From Patescibacteria group bacterium (lineage in GTDB: Bacteria; Patescibacteriota; Patescibacteriia; Magasanikbacterales; GWA2-37-8), in contig JAQTYG010000006.1 in the NCBI GenBank assembly GCA_028688375.1, positions 1-54,354 on the forward strand: DNA of 54,354 nt, read 5' to 3'. Below the pieces are notes generated by a model. It made no database searches. It saw nothing but the letters and a program-made list of their open reading frames with translations, and was not told the DNA's origin. Positions 1-54,354 of this stretch are shown one piece after another (the stretch's first letter is position 1; every line of letters begins with the position of its first letter). The position numbers and the translations under genes were made by a program.

Positions 1-171
1 TGCGCGGTAATTTTTTACAAAAATCAATTATTTCTTCACTAAATTTCGCGGTTCTTTCTTCGAGGTCAAAACTCGGTTTAGTTTTTAAAGAATTAGAGCT
101 TATCTGGTCATTGGACATTGGGGTTTGGGTTTTAATAAATTGATTGAAAATTAGAAATTGAATATTGAAAA

Positions 172-2586
172 TTACGGCATTCCCGCCGGTGGCTTCCGCT
201 GTCTGTCCTTATAGAAATTATACACTAAAAACAGTCCAATCACAATCAAAAGCAAGGTCCGCCAGTCAATAATCCCCAGCCACCAATACTTGGTGTTCAT
301 GGCGATGTTGGTATGGACGCCACTACCCTCTCTCACCTCAAACGGTTTGCCCTCGTGCGGGGCGTAACCCGGCGCTTCCACGCTTAGATAATACAGACCT
401 TCCGGCACCAGGAAAGAATAGGCGCCACGGGAGTCGGTCACTTGCGGATTTTCCTGTTGGAAGTCCCCGGCTGGCCACATTTCATACGTTTTGGTCTCCG
501 GATTCAGCCAATACAACGCCACTACCGCGCCATTGATGCGCAGTTCCTGATTTTTTCCGACCTTTTCATAAACATAACCCTCCGGGTCAACCACGGTAAT
601 CAACCGCACCTGTTTGGTGCCCAAATCCGGGTCTTCGTAATTCATCACGGTGATAATTTCATACTCACCTTCCGGCACCGGCGCGAAAATACTGGCGGTA
701 TAAATGCCGTCTTTGTCCGGATCGGTGTATTCAAATTCCTGCAACACCAATTTTTCTTCCAGCTTCACCGGCTGTTCCAGCGGGTAGGCCATGACCGGTT
801 CGGCGAAAATTAAAGAATTAAACCACTGCGCCAAAGGCATGGGGATAGAGGCGGTTTCCTGGTCTCGAGATTTGAAAATTAAATAACCCAGCACACTGCT
901 CACCGGGTGATCCGGCCTGACGGATAATTCCAACTGCTTGCCGGAAATGGTTCGGATTTTTTGTACCGCTTTGCCGGTGTCGGACAAACTCAAAGCCACG
1001 TTGAAATCAACCAGCTCGTTGGCGCCACGGGTAAAAATTATATCGGTCGGAATTTTTTGTTTTAAATTTTTCGGCAAATCATTAATTGGCACGGCTTTCA
1101 ACGGCGCCAGTGTGGCCAAATCAACGGACGAAGTCGGTTTCAAGCCAACCACCTGGCTCAAGCCGGGCAGATTGATTTTGGCCGTGCTTAATTTGCCCAA
1201 ATCGGCCATGCGTTTGATGCCGACTCGCTCAAAAGTATTTCTTATGTCAGGCAATTTTTCCGCCAAAGCGACAAACTCTTTCGGCAGCGGCGCGAAAACA
1301 AATCTGATGGTCGGCTTCGGGTCAAGCAACTCCCACGGCTTGCCGCTCATGGAACGCGGTGCCTGACGAGTAACAATTGTTTCCACCGGCGGCAATTGCG
1401 GGGAGGTGGTGAAGCGGGCCACTATTTTTTTAATTTGTGGCAACCATTTGTCAGTAAATAATTTGGCGATGGGCAAACTTGGGCTTTTAAATTGCGGTGG
1501 AATAATTTTCCCCAGTAAAGACGACAGATAATCTTTCACCTGTTCAAAAGCGGACAGTTCTTCTTCGGCCGGCGGAGTAGTGGTCACGGCCGGATGGCCG
1601 GGCGCTTCCGGCGGGGTGATCGGCTCAACCGGCAAATTAATCGCGGCGGTATAAACGATATCGTCAGACAATGTTTCCGAGCATTGTCCCACGCCGTTGC
1701 AGAATTTTACAAAAACGGTTTTCCGGCCATAACCGTCGGACAAATTAAAAAATCCCGTGGTATAAACGGAATTGGGGTCACAAATAATTTTAGAGGTTTC
1801 TTCACCCGGGAAATTATTATTTTCCGATAGCCAGGCGTAAGCGGCGGTGCCACAACGCAAAGTGGTAGTCACCAAACGCGCGGAAGTTTGCACGGCGTCG
1901 TTATCCAAAATCATGTAATATGGCGGCGTCGGTTCAAAACCGCCTCCGCCCGGCAACTGGGGCGAGCCCGGATGGTTGCCTTCGTTGTTGTCGGCCGAAG
2001 AGGTACAGCCGACATCAGCCGGATAATCTATTTTGCCGTCGTTGTCGTCATCCACTCCATTATTGCAAGCCGTGCGCACCGACGCCGGCCGCCAATCGGT
2101 TTTTACCGTGCAATTATCACAATCGAAATTGACGACGCCAAAGTTGTCTCCGCTGGCCTGCCCGGTGAACACTCCGCCCGCGTTTATGATTACTCCGGAA
2201 AAATTCAACCAACCCAAATTCTCGCTCCAGGCGTAGCCGGATAAGGTGCCGTTGCTGTTCATTACTCCGCTGGTGGAGGGGTTAAGATGAATCCAGCCAT
2301 AAAGGTCGTTCCAGGCGTAGCCAGTGAGGGCGCTGTCGGTGATATGAACATTGCCGGTGGCAACGCCGAAATTAATCCAGCCAATTTTGGAACCCCAGGC
2401 ATTTTTTTGAGAACCCGTAATCGTGCCATCGGTGTTGGAAGCAAACGCCGGGACAGCTAAAAACAACACTCCCATTACCACTACCATTGTCGCAATTAGC
2501 GCCCCTCGCTTCATAAGCTTTTGAATAGCAAAAAATTTACGGAAAAACTCGGCGCTTCCGTTAGCGCCAAGCAATTTCCTATACAC
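172..2586 (-). CDS. Large secreted/membrane-anchored protein with carboxypeptidase-regulatory-like domain and C-terminal TM segment
   Basis: 804-aa ORF; N-terminal hydrophobic segment, repeated GYAWxxxxGWxxF motifs, 'SRGAYSFLVPEGLYYLSVEAPGYAP' typical of CarboxypepD_reg-like folds, C-terminal TM followed by KDRQRK. Confidence 0.75.
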   Translation of the reverse strand: MYRKLLGANGSAEFFRKFFAIQKLMKRGALIATMVVVMGVLFLAVPAFASNTDGTITGSQKNAWGSKIGWINFGVATGNVHITDSALTGYAWNDLYGWIHLNPSTSGVMNSNGTLSGYAWSENLGWLNFSGVIINAGGVFTGQASGDNFGVVNFDCDNCTVKTDWRPASVRTACNNGVDDDNDGKIDYPADVGCTSSADNNEGNHPGSPQLPGGGGFEPTPPYYMILDNDAVQTSARLVTTTLRCGTAAYAWLSENNNFPGEETSKIICDPNSVYTTGFFNLSDGYGRKTVFVKFCNGVGQCSETLSDDIVYTAAINLPVEPITPPEAPGHPAVTTTPPAEEELSAFEQVKDYLSSLLGKIIPPQFKSPSLPIAKLFTDKWLPQIKKIVARFTTSPQLPPVETIVTRQAPRSMSGKPWELLDPKPTIRFVFAPLPKEFVALAEKLPDIRNTFERVGIKRMADLGKLSTAKINLPGLSQVVGLKPTSSVDLATLAPLKAVPINDLPKNLKQKIPTDIIFTRGANELVDFNVALSLSDTGKAVQKIRTISGKQLELSVRPDHPVSSVLGYLIFKSRDQETASIPMPLAQWFNSLIFAEPVMAYPLEQPVKLEEKLVLQEFEYTDPDKDGIYTASIFAPVPEGEYEIITVMNYEDPDLGTKQVRLITVVDPEGYVYEKVGKNQELRINGAVVALYWLNPETKTYEMWPAGDFQQENPQVTDSRGAYSFLVPEGLYYLSVEAPGYAPHEGKPFEVREGSGVHTNIAMNTKYWWLGIIDWRTLLLIVIGLFLVYNFYKDRQRKPPAGMP

Positions 2587-2649
2587 TATTATAGCAGATT
2601 AAACCAGACCGATAAAACCAAAGAGGGGCGACTTATCCACAGAAAACAA

Positions 2650-2685
2650 AAAATCCCGAGTTTACGGGGTTTTTTGTTTTTTGTG
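2650..2685. terminator. Bidirectional Rho-independent-like terminator
   Basis: aaaaaatcccgagtttacggggttttttg hairpin with A/T tracts on both sides. Confidence 0.6.
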
Positions 2686-2699
2686 TTGTAAAAATATAT

Positions 2700-2821
2700 A
2701 AGCTCGGCAGATGTATGTTGAGGACTATCGCGGAAATTCGACGTCAAAGTCGAATTGAGCGTAAGGGCGACGAGCCCTCAGGCAAGGAGACCCGTGTCCG
2801 AAACATATATTTGGCGAGCTT
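2700..2821 (+). ncRNA. Candidate structured RNA closed by a ~20-bp terminal helix
   Basis: 2700-2719 AAGCTCGGCAGATGTATGTT pairs with 2802-2821 AACATATATTTGGCGAGCTT (one mismatch, two G-U on + strand); internal hairpins AATTCGAC-GTCAAA-GTCGAATT and AGGGC-GACGA-GCCCT. Confidence 0.45.
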
Positions 2822-2833
2822 GTAATTTGTTTT

Positions 2834-3172
2834 TTAGAGGTGGCCATCAATCAATTCTTTCAGTTTTTCCTTCTGTACTCCCCCGGTTACCTGACCGACC
2901 GGTTCACCGCCGATAAAAACCATAAAAGCCGGGATGCTCATGATGCCGTATTTGCCGGCAATTTCACCATTTTCATCCACGTTCATTTTGCCGATTTTTA
3001 TCTTTTTACCTTCGTACTCTTTGGCCAGCTCGTCCACGATCGGCCCCATCATCTGGCACGGCCCGCACCACGGCGCCCAAAAATCTACGAACACCGGGAT
3101 GTCTGATTTCAAAACTTCAGCTTCAAAATTTGCGTCAGTTAATATGAGTTCCATATAACTTTTAATTAACAA
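2834..3172 (-). CDS. trxA: Thioredoxin
   Basis: WAPWCGPCQMMGPIVDELA active site; start possibly at internal Met (MELILTDANF). Confidence 0.93.
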   Translation of the reverse strand: MLIKSYMELILTDANFEAEVLKSDIPVFVDFWAPWCGPCQMMGPIVDELAKEYEGKKIKIGKMNVDENGEIAGKYGIMSIPAFMVFIGGEPVGQVTGGVQKEKLKELIDGHL

Positions 3173-3185
3173 TTATTTTTGTAAA

Positions 3186-3316
3186 GCCCCAAATTCCAAA
3201 CCCCAAAACCCAAATAAATTCTAAACCATAATTTCCAAATTATGAGATCGGCCTTTTGGATTTGGAATTTTCACCACAACTTATTTGGTCATTGGTCATT
3301 GGGATTTGGGATTTTT
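3186..3316. repeat. Interspersed intergenic repeat, copy 1
   Basis: ccaaaccccaaaacccaaataaattctaaacc...tttggaatttt...atttggtcattggtcattgggatttgggattt; related to 5346-5473 and 6108-6232. Confidence 0.8.
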
Positions 3317-5336
3317 ACGTCAACACCAGTTTTTTCTCTTTTTTCTCTTCCTTAAACGCTTCCAGCACATCCCCGACTTCCACTTTCAATTTGCCTTCAT
3401 ACTGCATACCGCACTCGGTGCCTTCCGGCGCTTCGTTGGCTGACTGTTTACCCACTTGCAAACCGCTGATTTTCCCCAGACCGATAAATTCGCCACGGCG
3501 TTTCACTCTCACTTTGGCGTCCTTGGCCAATTTCCCCGCTTCCACCCGTCCGCCCAAAATCATGGAATTTTTTTCCGTGCGGAAAACTTGCACCACTTTA
3601 AAATTTCCCAATTCAGTCACGATCACTTGCGGGTTTAAAAGTTTTTCCAATTCCTCTTTGACAAAATCAAACAAATCATAAATCACGCGGTAGTGTTTGT
3701 AGTTAATATTTTTTTCGCGAATCATGCCGTCGGCGATGGAAGTGGGAAAAACATTAAAAGCAAAAAGTATGGCGCCCGTAGTTTCGGAGAGCGACACATC
3801 GTCGGGCCCGACGTTGCCCAAACCCTTGCCGACAATTTTCACCGACACTTCATCATTTTTTATTTTTTCCAGCGAGCCGATAATCGCTTCCAGCGAGCCG
3901 AGTGTGTCGGCTTTAACAATCACATTTAGGTATTTTTTTTGTTCGTCGCCGTCTTCAGTCAGCGGTTGAGCCAGTGATTTTTCCGCGCCCAGCTGGGCCG
4001 TTCTTTTGGCTTTAATATCAATGTTTTTGGCCCCGCCGACCGAACCGACATCCAGTACGTCGCCCACTCTCGGCGCCACTTTGAAACCCAAAATTCGAAC
4101 CGGACAACTCGGGCCGGCCTCCAGTAAATTTTCACCGCGATAATTTTTCATGGCGCGAACTTTGCCGTAAATTTCTCCATTGATAACAATCGGGTCATTC
4201 ACTTTCAGCGTGCCGGCTTGCACCAATAATGTCGCCACCGGGCCCTCGCCCTTATCCACGTGCGCTTCAATCACTGTGCCGGCGGCGGCGCGATCCGGAT
4301 TGGCGCGGATGTCATCGGCATGCATATCGGCCACCAAAAGCAAAGTGTCTAAAAGTTTATCAATATTTTTATCAAACTTGGCGGATATTTCCACCATCGG
4401 AATATCCCCGCCCCACTCGTCGGAAATCATCCCGTGTTGCGACAGCTCGGTGCGCACGCGTGTCGGGTCGGCGCCTTCTTTATCAATTTTATTTATCGCC
4501 ACCAAGACCGGCAATTTCGCCGCCTTGATAATATTTATCGCTTCCAAAGTTTGCGGTTTCACGCCATCATCGGCCGCCACCACCAAAATAGCCACGTCCG
4601 CCACTTTCGCCCCGCGAGAACGCATCACGGTAAAGGCCTCGTGGCCGGGGGTATCAATAAAAGTAATCGGCGTTTTAGCTTTGGTTTTTGGGTCGGTCCA
4701 AATCACCTGGTAAGCGCCGATGTGCTGGGTGATACCGCCCGCTTCCGATTCCATCACATTGGTTCGGCGCACCGCGTCCAGCAATTTTGTTTTGCCGTGG
4801 TCTACGTGGCCCATCACTACAATCACCGGCGCGCGGCCGGCGGTTTTTTCTTCGGATAATATTTTGGCTAAACCTTCCGTGTGCGTGTTCGTTTCTTCCG
4901 CGATGATTTCCCCTTCTTCCACTTTGTAACCCAGGTCCTCGGCCATAATCACCGCCGTGTCGCGGTCCAGTTGTTCATTTTGCGTGGCCAAAATTCCACT
5001 CTTCATTAATTCTAAAATCAATTTGTTCAACGGCACATTCAAAGCCATGGCCAAATCTTTCACCGTGATGCGCCCGGGAATTTTTACTGTCGCTCCGCTC
5101 TGCCGGCGCGCCTCTTTTTCCAATTCTTTTTGTTTTTCTCTTTCTTTTTTCTCCCGCTCTTCCAAAATAAATTTAATCCGGCGCCATTCGCGTTTAATTT
5201 GTTCCCCCACCCGGTCGTCAATCTTCACCGCCCGCGCGCCAATATCAAAACCAAACTCAGGCAAAACTTGCAAAAGTTTCGCCGGCGGGACTCTGAGTTG
5301 TCGGGCGAGTTCGCTTACATTCACAGCAATTAACAA
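3315..5336 (-). CDS. infB: Translation initiation factor IF-2
   Basis: GHVDHGKTKLLDAVR, DTPGHEAF, NKIDKEGADP GTPase motifs; IF-2 N-terminal domain. Confidence 0.96.
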   Translation of the reverse strand: MLIAVNVSELARQLRVPPAKLLQVLPEFGFDIGARAVKIDDRVGEQIKREWRRIKFILEEREKKEREKQKELEKEARRQSGATVKIPGRITVKDLAMALNVPLNKLILELMKSGILATQNEQLDRDTAVIMAEDLGYKVEEGEIIAEETNTHTEGLAKILSEEKTAGRAPVIVVMGHVDHGKTKLLDAVRRTNVMESEAGGITQHIGAYQVIWTDPKTKAKTPITFIDTPGHEAFTVMRSRGAKVADVAILVVAADDGVKPQTLEAINIIKAAKLPVLVAINKIDKEGADPTRVRTELSQHGMISDEWGGDIPMVEISAKFDKNIDKLLDTLLLVADMHADDIRANPDRAAAGTVIEAHVDKGEGPVATLLVQAGTLKVNDPIVINGEIYGKVRAMKNYRGENLLEAGPSCPVRILGFKVAPRVGDVLDVGSVGGAKNIDIKAKRTAQLGAEKSLAQPLTEDGDEQKKYLNVIVKADTLGSLEAIIGSLEKIKNDEVSVKIVGKGLGNVGPDDVSLSETTGAILFAFNVFPTSIADGMIREKNINYKHYRVIYDLFDFVKEELEKLLNPQVIVTELGNFKVVQVFRTEKNSMILGGRVEAGKLAKDAKVRVKRRGEFIGLGKISGLQVGKQSANEAPEGTECGMQYEGKLKVEVGDVLEAFKEEKKEKKLVLT

Positions 5337-5345
5337 TTATTTTCT

Positions 5346-5473
5346 CTAAACCCCAATTTTCAAACCCCAAAACCCAAATGAATTCTAAACCCTAATTCCC
5401 AAAATCGTTGTATTTTGATTTGGAATTTTCTCACGATTTATTTGGTCATTGGATATTGGGACTTGGGATTTTA
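5346..5473. repeat. Interspersed intergenic repeat, copy 2
   Basis: aaaccccaaaacccaaatgaattctaaaccc...tttatttggtcattggatattgggacttgggatttt. Confidence 0.8.
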
Positions 5474-5551
5474 ATAATATGAAAATTATACTTTATAACA
5501 CGATAAAAGTCAATAACCACCGCACTCATGGCCCGTATTCTTAAAATGCCC

Positions 5552-5580
5552 TTGACACCTTTGCGCTTTATAAGTAAACT
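5552..5580 (+). promoter_or_regulatory. Sigma70-like promoter
   Basis: TTGACA-17 nt-TAAACT. Confidence 0.5.
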
Positions 5581-5660
5581 CTACCCTCAAAGGGTAAATT
5601 CTTGTTCTTTTTGTTTAAACCACCGCCACGCCGGGGACAATTCCGGGGAAAGCAAAACCA

Positions 5661-5996
5661 ATGCCAAGCACCAGTTCCGTCCCACCGCGCGTCTCACCTT
5701 TCCCAGCCAGAGGGTCTGCCGACCACTGCTATATCACGGGCGAACTGTTCGGTCAGAAAGAAAAAGTGGTGATGATCCCCGTCATAGACGGCGACGAAGA
5801 AAGTAGCCGACCGGCCAAGCTCTACGCTCTGTTCGAGACTCTCGGTCTGATAACAGAGGAAGAGCAGTTCCAGTTCTACCGAAACTTCGTCGGAATCCAT
5901 TGCCACCGCCATTTGCCCGAACTGCTGTGGTTCAAACTCTCACGGCACAGACCCCCGCTCTTTCGCCTGCTTCTCTCGAAGCTCGGCGCCTACTAA
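5661..5996 (+). CDS. Small GC-rich orphan protein (hypothetical)
   Basis: 111-aa ORF between a plausible promoter (5552) and a terminator-like hairpin (~6040-6080). Confidence 0.45.
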   Translation: MPSTSSVPPRVSPFPARGSADHCYITGELFGQKEKVVMIPVIDGDEESSRPAKLYALFETLGLITEEEQFQFYRNFVGIHCHRHLPELLWFKLSRHRPPLFRLLLSKLGAY

Positions 5997-6107
5997 ACGG
6001 GAGAGGTCCACCCCACCTGCCTCTCCCCCATTCCAACATCAATCCGTCCCGGTCTTCCATCGGGGCGGTTTTATTTTTTCAAAAATCTGGTATGATAGAA
6101 ATACAAA

Positions 6108-6232
6108 ATATCCAATTCCCAAATCCCAAAACCCAAATAAATTCTAAACCTTAATTCCCAAAATTGTTAAATTATAATTTGGGATTTACAAACGGTTTAT
6201 TTGGTCATTGGACATTGGGGTTTGGGATTTCG
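6108..6232. repeat. Interspersed intergenic repeat, copy 3
   Basis: ccaattcccaaatcccaaaacccaaataaattctaaacc...tttatttggtcattggacattggggtttgggattt. Confidence 0.8.
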
Positions 6233-6261
6233 AAATAAAATTACAAAATTTTTTGTTAATT

Positions 6262-6960
6262 ATGTCCTCACTCCCCGATTCCTTCCTTCTCATTGACAAG
6301 CCCGCCAACTGGACCAGCTTTGATGTGGTAAGTGTTGTCAGAAAGCGAGCGCGCGCCGAGCAGGGAATAAAAAACATCAGGGTGGGCCATGCGGGCACGC
6401 TTGACCCGTTCGCCACCGGGCTTTTGATTGTCGGTGTCGGGCGCGAGGCCACCAAACGGTTGGATGAATTTAAGGCCCTGCCAAAAACTTATGTTGCCAC
6501 AATCAGATTGGGCGAGACTTCGGATACGGATGACGGCACCGGCCAAATTTCCAATTTCCAATTTCCAATTTCCAATCAATTTTCAATTCCCGATGAGTCA
6601 ATGATCAAAAAAACGCTTAAAAACTTTACCGGCGAACAGACACAAATCCCGCCGATGTATTCGGCGAAAAAAATTGACGGGCAGAGATTATATAAACTGG
6701 CCCGCGCCGGCCAAACAGTTGAGCGCCAACCGCAAAAAATAAATATTTACGAAATAAAATTTTTAGATTACGCCTGGCCGGATTTAAAAATAGAAGTCAC
6801 CTGCTCTGCCGGCACCTACATCCGTACGCTCGCCCGCGACATCGGCGAGTCCCTCGGCACCGGCGCCTACTGCGTTGCTCTCCGCCGGACAAAAATCGGA
6901 GAATATAAAGTGGAAGAGGCAAGCGAACCGGTGATGTTTGACAAAAAGACAAAAATCTGA
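6262..6960 (+). CDS. truB: tRNA pseudouridine(55) synthase
   Basis: LLIDKPANWTSFDVV, VGHAGTLDPFATGLL, CSAGTYIRTLARDIG; ATG at 6262. Confidence 0.95.
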   Translation: MSSLPDSFLLIDKPANWTSFDVVSVVRKRARAEQGIKNIRVGHAGTLDPFATGLLIVGVGREATKRLDEFKALPKTYVATIRLGETSDTDDGTGQISNFQFPISNQFSIPDESMIKKTLKNFTGEQTQIPPMYSAKKIDGQRLYKLARAGQTVERQPQKINIYEIKFLDYAWPDLKIEVTCSAGTYIRTLARDIGESLGTGAYCVALRRTKIGEYKVEEASEPVMFDKKTKI

Positions 6961-6987
6961 TATGATAAACGCATAAATAATTAAGTG

Positions 6988-7232
6988 ATCTTTGAGGGAT
7001 TGCTTACCAAGAAGAAACAGCTAAACAGAGCGAAATTCCGGCTGATACCGACCAATAATAAAGCCAAAATATGCTCGCGGATTCCTACGTCAAAACAGAC
7101 CTTCTAAACGCAAACATAATTGCGGCCGATAAGCTTATCGGATAATTTTTGACGTCGGAAAAAGTTTCTTCTTCGTTCCTCGCTTGTTGCGGGGCGCAAG
7201 CCATTCCCCTCAAAAATCTTTGAGGTTTTTTG
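6988..7232 (+). ncRNA. Candidate structured leader or small RNA upstream of rny, ending in an intrinsic terminator
   Basis: Stem 7083-7095/7147-7159 (13 nt, one mismatch) enclosing hairpins CGCAA-ACATAA-TTGCG (7109-7124) and CCGATAAGCTTATCGG (7126-7141); terminator CCTCAAAaatcTTTGAGGTTTTTT at 7208-7231; 5' GATCTTTGAGGGA can pair with the terminator 5' arm. Confidence 0.5.
7208..7231 (+). terminator. Rho-independent terminator immediately upstream of the rny start codon
   Basis: CCTCAAA AATC TTTGAGG TTTTTT. Confidence 0.7.
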
Positions 7233-7234
7233 TT

Positions 7235-8767
7235 ATGAATATATACACCATCATCTGGATCGCCGGCCTGGTGGTCGCCCTGGGTGGCGGCATCGGCATC
7301 GGCTACGTTTGGCGCAAATCAGTCGCCAAGGCTCGCGCCAATTCCATGGAGGCCAAGGCGGAAAAATTAATGGCCGAAACAAAAACGAAATGCCAAGAAC
7401 TGGTTTTGCAGGCCAAAGAAAAAGCCGTGCAAATCATGGAGGAGGGAAAACGCGAAGAAAGAAAAATTCGCCAAGACATGCAGAGCGCTCAACAGCGTTT
7501 GGAGCGCCGGGAAACCATGTTTGACCAGAAACTTTTAGAGTTCCAGGACAAACAGACCAAACTGCAAGAAAAAATAGAATCAGTCAGCAAAATAAAAACC
7601 GAAATTGAACAATTGCGCGACCAAGAAGTGCAAAAATTGCAGGCCGTCGCCAACTTAACCCGCGAAGAGGCGAAAAATATTTTGTTGGTTAAGGTGGAGG
7701 AAGACAGCAAAAGCGATTTGCTTGGCCGAGTGATGAAAATGGAAAAAGAAGGCGCCGAATTCTACGAAGACAAGGCGCGAACAATAATCGTCAACGCCAT
7801 TCAGCGCTGCGCCTCGTCCCACGCCGCCGAAACCACCTCCACGGTGGTGGCCCTGCCCAACGACGAAATGAAAGGCAGAATTATCGGCAAAGAAGGACGC
7901 AACATCAAAGCGATTGAAAAACTGACCGGTTGTGAACTAATCATTGATGAAACGCCGGAAGTAATTACTGTCTCCGGCTTCTCCCCCATCCGCCGACAAG
8001 TGGCCAAATTGGCCCTGGAAAAATTGATGGAGGACGGGCGCATTCAGCCGGCGCGCATTGAAGAATTTGTGGAAAAAGCCAAACAGGATTTGGCTTTGGA
8101 TATCAAAAAAGCCGGCGAGGAAGCGCTCTATAAAATGAGCATCACCGGCATTGACCCGAAACTGGTCGGCATTATCGGCCGGCTAAAATACCGCACTTCC
8201 TATGGTCAAAATATTTTGAACCATTCCATGGAAGTCGGCTACCTCTCGGGTATCATCGCCGCCGAACTTGGCGTGGATGCGGCCAAAGCCAAAAAATGCG
8301 GCTTCTTCCACGACATCGGCAAATCAGTGGATCAGGAAACCCAGGGGTCGCATCCGGAAATCGGCTACGCCATTCTGAAAAAATTCAACATGGATGAAGA
8401 TCTCGCCCAAGCCGCGCTGACCCATCACCTGGACAAGGCTTACAATATATACTCGGTCATCGCCAAAGCGGCCGATGCCATCTCCTCTTCTCGAGTTGGC
8501 GCGCGCAAAGATTCTTACGAACAATTTGTCGCCCGCTTGGAAGAATTGGAAAAAGCCGCCGGCGGATTCCCGGGTATTGATAAGGTTTACGCCATTCAAG
8601 CCGGCCGTGAAGTACGTGTCTTTGTGAAGCCGAATGAAATCGACGACTACGCCGCTTATCAGTTGGCCAAAGACATCGCCAGAAAAATTGAACAGGAATT
8701 ACAGTACCCGGGTGAAATCCGTATTACCTTGATTCGCGAAACCAGGGTAACGGAATACGCAAAGTAA
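7235..8767 (+). CDS. rny: Ribonuclease Y
   Basis: N-terminal TM, coiled coil, KH domain (GRIIGKEGRNIKAIE), HD domain (HSMEVGYLSG..CGFFHDIGKS), EIRITLIRETRVTEYAK C-terminus. Confidence 0.95.
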   Translation: MNIYTIIWIAGLVVALGGGIGIGYVWRKSVAKARANSMEAKAEKLMAETKTKCQELVLQAKEKAVQIMEEGKREERKIRQDMQSAQQRLERRETMFDQKLLEFQDKQTKLQEKIESVSKIKTEIEQLRDQEVQKLQAVANLTREEAKNILLVKVEEDSKSDLLGRVMKMEKEGAEFYEDKARTIIVNAIQRCASSHAAETTSTVVALPNDEMKGRIIGKEGRNIKAIEKLTGCELIIDETPEVITVSGFSPIRRQVAKLALEKLMEDGRIQPARIEEFVEKAKQDLALDIKKAGEEALYKMSITGIDPKLVGIIGRLKYRTSYGQNILNHSMEVGYLSGIIAAELGVDAAKAKKCGFFHDIGKSVDQETQGSHPEIGYAILKKFNMDEDLAQAALTHHLDKAYNIYSVIAKAADAISSSRVGARKDSYEQFVARLEELEKAAGGFPGIDKVYAIQAGREVRVFVKPNEIDDYAAYQLAKDIARKIEQELQYPGEIRITLIRETRVTEYAK

Positions 8768-8915
8768 GATTAAAAAATCCGCCGCTCGGCGGATTTTTTA
8801 ATACAATTTTAGCTGTGGACAAGTATTTTGCCTATTCGTAGCCAAAAAAACGCCGACATGATATAATTGTGACATAAAATTATTACTTTAACTTCATCCG
8901 AAAGGGGGTGACACT

Positions 8916-9194
8916 ATGAATAAAGCAGGACTGGCACAAGTGCTATCGGAAAAATTAAATGTTTCTAAAAGAGAAACGGAAGACATGATCAACGCTTTGG
9001 TTGATGAAATTATCGCCGAATTGAAGAAGGGCGAAGAAGTGGTGTTGACCGGTTTCGGCGCGTTCAGCGCTAAACAGCGCGCCGCGCGCGTTGGCGTCAA
9101 CCCGCAAAATCCCACGGAAAAAATTAACATTCCAGCCGTGACTGTTCCGAAGTTTAAGGCCGGGAAGGCGTTAAAAGACGCGCTCAAATCGTAA
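8916..9194 (+). CDS. HU-family DNA-binding protein
   Basis: MNKAGLAQVLSEKLNVSKRETEDMINALVDEI...GFGAFSAKQRAARVGVNPQNPTEKINIPA. Confidence 0.95.
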   Translation: MNKAGLAQVLSEKLNVSKRETEDMINALVDEIIAELKKGEEVVLTGFGAFSAKQRAARVGVNPQNPTEKINIPAVTVPKFKAGKALKDALKS

Positions 9195-9205
9195 TTTTCA
9201 AACAC

Positions 9206-9245
9206 TAAAAAATCCCTCAACGAGTACTCGGGGGGATTTTTTGTT
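9206..9245 (+). terminator. Rho-independent terminator
   Basis: aaaaaatccctcaacgagtactcggggggattttttg. Confidence 0.6.
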
Positions 9246-9254
9246 TTTGAAAAA

Positions 9255-9290
9255 AAAACGACCCGGCGCAGAATGCGCCGGGCCATGAAG
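9255..9290 (-). terminator. Terminator for purB-like gene
   Basis: GGCCCGGCGCATTCTGCGCCGGGTCGTTTTTTTTT on minus strand. Confidence 0.65.
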
Positions 9291-9315
9291 GTTCGAACTT
9301 TCCCCCCTTGGAAGA

Positions 9316-10755
9316 TCAGCCCTTCCAATGAATTGAGTTGATGTAGTCAAGTGCCACGCAAACGATTACTTCCGTTTTCTTCGCCGCATCGCCGATGTAG
9401 CGGGATGGATCACGGAAGAGCTCCATGGTCTCGGGTGGGATGCTGTCGAACGCCTCGAACACCGCGACATCCGATTCACCGATGATGTCGAGGGCGCGCA
9501 AGAGCGAAACATCCTTTTCTTTGCAGACGGTCATCGCCCGCTCATTGATGAGCTTGTGCGCGTCGCCCGGGTAGCCGGCCATCTGCATGGCGATGTACAA
9601 CGGCTCGGCCAGAATCTTATCACCGGCCATCGCCATATTCCGCCCGCACGCGGTACCGTCCACCGTCAGCCGTTCCAAGAAGGTCACACCGGCGGCGTTT
9701 TTGCGCAAAAGCGTCGATATCTGCTGGTACAGGTTGATCACCATGATCGGGAAATCGCGGTAGACGGAACTACCGGTGAGGTCACGCTGGTGCTCGGAGA
9801 TGAGCGTATCCATCACCTTGCCGAACTCATTCCTGTTTTTCGTGAACATCCCCTCCATGTTCTCGAAGTTGATCGGGTTGCGCTTGTGCGCCATGGTGGA
9901 CGAGCCGACCTGTCCGGCCTCGAATGCCTCGGCCACCTCGTTTATCTCCGAACGCATCAGGTGGCGCGCGTCCCGTCCGAACTGGGCGAACGCGCCCGAG
10001 CAGAGCAAAGTAGAAAAAAGGTAGTTGGCCATGGGCTCGGGCGGTAAGATCTGCGTGCTGATAGCCGCCGGTATCATCTGGAGCTTTTCCAGTACGATGT
10101 CCTCGAATCGCCCGTGCCTGGCAAAGCCGAGAGCGACCTGAGCGTTGTGCGCGCCGACCGCGCCGGAAATCTTGCCACGCAACTCCTCAGCCCACTCGTC
10201 CATGGACTTGGCGTTGAACACGAACCGTTGCAGGACGGTAGCCAGCCAGAAGCCGACCGTAATGGGCAGGGCGTGCTGGCCGTGCGTCCGGCCGATCTGC
10301 ACCTGGTGGGCGTTGTTCTCCACAAGCTTGGCGAAAATGCGGATGACGTCCTTGAGACGCGGTCTGATGACTTCCCGGTGCGCCTCGCGAAACATCAGCG
10401 ACCGCGCCGTGTCCACCACGTCGTAGCTGGTGAGCGGCACGTGCACCCAGGGGTGCAACGGCGCCGGCAGGATTTCCTTCATCGCCAGCACCAGCGCTCG
10501 AATGTCGTGCTTGGTCTTCTCGCGCTCGATCTTGTCCACGTAGGTCGTCGGAATACCGACCAGTTTCTCGTGCATCTCGGGCGTGATGAGGTCGAGCAGG
10601 CCCTTGTCGAACGCGCCGGCCTCGGCCAGCGTCTTCATTGCCGCCAACTCCACCTCCACCATCCAGCGCATCAGGTTGTCGTAGCCGAAGTACGGCACGA
10701 GTTCCTTGGGCTGGTACCTGGGGTAGCCGGGCAAAGCCAAATTTCTTTCTCCCAT
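9316..10755 (-). CDS. purB: Adenylosuccinate lyase (fumarase/aspartase superfamily)
   Basis: GSSTMAHKRNPINFENMEG signature, GRTHGQHALPITVGF; 479 aa. Confidence 0.88.
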   Translation of the reverse strand: MGERNLALPGYPRYQPKELVPYFGYDNLMRWMVEVELAAMKTLAEAGAFDKGLLDLITPEMHEKLVGIPTTYVDKIEREKTKHDIRALVLAMKEILPAPLHPWVHVPLTSYDVVDTARSLMFREAHREVIRPRLKDVIRIFAKLVENNAHQVQIGRTHGQHALPITVGFWLATVLQRFVFNAKSMDEWAEELRGKISGAVGAHNAQVALGFARHGRFEDIVLEKLQMIPAAISTQILPPEPMANYLFSTLLCSGAFAQFGRDARHLMRSEINEVAEAFEAGQVGSSTMAHKRNPINFENMEGMFTKNRNEFGKVMDTLISEHQRDLTGSSVYRDFPIMVINLYQQISTLLRKNAAGVTFLERLTVDGTACGRNMAMAGDKILAEPLYIAMQMAGYPGDAHKLINERAMTVCKEKDVSLLRALDIIGESDVAVFEAFDSIPPETMELFRDPSRYIGDAAKKTEVIVCVALDYINSIHWKG

Positions 10756-11003
10756 TTTTTGCTCCTTCCTTTTTTGTGGAATGTGCGAAAGTTGTTTTTC
10801 GTGAGTTTATATAAACACAAAAGAGTCGGTATGTCAAGATCGAAATCGTGAATAATTTGAAAATTTTAGCATTGAAAATTGATTTAAAATTGAAAATTAA
10901 AAATTAAAAATTTGGTCATATTAGGTATTGACTAAAATGACCAAATATGCTTACATATCCTTAGTACTCTAACAACTCACCCGAACAAAAACAGGGGGAT
11001 AAA

Positions 11004-11471
11004 ATGCAAATAGAAAACAAAGACCTGCTGACTGTTGTCGGCGGAGACTGCACCCTCCGGGACATCCTGGACGGCGCCGTCATCCCTGACATGCTGTCGG
11101 TGGAGGACATCATTTTTCTCTGGCCGTTCTTGTCTCAAGACCGGCGCGCGGAACTGGCACCGCAGATCAAGCATCTGACCGGCTCTCTGCCCAACTCGCC
11201 CGTCAACTTCGGCGATTGGCAAAAGTTCTACCGCGACGCGCCACCCAGCAGTTTTGAATCGCGTCTCGCCATTCTGGAAATGGCTCGACTCGCCGTGTCC
11301 TTCCGCGAATGGCTGAACGTGTTTCTCTTCGCCGAAGCTGATCATCTGCCACTCAAGCGCCTGGCCGCGAAACAACTGCTGGAAACCGCCGTCACCCAGC
11401 TGGAAAGCAATGTCGCCATGAGAAAATACCGGGAAATGTTCCCGGCCACCATGCCCAAGGAGGAAGCATGA
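11004..11471 (+). CDS. Hypothetical protein
   Basis: 155-aa ORF with RBS-like agggggat upstream; overlaps the next ORF by 4 nt (ATGA). Confidence 0.6.
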   Translation: MQIENKDLLTVVGGDCTLRDILDGAVIPDMLSVEDIIFLWPFLSQDRRAELAPQIKHLTGSLPNSPVNFGDWQKFYRDAPPSSFESRLAILEMARLAVSFREWLNVFLFAEADHLPLKRLAAKQLLETAVTQLESNVAMRKYREMFPATMPKEEA

Positions 11472-11923
11472 GCAGGCAAAAAAATGACATGGACCAACTC
11501 CACTGGTACGTGGAGCCGGCGGGTACGGAGGCGGTGCGCAAAAACACCAACGAGGTGATCGCCGACTTCCTGGCGAACAAAGGCCGTGCCGTGGAAAAAT
11601 GCTACCACGAGTTCACCGAAGAAGACGGCACGCCTCATCAGGTCTGGGAACTCACCCGCGAGGAGCTCATCTGCCTCGACGAGGCGAGCAAGAAAAGCGA
11701 CGCCATCCGATTCAACGTCTACCGGCGCCACGAACTGGCCAAGACGATCGCGTTCTGGCCGCCCGCCTACTGGCCACGCAATTCTGTGAGACGAGCCAAT
11801 CAGCATGCGCTGAAAAAAGACCCAAAGGTCGTCTCGGCAGAAAAAAAGCTCGAGCGGATTCTCAAGGCCCGGGCGCTTTCCGAGCGCAAACGGACTCTCG
11901 ATGATCTCCTCAGCAGGAAGTAG
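11468..11923 (+). CDS. Hypothetical protein, translationally coupled to the preceding ORF
   Basis: 151-aa ORF starting in ATGA overlap, aaggaggaagc RBS. Confidence 0.6.
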   Translation: MSRQKNDMDQLHWYVEPAGTEAVRKNTNEVIADFLANKGRAVEKCYHEFTEEDGTPHQVWELTREELICLDEASKKSDAIRFNVYRRHELAKTIAFWPPAYWPRNSVRRANQHALKKDPKVVSAEKKLERILKARALSERKRTLDDLLSRK

Positions 11924-12027
11924 CAGGCAGTTCTTTCCAAAAAACGGCGCTCCCGGCCGTTCCCCAAAAAACCAAAGGCGGCGATTTCCATCGCCGCCTT
12001 AAAAATTTCTAAAAATTTTTTCCGATC

Positions 12028-12648
12028 TTACTCAGTTGCCTTTATAATACTCACTGCGACCACTTGCTCACCCACAGTAAAATTGATAACGTATTGGGCA
12101 TTTTCGTTTCCAGCCATTATCAAGGCGGTGCCGGTATCTACGCCACTACTAAGAATCTGCATGCCTTGGTCGGTAAGTTCTTTGCTAAAAGTGCCGACAT
12201 CAGCCGCGGTAGTCAAACGAGAGACCTCGAATGATGCCATGCCGGAACCCTTACCTTCTCCCATGCCATAATATCCGCTGGAAAAAGCCACCAACTTTGC
12301 CTTGCCGAAAACTTTTTCCACAAGACCCCGCGCTTCAGCTGACACCGCGCGAGAAGTATCATCATAAGCGGCGAACTCCTGTGTTTCATTAAATTTATCT
12401 TCGGGCGTCATGGCCGCCTCTTTGGCCTCGTCTTTAGCCGCCTGCTTGGCCATCTCTTCGGCTAACGAAGCGGAGATACCCCCACCTCCCAGCAACCCCC
12501 CAGCCGCGCCACCATACATTTCCTTTAAAATCTGCGCCGCCAAGCGCCGTTCTTGCCAGCGATTATAGCCCCAATAGGCGCCACCGGCCACGACCACCAC
12601 GCCCAACACGATGAGCACGGTAGTAAGTGTTTTTTTGTCCATAAACAC
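12028..12648 (-). CDS. Hypothetical membrane-anchored protein
   Basis: 206 aa; N-terminal TM TTVLIVLGVVVVAGGAYWGY. Confidence 0.65.
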   Translation of the reverse strand: MFMDKKTLTTVLIVLGVVVVAGGAYWGYNRWQERRLAAQILKEMYGGAAGGLLGGGGISASLAEEMAKQAAKDEAKEAAMTPEDKFNETQEFAAYDDTSRAVSAEARGLVEKVFGKAKLVAFSSGYYGMGEGKGSGMASFEVSRLTTAADVGTFSKELTDQGMQILSSGVDTGTALIMAGNENAQYVINFTVGEQVVAVSIIKATE

Positions 12649-12695
12649 AAACTTAAGAATTAATAAATATTACCCCTATATCATACTCCCTTCTA

Positions 12696-12724
12696 TTGAC
12701 TTTTTCAAAGAAATGTAGTATGAT
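12696..12724 (+). promoter_or_regulatory. Sigma70-like promoter upstream of the tRNA-Glu locus
   Basis: TTGACT-17 nt-TATGAT. Confidence 0.6.
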
Positions 12725-12751
12725 ATGCCGGTGTTTTGAAATTTTTCACTT

Positions 12752-12840
12752 GGCCCCATCGTCTAGTGGTTAGCCAGCCCAAGGCTGGTCCGCCTCGGGC
12801 GGAGACACCTCGCGTTTGTTGAGAAATATAAATTCGAACA
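12752..12840 (+). pseudogene. Degenerate tRNA-Glu copy interrupted by a short GC hairpin repeat
   Basis: GGCCCCATCGTCTAGTGGTTAG identical to tRNA-Glu, then ccagcccaaggctggtccgcctcgggcgg, then AGACACCTCGCGTTTGTTGAG and a degenerate T-arm AATTCGAA. Confidence 0.7.
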
Positions 12841-12855
12841 CACAACTTATCATTT

Positions 12856-12927
12856 GGCCCCATCGTCTAGTGGTTAGGACACCTCGCTTTCAATGAGGTA
12901 ACACGGGTTCGATTCCCGTTGGGGCTA
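12856..12927 (+). tRNA. tRNA-Glu (anticodon TTC)
   Basis: GGCCCCATCGTCTAGTGGTTAGGACACCTCGCTTTCAATGAGGTAACACGGGTTCGATTCCCGTTGGGGCTA; cloverleaf readable, no encoded CCA. Confidence 0.93.
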
Positions 12928-14422
12928 CAAAAGAGGAATTGGCTAGCGCCAAATCCTTTTTTATTTGTAAGATTGGCGATAATTTCGGGGTTTGAAATTT
13001 AATATAGTCATAAACCGGCTTTTCAGCAAAAATCAAACTCTGCAGTTTAATCCTTTGCTCGCATGTTGCCTCTTCCCAGTGGCGCGGCAACGCCTTGAAA
13101 AAGTCAAAAACATAATCAACCGCCTCATCAATATTAAACTCGCTAACTCTAACTTCGCTCAAATTCGCCTCCATTTCATTGAGCTCACTTCTTAATTTAT
13201 CGAATGCCTCTTTAAAATCATCATCGGGCAATAATTCTTTTTTCTTCATTTCGATAAGCTTGGCCTTCTCATTTTTTAAACTTTCGGTCCTTTTCAATTG
13301 CCTCTCCCTGTCGGAGTTAATACGTTTGTACTCATCTTGCCAAACATCAAGAATAACTGCTTTGAAAGATTTTGCAAATTTATCTGTTGGGACAATGTCT
13401 TTTAAATAGTCGACAAAGTCATTTTCTATCTTTTTCTTAGCGATAGATTTTTTTGATGCGCAATCTTTATTATAACAGCGATAGTATGGATATTCGCCGC
13501 CGCATTTACCGGTGGAAAAATAAGCGGTTAGTGGCCGGCCACAATATGCACAAATAACAAAATGCTTTAGCGCGAATGCTTCCGACGGCCGGCTCCGAGA
13601 AATATTATCGGCCTTATTATTACGCCGAAGAACCGCCTGACATTTATAAAACAATTCCTCACTAATGAGCCTTTCATGCGTTCCGTTATCAAGATCTTCG
13701 CCCTTGCTTGTCATAACCCCAATAAAGAACTTACAGGTAATTATCCTATTCATCAACTGCGACGACACTTCCCCTCCTTTCCACGCCCGTAATCCCTTTT
13801 TGTTTATTTCGCGCCTAATTTCTTCAAGTGTATACGAGCCGGTCGCGTACTGTTCAAAGGCCCAACGTATTATCGGCGCACGTTTTTCGTCTAAAACGAT
13901 TGTCTTTCTGTTCGTTTCGTCTCTGCCGTTTAAGTAGCCAAACGGCGCTTTCCAACACCAGATACCCTGTTCTAATTTTTCGCGCATGCAGGCCGTCACT
14001 CTCTGACTTTTGATATCATTATCGAACTGCGCGCTGGCCGCCATAATATTTCCGATAAATTTGCCTGTTGGGGTTTCGTCTATCGCCTCGGTGGTTGATA
14101 TCAGCTTAATACCTAACTTACTCAAAAAAACTAAAATATTTGAATAGTCATTAACATTCCTGGAAAGTCTGTCCACCTTATAAACCATCAAACAATCTAT
14201 GCCTCTGCCTTTCTGCGCGCAGAACTTCAACATTTCTTGCAGGCCAGGTCTATCCACTGTTTTCGCAGACTCGCCGTCATCATGAAACATCTTAACCACT
14301 TCAATATGGTTTGCCTCTGCATAACTTACGCAATTTTTCTTTTGTTGTTCCAAACTAACACCAAATTGGGCTTGGTCTTCGGTAGACACCCTATAATATA
14401 TTACTGCTTTTTTACTCTCCAT
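12890..14422 (-). CDS. Serine site-specific recombinase (resolvase + recombinase + zinc-ribbon domains)
   Basis: MESKKAVIYYRVSTEDQAQFGVSLEQQ; DCLMVYKVDRLSRN; zinc-ribbon CAYCGRPL; ORF extends to 14593 but ATG at 14422 is the natural start. Confidence 0.9.
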   Translation of the reverse strand: MESKKAVIYYRVSTEDQAQFGVSLEQQKKNCVSYAEANHIEVVKMFHDDGESAKTVDRPGLQEMLKFCAQKGRGIDCLMVYKVDRLSRNVNDYSNILVFLSKLGIKLISTTEAIDETPTGKFIGNIMAASAQFDNDIKSQRVTACMREKLEQGIWCWKAPFGYLNGRDETNRKTIVLDEKRAPIIRWAFEQYATGSYTLEEIRREINKKGLRAWKGGEVSSQLMNRIITCKFFIGVMTSKGEDLDNGTHERLISEELFYKCQAVLRRNNKADNISRSRPSEAFALKHFVICAYCGRPLTAYFSTGKCGGEYPYYRCYNKDCASKKSIAKKKIENDFVDYLKDIVPTDKFAKSFKAVILDVWQDEYKRINSDRERQLKRTESLKNEKAKLIEMKKKELLPDDDFKEAFDKLRSELNEMEANLSEVRVSEFNIDEAVDYVFDFFKALPRHWEEATCEQRIKLQSLIFAEKPVYDYIKFQTPKLSPILQIKKDLALANSSFVAPTGIEPVLPH

Positions 14423-14442
14423 ATAATTTATAAAACAAAAAA

Positions 14443-14558
14443 GGACGGTTATGCGCTCTGAACCCAACACACCAAGAAGGCTGTTGAAGCGATAACCGCC
14501 CCAATTCTGTGCCAAATAATTTTGGCAAAAAAAATCTTGATGCGTTAAGTTGGGTTCA
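14443..14558 (-). promoter_or_regulatory. Recombinase leader RNA with competing stems and terminator-like hairpin
   Basis: GAACCCAAC/GTTGGGTTC pairing (14549-14557 with 14460-14468); terminator-like stem GGCGGTTATCGCTTC/GAGCGCATAACCGTCC followed by TTTTTT; TATAAT on minus strand just upstream. Confidence 0.5.
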
Positions 14559-14564
14559 CATATA

Positions 14565-14756
14565 TTATACAGTATTTGCCTGCTTTTCGGCAATATTTAC
14601 CTTCGTTATGCCGGCGCTTGCTCTCGCCCGCGTTAATTGTCTAAAAGCCAGCCGAGCAAATTGATATTGAACATCACGAATACGCCCAATCTCTTCGTCG
14701 GAAAGATCTCGAGCTTCGTCTCCCATTATTTCTTTGTATTTACTTAGGCTGATCAT
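14565..14756 (-). CDS. Small hypothetical protein
   Basis: 63-aa ORF with start overlapping the preceding minus-strand gene. Confidence 0.5.
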   Translation of the reverse strand: MISLSKYKEIMGDEARDLSDEEIGRIRDVQYQFARLAFRQLTRARASAGITKVNIAEKQANTV

Positions 14757-15204
14757 TTTGTTTTTTTGCTTCTATTCTTTTTTTATACTGTTCGCACACG
14801 GCCGGATTAGAAACGCTTAGTCCTTCTAACATTTTTTCCATGCTATCAATAATATTTTGATTTTTTTCTTCCTTGGTATATTCCTTTATCTCTTCCTTAG
14901 GTACGACCAGGCCTGACGGTATTACACCGTCAAACCGCACACTCAATATTTTCAGTTCGGACGCTCTCCCTATTTTGTATTCCGAGCGTCTTACCAAACC
15001 GTACGCCTCCAACAGTTTAATTGCTCTACCGACTGTTTCTTTGTTCATGCTCAAATATTCTCCTATTTTTCTATAACCAATAAACGTACGGCCTTCGGCG
15101 TTACAATGACAGCACAACGCAATATATACCATTTGTGCTTTGTGCTTTTTGAGGTCTCGTGCATATACACGAATAAAGTTGTCTGGAATCCAAAATCTAG
15201 CCAT
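14740..15204 (-). CDS. Winged-helix DNA-binding protein (helix-turn-helix, replication-initiator/phage-like)
   Basis: MVYIALCCHCNAEGRTFIGYRKIGEYLSMNKETVGRAIKLLEAYGLVRR typical of HTH_36-like wH domains. Confidence 0.65.
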   Translation of the reverse strand: MARFWIPDNFIRVYARDLKKHKAQMVYIALCCHCNAEGRTFIGYRKIGEYLSMNKETVGRAIKLLEAYGLVRRSEYKIGRASELKILSVRFDGVIPSGLVVPKEEIKEYTKEEKNQNIIDSMEKMLEGLSVSNPAVCEQYKKRIEAKKQNDQPK

Positions 15205-15259
15205 ATATCATATTACTAACTCGCGCGCGCGCGTATAAGCGGCGGGAAACTCCGGATAT

Positions 15260-15544
15260 TTATTTATTTTGATAAGCACCCAACGCGCTCCGCTCAATCT
15301 TTTTCCAGCTCTCTTTATCCGTCCAAAACAGCTTCGCCCAACCGCCGCCACGCAATTTCTTGTGCGGTGGTGACAAATACAACCCATCCGAAAACTTTGA
15401 TTTGCGGATTGAGAACCCACGAACAATAAATTTGCCGATTACCAAGGACACGTTGGCAACCACATCTGCGATCGGATTCTTAATTGGATAAAGATTGAAA
15501 GACACGTCTTCAAAAGATTTCTTCATATTCGATCTATAATGCAT
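15260..15544 (-). CDS. Hypothetical protein
   Basis: 94-aa ORF abutting the next gene. Confidence 0.45.
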   Translation of the reverse strand: MHYRSNMKKSFEDVSFNLYPIKNPIADVVANVSLVIGKFIVRGFSIRKSKFSDGLYLSPPHKKLRGGGWAKLFWTDKESWKKIERSALGAYQNK

Positions 15545-15792
15545 TATTTGCTCTCTAGCCCCCTCCTACGCACGGTTTTCCGGGGGAGCATATCGTTTCC
15601 AACACTTTTATCGTCTTCGACCTTTATTGCCTCAGAAACCCCCTCAGTGGGCCTATGGCCGAAGCGGTAGACGAAAAGCGGACAACCTATACACGGACAT
15701 CGACGCACCTCAGCAACCTGACCATTGGTACAATCCAAGCATTTGGCCCGGATGGCTCGCATCGGAGTTCTTTGTTTCCGACTATTTGACAT
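15544..15792 (-). CDS. Small Cys-rich (zinc-binding) phage/element protein
   Basis: RAIRAKCLDCTNGQVAEVRRCPCIGCPLFVYRFGH CxxC...CxxxxCPL pattern. Confidence 0.65.
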   Translation of the reverse strand: MSNSRKQRTPMRAIRAKCLDCTNGQVAEVRRCPCIGCPLFVYRFGHRPTEGVSEAIKVEDDKSVGNDMLPRKTVRRRGLESK

Positions 15793-15969
15793 ACTATAAA
15801 GTTAGTTAATAACACTAAATAATTTATACTCTTAGATGTATTCTTTGAAATTCTTGTTCTCAAATATAAATGGCTAATTATAAACAAAAAAGAGATAGCG
15901 CTAATAGCTATCCCCAGTATGGAAGCAAGAATATTAAAATTATTCAGGCCCGATCACGACCACTGCTTT

Positions 15970-16662
15970 TTATGAAAAAATTTCATTAACAAACAATACG
16001 GATTTATTCCTTCCACCTGTTTTTAACAATGGTCCCCCGCTCATTGTCTTGTTTTTTATATCCTCTACATACCGAAACAAACCTTGATGTTCGGAAATTG
16101 CGTTACGAATAGTTTTTTCATTACATTCAGCCACGCCACGTTGCGTCAAATCCTTTAAAATTTTAGCAAACGTCACCTCGCCACCCCGCGGTGCCTGGGT
16201 ATAGATAATATCAAATACCTTATAATAACAAGCATTTGTATTAGGTATTTCTACCCGGCAACCTTTATAATAAAAATTTCCATTTTCATCTTTATAAACA
16301 ATGCGATTCATTGTAGGTGCTGGCGAGTTCTGCTTGTTTAAACTGCTGAGAAACGCCGTTATCTTATCAATTTCATGTAATATGTTATCCATTAACTCGC
16401 GCGCCGGCTGGCTGTCAACAATACTCATGTCCGCTCCAGTTTTGTGAAAAAAATAAGGCTGCGCGATATTTGGCGGCAATTCGCCTCCGAATTTGTCATG
16501 TAATTTAAACGATAGCCGGATAAATTCATCTCTTATCTCGCAGACCGAAAAATTATTCTTAGATCCGGATGCTCCAATATTGAAGCTCCACAGGTCGATA
16601 AGTTTGCGGATCGCGCCGAGATCTGATGATATTTCCTTAATTGCTTTATTAGTACTAGCCAT
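15970..16662 (-). CDS. Hypothetical protein
   Basis: 230-aa ORF; possible C-terminal winged-helix region. Confidence 0.55.
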   Translation of the reverse strand: MASTNKAIKEISSDLGAIRKLIDLWSFNIGASGSKNNFSVCEIRDEFIRLSFKLHDKFGGELPPNIAQPYFFHKTGADMSIVDSQPARELMDNILHEIDKITAFLSSLNKQNSPAPTMNRIVYKDENGNFYYKGCRVEIPNTNACYYKVFDIIYTQAPRGGEVTFAKILKDLTQRGVAECNEKTIRNAISEHQGLFRYVEDIKNKTMSGGPLLKTGGRNKSVLFVNEIFS

Positions 16663-16718
16663 ATAAAAAATAATATCACAGACTTGAACTTTAGCAAATA
16701 CTATATTACAATATCAAA

Positions 16719-16838
16719 GTTCACCCACAACACAGTTTATCCGAAAGAAAGCCGCCCATTTCTTATCCATTGCGGATAAAGATGGGCGGTCGAGTCCGCA
16801 AGCGGCTCTCTTTCGGGACTGCCGTGTTGTGGGTGAAC
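16719..16838. repeat. 120-nt nested inverted repeat in divergent intergenic region
   Basis: gttcacccacaacac (16719-16733)/gtgttgtgggtgaac (16824-16838) perfect 15 bp; inner CCGAAAGA/TCTTTCGG, CCGCCCAT/ATGGGCGG, TTATCC/GGATAA. Confidence 0.85.
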
Positions 16839-17090
16839 CTCGGCTGCCCTTTTTTGTTTTTCAAATTTTTAAATAATTTTTTATGTTTCACGCGATCGTC
16901 AATATCATTTACTATCTATTTCAGTTAGCTCTATTTTTAATTTTTTGCACCCTAATTGGTGCGTTCACCGTACCCATAACCAAAGAGTGGCTTAGGCAGC
17001 GAGAGCAACGTAATTTTGAAAAAGAGCAAAAAAAATTAAAAGAAAAGAAGCCCTAATCGTGACAATTTATTTATTGGTACCAAAATCCAC

Positions 17091-17131
17091 TTGACATGTT
17101 TTCTTTTATATGGTACGCTAATCAGCAGATT
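17091..17131 (+). promoter_or_regulatory. Promoter/operator of the XRE gene
   Basis: TTGACA-17 nt-TACGCT; tacgctaatcagcagatt resembles 18131-18148. Confidence 0.55.
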
Positions 17132-17149
17132 AACATATATACAAACAAT

Positions 17150-17464
17150 ATGGAAAACACCCTCGGGAAAATCATATCCCAAGCGCGAAAAAAAAGAGAG
17201 ATCAGCCAGAAATCGCTGGCAGAGAGTATCAACAAAGATAACGGCGAAAAAATTTCACCACAGTATCTTAACGACATTGAAAGGGATCGCCGAATACCTT
17301 CTAATTATGTTCTCGAAGAAATTGCTAAAACACTAGATATAGATCCTATTTATCTATTTTTGTTTGCGGAAAAACTCCCGGACGGCCTAAAAGCAGCTAT
17401 TAACAAAAAGGACGAAAATACAGTCATAAGTGCCTACAAGGTATTCCGAAAAAAACTCAGCTAA
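17150..17464 (+). CDS. XRE-family transcriptional regulator
   Basis: IISQARKKREISQKSLAESINKDNGEKISPQYLNDIERDRRIPSNYVLEEIAKTLDI. Confidence 0.9.
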   Translation: MENTLGKIISQARKKREISQKSLAESINKDNGEKISPQYLNDIERDRRIPSNYVLEEIAKTLDIDPIYLFLFAEKLPDGLKAAINKKDENTVISAYKVFRKKLS

Positions 17465-17467
17465 CAT

Positions 17468-18082
17468 ATGCAACAAATACGAGATACACTTCACGGGCTC
17501 GGATTTTATCCAAGATATACAGAGGATGAATTGGACTTTCAGTTTCAAAAATATATCTTCGATTTTTTAAGAAAAAAATATAAAACAATTGAACTCCCAT
17601 TGACTACCGACGATCTGACCCTGTTGATTGAAAATGATGTAAAAAATCTCGATCTATATTCCGATCTTGGGGAAGACATCGAGGGCGAAACCTCTTTTAC
17701 AAAAAACGAGAAACCGAGTGTGGGCATATCAAAAATGTTGACTGACAGCCCAGATATGGAAAACCGATACAGGATGACCCTCGCACACGAATACGGACAC
17801 GTCAAGTTGCACAATTTCATAGTGCAAATAAAATCGAAATTTTCTCAAAAATGCAAAAGGGAAAGTATAAGCGGTAACACTCGCTCGGACTGGATGGAAT
17901 GGCAGGCGTTTTACGCTGGCGGCGCTCTCTTGATGCCGATAATTGAATTAAAAAAAATCGTATCCCCGCTCTTGGCAAATAATTTGAACCGACTAGAAAT
18001 AATTACCATTGTCGCCAACAAATTTAAAGTTTCCACGCAGGCGGCGGAGGTCCGACTGAGGCAAAAACACTTGACAATCTGA
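17468..18082 (+). CDS. ImmA/IrrE family metallo-endopeptidase
   Basis: LAHEYGHVKLHNF (HExxH), located directly after the XRE gene. Confidence 0.88.
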   Translation: MQQIRDTLHGLGFYPRYTEDELDFQFQKYIFDFLRKKYKTIELPLTTDDLTLLIENDVKNLDLYSDLGEDIEGETSFTKNEKPSVGISKMLTDSPDMENRYRMTLAHEYGHVKLHNFIVQIKSKFSQKCKRESISGNTRSDWMEWQAFYAGGALLMPIIELKKIVSPLLANNLNRLEIITIVANKFKVSTQAAEVRLRQKHLTI

Positions 18083-18130
18083 TGGTAAACACAAATTACC
18101 AACCGCACTTGCATTTTTTTGCCGTTGTGA

Positions 18131-18148
18131 TACGCTAATAAGCGGATT
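18131..18148 (+). promoter_or_regulatory. Second copy of the XRE operator-like motif
   Basis: tacgctaataagcggatt vs tacgctaatcagcagatt (17114-17131), 16/18 identical. Confidence 0.45.
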
Positions 18149-18206
18149 TGTCATAATAACCCACCCCTTTAATTTATACCCTTATGTACACGACATTTCG
18201 CAAATA

Positions 18207-18246
18207 AAAAAGACGCGTGAAACAGCCAATATCCATGCGTCTTTCC
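18207..18246. terminator. Terminator-like hairpin
   Basis: aaaaaagacgcgtg...catgcgtctttcccc. Confidence 0.45.
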
Positions 18247-18331
18247 CCTGAAATCGTGATTATTGCCTAACACAATAATTATATCAGGTTCTCTCGATAT
18301 TGACAACTTTAATCAATTAAGCATAATTACT

Positions 18332-18490
18332 ATGTCTAAAGTTCAACCCTTCCATTCGATTGAGCCGGGTACTCAGGTGTACCACAATTCGACAAAATGT
18401 ACCGAGGGAAATAACATAGAGAGGCGGAATCTCCGCCCAGGAACTGGTGGCCACCGACTTTGCGACCACTGCAAGAGATTAGAAGCGTAA
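18332..18490 (+). CDS. Small Cys-containing protein (52 aa)
   Basis: MSKVQPFHSIEPGTQVYHNSTKCTEGNNIERRNLRPGTGGHRLCDHCKRLEA; TTGACA-16-CATAAT upstream at 18300-18327. Confidence 0.6.
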   Translation: MSKVQPFHSIEPGTQVYHNSTKCTEGNNIERRNLRPGTGGHRLCDHCKRLEA

Positions 18491-18504
18491 TCGTGGCCAA
18501 AATG

Positions 18505-18538
18505 TTACCGGAGGGCGGGTGCACCCGCCCTCCGGTAA
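18505..18538. repeat. Perfect 34-nt palindrome
   Basis: ttaccggagggcgggtgcacccgccctccggtaa. Confidence 0.85.
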
Positions 18539-18551
18539 AACAATAAACAAT

Positions 18552-19436
18552 ATGCACAAAGAGCAAAACGATATCATCGGAATAAAACCGAGTATGTGCG
18601 GAATCAGCATTGATGTCCGCGCCTTAGCGCGACGTCTTTTTTCAAAGAAAAATACGGAGCCGGCGATAAAAGTTGCCGAGCGGTTTTTACAAATATTCAA
18701 AGATCATGGCATATCCCAAATGCAAATTCCGCGATTTATTCCTGAAATCAGCATTGATAATTTACGCGATATCGGTTCCCTCCTGCCGGTGCTTACAGAC
18801 GACGTGGTCAATAAATGCGCGAAGCTCTTTAACATACGCCGTACATGGCTTGAAGGTGTCGAGGATCAAATATATGACTGCCATTGGTGCTACACTGACC
18901 CAGGAAGATTCTTTGAAGACATCGCCGCCGTCAAACCCAACGGCGTTCTTTTCCCCGTCATTGCCCTAAGTACTGAAAAGAGCTTGGACCGTCACAGCCG
19001 CCGCAAGCAACCAATTGTGATTTGCCTCGTAGAAAGAATCGCCGAGCTGGACGACAAAGAAATACGGCGCTACACGATTTTTAATGATGGTTGGGACTGG
19101 AGTTATCCGAAAGCTCGTATTCAGCTTAAAGCGCTAGTTAGGGCTCTTAGCCGAGTCGGCATCCCCGTGGTGCCCATTTACCGAATAGCCAAAAAAAATC
19201 TGAAAAAAATTGAATCTGGCCACTGTGTGCCAAGATTATACTTGGAGGATAGCCGCCTTCACCGCGTTTCTCTCGAAGACTATGTGCGAAGCTCTGAGGA
19301 GAGCGCGGTAGCCAAAGAAACGGATGAATTACCAGTTGTGATAGAATGCATAGACCACTATAATCTTAAAAGTCCGCGGCTCAGTCCGATACTCAAAAAG
19401 TGTTCGACGCAAACACATAATAATATATTATTATGA
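18552..19436 (+). CDS. Orphan protein with XRE-like HTH region
   Basis: ISIDNLRDIGSLLPVLTDDVVNKCAKLFNIRRTWLEGVEDQIY resembles the end of an XRE HTH; remainder unknown. Confidence 0.6.
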   Translation: MHKEQNDIIGIKPSMCGISIDVRALARRLFSKKNTEPAIKVAERFLQIFKDHGISQMQIPRFIPEISIDNLRDIGSLLPVLTDDVVNKCAKLFNIRRTWLEGVEDQIYDCHWCYTDPGRFFEDIAAVKPNGVLFPVIALSTEKSLDRHSRRKQPIVICLVERIAELDDKEIRRYTIFNDGWDWSYPKARIQLKALVRALSRVGIPVVPIYRIAKKNLKKIESGHCVPRLYLEDSRLHRVSLEDYVRSSEESAVAKETDELPVVIECIDHYNLKSPRLSPILKKCSTQTHNNILL

Positions 19437-20086
19437 TAACAATCCCGAACCCAAATGATATCAATTTGAACAAACTTATCCGAATCATCGACCCATCACT
19501 TAAACCAATATACGTTCCAGTTGAGTCGGAACCGTTTGCAATAATGAACAATTGTTTTCCGAACGTACAAGAAAAGATAAAAAGGCAGGGCGGCGCTCAA
19601 ATACTTGGTTGGCAAATATGGCAATCGGATTTTTTAATTGAGGCGGAATTTCACGCTATATGGGAGTCCCCTAATGGCGATCTGATTGATATCACTCCAA
19701 AATTTCTCCCGATTAAAGACGGCCTTGAAATACCAATCTCTCAAATATTATTTTTACGAGACCCGAAAAGGATTTATGATGGCACACAAGTTGATAATAT
19801 CCGTTTGAACATAACGCGCAATCCCCTTATAGACGACTACATCGCATTACTCCAAGCTAAATTTATGATATTGAATAAAGGCAAGCGAGCACATAAATAC
19901 AAGATTCACCCAAACAGTTTAAGTACCAAAGAACGTGATAAATTGACAATGATACAATTTTTCCAACAGGCATTGACAGCAATGGTAAAAAATAATATGG
20001 ACGAAAATTGGCCATGTCTGTGTAGAAGTGGCGAGGAATATAAAAATTGTTGTAAAAAGCTGGTAAAAAATTTATTTATAATTTGA
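19433..20086 (+). CDS. SEC-C motif protein
   Basis: C-terminal NWPCLCRSGEEYKNCCKKL matches SEC-C zinc motif; ATGA overlap with the preceding gene. Confidence 0.7.
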   Translation: MITIPNPNDINLNKLIRIIDPSLKPIYVPVESEPFAIMNNCFPNVQEKIKRQGGAQILGWQIWQSDFLIEAEFHAIWESPNGDLIDITPKFLPIKDGLEIPISQILFLRDPKRIYDGTQVDNIRLNITRNPLIDDYIALLQAKFMILNKGKRAHKYKIHPNSLSTKERDKLTMIQFFQQALTAMVKNNMDENWPCLCRSGEEYKNCCKKLVKNLFII

Positions 20087-20104
20087 CATAAAAGATAACG
20101 GCAT

Positions 20105-20842
20105 ATGCCTATTTATAGCTTTGATCCAAACAAAACCGGAGATGCGCCAAATGCGAAATTATTTTCAAGCATCGACTTATCGGAACCGTTCGTCGCTAGG
20201 ATATGGGGTCTAATCGATATTTCAGATATAACCCTATACGAAAACAGAAAACAAATTAACGATGGAATAATGCGAACACTAACTGAATGTCTGTTGCCGG
20301 CGCACGATAGTCTGTTGAATATTGTAAGGTACTCAACCCAACCAAATATACCGATTGTCACAATGCGAAAACAATACATGGACCTGTATAATCATTTAAG
20401 CGCAGCCTACAAAGACCGAATGCAAATGATCTTTAAGAACAACGACTTTGACATCGACTTTCTATTTAAAAATGAACAAAATTTTGAGCTGGGGATGAAA
20501 AAATTTAAATTATCTACACCATCATTGCCGAAAAAGTTCTATTCGGACATAAGTAATTTTAGAAATACGTGGCAACGAAATCTCATCGCGAATATTCGCA
20601 ATGATTTTCTGCAGCATAGAAAAGACCGAGAAATTGAAGATGAATTTTTTACACGAGAAAAAGCTATTCAGATGTTTGATGACGTATGGAAAGCTATCGA
20701 ATACATCGTCTACCACTTCTTAATCATTAAGTTCCCAATTAAAATAATATCGATAATTGAAATACCAGAGGATCAAAGGGACCCGCAAATGCCTAAGAGA
20801 TATTGTTTCGGCGCAGCGGATACGCATGCAAGTCCTGTTTAG
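20105..20842 (+). CDS. Hypothetical protein, possible HEPN-like
   Basis: 245 aa; helical, contains NLIANIRNDFLQHRKD (Rx5H pattern seen in HEPN ribonucleases). Confidence 0.5.
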   Translation: MPIYSFDPNKTGDAPNAKLFSSIDLSEPFVARIWGLIDISDITLYENRKQINDGIMRTLTECLLPAHDSLLNIVRYSTQPNIPIVTMRKQYMDLYNHLSAAYKDRMQMIFKNNDFDIDFLFKNEQNFELGMKKFKLSTPSLPKKFYSDISNFRNTWQRNLIANIRNDFLQHRKDREIEDEFFTREKAIQMFDDVWKAIEYIVYHFLIIKFPIKIISIIEIPEDQRDPQMPKRYCFGAADTHASPV

Positions 20843-22377
20843 CCACCTAATACCAGCAGATACTCAAACCACCGTCTCAAATCCCCCACCAAAAAGTTTG
20901 AATGTTCAGTACAGTAGTCTACAATACCAAAAATGTCAAACTTTTTTAGCGACTCGGCCACCAAATTGTACGGTGGTTGCCAGGAAAAAACCAAGCGGCG
21001 GTTTTGTAAAATATGGTTCGAGCCGTTGTTTTTAAGAAATGTGGCCATTTCTTTTTTGTTTTCCGTTTTTATCATTTTCGCGGCTTGATTAAGCATTTTT
21101 ACGAACTCTTGCGCGGGTTCGAGCCAAGATTTACCCTTCTGTTCAAAATCCTTAATTCTTTCCTGTAAAGTTAATTTTTGGGTGAGGATTTTTTCTTTTT
21201 TAGCGGTATATTCCTCTGTGGATAACATTCCTGCCAGGAGTACATCTAATAGCTTCTCTAATTGCTGTTTGGATTGATCTAATTCTGTCTTTAAATTTTG
21301 AACAGAACCCATATTGTACTGACTATCTTTTGCGTATTCGTTGTCTAACTCTTTCAATACTTGCTCTAAATCTTGGCTCGATAAAGAAACTTTTTGTAAG
21401 TGTTCTTTTATCTGATCTAATAAACCAATATCTCTAACAAATGATTCATGGCAAACCCCTTTCTTTTTGGTACAGCGGTAGTAGATATATTTTTTACCGC
21501 TTTTCTTTACTTTCTGCTCGGCAGTAATGGAAGCACCGCAAGTACACTTAATCATACCTAAAAAGTCAAAGTAATGTTTCTTGTCTTTACGGGGTTTGCC
21601 TTTTTGTTTTAATACTGCTTGAACTTGGTCAAAAAGTTTCTTAGATATCATGGGTTCGTGGTTTCCCTCAAAAATTTCCCCGTTATATTTCATTAAACCA
21701 AGATAGAAAATATTTTGTAGAGTGGCATATACTCTGCCTATTGGAATGTTAATACCTCTACTACTAAGTAGCTTGTTTTCTTTACACCAATTTGCGAGAG
21801 AATTTAACGTATGATTGCCGGTAGCGTACTGCGCAAAAAATTCGCGGATCTGCGGTGCTTTAGTAGGGTCAATGTCTATTCCTCGTGTTCTGGGATTGTT
21901 TAGATATCCTACCGGGGCTTTGCCAGGCCACACGCCATTGCGAATTTTTTGGCGTAGTCCTCTTTTAACATTCTGCCGCAAATTGTCTACAAAATATTTA
22001 GATTGGCCAAAAGCAATATTGAGCATAAACAAACCCTGCGGGGTGGGTTCGCACCAAAAAGTGGGGAATTTGAGGGATTTAATCAAGCCGCGATCAATCA
22101 TGTGGATAATACGGCCTCCGTCTACACTGTTGCGAGCTAAACGGTCGGGATTCCATGAGAGGATGCCGTCCGCTTTGCCTTGTTCAATAAGTGCCAACAT
22201 TTCGCCGAACACAGTTCGGCCAGGTTCTTTGGCAGTTTTTGCCTCGTGAAACGAGGCGACAATTTCCAGTTTTTCTTTGGTGGCAAATTCGCGCAGTTCG
22301 CATAACTGTGCTTCGATAGACAAAATTTGTCTATCGTCTTCTTCTGTGCTCTTGCGAGCGTAGATAAAATATTTCAT
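20839..22377 (-). CDS. Serine site-specific recombinase (second copy type)
   Basis: MKYFIYARKSTEEDDRQILSIEAQL; ADGILSWNPDRLARNSVDGGRI; zinc-ribbon; NHILQNRRLVFSWQPPYNLVAES C-terminus. Confidence 0.92.
   Translation of the reverse strand: MKYFIYARKSTEEDDRQILSIEAQLCELREFATKEKLEIVASFHEAKTAKEPGRTVFGEMLALIEQGKADGILSWNPDRLARNSVDGGRIIHMIDRGLIKSLKFPTFWCEPTPQGLFMLNIAFGQSKYFVDNLRQNVKRGLRQKIRNGVWPGKAPVGYLNNPRTRGIDIDPTKAPQIREFFAQYATGNHTLNSLANWCKENKLLSSRGINIPIGRVYATLQNIFYLGLMKYNGEIFEGNHEPMISKKLFDQVQAVLKQKGKPRKDKKHYFDFLGMIKCTCGASITAEQKVKKSGKKYIYYRCTKKKGVCHESFVRDIGLLDQIKEHLQKVSLSSQDLEQVLKELDNEYAKDSQYNMGSVQNLKTELDQSKQQLEKLLDVLLAGMLSTEEYTAKKEKILTQKLTLQERIKDFEQKGKSWLEPAQEFVKMLNQAAKMIKTENKKEMATFLKNNGSNHILQNRRLVFSWQPPYNLVAESLKKFDIFGIVDYCTEHSNFLVGDLRRWFEYLLVLGG
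20918..21008. repeat. IR1 left arm (inverted copy of 22421-22511)
   Basis: 91 nt with one mismatch to the reverse complement of 22421-22511. Confidence 0.92.
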
Positions 22378-22420
22378 ATACAAATTGTTAAAAAATTTTC
22401 TTTTACATCGCCACTGGCGA

Positions 22421-22511
22421 TACAAAACCGCCGCTTGGTTTTTTCCTGGCAACCACCGTATAATTTGGTGGCCGAGTCGCTAAAAAAGTTTGACATTTTT
22501 GGTATTGTAGA
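22421..22511. repeat. IR1 right arm
   Basis: tacaaaaccgccgcttggttttttcctggcaaccaccgta...ggtattgtaga. Confidence 0.92.
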
Positions 22512-22595
22512 GTATTTTAAAAATAGTTTGAACGAAATTTAGCCCGCCTCGGGCGGGCAGCTAGCCCCCCGATTTCGCCCGGTGGTGTCGTGTTC
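22506..22595. repeat. IR2 left arm
   Basis: tgtagagtattttaaaaatagtttgaacgaaatttagcccgcctcgggcgggcagctagccccccgatttcgcccggtggtgtcgtgttc; inverted copy at 23858-23947. Confidence 0.92.
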
Positions 22596-22692
22596 TTAAA
22601 AACTGTCAAAGAACCTGTTAAAAACAACGGCTCGAACCATATTTGGTAAAAGAAAATTTTTTGTTTTAAAATTAAACAAAAAAATAAATACT

Positions 22693-23814
22693 ATGGGAGA
22701 AAGATATACAATTCCTAACTCTGTATCAACATCAGACGGAAAATATAAACATGTAAAAAATTCTGATACATTTCTTGCGGGGGATGCTTTTCGGGCACGT
22801 TTTTTAGATGTAAAACAAGCAGTTGCCAATAACCCAGAAAAGCGTGGCGTGTCGTCGTCCATCTTGGCTGCTTGCTATATGACATTTGGTCCAGAACGTG
22901 TTGATCTTAAAAAACTTGGAACCGACGTATTACTCCCACGTCTTAATGGGTATCTAGTTGCTTATAATGATCAAGTGGACATAGCGGAAAAAATTGAAAC
23001 TTCTGACCCAGATGTTTACAAAATTATTATGGATTATGTGAACAAATATAAAGATAAACTTAACGAATACTTTAAACCAACTGGCGACGAAAAAGAAGAT
23101 AGCCGACGTCAAAAATTTAAACAATTTTACGACTTGGCATTTGACGAAGTAAATAGTATAGAACATGAATTATTCACTGTTAAAAAACCAGATAGCCCAA
23201 AAACAGATGACTGTGTGACAACTAGAGAAATTGAACGTATACAGCACGGCCGCGAACTAGTAAATGCCATTGAAATGTTAATGAATATCAGAGCTTGTGT
23301 CGGATCCGATATTTTTACCGACAGAAAAATTGACCAAGCCGGTTCAAAAGACATAGGCAGTTTAGCTATAAAATACAATTGGATAATTGATCAAAATTAT
23401 CCTGATACTGGCTTGACCAAAGACGAACGAAAAGCCAGAATGTTATTCTTTGCCACCATGTCTAATCAGTGTGCTCTTGATGAACTGGACTATAAAGAGG
23501 ACCGCTGCTTTGATATTTGGAAAAAAATGACTTACATGACTGAAATACAAAATTTACCCCCCAAAGACGCAGCGCGCGTTATACAACAAGATACTAGACA
23601 TTACGCAGCGTTAGCTGGAAAACATGGCGTATCACTCTCACTTATATCGGCGGCAAATAAGGGGGCGCGTCTATTTTCTAATCTCAAAAACATTGCCCAT
23701 ATATCTGACAATGCCCGCGATTTTATAGCAAGAAAGGCGGAAGAAAGTGGACATATTCGTGAAAAAGCGGTAAATATTCTAAAAAGGAAACATCCGGAAA
23801 AATACAAATTGTAA
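22693..23814 (+). CDS. Orphan hypothetical protein inside inverted-repeat cassette
   Basis: 373-aa ORF bounded by IR2 arms; no recognisable family. Confidence 0.7.
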   Translation: MGERYTIPNSVSTSDGKYKHVKNSDTFLAGDAFRARFLDVKQAVANNPEKRGVSSSILAACYMTFGPERVDLKKLGTDVLLPRLNGYLVAYNDQVDIAEKIETSDPDVYKIIMDYVNKYKDKLNEYFKPTGDEKEDSRRQKFKQFYDLAFDEVNSIEHELFTVKKPDSPKTDDCVTTREIERIQHGRELVNAIEMLMNIRACVGSDIFTDRKIDQAGSKDIGSLAIKYNWIIDQNYPDTGLTKDERKARMLFFATMSNQCALDELDYKEDRCFDIWKKMTYMTEIQNLPPKDAARVIQQDTRHYAALAGKHGVSLSLISAANKGARLFSNLKNIAHISDNARDFIARKAEESGHIREKAVNILKRKHPEKYKL

Positions 23815-23857
23815 ACGTCGTTAAATCACCCACTAACAAAAACTGGAAATTGTCAAA

Positions 23858-23947
23858 GAACACGACACCAACGAGCGAAATCGGGGGGCTAGCTGCCCGC
23901 CCGAGGCGGGCTAAATTTCGTTCAAACTATTTTTAAAATACTCTACA
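23858..23947. repeat. IR2 right arm
   Basis: Reverse complement of 22506-22595 with two mismatches. Confidence 0.92.
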
Positions 23948-23984
23948 AATAAAATAGGCTGACTAGTGTCAGTCTATTTTATTT
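23948..23984. terminator. Terminator-like hairpin
   Basis: aataaaataggctgactagtgtcagtctattttatttt. Confidence 0.55.
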
Positions 23985-23995
23985 TGGTTGCTGAA

Positions 23996-24114
23996 GGGAA
24001 TCGAACGCCGGAGCGATGCCGAGCGAGTTTGCTGACGAGCGAGGCCGCGAGGCGGTGGCCAGCCCGAGCGAGCGGAAGCGAGCGAGAGGCGAGGCCGATT
24101 CCCGTTGGGGCTAC
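23996..24114. repeat. tRNA-3'-end-derived inverted repeat unit 1
   Basis: GGGAATCG (23996-24003) / CGATTCCC (24096-24103), GAGCGA-rich filler, ends in CGATTCCCGTTGGGGCTAC. Confidence 0.6.
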
Positions 24115-24163
24115 TACATAAATAAAAGATTCGGCGACAGCCGGATTTTTTATTTATGTAGAA
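24115..24163. terminator. Long bidirectional terminator-like hairpin
   Basis: tacataaataaaagattcggcgacagccggattttttatttatgta. Confidence 0.65.
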
Positions 24164-24167
24164 TCTA

Positions 24168-24328
24168 ATGAGGAATCGAACGGGCAGGAGCGAGACGCGA
24201 AGTTTTTTCGGAAGAAAAAACGAGCTGGCGAGAGTCGGCGGACTTCCAGTGAAAGTCCGCCGCTGCCCAGGACAAGGAGTCGAGCCGATTGTGGTCGGCG
24301 AGACGACGAGGAATTCTCGTTGGGGCTA
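24168..24328. repeat. tRNA-3'-end-derived inverted repeat unit 2
   Basis: starts gaggaatcgaacg (reverse-complement T-arm) and ends gaattctcgttggggctac. Confidence 0.5.
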
Positions 24329-24330
24329 CA

Positions 24331-24365
24331 AATAAAACAACGGCGTCTCTGCCGTTGTTTTATAA
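24331..24365. terminator. Terminator-like hairpin
   Basis: aataaaacaacggcgtctctgccgttgttttat. Confidence 0.6.
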
Positions 24366-24469
24366 TTTTCCTCCGCGCTATTTTATATCGTCTTTTGACG
24401 CGATGGCTAATACTATCACAATCACTATGAGCAGAACGACAGCGCCTAAAATTATCCTCATATTTGAAT

Positions 24470-26806
24470 TTAATAAGTGACATTCAGAAATCCCTTGCTA
24501 AAATTATTGATGGAAAAAGTCAGATTCAGGAAATAACCGACTTTATACATCGTCAACTGATAAGTCCCTTCGTCCTGTGTTTTGTAACCCAAGCCTTCCA
24601 AATGTTTTTTCACCGCGGTCATGTCATCTTTAATTACCACGCGGTCAAAGGCGTAACTTAACATTGATCCGCCCATATTATCCGTCAACTTCACTTGATT
24701 ATTATAGAGCTGATTCAAAATTGGCAAAAGTTCATTGTGGATAGACCGACTCTTGTCATTAACCGGCTCCACCGAAGATGCTTTTTCAAAATTAATCTGT
24801 GGCCAAGTTTTCGGCGCGGTGGAAGCGCCGGTGGAATTTTGCGCCGGAGTACCACTGGTGATAATGGTCGGCGCTAACGGGCACGGAGTGGTTTTGGCGC
24901 TCAAATATGGCGCGTAAATATAAGTTTTTCCTTTGGTGTAAAGAGAAAATTCCGGCTGGCGCTTGGTTAATTCCACGGTCCACGGTTCCGTTTGCACGCT
25001 CAAATTATTGGAAACGGAATAAGCCGTCTTCATCTCTGTGGTAATTTCACCGTTATAGTTTGTTATCCAACCATTATTATTTCTAACATTACCGCTGGCG
25101 TCCATTTTTATCAGAAAGCCATCTTTGTAATATGTTTTGCTGTCTAAAATAACCGACTTCACCACTTTGGTTACGTATTCGCCGGCGACAATCGCGCCGT
25201 TGTCCGCCGTCGCTTTCGCCACATAATTTGTGGCCCCGCGCTGTGGATTGACTATCTTCGCCCAACTGGCATTTAACTCCTGATCGGTTTTCATCACAAA
25301 AATACCGGGCCGAAAAGAATCCTGGACAATTTCAAAAAGGGCATGAACTTTGGCCCAATCCGATTCCGTCTGCTTGCTGTCTTCAATGTTCTCTATGATA
25401 TTGGCCTGACATTCTTCTTCGCTAATTTGATATTTGACGCAATAGGCGTCGCGCGCCGCGTTGGCTTGCTTAAATTTCGCCGCATAATCATCGTCGGCCC
25501 AAGTGAGAGGCGCGGTGAATAAAATTTTATTATCCGCCAGCAGCGCCACGGAAAAATTTATTATTGACACGGTAAAATCGTTGAAGCTCAGACTCATTTT
25601 TTTAACCCACTCCAAATTACCCAGAGAATCAAATTTAAAACCAATGATACCGCTTTTTTTCAAGGCCGCGATGTCTTGCGCGTTAGTGACTAAGGACAGC
25701 GCCGAGGGCCCGGTGCCCAAAACCAAATAACCATTATCCGGTGTCCGGACCAGACCTTTGACCAAACTCGCTCCTTGACGCACTTGTTTATGGCCCAGTT
25801 CAAACCCTCCGCCGGCCTTGGGAACGGCCGCCACCATTTCCAAGGGCGTGCCTTCCAAGCTTTTCGCCCAGGCAAAATTAAAATCTTTATCAAATTTGAC
25901 CAGCCCGGGATAAGAGTCGTAATCATAGGGCGGAGTTTTTTCCGAATTTGGTTCCGCCACATTCCCCGCCAGAGCGTAACCGCCATCGGGCGTGGAAATT
26001 AAATAGGAATCGTTCTCGCGAGAAATGAAATTTTTTACATTTTTTGACCATTGCAGGTTGCCGTTTAAATCAAACTTTAAAACCTTAAGCGAAGCAAAAG
26101 GCATGTCCTGATAAACGTCGCTGTCTTCCCCTCTATCGTCAGGCGCGAGATCCACCGTGTTGGCGTAAAACAAAAAACCGTTGTCGGCAGTTTCCAACAA
26201 AGAATTTTTCGCGTCCTCCACAAACGCAGTGAACGATTTGCTCCACAGCGCCCGGCCGTTTTTATCCAGCCGAGTGAACATTATTTTATTTAATTCCGTA
26301 TTCTCCGCGCTCCATTCCGCGGTTTTGATAAAACCCCACACTTTGGAGGCCATTAAATACCCGCCGGATTTTAATTCAATGATTGATTGGACGTCCTCTT
26401 CACCCCGGCGGTTGCCGTCACCGGGAGAATTGGTGGTTTTCAAAAATTTCAACCACTGGACGGCGCCTTGCTTGTCCAATTTGGCCACAAAACCATCCGG
26501 TGGGACAAACATTATATTGGGGTCGGTTATGCCGGAGATAATATACCCGCCGTCTTTAGTCGGCCAAGCGCCGTTAACTTTGGTAAACACCAGCAAGCGA
26601 TACGATTTTATAAAAGTGGTATTGGGAAGGGGCATGGTGCCGGTGCCATCATTGGTTAAAGCGCAATTTGATTCAGCGCTGGCCAATGGCACGTGGCTGT
26701 AGAAAAAATAGGCCAAGCTAAAACAACTGACCAATAAAACGGCCAACCCCAAAACTTTCCAATTTCTCTTCACAAAATGATGAACTTTTTTAATATGTTT
26801 TCTCAT
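24470..26806 (-). CDS. Large secreted/anchored beta-propeller-like protein
   Basis: 778 aa; N-terminal TM; repeated 'DGGYxLAGxV...KFDxxFNxxWAK' units. Confidence 0.7.
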   Translation of the reverse strand: MRKHIKKVHHFVKRNWKVLGLAVLLVSCFSLAYFFYSHVPLASAESNCALTNDGTGTMPLPNTTFIKSYRLLVFTKVNGAWPTKDGGYIISGITDPNIMFVPPDGFVAKLDKQGAVQWLKFLKTTNSPGDGNRRGEEDVQSIIELKSGGYLMASKVWGFIKTAEWSAENTELNKIMFTRLDKNGRALWSKSFTAFVEDAKNSLLETADNGFLFYANTVDLAPDDRGEDSDVYQDMPFASLKVLKFDLNGNLQWSKNVKNFISRENDSYLISTPDGGYALAGNVAEPNSEKTPPYDYDSYPGLVKFDKDFNFAWAKSLEGTPLEMVAAVPKAGGGFELGHKQVRQGASLVKGLVRTPDNGYLVLGTGPSALSLVTNAQDIAALKKSGIIGFKFDSLGNLEWVKKMSLSFNDFTVSIINFSVALLADNKILFTAPLTWADDDYAAKFKQANAARDAYCVKYQISEEECQANIIENIEDSKQTESDWAKVHALFEIVQDSFRPGIFVMKTDQELNASWAKIVNPQRGATNYVAKATADNGAIVAGEYVTKVVKSVILDSKTYYKDGFLIKMDASGNVRNNNGWITNYNGEITTEMKTAYSVSNNLSVQTEPWTVELTKRQPEFSLYTKGKTYIYAPYLSAKTTPCPLAPTIITSGTPAQNSTGASTAPKTWPQINFEKASSVEPVNDKSRSIHNELLPILNQLYNNQVKLTDNMGGSMLSYAFDRVVIKDDMTAVKKHLEGLGYKTQDEGTYQLTMYKVGYFLNLTFSINNFSKGFLNVTY

Positions 26807-26968
26807 ATATTAAAAACACGGTAGCAAACGCTGGTATTATAACACTGCGCGCGCCGAGACACAAAACAGCCTGACCCGGCGTTTAACCCACACCCAGTAT
26901 TGCGCCTTTTTTCGGGATAGTGTATAATATCCCAGTAATCATTGGTATTTATTTTTAATTCATATCGT

Positions 26969-27250
26969 ATGGCAGGCATGACCAAATCAGCCCTGTTATC
27001 CGCTTTGGCGGAAAAGACGGGCATGAGCAAAAAGGACGTCGTCGGCTTTGTTGACGCCATGGTGGACATGGCGTACAAGGAAGTCAAGAAAAGCGGCGTA
27101 TTCGTGGTCCCGGGTCTCGGGAAATTGGTGAAAGTTCACCGCGCGGCGCGACAGGGCCGCAACCCGGCTACCGGCGCGACCATCCAAATCCCGGCCAAGA
27201 CTGTGGTGAAATTCCGCGTCGCCAAGGCCGCGAAAGAAGCTGTACTGTAA
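26969..27250 (+). CDS. HU-family DNA-binding protein
   Basis: MTKSALLSALAEKTGMSKKDVVGFVDAMVDM...VPGLGKLVKVHRAARQGRNPATGATIQIPAK. Confidence 0.93.
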   Translation: MAGMTKSALLSALAEKTGMSKKDVVGFVDAMVDMAYKEVKKSGVFVVPGLGKLVKVHRAARQGRNPATGATIQIPAKTVVKFRVAKAAKEAVL

Positions 27251-27255
27251 ACGCT

Positions 27256-27330
27256 TTAACAAACCCCCCACCACTTTTGATGAAAAAGCAACGAAGGCTT
27301 TGCCCAAAAGTGGTGGGGGGTTTTGTTTTG
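27256..27330 (+). terminator. Long-stem terminator
   Basis: aacaaaccccccaccacttttg ... caaaagtggtggggggttttgttt. Confidence 0.7.
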
Positions 27331-27407
27331 TCCGATATTTAATTTGCCAATTCTTAAAAACTTGATTATAATTACGCCATTAAAAATTACAATCATTTAA
27401 TTAGTTT

Positions 27408-28346
27408 ATGTCCAAAATCCTCATCACCGGCGCGTTCGGCCAAATCGGTTCGGAATTGATTGTCGCTTTACAAGCCAAACACGGCCAGGAAAACGTGGTC
27501 GCTTTTGATATGGCGCCGAAACCGGCGTCGCTTGAGGTCATCGCCGAGCAAGGGTCAATTGTTGATTTGGCGAAACTCAAAGAAATTGTGGTTAAATATA
27601 ACATTGATACGGTCTATCATTTGGTTTCCATTTTGTCCGCCCGGGGCGAACAGGACCCGAACCTTACCTGGCAGGTAAACATGGACGGCTTGCGCAATAT
27701 TTTAAATTTGGCGGTGGAATTTAAACTGAAAGTTTTTTGGCCGAGCTCTATCGCCGCTTTCGGCCCGACCACTCCGCGCGACTTGACCCCGCAACACACC
27801 GTGCTGGAACCGACGACCATGTACGGAGTAACCAAAGCTGCCGGCGAAGACCTCTGCCATTATTATTTTCTAAAATTCGGCGTGGATGTCCGCAGTATGC
27901 GCTTCCCCGGATTGATCAGTTGGAAAACCGAACCGGGCGGGGGCACCACCGACTATGCCGTGGCTATGTTTTACGAAGCGGTCAAAGGCGACGACTACAC
28001 CTGCTTCGTTCATAAAGACACAATTTTGCCGATGATGTATATGGACGATGCTATCAAGGCGATGCTGATGCTGATGGAAGCGCCGGCCGAAAAAATCGCC
28101 ATTCGCACCAGCTATAATTTGACGGCCATCAGTTTCAGCGCCGAAGAATTGGCCGAGGAAATAAACAAACATTTGCCTTTAGCCGTGAAATACGAGCCGG
28201 ACTTCCGCCAACGTATCGCTGACTCCTGGCCACAGTCCATCGACGATTCCCCCGCCCGCGCCGATTGGGGCTGGCATCATGAATTTGATTTGCCGAAAAT
28301 GGCGGTGGAGATGATCGCGAAATTGAAAATTAAGCTAGGGCGATAA
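27408..28346 (+). CDS. NAD-dependent epimerase/dehydratase (L-threonine 3-dehydrogenase-like SDR)
   Basis: ILITGAFGQIGSEL Rossmann motif, YGVTKAAGE catalytic YxxxK; SIAAFGPTTPRDLTPQ. Confidence 0.85.
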   Translation: MSKILITGAFGQIGSELIVALQAKHGQENVVAFDMAPKPASLEVIAEQGSIVDLAKLKEIVVKYNIDTVYHLVSILSARGEQDPNLTWQVNMDGLRNILNLAVEFKLKVFWPSSIAAFGPTTPRDLTPQHTVLEPTTMYGVTKAAGEDLCHYYFLKFGVDVRSMRFPGLISWKTEPGGGTTDYAVAMFYEAVKGDDYTCFVHKDTILPMMYMDDAIKAMLMLMEAPAEKIAIRTSYNLTAISFSAEELAEEINKHLPLAVKYEPDFRQRIADSWPQSIDDSPARADWGWHHEFDLPKMAVEMIAKLKIKLGR

Positions 28347-28347
28347 A

Positions 28348-28376
28348 TTGACAAAAAATACCTTCGCCCATACAAT
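28348..28376 (+). promoter_or_regulatory. Sigma70-like promoter
   Basis: TTGACA-17 nt-TACAAT. Confidence 0.6.
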
Positions 28377-28385
28377 CATAGACAT

Positions 28386-29459
28386 ATGGCTCTAAATAAA
28401 GAAGGCGCCATCGACCAAACCAAAGAGCGTGAAATAAAAAAATCGCCGCTTGATTTGTTTATTGAAGTTTCCGGCGCGCCAGATTCAATTAAAAACGAGG
28501 TTAGAAACACCTTCAAAGATTTAACTCTGCCGACAAATGCTTTTGAGGCCGGCAACGCGCTACGCATGTTTTTAATTGACAACGGCTGGCAATACGATTC
28601 GCGCTCATTTTGTCTGCAAGACATGCTTAAAGAAAAGAAAGGAAATTGCCTCGGTTTAACTATGCTGGTGGGCGCCGTTCTTAAAGACAGGGGCCTTAGC
28701 GCGCAGTATGAAGTTATTACCGGAATCCACGATGCCTATCACCGAGCGGAAAAAATATATTTTGAGCGTCTGATGAACGGCGACGAGTTCGATTATGACC
28801 ATCCAACTCTGCCAGCGAAACAAGCCGAACATCCCATGCTGTATTTTCTACCCTTGGAGCATCCGGTGCCGATTCTTGACGGTCGTCCGTTTGAAACCAC
28901 CAATCTTGAAGACAGGGAAAGCGATCCGGGGTGGAAGCCTGAAGGCGAAAAAACCGTCTCCGCCATTTATGAAGACGTCGCCAGTAATGTGCTCATCGAT
29001 CGGGCTAAAGTACGGTCGCGCGACAATGTGGCAGAAGCGGAAACATTGTGCCGCGCCGGTATGGAGCTCTCGCCCGATAACCGCGAAGGCATGTATATGC
29101 TTTGGTTATTAAATACCGTATTGAACAAAAAAGAACAAAGCGACGAAGCTCTGCAGCAATACGCGTCAACAAAAGGCGACGACTCCAGGTTTCTCTTTAA
29201 TATGTACGGTATAACCGGGAATACAAAATATCTGGAAAAAACTTTAGAAAAATATCCGGCCCACCTTCATGCTTTCATGGAAAAATTCGTCCGACTCGAA
29301 ACCGACAAGCGCGAGGCTAAATTTAATTTTTCTGTCGCCGCCTGGTGTGCTTCGAATTCAAAAACCGTCGGTTTAGATGATTTCTATTCCACCTACCGGG
29401 AACAATTGGAACAATTTTATGGAAAAGAAGGACTAAAGAAATACGCAGGTATTAAATAG
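28386..29459 (+). CDS. Transglutaminase-like/SirB1-like protein with TPR-like C-terminus
   Basis: MLKEKKGNCLGLTMLVGAVLKDRGL core; TPR-like AEAETLCRAGMELSPDNREG. Confidence 0.6.
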   Translation: MALNKEGAIDQTKEREIKKSPLDLFIEVSGAPDSIKNEVRNTFKDLTLPTNAFEAGNALRMFLIDNGWQYDSRSFCLQDMLKEKKGNCLGLTMLVGAVLKDRGLSAQYEVITGIHDAYHRAEKIYFERLMNGDEFDYDHPTLPAKQAEHPMLYFLPLEHPVPILDGRPFETTNLEDRESDPGWKPEGEKTVSAIYEDVASNVLIDRAKVRSRDNVAEAETLCRAGMELSPDNREGMYMLWLLNTVLNKKEQSDEALQQYASTKGDDSRFLFNMYGITGNTKYLEKTLEKYPAHLHAFMEKFVRLETDKREAKFNFSVAAWCASNSKTVGLDDFYSTYREQLEQFYGKEGLKKYAGIK

Positions 29460-29525
29460 CTTTTTAACATTAGATTCAAAAAATCCAACGCCGACGCGTT
29501 GGCTTTTTAATTTTAAACGTTACCA

Positions 29526-29554
29526 TTGACTTTTAATGATATTTATGGTATACC
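29526..29554 (+). promoter_or_regulatory. Sigma70-like promoter
   Basis: TTGACT-17 nt-TATACC. Confidence 0.55.
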
Positions 29555-29572
29555 AAAGATAGAAAGGAGGTC

Positions 29573-29827
29573 ATGAAAATGGCTGGAAAACCGCCCTACA
29601 AGGGCAAATCGTTCTTTGGGGCCAGCTACATTGCCCCGCCCTCTCCGCCACCCAGACCGGCGCCCGCGGGACCGGGAATACATCTGGAAATGAGGATGGG
29701 CTTCCGACCCGATTTGGGACTACAACAGAAGCTCGTCATGACCCCAGCGGTACGGCAAGATGATTTCTCCGAAGAGGAACTTCGGAGTCTGATCGCCTGG
29801 CCGTCCGACCAACACGGGACAGAGTGA
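29573..29827 (+). CDS. Small Pro-rich orphan protein
   Basis: 84 aa; gaaaggaggtc RBS; likely start 29573 or 29579; terminator-like hairpin downstream. Confidence 0.55.
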   Translation: MKMAGKPPYKGKSFFGASYIAPPSPPPRPAPAGPGIHLEMRMGFRPDLGLQQKLVMTPAVRQDDFSEEELRSLIAWPSDQHGTE

Positions 29828-29947
29828 CCACCCCCCTTCTCGGGAGGCGTGGCATCTCTGTCCCGTCTCCCAATCTCTAAATATTGACTGCCACCCTGGG
29901 CGGTTTTTTGTTTGACCCGGCAGAATCTCTGGAGAGCTCTGCCAGGT

Positions 29948-29976
29948 TTGACAAAAAATAACCCGCGGAATACAAT
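29948..29976 (+). promoter_or_regulatory. Sigma70-like promoter
   Basis: TTGACA-17 nt-TACAAT. Confidence 0.6.
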
Positions 29977-30049
29977 TCCAGCGGCACATTCAACAACAAA
30001 AGCCGGGCAAGGAGGCCCGGTTTTTTAAACCAAAAAAGAGGAGAGAAAG

Positions 30050-31141
30050 ATGACATACGGCACAGAGAACAATCGTTATGGCGGACTGACGTTGGTCCCG
30101 ACTTCCGACCGCTTTTTGCCGCTGGCAAAGGAGGTCAAAGACTATCTGGAGATTTTCAACGAAGAAAGACGCGTCGTCAAATTCCCGACCCAGACCGATC
30201 TCGCCAGGCCCGTCTACGATTACCGGGCCAGCGGCGAACCGTTCGTCCGGCAGACCAACGAGCACATCTGCGACCATGACGTCTACATTCTGACCAGCGG
30301 TCCGGGCACGCCGGAAATGCTCATGGAACTTTTCATGACGGAAATGTACATGGTCGGCCGGCACGCTTCGCGCATCACCCTGGTGTGCGGCTATCTGCCC
30401 CTTTCACGTTCCGACAAGGACGAAAAGGAAACGGAGCTGGCGGTTCTGCCACACATCATCCACCTGATCAAGAGCGCCGCGTACGATGATCTGCACCGCA
30501 TTATTTCCTGCGATCTCCACGCGCCACAAAATGTGATGGCGGCCGGCAAGCCGGCACTCATCACCGAAGTGTCCATGGCCCGACTTGTGCTGACGAAAGT
30601 GATCAACGACGCGCTCGAAAAATTTCGCCCCGATAAAATCGCTTTCAGCTTGTTGGACGAGGGTTCGGCCAAGCGTTTTGCCTGGGCGGTAAAAAGCGTC
30701 AGCGAGGAATTCGGGATTCCATTTCCCGTCATCATTGGCAAGAAGATACGCAAAGACAGCGAGACGACCAAAATCGAAGGTCTCACCGGAGATCTCGACC
30801 GGTTGCCTGGTTCGCTCGTTATCGGCATCGACGACGAAGTCGCTACCGCTTTCACGCAGATACAGATTGCGACTGAATTCATCAGGACTTTGGGCGTCAG
30901 CGAATTTTGGGGCATGGCGGTCCATGGCATTTTCTGCAAAAACGCGGTGGAAAACCTCATGGCGCCCGGTTGCCCCATCAGCCGGATCTACACCACCGAC
31001 ACGGTTCCTTTCTGCGACCGGCAGGAAAGGATGGCCCCGCTCTTCGAATCAAATCGCCCGCATGTTGTCCCATTCGCGCCGGAAGTGGCCCAGATCATCA
31101 GCCACCACCACTGGGGACACAGCATCCGCACCTTCCGCTAG
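30050..31141 (+). CDS. Ribose-phosphate pyrophosphokinase-like phosphoribosyltransferase
   Basis: RIISCDLHAPQNVMA, RSDKDEKETEL, VIGIDDEVATAFT (PRPP-like loop). Confidence 0.7.
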   Translation: MTYGTENNRYGGLTLVPTSDRFLPLAKEVKDYLEIFNEERRVVKFPTQTDLARPVYDYRASGEPFVRQTNEHICDHDVYILTSGPGTPEMLMELFMTEMYMVGRHASRITLVCGYLPLSRSDKDEKETELAVLPHIIHLIKSAAYDDLHRIISCDLHAPQNVMAAGKPALITEVSMARLVLTKVINDALEKFRPDKIAFSLLDEGSAKRFAWAVKSVSEEFGIPFPVIIGKKIRKDSETTKIEGLTGDLDRLPGSLVIGIDDEVATAFTQIQIATEFIRTLGVSEFWGMAVHGIFCKNAVENLMAPGCPISRIYTTDTVPFCDRQERMAPLFESNRPHVVPFAPEVAQIISHHHWGHSIRTFR

Positions 31142-31215
31142 CCTGTTCGCCTATTGGCGGACAGGATTCTCCCCCGCCCTGTCGGTTTTCTCCGGCAGGG
31201 CTTCTTCTTTTTTGT

Positions 31216-31244
31216 TTGACAAATACCATGAGCGAGCATAGACT
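31216..31244 (+). promoter_or_regulatory. Sigma70-like promoter
   Basis: TTGACA-17 nt-TAGACT. Confidence 0.5.
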
Positions 31245-31278
31245 TATTTCAGCACCTTCTCAGCGAAAGGAGCGAACC

Positions 31279-31581
31279 ATGTGGCTGACAGATTTGTTCA
31301 ACAAACTGTTCCCGCCGACGCCGATTCCGGAAGGTCCTCAAATGAAGACCGACGAGGAAATCAAAGCGGAAGCCAAGGAGCCACAACTACCTTCGATGGA
31401 AAGGCTTTTGAAGCGTGAACGCATATTGAAAGAGCGCCTCAAAGATTGGGAAAGCCTCACCCCCGAACAGCGCGCGGAAATCCGCGCGGCTCGCCTGTTG
31501 CTTTGGCAACAATCGCCGGAAAACAAAATTTCGGCCCATGACGGACTCCCAGGCAAATGGGACTTCGACAAACTGCCCTAG
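31279..31581 (+). CDS. Small hypothetical protein
   Basis: MWLTDLFNKLFPPTPIPEGPQ...; RBS gaaaggagcg; the ORF track start (30907) is too far upstream. Confidence 0.6.
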   Translation: MWLTDLFNKLFPPTPIPEGPQMKTDEEIKAEAKEPQLPSMERLLKRERILKERLKDWESLTPEQRAEIRAARLLLWQQSPENKISAHDGLPGKWDFDKLP

Positions 31582-31680
31582 GCACAATCGCCCTTTCGTC
31601 CCGCTCTCGCCCCACCGGCTTCTCTGGTGGGGTCCTGCTTTTTTAAAACAAAAAACCGCCCTGTCGTATGCCAGAGCGGT

Positions 31681-32817
31681 CTATCTACCCAGTTCCCAAT
31701 TTGGATCAGCTTTAAGTTTATGCCAACCCGCCTTCGCCCCGTTTGCGGGGCTACGGACGGGCAAGTCGGCGTATTCTTTTTTTTGCGCTTTTTGATAACC
31801 GGCGACGGCAATCATCGCCGCGTTGTCCATGCAGTGAGAAAGCGAAGGAGTAAGGAACAAAGAGTAAGGAGTGATACGCGCGACGGCTGTGGCCAATGTT
31901 TCGCGAAGTTTTTTGTTGGCCGACACTCCGCCACAAAGAATTACGGTTTTTGGTTTGAATTTTTTGCTGGCGCGAGATATTTTTCCGACCAGCGTATCTA
32001 CAATGGCCTGCTCAAACGAAGCGCAGAAATCGGCGGAGTTCACAGTTCTCAGTTCACAATTCTTAGAATGTGACTGGATTCCCGCCTTCGCGGGAATGAC
32101 AAGGTGGTTATCCCGCAGCCAATACAGCGCCGAAGTTTTCAGCCCGGCAAAACTAAAATCATAATCATCGCTATTCAGCATCGGTCGCGGAAATTTTATC
32201 GCTTTCGCATTTCCTTTCAGCGCCAATTTGGAAATTTGCGGACCGCCCGGGTACGGCAGGTCAAGCAATTTTGCCACTTTATCAAAACACTCGCCGGCAG
32301 CATCATCGCGCGTGGCGCCGAGCATTTTGTATTGTCCGGGTTTTTTTATTTGGATAATCTCCGTATGCCCGCCACTCACCACTAATGCCAGCGCCGGATA
32401 TTCGATACTCTTGTCATTCCCAACCTGATCCCCGCCTTCGCGGGGATGACACTTCGTGTCAATTTCCACCGAGTGTATATGCCCCGCCATATGATTCACG
32501 CTGATGACCGGAATTTTCCACGCGGCCGACAGCGTCCGCGCCGCTTCCACGCCGACAATCAGGCCGGTGATAAGCCCGGGACCGGAAGCAACGGCGATCA
32601 CATCGGGTTTTTTGCCGTTCAAAACGTGTTCAATCAGCGGAATAATTTTTTCCGCGTGCATCCGGCCGGCGATTTCCGGCACTACCCCACCGTATTTTTT
32701 ATGGATGGCGATTTGCGAAGCAGTGGATTCGCGCAAGACAAAACAGCCGCTTTTAGAGCATTCAAGCAAAGCGGCTGAAGTATCATCGCACGAACTTTCA
32801 ATACCCAATATTTTCAT
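31681..32817 (-). CDS. tsaD: tRNA N6-adenosine threonylcarbamoyltransferase
   Basis: MKILGIESSCDDTSAALLE, VNHMAGHIHSV, VVSGGHTEI; two in-frame palindromic-repeat insertions. Confidence 0.95.
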   Translation of the reverse strand: MKILGIESSCDDTSAALLECSKSGCFVLRESTASQIAIHKKYGGVVPEIAGRMHAEKIIPLIEHVLNGKKPDVIAVASGPGLITGLIVGVEAARTLSAAWKIPVISVNHMAGHIHSVEIDTKCHPREGGDQVGNDKSIEYPALALVVSGGHTEIIQIKKPGQYKMLGATRDDAAGECFDKVAKLLDLPYPGGPQISKLALKGNAKAIKFPRPMLNSDDYDFSFAGLKTSALYWLRDNHLVIPAKAGIQSHSKNCELRTVNSADFCASFEQAIVDTLVGKISRASKKFKPKTVILCGGVSANKKLRETLATAVARITPYSLFLTPSLSHCMDNAAMIAVAGYQKAQKKEYADLPVRSPANGAKAGWHKLKADPNWELGR

Positions 32818-32826
32818 AATATTTCG

Positions 32827-32900
32827 TGTCAGGGGGGAGACTCGAACTCCCGACCTCCGGGTTATGAATCCAGTGCTCTAACCGGCTGAGCTACCCTGAC
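32827..32900 (-). tRNA. tRNA-Met (anticodon CAT; could be Ile2 by modification)
   Basis: GTCAGGGTAGCTCAGCCGGTTAGAGCACTGGATTCATAACCCGGAGGTCGGGAGTTCGAGTCTCCCCCCTGACA. Confidence 0.88.
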
Positions 32901-33120
32901 GTGTCCTGTCGAAGCCTGGCGCGCAGGCGGACAAAAAGTACAAACATTTTAACAAAAAAAAGGCGTTTTGTCAACCACCACATCACCGCTGACAATTCCC
33001 GTCCGCCCAAGGCGGACTCCGTTTGCCAAAATCACTTTTGACAAACTCCGCAATACACCGTCCCCCTCCCTCCTCGGCCCAAGGCCGATCTGTCGGACAC
33101 ACCAAATTGAACGCGAGCAC

Positions 33121-33933
33121 CTACTTCTGGCACATTTCGCAGTAAACGGTTCCTCTACCTGAGAGTTTGATGGTTTTCAGAATGCTGCCACAACGGCGGC
33201 ATTTTTCTTTTCCCCGCCCGTAAACTTTAAGCCGCGGCACAAACCCGCCTTCTTGGCCGTACAGATTCAAATAATTTTCCGCCGAAGTACCGCCGTATTT
33301 TATCGCCTCGATCATTACTTGGCGAATACTGTCGTAAAGTTTTTTTATTTCCGTCGGCTTCAAGCTTTTCGCCGGATGCATCGGCAAAATCCGCGCCATA
33401 AAACACGCCTCCTGCGCGTAAATATTTCCCACGCCGGCGAGCAATTTTTGTTCCATCATCAGCTGTTTAATCTTCATATTCGGCCGGCGCTTCAGAACCT
33501 CGGCAAATTTCCGCGCGGTAAAACTCTTTTCCAACGGCTCCGGCCCATACTCCTTTTCTAAAAACTTCGGCAAGTCCGCCGTCTTCACCAACTTCAAATA
33601 ACCAAACCGGCGCATATCATTAAACATGATCTTCGATTTCGGCCCAAAAGAAAAAATTACCCGGGTGTGTTTGTGCGCTTCGCCGTCATAAACATACTGC
33701 CCAGTCATTTTTAGATGCGTCAAAATAGACCGGCCATTATTCAAATTCCAAATCAAAAGTTTGGCGCGACGCTCCACGCTCACTATTTTCGCGCCAACCA
33801 CGCCTTTTAAAAATTTTGCCTTGGGCGTGCGCACGGTTTTTACCGCCAGCACCTCCACGCCGGTAATTTTTTTACCGTCAATTTCATGATTGAGTTGGCG
33901 TTTGATTGTTTCTACTTCTGGAAGTTCGGGCAT
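33121..33933 (-). CDS. mutM: Formamidopyrimidine-DNA glycosylase
   Basis: MPELPEVETIKRQL N-terminus; C-terminal zinc finger CRRCGSILKTIKLSGRGTVYCEMCQK. Confidence 0.96.
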   Translation of the reverse strand: MPELPEVETIKRQLNHEIDGKKITGVEVLAVKTVRTPKAKFLKGVVGAKIVSVERRAKLLIWNLNNGRSILTHLKMTGQYVYDGEAHKHTRVIFSFGPKSKIMFNDMRRFGYLKLVKTADLPKFLEKEYGPEPLEKSFTARKFAEVLKRRPNMKIKQLMMEQKLLAGVGNIYAQEACFMARILPMHPAKSLKPTEIKKLYDSIRQVMIEAIKYGGTSAENYLNLYGQEGGFVPRLKVYGRGKEKCRRCGSILKTIKLSGRGTVYCEMCQK

Positions 33934-33941
33934 ACTCTATT

Positions 33942-33968
33942 GTCATTCCCGCGAAGGCGGGAATCCAT
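33942..33968. repeat. Palindromic repeat gtcattcccgcgaaggcgggaatcca
   Basis: Same family as 32075-32101, 32426-32451 and 34273-34299. Confidence 0.85.
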
Positions 33969-33986
33969 TAAAATGGTTTTAGCTCG

Positions 33987-34265
33987 CTATATAAATCTCG
34001 CCATTCCGGGTTTGCTTCTTTGATTAATCTTATTTTCCACACACGATTCCATTTTTTTTAATTGTTTCTCACGCGAAAGGGCATTTCTAACATCATCATA
34101 TACTTCGTAATATACGAGAATGTGAACGCCATATTTTTCAGTAAACCCTCCGATTTTACCTTCTCTGTGCTCATACACTCTACGCAATAAACTATTCGTC
34201 ACACCAATATACAATGTTCCGTTGCGCCTGCTCGCTAAAATATAAATATAAAATTCCCCCTCCAT
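33987..34265 (-). CDS. GIY-YIG nuclease family protein
   Basis: FYIYILASRRNGTLYIGVTNSLLRRVYEHREG. Confidence 0.93.
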   Translation of the reverse strand: MEGEFYIYILASRRNGTLYIGVTNSLLRRVYEHREGKIGGFTEKYGVHILVYYEVYDDVRNALSREKQLKKMESCVENKINQRSKPGMARFI

Positions 34266-34272
34266 AAAATCG

Positions 34273-34299
34273 TGGATCCCCGCCTTCGCGGGGATGACA
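34273..34299. repeat. Palindromic repeat tggatccccgccttcgcggggatgaca
   Basis: Inverted relative to 33942-33968, with compensatory base-pair change. Confidence 0.85.
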
Positions 34300-34309
34300 A
34301 TTACTAACG

Positions 34310-37300
34310 CTATACTCTAACCCTACTCTCACCCAACAATCCCTCTATCTCCTCCACCAACCCCTCCCCCGGGCTCACGCTATATGACGTTTTAATTTTC
34401 TTCTCCCCCACCAGCAAATATACCGGCGTCGCGCCCACATGGCGCGTCAAGATCGCTTTTAGCGCGTCGGCCTTGGCTTTGACCTCGGCGGCCGAAAGTG
34501 TAATTTCCACGCCGTTCTCTGCCGCCGCCTTGCGCGCCACTTTGGGCAAATAAGCGGAGCTATCCATCCGCGCGCCCACTGACATTTGAGAAATAATCGC
34601 CGACACATTTTCCGGCGTCAAAACATAGGCCTTTTCCACGAACAATTTATCGTCACCTTCTTCTTCCGAAGTCCGGCCGACTACGCACACCATCCGCCCC
34701 TCCACCCAGACATCTTTGGTCGTCTCGTAGGTCTTCGGGAACACCAACAATTCCAAACTACCGCTCAAATCCTGAATTTTTACAAACATCATTGTTCCGC
34801 CTTTACGCGTGATTTTCTTTTTCGCGCTGTCAATCACCCCGCCGACAATCACCCACTGACCTCTCGCTTGATGTTCCAAGTCGCTTAATGGCGTCGCTAC
34901 TCCGTGCATCGCTTTTTCATAAGGCGTAAACGGATGGGCCGTCACATAAAGCCCAAGCAATTCTTTTTCCCAAAACATTTTTTCGTCCGAAGTGGCATTG
35001 GGCGCGGGATTGATGCGGACTTTTTGGTTCATATCAATTTGCGTGCCGGCAAAAAGAGAATTCTGTTTGGCCGTCGCCGATTCTTGCGTATTTTTTGAAA
35101 AAGATAAAAGATTTTCCGTGTTGGCCAAAAGTACGCCACGGTCATAACCGAACGAATCCATCGCTCCGCATTTCACCAGCGACTCCAAAGATTTTTTATT
35201 CAAATCTCTGTCCTGCACTCGGCGCAAAAAATCTTCTAAATCTTTGTACTTGTCGTTATTTTTTCGCTCGCGATAAATCGCGTCGGCGATATGCTCGCCC
35301 AAATTCTTTATGCCGTTCAAACCAAAACGGATGTGGGCGCTGACGCCTTCTTCCGCCTGAATCATGGCGAAATTCCTAAAACTTTCGTTGACATCCGGCG
35401 GTAAAACTTTCAAACCCATTTTTTCACACTCGCTGATGACCGGTGGCACTTTATCAATGTCGCCCGACTCGGCGATTAAAATCGCCGTCATGTATTGGAT
35501 CGGATAATTGGCTTTAAGATAAGCCGTCTGATACGCCACCACGGCATAGCTGGCGGCGTGCGCCTTGTTAAAACCATAAGCGGCGAACGGTTCAATCCGC
35601 TCCCACAAAACATTAATTTTCGCTTCGGACAACTTGCCGAATTCACGACAGCCCTTAAAAAATTTTTCTTTTTGTTTGGCCATTTCCTCGGGGATTTTTT
35701 TGCCCATGGCTTTGCGGAATTTATCCGCCTCTTCCCAGTTATAGCCGGCCAAATTGATGGAAGTGAGCAAGACATCATCCTGATAAACAATCAAGCCGAG
35801 CGACTGGTCCAGATAATCTTTCATCCGCGGGTCCAAATATTCCACCAGCTCCGGATGATTTTTGCGTTTAATATATTCGGGAATGGATTCCATCGGGCCC
35901 GGGCGGAACAGCGCCACCATGGCCATGATATCAAAAATGGATTCCGGCTTCAGTTCTTTCAAATAGCGCGTCATGCCTGAACCGGACAACTGAAACACGC
36001 CAACCGTGTCGCCCCGCGCCAGCATATCGTAGGTTTTTTTGTCGTCCCAGGGCAATTTATGAATATCAATTTTTTTGCCGGTGGTTTTTTCAATAATTTC
36101 CACGGCGTGTCCCAGGATGGACAAGTTGCGAATACCTAAAAAGTCCATTTTCAAAAGTCCGGCCGCCTCCACCGTGTGCATTTCGTATTGCGTGATAATT
36201 CTATCGCCACCGGTTTCGCGCTGAACCGGAGTAAAATCAGTCAACGGCGTCGGCGCGATCACCACGCCGGCCGCGTGGATGGAAGTATGGCGGGCGCAAC
36301 CTTCAATTTTTTGCGCCAAATCCAACAGACGATGCACCTGCTCATTTTCCTGATACATTTTTTTCAAATCCGGTTCTTTTTCCATGGCCGAGGCAATGGT
36401 CACCTGAAAACCCTGAGCGCCGGCCGGAATTAGTTTAGCCACCTGGTCGCAAAAAGAATATGAATAGCCCAACGCCCGACCGACGTCGCGCACTGCCCCG
36501 CGCGCCATCATCGTACCGAAAGTGATAATCTGCGCCACGCGGTCGGCGCCGTATTTCTGCGTGGCATAGGCAATCATTTCGTCACGGCGGTCGTCGGCAA
36601 AATCCGCGTCAATATCAGGCGGACTGGGGCGGAAGGGATTTAGAAAGCGTTCAAACGGCAATTTAAAAAATAACGGGTTGACGGAAACAATACCCATGGC
36701 GAACGAAACAATGGAGCCGGCGGCCGAACCGCGGGTCGTCTCAATAATGCCATGTTCGCGGGCATAGCCGACATAATCGGCCACGGCGATAAAATATGGC
36801 GAGTAGCCCTTGGTGGCGATGGTTTTTAATTCGTATTCCGCGCGCTCTTTGACACTCGGGGTAATTTCAATCAATTTTGGCAAACGCTCATAAACTTGTT
36901 CGCGCAAATATTCATCGGCGGTTTTCCCCGCCGGCAGTTCAATCGGCGGAAAATGCCATTTGTTCAAATCCAATTTCAAGTCCACCCGCTCGGCGATTTT
37001 CACCGTATTTTCCAGCGCCTCGGGAATGTGTTTAAAACGCTTGGCGATTTCTTCGCCTTTAGCCATGGAGCAATCAATCCCGACCGAAGTATGCCTGTCC
37101 GGCTGATCGATGGTTACGCCGTCGCGAATGCAGGTCAAAATATCCTGCGCCTCCTCGTCTTCCGGATTTAAATAATGAATATCGCGAGTAACAATCAACG
37201 GGATGCCGGTCTCTTTGGCTATTTCCATTAACCGACCGTTGGTTTCGGTCTGTCCTTCCAAGGCCGGCAGGTCGGCCATTTCCAAATAAAAATTTCCCAC

Positions 37301-37804
37301 GCCAAAAATTTCCTGATATTCCAAGGCGATTTTCTTTGCCTTCTCATAATTATTTTCTTTCAATAACGCCCGCCCGATTTCCCCGCCGAGGCAAGCGGAA
37401 GTCGCCACCAATCCTTCGTGATATTGTTTGAGCAACTCCTTATCCATTCGCGGTTTGTAATAAAATCCTTCCAGATGCGCCAGCGACGACAGCTTCATTA
37501 AATTTTTATAGCCGGTGTAATTCAACGCCAGCAAAATCAAATGATAATATTTATTATCCGGTCCGTTTTTTTCAAAACGCGATTCCGGCGCGATATACGC
37601 CTCCAGGCCGATAATCGGTTTGATTTCATTTTTCAGACATTGTTCATAAAACTCAATCGCCCCGTACATGTTGCCATGGTCGGTCAAAGCGAGGGCCTTA
37701 AAACCGCGCGCTTTCGCGGCCTTAACCAGCTCGTCAATCTTGGGCAGACCGTCGAGCAGCGAGTAGTGGGAATGGGTGTGCAAATGCACGAAATTTGAAG
37801 CCAT
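34310..37804 (-). CDS. dnaE: DNA polymerase III subunit alpha
   Basis: FVHLHTHSHYSLLDGL PHP domain; PDIDADFADDRRDE; C-terminal OB fold; 1164 aa. Confidence 0.97.
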   Translation of the reverse strand: MASNFVHLHTHSHYSLLDGLPKIDELVKAAKARGFKALALTDHGNMYGAIEFYEQCLKNEIKPIIGLEAYIAPESRFEKNGPDNKYYHLILLALNYTGYKNLMKLSSLAHLEGFYYKPRMDKELLKQYHEGLVATSACLGGEIGRALLKENNYEKAKKIALEYQEIFGVGNFYLEMADLPALEGQTETNGRLMEIAKETGIPLIVTRDIHYLNPEDEEAQDILTCIRDGVTIDQPDRHTSVGIDCSMAKGEEIAKRFKHIPEALENTVKIAERVDLKLDLNKWHFPPIELPAGKTADEYLREQVYERLPKLIEITPSVKERAEYELKTIATKGYSPYFIAVADYVGYAREHGIIETTRGSAAGSIVSFAMGIVSVNPLFFKLPFERFLNPFRPSPPDIDADFADDRRDEMIAYATQKYGADRVAQIITFGTMMARGAVRDVGRALGYSYSFCDQVAKLIPAGAQGFQVTIASAMEKEPDLKKMYQENEQVHRLLDLAQKIEGCARHTSIHAAGVVIAPTPLTDFTPVQRETGGDRIITQYEMHTVEAAGLLKMDFLGIRNLSILGHAVEIIEKTTGKKIDIHKLPWDDKKTYDMLARGDTVGVFQLSGSGMTRYLKELKPESIFDIMAMVALFRPGPMESIPEYIKRKNHPELVEYLDPRMKDYLDQSLGLIVYQDDVLLTSINLAGYNWEEADKFRKAMGKKIPEEMAKQKEKFFKGCREFGKLSEAKINVLWERIEPFAAYGFNKAHAASYAVVAYQTAYLKANYPIQYMTAILIAESGDIDKVPPVISECEKMGLKVLPPDVNESFRNFAMIQAEEGVSAHIRFGLNGIKNLGEHIADAIYRERKNNDKYKDLEDFLRRVQDRDLNKKSLESLVKCGAMDSFGYDRGVLLANTENLLSFSKNTQESATAKQNSLFAGTQIDMNQKVRINPAPNATSDEKMFWEKELLGLYVTAHPFTPYEKAMHGVATPLSDLEHQARGQWVIVGGVIDSAKKKITRKGGTMMFVKIQDLSGSLELLVFPKTYETTKDVWVEGRMVCVVGRTSEEEGDDKLFVEKAYVLTPENVSAIISQMSVGARMDSSAYLPKVARKAAAENGVEITLSAAEVKAKADALKAILTRHVGATPVYLLVGEKKIKTSYSVSPGEGLVEEIEGLLGESRVRV

Positions 37805-37881
37805 ATTGTGGGCTTATCTTACCGTAAATTATGGGCAAAAGCAAGAAACAAAAAAACCCCGCCGGAAAGCGGGGTTTTCTA

Positions 37882-38268
37882 TTATTTGCTTATCTTTCGC
37901 GTGGCGTTTTTCATCCCGGCAGCCGCCGCCTCCACCGCTTTATCCACCGCCTCTTTGGCCGAGCGGTTGAAACCCGTTTCCCGTTTTTCCATCCACGATT
38001 TCGCTTTCGCCTTAACCATATCTTTCACCACCGTACCCGCGCCGGAAAAAACCGTTTTCATCAGGCAGGAAATATCTTCCACTTTTTCCTGGATATAACC
38101 GATGGAATCGGCCAGCGCCTGCAAGCGCACCCGGAACTCTTCAATAATTTGATTAACGTTTTTCAAAATCTTCCCGGCGTAATAAAACATCCAGCAAAGA
38201 AACACCGTCGCCCACAAAATACAAAACGAAATCACGATGTAAAGAATGTCCTTAGAATTTTCGATCAT
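37882..38268 (-). CDS. Small membrane protein (DUF948-like)
   Basis: N-terminal TM then amphipathic helices; 128 aa. Confidence 0.5.
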   Translation of the reverse strand: MIENSKDILYIVISFCILWATVFLCWMFYYAGKILKNVNQIIEEFRVRLQALADSIGYIQEKVEDISCLMKTVFSGAGTVVKDMVKAKAKSWMEKRETGFNRSAKEAVDKAVEAAAAGMKNATRKISK

Positions 38269-38311
38269 AGTCCTCCTAGTTAAAAATTAGGTATCTATTA
38301 TAGCACAAAAA

Positions 38312-40780
38312 TTAGCTTCTGACTTCCGCCTCAAATTTCTTCTTCAAAACATCAGCCGCTTTCTTCACCACCACATCCACCTCCGCCGAATTCAGCGTTC
38401 GCTCCGGATCCGCCAAAGTCAACCGATAGGCCAGGCTTTTTTTGTTCTCCGCCACGCCTTGCCCGCTGTAAACGTCAAACAATTCCACATTTTTAATCAG
38501 ATTATCCACACCGGATAAAACCGTTTTAATTTGCGCGTGAGTAATATTTTTTCCCACCGTAAAAGCCAAATCACGCGTGACTAAAGGAAATTCCGGCAAC
38601 CTTTCGTAAGCAATGCCTCTCGCCTGGCCCGCCAATTCAACCAATAAATCGAAATTGATTTCCAACACCGCCACTCGAGAAGCTAAGCCAAATTTTTTCG
38701 CCGTAAAAGGACTGAGCTCATAAATCGCGCCGATCACGCCCCCCTCGCAAATTATTTCGCCCGATCGGGTCGGATGCGCCCAAGGCGCCGATACGGCCGG
38801 CTCTTTAATCTCAAAATTCAAATTTACCGACTCTAACACGTGTTTGACGACGCGCCGCACGGACGAGAAAGGATTGCTGACTTTTTTCCCGGCATAGACG
38901 GCGCAGATAAAAGTATCTTGCCTCGGCAAAAGTTCTCCGCCATTCGTGTCGGAACGAACACCGGGCAAATCCGGCCAAAATACTTTTCCGATTTCAAATA
39001 TTTTTATCGGATCAAAATATTCTATATTTTTTACGGTGTTCTCAAGCAAATTCGGCAATAATGAACGGCGCAAAAACGGCTTTTCCTTGGACAGCGGGTT
39101 GCCTAATTCCACGTACGCCGCTCGGTCGCCCAGCCAATCAATTTGTTGTTGGCTGACAAAAGAATAATTATACACCTCGTCAAACGCCATATCTTTCACC
39201 AGCGCCGCGCGGACATTATTCTCCAAAATCCGCAAGAAATTTTTTTCCGGCGCGATAATTTTGAATTCCGGCATGGCGGATTTTATTTTATCATAGCCCC
39301 AAATCCGGGCTACTTCTTCCACCAAATCCTCGGCAATGGCAACGTCCTTGGTCGCCCGCCAGCTGGGAATTATCACCGACAATTTATCGCCCTTATCTTT
39401 CACCGCGAAACCCAAAGATTCCAAAATCTTTTTAGTTGCTTTTTCCGGGATATCCTCGCCTAATTTCTTGGCAAAAATATTTTTTTCCACCACAATCGGA
39501 CCGGTGGCCAAAGAAAAACGGGCCGCGTCTTTTACTCCGCCGGTTACCGCCGCGCCGGGACAAAATTTTAAAGTTAATTCCACCGCCTTGTTCAAGGCCA
39601 ATTCACACCAATTCGGATCTAACCCTTTTTCAAACCGGGCGGATGAATCGGTGCGTAAACCGTGGCGCACGGAAGTTTTTCTGATGGACGAAGCGTTAAA
39701 ATTGGCTGATTCAAAAATAATCGTCTCGGTTTTTTCGTTGATCCCGCTCGATTCTCCACCCATAACGCCGGCCAACGCCAGCGGTTTCTCGCCGTCGGCA
39801 ATTACCAAATCTTCCGGCGTCAATTCAATTTTATTTCCATCGAGCAGGGTGAGAACCTCACCTTCTTCCGCCGGCCGTACAACTATCTTTACTCCTTGCT
39901 CCTTATTCCTGGCTAATTGCGCCGCATCAAACGCGTGCATCGGCTGGCCCAAATCCAACATCAAATAATTGGTAATGTCCACAATATTATTAATCGGGCG
40001 TAAACCGGCCGCGGACAATTCTTTTTTCAGCCACTCCGGCGACTCACCAATTTTTATTCCGCTAACCGCCACTGCCATATATCGCGGGCAAAGCTTGGCA
40101 TCTGGCACTTCCACCGCCAAAGAAAAATTCGTTTTCTTCGCCGCTTTAACGGCGTTAGTTTTGTATTCTTTTAACGACTTGCCAAATAACGCGGCCACTT
40201 CGCGCGCCATACCATAATGACCCCAGAGGTCCGGACGATGGCTCAGCGACTTGTTGTCAATTTCAAAAACCGTATCATTTAAACCCAATATTTCAGCCAG
40301 CGGTTTGCCGACTTGTTTTTCCGCCAGCGTGCCGGATAAATCAATAATTTCTTTTTCTTCTTTCGGCGGATAAATCGCTTCCAAGCCGATCTCGGAAGCG
40401 CTGCAAATCATGCCGAACGATTCTACCCCGCGAATAGCCGTCGGTTTTAATTCCATTAATTCATCCTGCCCGTGCCATTTCACTTTGGCGCCGACTTTGG
40501 CCAAAGCCACCAGCATCCCGGCGCGGACGTTGGACCCGCCGCAAACAATTTGTAATTTTTCATTTTTAACATCCACTTGGCACAATTTTAATTTATCGGC
40601 CTGCGGATGTTTTTCCGCCGATAAAACTTTTCCCACCACCACGTGGCCCAGTAACGCGCCCTGTAGCTCCACGCCTTCCACTTCCACCGTAGCCAATTTC
40701 AATTTTTCCGCCACCTCTTGGGCCGGAACGGAGTCGGGCAAATTTACGTATTTTTTTAACCACTCAAAAGATAATTTCAT
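38312..40780 (-). CDS. pheT: Phenylalanine-tRNA ligase subunit beta
   Basis: MKLSFEWLKKYVNLPD; tRNA-binding domain; GVMGGESSGI; C-terminal FDX-ACB; start refined to 40780. Confidence 0.96.
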   Translation of the reverse strand: MKLSFEWLKKYVNLPDSVPAQEVAEKLKLATVEVEGVELQGALLGHVVVGKVLSAEKHPQADKLKLCQVDVKNEKLQIVCGGSNVRAGMLVALAKVGAKVKWHGQDELMELKPTAIRGVESFGMICSASEIGLEAIYPPKEEKEIIDLSGTLAEKQVGKPLAEILGLNDTVFEIDNKSLSHRPDLWGHYGMAREVAALFGKSLKEYKTNAVKAAKKTNFSLAVEVPDAKLCPRYMAVAVSGIKIGESPEWLKKELSAAGLRPINNIVDITNYLMLDLGQPMHAFDAAQLARNKEQGVKIVVRPAEEGEVLTLLDGNKIELTPEDLVIADGEKPLALAGVMGGESSGINEKTETIIFESANFNASSIRKTSVRHGLRTDSSARFEKGLDPNWCELALNKAVELTLKFCPGAAVTGGVKDAARFSLATGPIVVEKNIFAKKLGEDIPEKATKKILESLGFAVKDKGDKLSVIIPSWRATKDVAIAEDLVEEVARIWGYDKIKSAMPEFKIIAPEKNFLRILENNVRAALVKDMAFDEVYNYSFVSQQQIDWLGDRAAYVELGNPLSKEKPFLRRSLLPNLLENTVKNIEYFDPIKIFEIGKVFWPDLPGVRSDTNGGELLPRQDTFICAVYAGKKVSNPFSSVRRVVKHVLESVNLNFEIKEPAVSAPWAHPTRSGEIICEGGVIGAIYELSPFTAKKFGLASRVAVLEINFDLLVELAGQARGIAYERLPEFPLVTRDLAFTVGKNITHAQIKTVLSGVDNLIKNVELFDVYSGQGVAENKKSLAYRLTLADPERTLNSAEVDVVVKKAADVLKKKFEAEVRS

Positions 40781-40781
40781 A

Positions 40782-41813
40782 CTAAAATTGTTTAACCAAT
40801 CGCAAATCACCGCTCTCAAGCAGGCGCACATCATCGATGCCGTATTTGAGCATCACTAAACGAGTTAAGCCAAAACCAAAGGCAAAGCCCTGATATTTTT
40901 CCGGATCAATTCCGCCCTCTTTCAGCACATTCGGGTGAATCATGCCGGCGCCAAAAATTTCCATCCAACCGGTTTGCTTGCAAACCCGGCAACCACTGCC
41001 ACCGCACAAAAAACACGTTACTTCGCCGTTCACGCCCGGTTCCACGAACGGATAAAATTTCGGGCGCAAACGTACTTTTGTTTCCGGACCGTAAAGATGT
41101 TTCGCCACCGCCTCCAGCACGCCTTTCATGTGCGCCATGGTAATTTTCTCATCAATTACCACGCCTTCCAGTTGATAAAAAGTGTGCTCGTGGCGCGCGT
41201 CGGTCGCTTCGTTGCGATAACATTTTCCCGGCATAATGACGCGCAGCGGCGCGCCGTATTTTTGCATGGAACGAATCTGCAACGGTGAAGTGTGCGTACG
41301 CATCACCCAATTCGGATGGTTTTTAATGTAAAAAGTGTCCTGCGAATCCCGCGCCGGATGATCGGCGGGAATATTCAAAGCGGTAAAATTAAAAAACTCG
41401 CTCTCCAGCTCCGGCCCGTCGGCAACGACAAAGCCCATGGAAGCGAAAAACTCCTCCAAATCTTTTTGGACGATACTAACCGGATGCCAATGACCGCGCT
41501 CCATTTTAGGCAAAGCCGGGGCGGTCAAATCAATTCTTTCTTTTTCCAAATCGCCGGCCCAGGACTTAGCGGCCAGCTCTTCTTGGCGCGCGCCAATCGC
41601 CGCCTCAATTTCTTTTTTGGCCTCGTTCATCAACTGGCCGGTTATTTTTTTCTCTTCGTCCGGCAAGTCCTTCAGCCCCTTCATTAGTTCGGTCAGTTCA
41701 CCGGCCTTGCGCCCGAGAATGTTATTTTCCACTTCTTCCAGCGCCGGCAGGCCTTCGGCCTGTTGAATATTTTTAAGCGCGGAAATTTTTAATTTATCCA
41801 ATTTGTTTTTCAT
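40782..41813 (-). CDS. pheS: Phenylalanine-tRNA ligase subunit alpha
   Basis: RTHTSPLQIRSM, GKCYRNEATDARHEHTFYQLEG, FGFGLTRLVMLKYGIDDVRLL. Confidence 0.96.
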   Translation of the reverse strand: MKNKLDKLKISALKNIQQAEGLPALEEVENNILGRKAGELTELMKGLKDLPDEEKKITGQLMNEAKKEIEAAIGARQEELAAKSWAGDLEKERIDLTAPALPKMERGHWHPVSIVQKDLEEFFASMGFVVADGPELESEFFNFTALNIPADHPARDSQDTFYIKNHPNWVMRTHTSPLQIRSMQKYGAPLRVIMPGKCYRNEATDARHEHTFYQLEGVVIDEKITMAHMKGVLEAVAKHLYGPETKVRLRPKFYPFVEPGVNGEVTCFLCGGSGCRVCKQTGWMEIFGAGMIHPNVLKEGGIDPEKYQGFAFGFGLTRLVMLKYGIDDVRLLESGDLRLVKQF

Positions 41814-41818
41814 AGTTT

Positions 41819-43114
41819 TTAAAAAATCTTATTCCAAAAATCCACGAATACGCCTTTAAACGCGCCGATGTCCCGCACCGTTACCACTACCACCAGGAGC
41901 ATCAGCAAAACAAAGCCGATGGCGTGAGCCGTTTGTTCGTATTTGGCAAAATTAATTTTTTTAAATTTATTCAGCGCCAAAAACAGCAACCGCCCGCCGT
42001 CCAAGGCCGGGATCGGCAAAATATTTATCACCGCCAAATTTAAAGATAAAATCGCGGTAAATTGCAACAAATAAATGAAGCCCATCTTGGCTACCTGGCC
42101 GGTCATCACGGCGATACCGATCGGACCGGACACCGCGTCCCCGGCGCCACGACCAACAAACAAACCGATAATCAAAAAGTAAAAGGCGACAAAAATTTCT
42201 TTGATATAGACAAAGGTATCAATAAACCCGCGCCAAATCGCTTTATACCAAATATACTTCACTGTGCCGATTTCCGCGATACCGACGCCGATACCGCCTT
42301 TACCCGAATCTTCATAAACAATCGGCTTAATTTTTTTGGTTAAAATCTCTTCCCCGCGCTTTATGGACACGGAAATTTCTTCGGTGCGGTGGTCATTAAC
42401 GTAATTTTGCATTTCGGTCAGACGCGGGTTGACCAAATCGCCAATTTTTACCACCACATCTTCGGCTTTGATGCCGGCTGCTTCCGCCGGTTTGCCCGGC
42501 AGGACTTGCATGATAGTCACTTGGCGATCTTTGATCGCGCTGACATCTTTCATATTATCCACCATCGTCGGCAGGCCGATCATATAGCCGATGGAGAACA
42601 AAACCGCGGCCAATAACACGTTCATGACTACGCCCGCCACGATTACAACAGCCTTCTTCCAAGTTTTTTGCACGGTAAAACTATCCGAGTCGGTGCTGGC
42701 TTTTTCTTCTCCCTTAATATTCACAAACCCGCCAACCGGAATCCAGTTCAAAGAATAAACAATGCCGTATTGTTTATCTTCCGGCGTTAATTCGCGATTG
42801 CCCCAGACAAAACGCCAGCGCCTAACCGACTTAATCACGTCAATCTCTTTTTTCTCGTCAATAATCGTTTCCGTGACAATATTTTCACCGAGGGCAGTTT
42901 GTTCGCGACCAATCTCCACGGAAATATTCTCCTGCTCGGCGATTTTGGCCAATTCTTTTTCATGGCGAACTTGGATGCCAAAAATTCTCGGCGGAAAACC
43001 AAAACCGAATTCATACACGCCGATCCCGCTCTTGCGCGCGGCGACAAAATGACCGATTTCATGCGACAGCACGAGTACGGCCAAAACGGCGATGAAAATC
43101 AAAATCGTGGTCAT
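41819..43114 (-). CDS. rseP: Site-2 protease family (M50/RseP-like) with PDZ domain
   Basis: LVLSHEIGHFVAARKSGI (HExxH); NILPIPALDGGRL. Confidence 0.92.
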   Translation of the reverse strand: MTTILIFIAVLAVLVLSHEIGHFVAARKSGIGVYEFGFGFPPRIFGIQVRHEKELAKIAEQENISVEIGREQTALGENIVTETIIDEKKEIDVIKSVRRWRFVWGNRELTPEDKQYGIVYSLNWIPVGGFVNIKGEEKASTDSDSFTVQKTWKKAVVIVAGVVMNVLLAAVLFSIGYMIGLPTMVDNMKDVSAIKDRQVTIMQVLPGKPAEAAGIKAEDVVVKIGDLVNPRLTEMQNYVNDHRTEEISVSIKRGEEILTKKIKPIVYEDSGKGGIGVGIAEIGTVKYIWYKAIWRGFIDTFVYIKEIFVAFYFLIIGLFVGRGAGDAVSGPIGIAVMTGQVAKMGFIYLLQFTAILSLNLAVINILPIPALDGGRLLFLALNKFKKINFAKYEQTAHAIGFVLLMLLVVVVTVRDIGAFKGVFVDFWNKIF

Positions 43115-43187
43115 ATTTCTTTACTTTTTTCGCCAATACGGTAAAATATAAAAGGCTAAAATTAATTAACCTTAATATACACGTTAT

Positions 43188-43754
43188 ATGGGTATAGTTT
43201 ACATTATTCTTATTGTCTTGGCAATAGTGGCCGTTTGGCTGATTGCCACGTTTAATGGCTTAATTCGGAGCAAAAATCAGGTGGATGAAGCCTTCAGCGA
43301 TATTGATGTTCAACTCAAGCGCCGTTATGATTTAATCCCGAATTTAGTGGAGACGGTCAAGGGTTATATGTCTCATGAGGCCGGTACTTTGGAAAAAGTT
43401 ACCGCCGCGCGCGCCGCGGCCATGAGCGTGCATGACGACAAAAACGCTACTTTGGCTCAACGCGAACAAGCGGAAAATATGCTGTCCAATACTTTGAAAT
43501 CTTTGTTCGCCGTAACGGAAAGCTATCCGGATTTGAAAGCCAGCCAAAATTTCTTGCAGCTGCAAGACGAATTATCCGACACGGAAAATAAAATCCAAGC
43601 GGCTCGCCGATTTTACAATAGCAACGTCCGTGACTTCAACACCAAGATTCAGGTCTTCCCGACTAACATGATCGCCGGCATGCTGAAATTCGCCAAGTAT
43701 GATTTCTTCCAGGCGAGCGAGGGTGAGAAACAAAATGTAAAAGTGCAATTCTAA
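43188..43754 (+). CDS. lemA: LemA family protein
   Basis: KNQVDEAFSDIDVQLKRRYDLIPNLVETVKGYMSHE. Confidence 0.95.
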   Translation: MGIVYIILIVLAIVAVWLIATFNGLIRSKNQVDEAFSDIDVQLKRRYDLIPNLVETVKGYMSHEAGTLEKVTAARAAAMSVHDDKNATLAQREQAENMLSNTLKSLFAVTESYPDLKASQNFLQLQDELSDTENKIQAARRFYNSNVRDFNTKIQVFPTNMIAGMLKFAKYDFFQASEGEKQNVKVQF

Positions 43755-43763
43755 CTTTCATCG

Positions 43764-44237
43764 ATGTCGAAACTCAGAAAATTTCAACGACGGGATACTG
43801 TGCCCGCCGCGCTATTAATAGCCGACACTTATACGCAATTCAATAGCGGAGAATATTTTAATAAAAAAGCCGTACAACAATATATCGATTATTATGACCC
43901 GGAAAAAAACTCCACGACTGATCTATTGGAAAAATTTAAAAAAACACAGATTTTTTTCGTTGCAATTGATAGAAATAAAATCATAGGTCTAATCAGGGGA
44001 AACCCCGGCAAAATTGTAAACCTGTTTGTTGACGGCAAATATCATCATAACGGAACAGGAAAAAAACTGATGGAACGGTTTCAGGCTGAGGCAAAAAAAA
44101 TAAATTCAAAAGAAATAAAAATTAAATCGTCACTTTATGCGGTACCTTTTTATAAAAAAATGGGCTTCAAAAAAACAACAGGCATGCGAAATTTTCATGG
44201 ATTAAAGATTTGGCCGATGAGGAAAAAGGTGGGCTAG
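43764..44237 (+). CDS. GNAT-family N-acetyltransferase
   Basis: VNLFVDGKYHHNGTGKKLMERFQAEAKK; YAVPFYKKMGFKKT. Confidence 0.85.
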   Translation: MSKLRKFQRRDTVPAALLIADTYTQFNSGEYFNKKAVQQYIDYYDPEKNSTTDLLEKFKKTQIFFVAIDRNKIIGLIRGNPGKIVNLFVDGKYHHNGTGKKLMERFQAEAKKINSKEIKIKSSLYAVPFYKKMGFKKTTGMRNFHGLKIWPMRKKVG

Positions 44238-44309
44238 CCCCTTCCCATCTGGGTATTTTTTGCATCCATTCCATGCGGTGGTTGACACCGAGTTTTGTTT
44301 GTGTTAACG

Positions 44310-44315
44310 TATAAT
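44310..44315 (+). promoter_or_regulatory. Consensus -10 box upstream of the peptide gene
   Basis: TATAAT; a TTGACA lies at 44282-44287 but the 22-nt spacer is atypical. Confidence 0.4.
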
Positions 44316-44368
44316 CGTTGATTCGAGCAAATTCGCTCTTTTCAAAACCAACAGGAAGGAGGTGGAAC

Positions 44369-44443
44369 ATGAAGACGGGACTTAAAAAGCGCGTCGCGGT
44401 GAAAGTACTCAAGTGTCGCTGCATGACTTGCGACGTCAACTGA
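44369..44443 (+). CDS. Candidate RiPP precursor peptide, 24 aa
   Basis: MKTGLKKRVAVKVLKCRCMTCDVN; RBS aaggaggtgg 5-6 nt upstream; directly precedes a radical SAM/SPASM gene; below the ORF-track length cutoff. Confidence 0.65.
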   Translation: MKTGLKKRVAVKVLKCRCMTCDVN

Positions 44444-44475
44444 CACCCCTTTCATGACCTGGCCCATCTCTGTGC

Positions 44476-44517
44476 AACGGCCGGAAACACACTTCGTGTT
44501 TTCGGCCTTTTTTAAGA
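44476..44517 (+). terminator. Terminator/attenuator between peptide and radical SAM gene
   Basis: ggccggaaacacacttcgtgttttcggccttttttaa. Confidence 0.75.
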
Positions 44518-44537
44518 ACGCCGAAAGAAAGAAGGAC

Positions 44538-45595
44538 ATGATGTTTGAAGTCGAAACCGAAGAAGCGATTTTCGACATGGAATTCTGCCATGTCCAGGTC
44601 AATATCACTTCACGATGCAACATGCGGTGCGAACACTGTCGCGGAGCTTACTCTGACTTTAAAGATGTCGACTTGGCGGTTGAAGACTTCCAAGCACTGG
44701 CAGAATTTAGTTGCCGCCACATGTCGGATGGCTGCGGTTTCCTCATCTCGGGCGGCGAGCCGTTGTTGCACCCGCGCTTCAATGACATAATCCGCGCGCT
44801 GAAGAAACATGTAAAAAAATCCGCTTTCCTGTCTCTGACGACTAACGGCCTTATTTTGAACACCAGACATTTGGAAATGCTTAAATCTCTAGAATTTCCA
44901 GAAGTCCGCGTCTCAATCAGTCTCGATAGCGTCGACTCAGTCAGACACAACGCGTTCCGCCACCATCCTCGTGCCTTCAAAAATGCTCTCAGAGCCATCA
45001 AATTGGCTAGCTCAACCGACGGCATTAAATGCCTAGTAAGGGCTTCTATTCAGAAAGACCAACTGGGAGAGGTCGAGAAATTGGCGGATTTAGCGGAAGC
45101 GCACGGTGCCAAGGTGCTGTCCATCGCGAGCATCATTCCCGTCGGAAATGCGCTTAAGCGATCTTGCCTTTACTTCGACCGGGATACGAAAAAAGAGCTT
45201 ATCGAAATGGTAGCGACGTTGCGGAAGCGCCATACTGGAATAATGATCGACGTGAATGACCCATTGGCTTATGTGGCCAATATGAAAACCGGGGAAGAGG
45301 GAGAATACGGCGGATGCATCGCCGGAATCGGCACTTTTAGCGTGGAACCGGACGGTTCAATGCTGCCATGCCCGGTTTTGCCCAATCAAGCGATCATGAA
45401 CATTATCGGAAAAACTCCGGATGAAATGACCCGCGAATTTTCTCAGAGTACCTTCGTCCGCGCGCTCGTCGGAAGAAAGCTTAAAGGAAAATGCGGTTCA
45501 TGCAAACTCCGCTTTACCTGCGGCGGTTGCCGCGCCCGGGCCCCGAATGGTACCGGAGTGACTACCTCGATGAAGATCCGGACTGCTGGCTCTAA
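44538..45595 (+). CDS. Radical SAM/SPASM peptide-modifying enzyme (probable -1 frameshift near 45538-45545)
   Basis: NITSRCNMRCEHC, SGGEPLLHPRF, SPASM CGSCKLRFTCGGCRARA; after the gggcccc run the alternate frame encodes EWYRSDYLDEDPDCWL*, ending at 45595 just before a terminator. Confidence 0.85.
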
Positions 45596-45604
45596 CGGAG
45601 ATAC

Positions 45605-45643
45605 AGGCGGTAAGCCCTCAGGGCTTACCGCCATTTTTTTCGC
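45605..45643 (+). terminator. Rho-independent terminator
   Basis: ggcggtaagccctcagggcttaccgccattttttt. Confidence 0.8.
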
Positions 45644-45731
45644 AAATTCAGAATTACAGTCACTGTAGTTGAATTATCCAAAAAAAATACATATAATAGA
45701 CAGGGTCTGAATACTATGATATTACATCCTT

Positions 45732-46637
45732 ATGTATAGCGAAATCACCTCCAATAAGCGCAAATCAATTTTCCTGGCGATGATTTTCATCGCCCTGATT
45801 ATTTTGCTTGGTTGGACTTTTGACCAAATTTACGGCGGGGGCAGAACATATAGCGGAATAATTTTTGCCGTTTTGTTTTCTTTGGGCATGACGGCTATCT
45901 CGTATTTTTCCGGTGACAAAATCGCCTTGTCAGTCTCCGGCGCTAAACCGATTGAGCATGACGCCAATAAATATGTTTTTCATCTGGTGGAAAATCTCTG
46001 CATCGCCGCCGGCACGCCGATGCCAAAAATATATTTGATTGAAGACCCGGCGATAAATGCCTTTGCCACCGGCCGCGACCCGAAAAATGCCTCCATCGCG
46101 GTCACCCGCGGGGCGATTGAAAAATTGACCAACGAGGAATTGGAAGGCGTCATCGCCCACGAACTGTCGCACATAAAAAATTATGACATCCGCTTTATGA
46201 TGCTGGTCGCGGTGATGGTCGGCGCGATTACCATTATGGCCGACTTTATGTTGCGCTCCGGCGGACTATTTCGCGGAGGAAAAAGTGATAACCGTGATGG
46301 CGGCTCGCAACTTTTTGCCATTTTAATGATTGTCGGTATTATTCTCGCTATTCTTTCGCCACTTATCGCCGAACTGATTAAGCTGGCCATTTCCCGCCGG
46401 CGCGAATATCTGGCCGACGCCTCAAGCGCGCTTTTGACGCGTTATCCCGAGGGGTTGGCCAACGCCCTGGAAAAAATTGCCAATGAAAATTTGCCGATGA
46501 AGAAAGCCTCAACCGCCACGGCGCATCTGTTTATCGCCAATCCATTCAAAGGCGGACGCAAAAAATTCGCCGCGCTGATGAGCACCCATCCGCCGGTGGA
46601 AGATAGAATACAAAAATTACGGACAATGGGAGTTTAA
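45732..46637 (+). CDS. htpX: M48 zinc metalloprotease HtpX
   Basis: GVIAHELSHIKNYD, EYLADASSALLTRYPEGL, STHPPVEDRIQKL. Confidence 0.94.
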   Translation: MYSEITSNKRKSIFLAMIFIALIILLGWTFDQIYGGGRTYSGIIFAVLFSLGMTAISYFSGDKIALSVSGAKPIEHDANKYVFHLVENLCIAAGTPMPKIYLIEDPAINAFATGRDPKNASIAVTRGAIEKLTNEELEGVIAHELSHIKNYDIRFMMLVAVMVGAITIMADFMLRSGGLFRGGKSDNRDGGSQLFAILMIVGIILAILSPLIAELIKLAISRRREYLADASSALLTRYPEGLANALEKIANENLPMKKASTATAHLFIANPFKGGRKKFAALMSTHPPVEDRIQKLRTMGV

Positions 46638-46686
46638 CTAAACAACAAAAAAGCGGGTCATCTAGACCTGCTTTTTAAATCCTTCA

Positions 46687-47028
46687 TTACTTTTTTCCTT
46701 TATTTTTTAGCTGGATTACCGGTCCGAATATCACATCAAACACCCGCGCTTTACGCACTTGGCCACGTTCCGATTTGAGCCAGACATCGCCGGCCAAACG
46801 GTCGATTTTTGTCACCGTATATTCGAAGGTGCGCATATCATCGCCCAGCTTTGCCTTATAAACTTTTTTCTCTTTTAGACCGACGGCTTTCAGCCGGTCA
46901 GAAATTTTTTGCTTCTTAGCGTTGGCCACGTCCACCAAACCGTCGCTGACTTTACCGAACGCGTCGGCCCGGCGTTTTTGCCAAGAACGGTCCACGCTAC
47001 CGTTGCGACTATGTTTTTTTACGGACAT
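46687..47028 (-). CDS. Hypothetical basic protein
   Basis: 113-aa ORF. Confidence 0.55.
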   Translation of the reverse strand: MSVKKHSRNGSVDRSWQKRRADAFGKVSDGLVDVANAKKQKISDRLKAVGLKEKKVYKAKLGDDMRTFEYTVTKIDRLAGDVWLKSERGQVRKARVFDVIFGPVIQLKNKGKK

Positions 47029-47038
47029 ATATTTTGTG

Positions 47039-47458
47039 TTATCCCCTCCTTTCCAAGGAGGGGCTGGGGGTGGTTGCCGAGGCAGCGACCCATTTTTGAT
47101 TTAAGATTATACAAACATTATATAAATCGGCAAGAACATTTTTCAAATCATTCAAAATTTGTCCACTGTTATAACGACGAACCGTAATGCCGTTTAATTC
47201 TAAAAACTCATCTCTTGTCACATCTTTTTCAAACGCCTTTTCGTTGCCGTGCGTAATGCCGTCAACTTCAACGGCCAATTTCAATTTAGGGCAATAGAAA
47301 TCTACGACATACTTCCCGACTCCATGTTGCCGGCGAAATTTATAACCCAACGAACTGCAATTGATATGCTTCCAAAGAACAGCTTCGGATTTTGTCATTG
47401 AATGACGTAATTTATTCCGAAAATCAACATTTTTACGACGATTAAATATTTTCGTCAT
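47039..47458 (-). CDS. DUF559 (Vsr-like) endonuclease-domain protein
   Basis: LRHSMTKSEAVLWKHINCSSLGYKFRRQHGVGKYVVDFYCPKLKLAVEVDG; likely start MTKIFNRR at 47458. Confidence 0.88.
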   Translation of the reverse strand: MTKIFNRRKNVDFRNKLRHSMTKSEAVLWKHINCSSLGYKFRRQHGVGKYVVDFYCPKLKLAVEVDGITHGNEKAFEKDVTRDEFLELNGITVRRYNSGQILNDLKNVLADLYNVCIILNQKWVAASATTPSPSLERRG

Positions 47459-47519
47459 ACATTTTAAATCTCCGGCAACCCTCCCTGCCCTCCCTTGGTA
47501 AGGGAGGGACACGAGATGT

Positions 47520-48884
47520 TTACCCCACTATCACCCCACTCACTTCCTCCGTTTTTTCTTCCATCAATTCTTTGCTTCGCGCTTCCAAATTTAGCCGGAC
47601 CAAGGATTCGGTGTTGCTCAAGCGCACATTAAACCAAAAATCCGGATAGGTGAACGTCAAACCGTCCAGTTCATTTATGTTTGCGTCGGAATATTTTTCG
47701 CGCAGACGCTCTAACACGGCATTTTTGTCCGCCACTTGGAAATTTATCTCGCCCGAATGAAAATATTTTTTTAACGGCCGGGCGTAATCGGCCAAATTTC
47801 TATCGGCCTCGGTTAATTCTAAAAGCAATTTCAAAATCACCAGCATCGGCGCCTCGTAAACTCCGTGCGGAAATTTTACGAAAAAATGTCCGGATGATTC
47901 TCCGCCAAACACCGCCCCCACTTCCAACATTTGTTTCTTAATCAGCGAATGGCCGACGCGCGTCACGCTCGGCACTCCGCCATTGGCCAAAATCATGTCC
48001 TCGGTAATTTTTCCCGGACGGATATCGTAACAAATGGTCGCCTCCGGATACTGGCGCAGAAAAATTTTGGCCATAATACCCCGCAAAATCGCCGGCTCCA
48101 ACAGTCCGCCTTCGTTATCAATAAAAAATATCCGATCGCCGTCGCCATCCGTGGCAATGCCCAGGTCGGCTTTTTCCGCCAGAACTTTTTTCTTCAAATC
48201 GGCAATATTTTTTTCCTGAAACGGGTCGGCCTGATGCGCCGGAAAAGAACCGTCCAGTTCAAAATTCATTTTGACCAGTTCCACTTGCGGCAAATCAGCA
48301 AATAATTTTCCCAAATACTGCGCGCCCATGGCATTGGCCGGATCGGCTACAATTTTAAACTGGCGGATTTTTTTCAAATCAATCCCCCGCTCTTCATATT
48401 TTACCTGTTCACCAAGAATTCCTTCATGCATCGTGACTTCGCCTTTTCTCTCCGGCTCGGAAAACTCGCCGGCCTCGGTCATTTGTTTTATTTCCTCCAT
48501 CCCATTCCCCGCGCCGAGCGGTTTGGCATTTTCACGCGTAATTTTTATGCCATTGTATTCTTTGGGATTGTGCGAAGCCGATACCATCAACCCGCCGTCG
48601 GCGCCAAGATAACAAACGGCAAAATAAAAAGTCGGGGCTGAAACCAGTCCGACGTCAATCACGTCGGCGCCCTGCCCAGTCAGACCGCGGACAACGGCCT
48701 GGTGAAGCGCCGGCGAAGACAGGCGCATATCCCGGCCCACCACGACCGTCAGCGCCTCTTTTTTCAGTTCATTTTTCCGCAAAACCACAAAAGCGCGGGC
48801 GATTTTTTCCGCCAGTTCTTCGTTCAATTCATTGGGGTAAATTCCCCGCACGTCGTAGGCCTTAAATATGTTCGAAATACTCAT
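47520..48884 (-). CDS. Phosphomannomutase/phosphoglucomutase
   Basis: FKAYDVRGIYP, MVSASHNPKEYNGIK, ATDGDGDRI, GGESSGHFF. Confidence 0.94.
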   Translation of the reverse strand: MSISNIFKAYDVRGIYPNELNEELAEKIARAFVVLRKNELKKEALTVVVGRDMRLSSPALHQAVVRGLTGQGADVIDVGLVSAPTFYFAVCYLGADGGLMVSASHNPKEYNGIKITRENAKPLGAGNGMEEIKQMTEAGEFSEPERKGEVTMHEGILGEQVKYEERGIDLKKIRQFKIVADPANAMGAQYLGKLFADLPQVELVKMNFELDGSFPAHQADPFQEKNIADLKKKVLAEKADLGIATDGDGDRIFFIDNEGGLLEPAILRGIMAKIFLRQYPEATICYDIRPGKITEDMILANGGVPSVTRVGHSLIKKQMLEVGAVFGGESSGHFFVKFPHGVYEAPMLVILKLLLELTEADRNLADYARPLKKYFHSGEINFQVADKNAVLERLREKYSDANINELDGLTFTYPDFWFNVRLSNTESLVRLNLEARSKELMEEKTEEVSGVIVG

Positions 48885-48958
48885 AATTTAGAGAAAAATT
48901 AGCTTTGACTTCAGGTGCTATTCATTATATAATAGCCGAAAATAAATATCAAACAACT

Positions 48959-51472
48959 ATGAATTTTCTTGACCGATTTTCCACCCATTTAAAGGAGGTT
49001 TTGGCCAAAGCGATGCAAATGGCTAACCAGCTAAAAAACCGCGAAATAGAACCGCTTCATCTTTTGTTCGCCCTGATAAACGAAAAAGGCTCGGTGGCGG
49101 CGGAAATTTTGAATCACGCCAAACCCGACGCCAAAATAATGGAACAAATGCTCCTCGCCATTCCGGCCGAGCCCTCGCTCGGCGCCGCCGTACCGCAACA
49201 GGTGACCGAAAGCCAACTCCCCCCGCTCTCGCCGATGTCCAAGTCGGCTTTAGAAAAAGCGCTGATTGTGGCGCAGAGAAACAGCCACAATTTTCTCGGC
49301 ACCGAACACCTGCTGGCAGCTATTTTGGAAATGAATGACCCGCGCGTCGGCGATTTCCTTAAATTGAATAGAATAAAAAAGGCCACGATCCAAAAAGAAC
49401 TTGACGCCATGCTGGCCAGCGCCGCGCAATTCCCGCGTTTGGGCGAGGTGGCTGAAGCAGCCGAAAAAATTCAGGAAAATATGATGGAGCCGATCATGCC
49501 GGCCATGGCCCCGCGCAAAAAAAGAGGCAAAAAAACCGAATCGGCCTTGGATTTTTTCGCCGTCAACCTGACCGACCCGGAAGCGCAAAAAAATATTGAT
49601 CCGGTCATCGGCCGAGAAATGGAAATTGAGCGATTGATCCAAATTCTTTCCCGTCGGACAAAAAATAACCCGGTCCTGCTCGGCGACCCGGGCGTGGGCA
49701 AAACCGCCATCGTGGAAGGTTTGGCGAAAAAAATCACGGAAGGCGACGCGCCGGACATCTTACTCCGCAAAAAAATCTACGCTCTGGATATGGGCCTCTT
49801 AATCGCCGGCACCATGTACCGCGGTGAATTTGAAGGCCGGCTAAAAGAAGTGATTGACGAAGCCTCGGCCGACCCGGACGCCATTCTTTTTATTGATGAA
49901 ATGCACAATATCGTCGGCGCCGGCTCCAACCAAGGCACCATGGATGCCGCCAACTTGCTCAAACCGGCTTTGGCTCGCGGGCACATTCGTTGTATCGGTT
50001 CCACCACCCCGGCCGAGTTCAAAAAACATATTGAAAGCGACGCCGCTCTGGAACGCCGGTTCATGCCGATTATCGTGCGTGAACCATCGGCCGAAGAAAC
50101 CGTTAAAATCCTCAAAGGCATCAAAAAAAATTACGAAAATTATCATCAGGTAAAAATTACCGACCCGGCGATTGAGGCGGCGGTGGAATTTTCCAGCCGA
50201 TATATTTCCGGAAAATTTTTACCCGACAAAGCGATTGATATTTTGGACGAGACGGCGGCGGCCAAACGGCTGAACGCCAAAAACAGCGCCGAAGAAAATC
50301 TTTTATGGCAAACGCGCGAAGAACTGCGCCAAACCACCGGCCAAAAAGAAGAGGCCGCTTTGAATGATCGTTTTGACGAAGCGTTAAAATTGAAAGCCAA
50401 AGAAAAACAGCTGGGAGAAAAAATAACCCAACTGGAAAAAAATCTGGCTGACCAGCCGGCCAAAAACTACGGCATTGTTGACGCCGACGATATCATCCGC
50501 CAAATCGCCAAAATCACCGGTGTGGCGCCGACCGAACTGGTTTCGAACAGCCAAGAAAAATTTGAAAAAATTGAAGCGCAAATTAAAGAAGCCATCGTCG
50601 GACAAGACGAAACCATTTCACAGATAATCCGCCTGATCCGCCAAGCCGAACTCGGACTGTCCAATCCGGATCGGCCCCAAGCTTCGTTATTGTTCGTCGG
50701 TTCGACCGGCGTGGGCAAAACCGAACTGGCAAAAATTCTGGCCAAAACCCTCTACCCCAACCAGGACGCGCTGATTAAACTGGACATGTCGGAATTCAAC
50801 GAGGCTTTCGGCGCCTCCAAACTGCTTGGTTCCCCGGCCGGCTATGTCGGCTACAAAGAGGCCAACCAGTTCACCGACCGGCTCAAACTTAACCCCTATT
50901 CCGTGGTCTTATTTGATGAAATTGATAAAGCCCACGCGGACATTTTAAAGCTGCTGTTGCAGGTCTTGGAAGAGGGCCATATCACCGACGCCACCGGCAA
51001 GAAAATTTCTTTAAAACATGCTATAATAATACTAACGACCTCGCATGGCGCGGACGAGCTAAAAAAGGACTCGCTCGGTTTTGGCGCAAGCGAAGACGCG
51101 AGTACGGTCAACCGCCAGCGTCTGACGGACAAACTGAAGGAGCGCTTCTCCCCCGAGCTAATTAATCGCCTAGACCAGATTTGCTTTTTTAACGAATTGA
51201 CCGCCGCTAATCTGGCGGCCATCGCCGGATTGGAAATAAACCAGCTCAACGAACGATTGGAAAAATACCGAACCAAAATCAGCGCGGGGAACGAAATTTT
51301 GGAACGAATGGTCGGCCAACTGCCGGAAAAAAATAATAACGCCCGCGACATTCGGCAAAAAGTCCGTTCGGAAATAGAGAAATTAATGGCGGAAAAAATA
51401 ATAAACGGAACGGCGGAAAAAGAATATGTGCTGGTCTCGGATAAAAAAACACAAACGATTAAGATTAAATGA
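48959..51472 (+). CDS. clpC: ATP-dependent Clp protease ATP-binding subunit (ClpC/ClpB type)
   Basis: Two AAA+ modules: [15 protein letters not shown] and [16 protein letters not shown]-terminal Clp_N repeats. Confidence 0.93.
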
Positions 51473-51477
51473 TTACT

Positions 51478-52257
51478 ATGGCCGCGCAAAATCTCAATGA
51501 CAATAACGAGGAAGATTTTGACTTAGCGGCCATGACCAAAGAGCGCCAGCGCCAAGCCGAGCTGGACAGCGCCAGAGCCAGAGCTCGCCGCGCGGCCGCG
51601 TTGCAGCTCGCCGGCGCGCAGATTGAACAAATCGCCGCGCAAAACCGCGCCCCGGCCCAAGAGGAAGCCACTCTGGGCCATGGCGATATCGGCGAAGGGG
51701 CGGCGAAAAAACCGGCAAAAACCGAGGAAGAGGGCGCGGAACAAGAGGAAACCCCGGAAGGCGAAGGTGGTCTAACCGAAGAACAGCAAGCCACCGCGGC
51801 CGGACAGCGGGAAATGATCGGCGGACAGCCCACCGGCGCGGCCAGAGCGGCCATCACCAACGCGCAAAGACAAATCAATTTGTTAACAAAACAAACCAAA
51901 AAAATCAGCCAGGAAACGGAGAAAAAATTGTTTGTCCCCAAAAAAACATATCAAGCGTCGCAAATGAAAGACCGCTGGGTGAATGCCGTGAAAATAATCA
52001 GATACATGGGCGCGCTGGTTGCTTCTTTGTGGTGGACGATTGTCGTGCCGTTGATCGCGATACTAGTCATTATAGCGGTATTTTTACTCACGCTGGCCGG
52101 ATTTAATCTCGGCCCAAGCTCGGTCGCTACCCGCAAGTTAAAAATGGAATACGAAATGGCGAAACAAAAAGCGAAAGCGGAAGAAGAAAGACAGGCCGCG
52201 CCCCTGCAAAAACAAATCAGACAATACTACCAACAAATCAACCAACTAAACCAATAA
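51478..52257 (+). CDS. Hypothetical protein with central TM segment
   Basis: Long acidic/Ala-rich helix then TM IVVPLIAILVIIAVFLLTLAGF; start 51469 or 51478. Confidence 0.65.
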   Translation: MAAQNLNDNNEEDFDLAAMTKERQRQAELDSARARARRAAALQLAGAQIEQIAAQNRAPAQEEATLGHGDIGEGAAKKPAKTEEEGAEQEETPEGEGGLTEEQQATAAGQREMIGGQPTGAARAAITNAQRQINLLTKQTKKISQETEKKLFVPKKTYQASQMKDRWVNAVKIIRYMGALVASLWWTIVVPLIAILVIIAVFLLTLAGFNLGPSSVATRKLKMEYEMAKQKAKAEEERQAAPLQKQIRQYYQQINQLNQ

Positions 52258-52328
52258 AGTAAAACATAGCGGCCGTGGTATCCGTCACTTTATAAACTTT
52301 ATAACTTTACGAACTTTCTAACTCTTCT

Positions 52329-53558
52329 ATGTCCGACACCATAAAAAGAATCTTGTTAATCATCGGTTTACTGGCCATCACCGCCCTATTGGCCTTCGCG
52401 CTGTATTATCTTTTTAAAAAAGCCGGGCCGCTGGCCGAAGTCATCCCGACCGGCCCGACGGCCACACCAACTACTCCCGGCGGTTTGCCGTCAGCCGGCG
52501 GACGAGTAACTACCACCACGCCCGGCGCCCCGGGAGCGGGTGTCTTGCCGACGGCCGGCTACGTTCCGGGAGAACAACCGAGTTATTATCGCCCGGAAGC
52601 GGTGACAAAAATTTCCGAAGCGGCTCCGTCTTACTCTTCTCTGGACAAAGCCGGTGATGTCCGCTATTACAATCCCAATGACGGAAAATTTTATCGCGTC
52701 CAGCCGGACGGCACGACTAAAACATTAAGCGAACAACTGTTTTACAATGTACAAAAAGTGACTTGGGCGCCGAATAACGATAAGGCCGTGCTGGAGTATC
52801 CGGACGGCTCCAAAACCGTTTACAATTTTGAAACGCAAAAACAAGCCACTCTGCCGAAACACTGGGAAGAATTTTCTTTCGCTCCGGATGGCACACAAAT
52901 AGCCGCCAAGGCCATGGGATTATCCTCAGAAAATCGCTGGTTGGTTACGGTTAATGACGATGGCACCGGTACCAAATTGATTGAGCCGATGGGCGACAAC
53001 GCCGATAAAGTCATTATTGATTGGTCGCCCAGCCGCCAGGCCGTCGGTTTTTCCATGACCGGCAACGCCGAGGGTTTGTATCGCAAGGAAATTTTATTTG
53101 TCGGCTTGAACGGAGAAAATTTCAAATCCACGATTGTGGAAGGTTTGGGCTTCCAACCGCAGTGGTCGCCGACCGGAAAAAAGCTTTTATACAGCGTTTA
53201 CAGCTCGCGCACCGACTTGAAGCCGGAATTATGGGTAGTTGATTCTTATGGACAGCAGATTGGTTCCAACCGCAAGAGTTTCGAGCTCAATACCTGGGCC
53301 GACAAATGCGCTTTTGCCGGCGATACCACCATCTATTGCGCCGTGCCGCGCACTTTGCCGCAAGGCGCCGGGCTGAAGCCGGAAATAGCCGCCGGCACGC
53401 CGGATGATGTTTACAAAATTGACTTGGCTTCCGGTTTAAAAACCGTTATTCCGACCAATGGCAACTATTCCGTATCTAACATCTCTTACGACGAGACGAA
53501 CAAGCGCGTCATTTTTACCGATGCGTCGCAAAGCGGAATTTTTGAAATAAAAATTTAA
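52329..53558 (+). CDS. TolB/WD40-like beta-propeller protein, membrane anchored
   Basis: N-terminal TM; repeats such as WAPNNDKAVLEYPDG, FSFAPDGTQIAAKA, WSPTGKKLLYSVY. Confidence 0.75.
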   Translation: MSDTIKRILLIIGLLAITALLAFALYYLFKKAGPLAEVIPTGPTATPTTPGGLPSAGGRVTTTTPGAPGAGVLPTAGYVPGEQPSYYRPEAVTKISEAAPSYSSLDKAGDVRYYNPNDGKFYRVQPDGTTKTLSEQLFYNVQKVTWAPNNDKAVLEYPDGSKTVYNFETQKQATLPKHWEEFSFAPDGTQIAAKAMGLSSENRWLVTVNDDGTGTKLIEPMGDNADKVIIDWSPSRQAVGFSMTGNAEGLYRKEILFVGLNGENFKSTIVEGLGFQPQWSPTGKKLLYSVYSSRTDLKPELWVVDSYGQQIGSNRKSFELNTWADKCAFAGDTTIYCAVPRTLPQGAGLKPEIAAGTPDDVYKIDLASGLKTVIPTNGNYSVSNISYDETNKRVIFTDASQSGIFEIKI

Positions 53559-53585
53559 GATTAAAATAATCGCCCGGCCGACTAT

Positions 53586-54245
53586 ATGAAAAAGTTTTAT
53601 TTTATCTCTTTCGCCGTCGTAATCGCCTTCGCCGTTTTGTTATTTTACCAAATCCGCCAAACGAAAAATATTTCTATTGACCGCGCCAACAAACCGCTGA
53701 TTGAGGAGGCCGCGGTGGAAATTCCGGTTGACCCGAACGACCCGATTTACGGCAATCAGGGCGCGGCCATCACCGTAACTGAATTTATTGATTTAAACTC
53801 CGACTCGGGCCGACAAGTTCATGCCAAGATAAAAAAATTTGTCAGTGAGCACCCGACCGAAGTGCGTTTGATATGGAAAGACATGCCCTACTCCGGATTT
53901 TTTTCCGCCGGCGATTACCTGCCGCATCAAGCCGCCTGGTGCGTCTTCAAACAGGACAAAACAAAATATTGGGATTACCTGGACGCGATTATCCTCTTGC
54001 GCGGAAAAATTAACGTGGAAAAAAACCTATCCGCCGCGCTGGAGGAACAAAAACTCAATTTGTCCGCCTGGCAATATTGTTTGAATTCTTCCGAAGCCAA
54101 GGCGCGAATTGACGCTTCGGTTTCTTTGGCGAAATCGCTCGGCCTGAAAAAAGGCCCGGAAATTTTTATTAACAATAAAAAGGTTAATTTTCTGGATGAA
54201 ATTGATTTGGATAAATTACTGACCGAATTGATAAAAAAATATTAG
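53586..54245 (+). CDS. DsbA/thioredoxin-like protein lacking the CxxC motif
   Basis: DPIYGNQGAAITVTEFIDLNSDSGRQVHAKIKKF..., KKGPEIFINNKKVN; SDSG at the usual CPxC position. Confidence 0.7.
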   Translation: MKKFYFISFAVVIAFAVLLFYQIRQTKNISIDRANKPLIEEAAVEIPVDPNDPIYGNQGAAITVTEFIDLNSDSGRQVHAKIKKFVSEHPTEVRLIWKDMPYSGFFSAGDYLPHQAAWCVFKQDKTKYWDYLDAIILLRGKINVEKNLSAALEEQKLNLSAWQYCLNSSEAKARIDASVSLAKSLGLKKGPEIFINNKKVNFLDEIDLDKLLTELIKKY

Positions 54246-54354
54246 ATGGAATATAGAAGTTTGAAGTTGGAAGTTAGAAGAAATGTAACGAACTACGAAG
54301 GGTGTAGAAGTACAAAAATAAAAGTAAGGAATGAAGAGTAAAGAATAATTGCCT

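What the first reader, a model, noticed from the sequence alone, without database searches (positions are those of the whole stretch)
44369..45643. Candidate RiPP system: 24-aa Cys-rich peptide directly upstream of a radical SAM/SPASM enzyme
Seen: ATG at 44369 behind a near-perfect aaggaggtgg RBS encodes MKTGLKKRVAVKVLKCRCMTCDVN (basic leader-like part, C-x-C-x-x-C core). It is followed by a hairpin plus T-run and then, at 44538, a protein with a CNMRCEHC radical SAM motif and a SPASM-like CGSCKLRFTCGGC. Known: radical SAM/SPASM proteins adjacent to very short Cys-containing ORFs commonly install crosslinks in peptide natural products (ranthipeptide/sactipeptide/mycofactocin-type logic). Inference: this is a very small thioether or similar RiPP locus in a CPR-like genome; the CxCxxC core does not match a family I recognise.
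Basis: partly seen in the sequence, partly recalled or inferred. Interest (0 to 1): 0.88.

Follow-up and report, generated by a model that had tools for sequence, protein, structure and literature searches.

The report
Tiny CxxC peptide and modifying enzyme
A 24-residue, cysteine-bearing peptide gene sits just upstream of an enzyme of the kind that cross-links peptides, and the same pair recurs in at least eleven ultra-small bacteria, so this is very probably an undescribed two- or three-gene system for making a modified peptide.

Summary
The 24-aa ORF (44369-44443, AAGGAGGTGG ribosome site), a hairpin and a radical SAM/SPASM gene (from 44538) are all present. Genome searches found ten more members of this enzyme family in the same phylum of ~1-Mb genomes. 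All eleven have a 20-37-aa peptide ORF 63-94 nt upstream, with an invariant C-x-x-C near the end (then D in ten of eleven), a basic N-terminus and mostly synonymous changes. Pattern scans found this peptide nowhere else. Peptide type and enzyme clade agree: type A (window) ends KCRC[MF]TCDxN, type B GKGSCxICD. Six type-B loci also carry a 155-aa SAM methyltransferase, absent from the cassette-free genomes tested. In the window the cassette splits the lemA-M48 gene pair. No curated maturase model reaches its cut-off; the closest folds are RiPP maturases (SuiB, SkfB, CteB). Best reading: a new, mobile radical-SAM RiPP family with a Cys-centred cross-link, most likely a thioether; the chemistry is not shown. 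Corrections: the conserved core is CxxC(D), not CxCxxC, and the window's enzyme is frame-broken near its end, losing the last SPASM cysteine (mutation or assembly error).

The parts
44282..44315 (+). candidate promoter: TTGACA at 44282, TAACGT at 44305-44310 (17-nt spacer) overlapping TATAAT at 44310 (22-nt spacer)
   Evidence: sequence; not in the consensus scan's list; several relatives have TTGACA with 16-18-nt spacing upstream of the peptide; inference
44356..44365 (+). ribosome-binding site AAGGAGGTGG
   Evidence: one of 8 exact AGGAGG-start pairs in the window
44369..44443 (+). 24-aa putative precursor peptide MKTGLKKRVAVKVLKCRCMTCDVN (type A)
   Evidence: homologous peptide in 11/11 enzyme relatives; codon-level conservation; type A pattern found only at cassettes
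44479..44513 (+). 12-bp hairpin plus T-run between peptide and enzyme, probably a partial terminator or 3'-end-stabilising hairpin
   Evidence: a hairpin in the same gap in all 11 loci, sequence differing between clades
44538..45595 (+). radical SAM/SPASM enzyme, putative peptide maturase (in-frame ORF runs on to 45668)
   Evidence: Pfam PF04055; family alignment A5; model of relative G155 nearest to SuiB, SkfB, CteB
45531..45595 (+). frame break in the last ~20 codons: the relatives' C-terminus, with the seventh SPASM Cys, lies in another frame
45606..45640 (+). strong terminator closing the unit
43188..43754 (+). LemA gene, left neighbour (context)
   Evidence: Pfam PF04011; next to the M48 gene in 16 of 20 relatives
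43764..44237 (+). GNAT acetyltransferase, left neighbour, not conserved with the cassette
   Evidence: Pfam PF13673; no shared cluster in the neighbourhood comparison
45732..46637 (+). M48 (HtpX-like) peptidase, right neighbour (context)
   Evidence: Pfam PF01435

Best explanation
The pair is a minimal, horizontally moving RiPP cassette. The 20-37-aa peptide is the substrate. Its lysine/arginine-rich front with the (K/R)xxV(R/K)[IV]x(K) stretch acts as a short leader, and its last ~8-11 residues, with the invariant C-x-x-C(-D), are the core. The radical SAM/SPASM enzyme, with a radical cluster and two auxiliary clusters, takes a hydrogen from a core residue. Most likely it joins that carbon to a cysteine sulfur as a thioether; Cys-x3-Asp, as in PapA, is the leading candidate linkage. 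In type-B loci a small SAM methyltransferase probably adds a methyl group afterwards, perhaps to the C-terminal Asp. The hairpin between peptide and enzyme lets more peptide transcripts be made than enzyme transcripts. Shown: the pairing, the conservation, enzyme class and predicted fold, and the methyltransferase linkage. Inferred: that the peptide is the substrate, the thioether, the methylation site and the role of the hairpin. Unknown: the product's biological role, and whether the window's own frame-broken copy is active.
For: Eleven of eleven enzyme relatives have the peptide 63-94 nt upstream, same strand. C18 and C21 are invariant, K15 and D22 nearly so. In type B, codon differences are 126 synonymous to 61 non-synonymous (17:182 and 25:167 in the other frames), and third positions change three times as often. 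Pattern scans: the type B core at four known cassettes in 381 genomes plus one chance hit with an in-frame stop; type A at three cassettes only in 383 genomes; reversed controls gave none. Peptide types A and B match well-supported enzyme clades (100/100 and 96/92). Methyltransferase: adjacent in six type-B loci, in both gene orders, and absent from 16 cassette-free genomes plus G634. SPASM cysteines C-x12-G-x4-C, C-x2-C-x5-C-x3-C and the last C are kept in the intact copies. Closest solved sequences and folds are RiPP maturases SkfB, CteB, SuiB and PqqE.
Against: No biochemistry. No transporter, leader peptidase or RRE domain in the cassette. The Cys-x3-Asp motif is not universal (G716 has Ser for Asp). 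The best curated sequence match is to NirJ2/AhbD-type tetrapyrrole enzymes, though far below cut-off. The window's enzyme is frame-broken at the last SPASM cysteine.
Confidence: 0.77

Rival explanations
1. The short ORF is a regulatory leader peptide: ribosome stalling at Cys codons would control read-through of the hairpin into the enzyme gene, as in amino-acid attenuators.
For: Short ORF followed by a terminator-like hairpin in all loci; cysteine codons conserved.
Against: Conservation extends to non-Cys residues (K, R, V, I, G, S, D) with synonymous codon change, including Ser AGY to TCC. The hairpin lacks a clear T-run in several loci, and no competing antiterminator fold is evident, though none was searched for systematically. 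The enzyme is not a cysteine-biosynthesis gene. The methyltransferase link is unexplained.
Confidence: 0.07
2. The peptide is an unmodified small metal- or redox-active protein (CxxC site) that works beside the enzyme, for example as an electron donor or metal carrier, and the enzyme acts on another substrate such as a tetrapyrrole.
For: CxxC is a common metal/redox motif; the best curated match is NirJ2/AhbD.
Against: All matches are far below cut-offs (129-159 bits against 500). No heme-gene cluster is shared by the flanks. 20-37 aa with a length-variable basic front is small for a folded redox protein. The nearest solved folds are peptide maturases.
Confidence: 0.1
3. The peptide is a substrate but the modification is not a thioether: epimerisation, a C-C bond, oxidative decarboxylation, or excision of a small cofactor as in PQQ or mycofactocin.
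For: SuiB and PqqE (C-C bonds) and EpeE (epimerase) are among the fold matches; the conserved residues are near the C-terminus, as in MftA.
Against: The core has no conserved Tyr or Trp; the only two invariant core residues are cysteines. No PqqD-like or other cofactor-pathway gene is shared by the flanks.
Confidence: 0.25

Closest known systems
PapA/PapB ranthipeptides (freyrasin type), NF047865
   Same: SPASM radical SAM maturase; Cys-x3-Asp in the substrate core, kept in 10 of 11 peptides; short cassette
   Different: 74-78 bits in the members tabulated against a 340-bit cut-off; one motif instead of six; tiny basic leader; methyltransferase partner in type B; Ser in place of Asp in one relative
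Sactipeptide maturases SkfB, AlbA and thioether maturase CteB (SCIFF)
   Same: nearest solved sequences and folds; SPASM with two auxiliary clusters; Cys-bearing precursor next to the enzyme
   Different: these proteins are longer (about 410-450 aa); far below the AlbA cut-off; no transporter or protease here
SuiB/SuiA streptide and other streptococcal RaS-RiPPs
   Same: best fold match overall; small peptide with a SPASM enzyme
   Different: streptide is a Lys-Trp C-C bond; no conserved Trp here; different core
NirJ2 / AhbD / TIGR04053 SPASM enzymes
   Same: best curated sequence matches, same length class
   Different: under 40% of the curated cut-offs; known substrates are tetrapyrroles (NirJ2, AhbD) or unknown, not a CxxC peptide
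Graspetide clusters of CPR bacteria (PMC8939145)
   Same: RiPP-type clusters in the same radiation of ultra-small bacteria
   Different: ATP-grasp chemistry, unrelated precursors and enzymes

Membership tests
Radical SAM/SPASM protein | CxxxCxxC cluster site and Radical_SAM domain | tested here: met
   CNMRCEHC; PF04055 2.4e-17; in all members scanned
Radical SAM/SPASM protein | full seven-Cys SPASM ligand set | tested here: inconclusive
   met in the intact relatives; the window copy lacks the seventh Cys in frame
RiPP precursor-maturase pair | short peptide gene consistently next to the maturase and evolving as a protein | tested here: met
   11/11; codon test; pattern scans
RiPP precursor-maturase pair | the peptide is actually modified by the enzyme | not testable with these tools
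   needs expression and mass spectrometry
RiPP precursor-maturase pair | RRE (PqqD-like) leader-binding domain, frequent but not universal | tested here: not met
   no RRE in the Pfam scans of the enzymes; only a short N-terminal beta hairpin in the model; no candidate among shared neighbours; the rest of the genome was not searched
PapB ranthipeptide maturase (NF047865) | score at or above curated cut-off 340 | tested here: not met
   74-78 bits in the members tabulated
PapA-type precursor | Cys-x3-Asp/Glu motif | tested here: met
   C18-x3-D22 in 10 of 11 peptides; Ser in G716; motif definition from PMC9413430
Subtilosin/sactipeptide maturase AlbA (NF012164) | score at or above curated cut-off 850 | tested here: not met
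   81 bits
NirJ2 heme d1 enzyme (TIGR04055) | score at or above curated cut-off 500 | tested here: not met
   129 and 159 bits
Mycofactocin maturase (TIGR03962) | score at or above cut-off 265, MftA-like C-terminal VY | tested here: not met
   61.5 bits; peptides end in CD, CS, CDxN or CDTNG
Attenuator leader peptide | conservation limited to regulatory codons, plus alternative terminator/antiterminator folds | tested here: not met
   conservation of many residues; hairpin conserved, but alternative folds were not searched systematically

The most novel reading that the evidence does not exclude
A new class of radical-SAM RiPP, native to ultra-small CPR-type bacteria and spread among them as a two- or three-gene cassette. 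A nearly leaderless CxxCD peptide is cross-linked without an RRE domain and, in one branch, methylated, giving a small product (metal ligand, cofactor or effector on the host cell) of a structure not yet described.
Probability: 0.4. Interest if true: 0.8.

Novelty: new variant of a known kind. Interest (0 to 1): 0.66.

Why it matters
CPR bacteria have about one-megabase genomes and little biosynthesis, yet they keep and exchange this cassette across many families. If the peptide is modified, this would be among the smallest autonomous RiPP systems and possibly the first radical-SAM RiPP family described from these bacteria (none turned up in the open-access papers searched). It offers a compact, directly testable maturase (20-37-aa substrate, ~355-aa enzyme, optional methyltransferase) and a handle on what molecules these episymbionts make.

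Tried and rejected
A viral origin: no orthologue and no peptide pattern in viral contigs. Plasmid carriage: plasmid matches are all below 60% identity, the best at 29%, and those listed are mostly TIGR04053 or PqqE-type proteins. Defence system: PADLOC gives only generic viperin-like radical SAM matches. A known RNA element: Rfam finds only two tRNAs in the window. The genome-collection scan with the single window protein found only 24-25% identical Bacteroidota enzymes; its patterns were too strict to judge distribution outside the phylum. A general role for the nucleotidyltransferase downstream of the cassette in G111 and G244: it is absent from G000 and all type-B genomes tested, so it is at most a local addition. 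The giant 3030-aa frame reported for G716 is an artefact of masked bases. My first reading of the G634 outgroup locus used the wrong offset and was redone: no peptide in its 270 upstream bases.

Full report
WHAT IS THERE. The ORF is one of eight starts in the window behind an exact AGGAGG. The unit has a candidate promoter of its own at 44282-44315 (by eye; the consensus scan did not list it) and a strong terminator at 45606-45632.

RELATIVES. The window's assembly is 969 kb in 33 contigs, and the genomes sampled from its phylum are 0.4-2.0 Mb, which fits a CPR-type bacterium; the taxon itself was not identified. Profile searches of 86 genomes of the order, 383 of the class and 381 of the phylum gave a tight enzyme family: G000 (window), G036, G155, G256, G111, G244, G318 (truncated by a contig end), G542, G756, G716 and G596 (truncated). 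In the class search the weakest member scored 341 bits and the next protein 122. In the phylum search the full-length members scored 468 or more, and G634, with 304 bits, is an outgroup without the peptide in the 270 upstream bases available. The cassette is rare and patchy: 2 of 86 in the order, 7 of 383 in the class sample. The enzyme tree does not follow taxonomy: G000 and G036 are in one order but carry types A and B.

THE PEPTIDE IS CONSERVED. Every member has a 20-37-aa ORF 63-94 nt upstream on the same strand. Type A: MKTGLKKRVAVKVLKCRCMTCDVN (window), MKTRIRVRILKCRCFTCDSN, MKKRAKNPDTNKKRVRVTMLKCRCFTCDSN. Type B...RIGKGSC[SGA]IC[DS] at the very C-terminus. G542 is intermediate: RIGQNGCRTCDTNG. 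Invariant: the two cysteines of CxxC; nearly invariant: K15 and D22. Over the 15 aligned codons, type B shows 126 synonymous and 61 non-synonymous codon differences, with differences by codon position 55/54/161; shifted frames give 17:182 and 25:167. These are pairwise counts among related sequences, so they measure direction, not an exact probability. Degenerate patterns for the two cores, run over 381 and 383 whole genomes, hit only cassettes, apart from one match with an in-frame stop; reversed patterns hit nothing. Not every type-B member was in that sample.

THE ENZYME. 349-360 aa, radical SAM domain, seven SPASM cysteines, no RRE domain. The predicted structure of the G155 protein (mean pLDDT 81, from only ten sequences) has a short N-terminal beta hairpin before the barrel. 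Nearest solved folds: SuiB with its precursor, SkfB, CteB, PqqE, anSME; nearest solved sequences: SkfB and CteB. No NCBIfam model is reached; best NirJ2, 129-159 bits against 500. In the window the reading frame is broken after CGGCRARA: the relatives' last stretch with the seventh cysteine lies in another frame and ends at 45595. Intact copies exist in relatives. Whether this is an assembly error or a decaying gene cannot be told here.

PARTNERS. Comparison of neighbourhoods shows one partner of the type-B branch: a 155-aa class I SAM methyltransferase (Pfam Methyltransf_23). It lies downstream in G036, G155 and G256 and upstream in G756, G716 and G596. It is not found in the genomes of type A and of G542, in G318 (contig ends inside the enzyme), or in 16 cassette-free genomes and G634. 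Keeping the partner through a change of gene order argues for a functional link. Two type-A loci (G111, G244) share a nucleotidyltransferase-like neighbour that the window lacks. In the window the cassette, with a GNAT gene, lies between lemA and the M48 peptidase gene, which are neighbours in 16 of 20 relatives, so it was probably inserted there.

REGULATION. A hairpin lies in the gap in all eleven loci; its sequence differs between clades and its T-run is weak or missing in several. In two loci (G244, G596) the fold of the whole gap is not stronger than that of shuffled sequence. The pattern fits a partial terminator or 3'-end stabiliser that raises peptide over enzyme. A boxA-like GCTCTTTAACA (0-1 mismatch) is the only such match in three type-B loci and lies at the start of the leader each time. 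G155 and G318 are close relatives, and the window has no good match there, so this stays a side observation.

MECHANISM. Established knowledge: SPASM enzymes next to short Cys-bearing peptides commonly make thioethers; PapB joins Cys sulfur to the Asp beta-carbon in Cys-x3-Asp (PMC9413430). Here Cys18-x3-Asp22 is present in ten of eleven. The core lacks conserved aromatic residues, which argues against streptide- or PQQ-type bonds. This makes a Cys-centred thioether the leading guess, not a result.

NOVELTY. Open-access literature searches found CPR graspetides (PMC8939145) but no radical-SAM RiPP of this type. The library lacks most subscription papers. I file it as a new variant of a known kind: it works like a radical-SAM RiPP system and belongs to no curated family tested.

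Noticed in passing
L157 9577, L158 8392, L162 2627: A boxA-like antitermination sequence (GCTCTTTAACA, 0-1 mismatch) at the start of the transcript leader of three type-B cassettes, the only such match in each locus.
   Followed up: partly
window 18824-18834: An exact GCTCTTTAACA on the + strand, away from the cassette; context not examined.
   Followed up: no
window 43188-46637: The lemA-M48 gene pair, adjacent in 16 of 20 relatives, is split in this genome by a GNAT gene and the peptide cassette.
   Followed up: yes
window 45531-45595: Frame break at the end of the radical SAM gene, near a GGGCCCC run; intact copies exist in relatives.
   Followed up: partly
L203, L204: A Pol-beta-like nucleotidyltransferase directly downstream of the type-A cassettes in G111 and G244, absent from the cassette-free relatives tested; type-A peptides end in Asn.
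   Followed up: partly
L002: A second, distant radical SAM/SPASM gene (26% identity) in the same genome; not examined for a peptide partner.
   Followed up: no
window 47039-47512: A DUF559/Vsr-like endonuclease-type ORF (by eye, no domain search) with a relative in G256's cassette neighbourhood.
   Followed up: no
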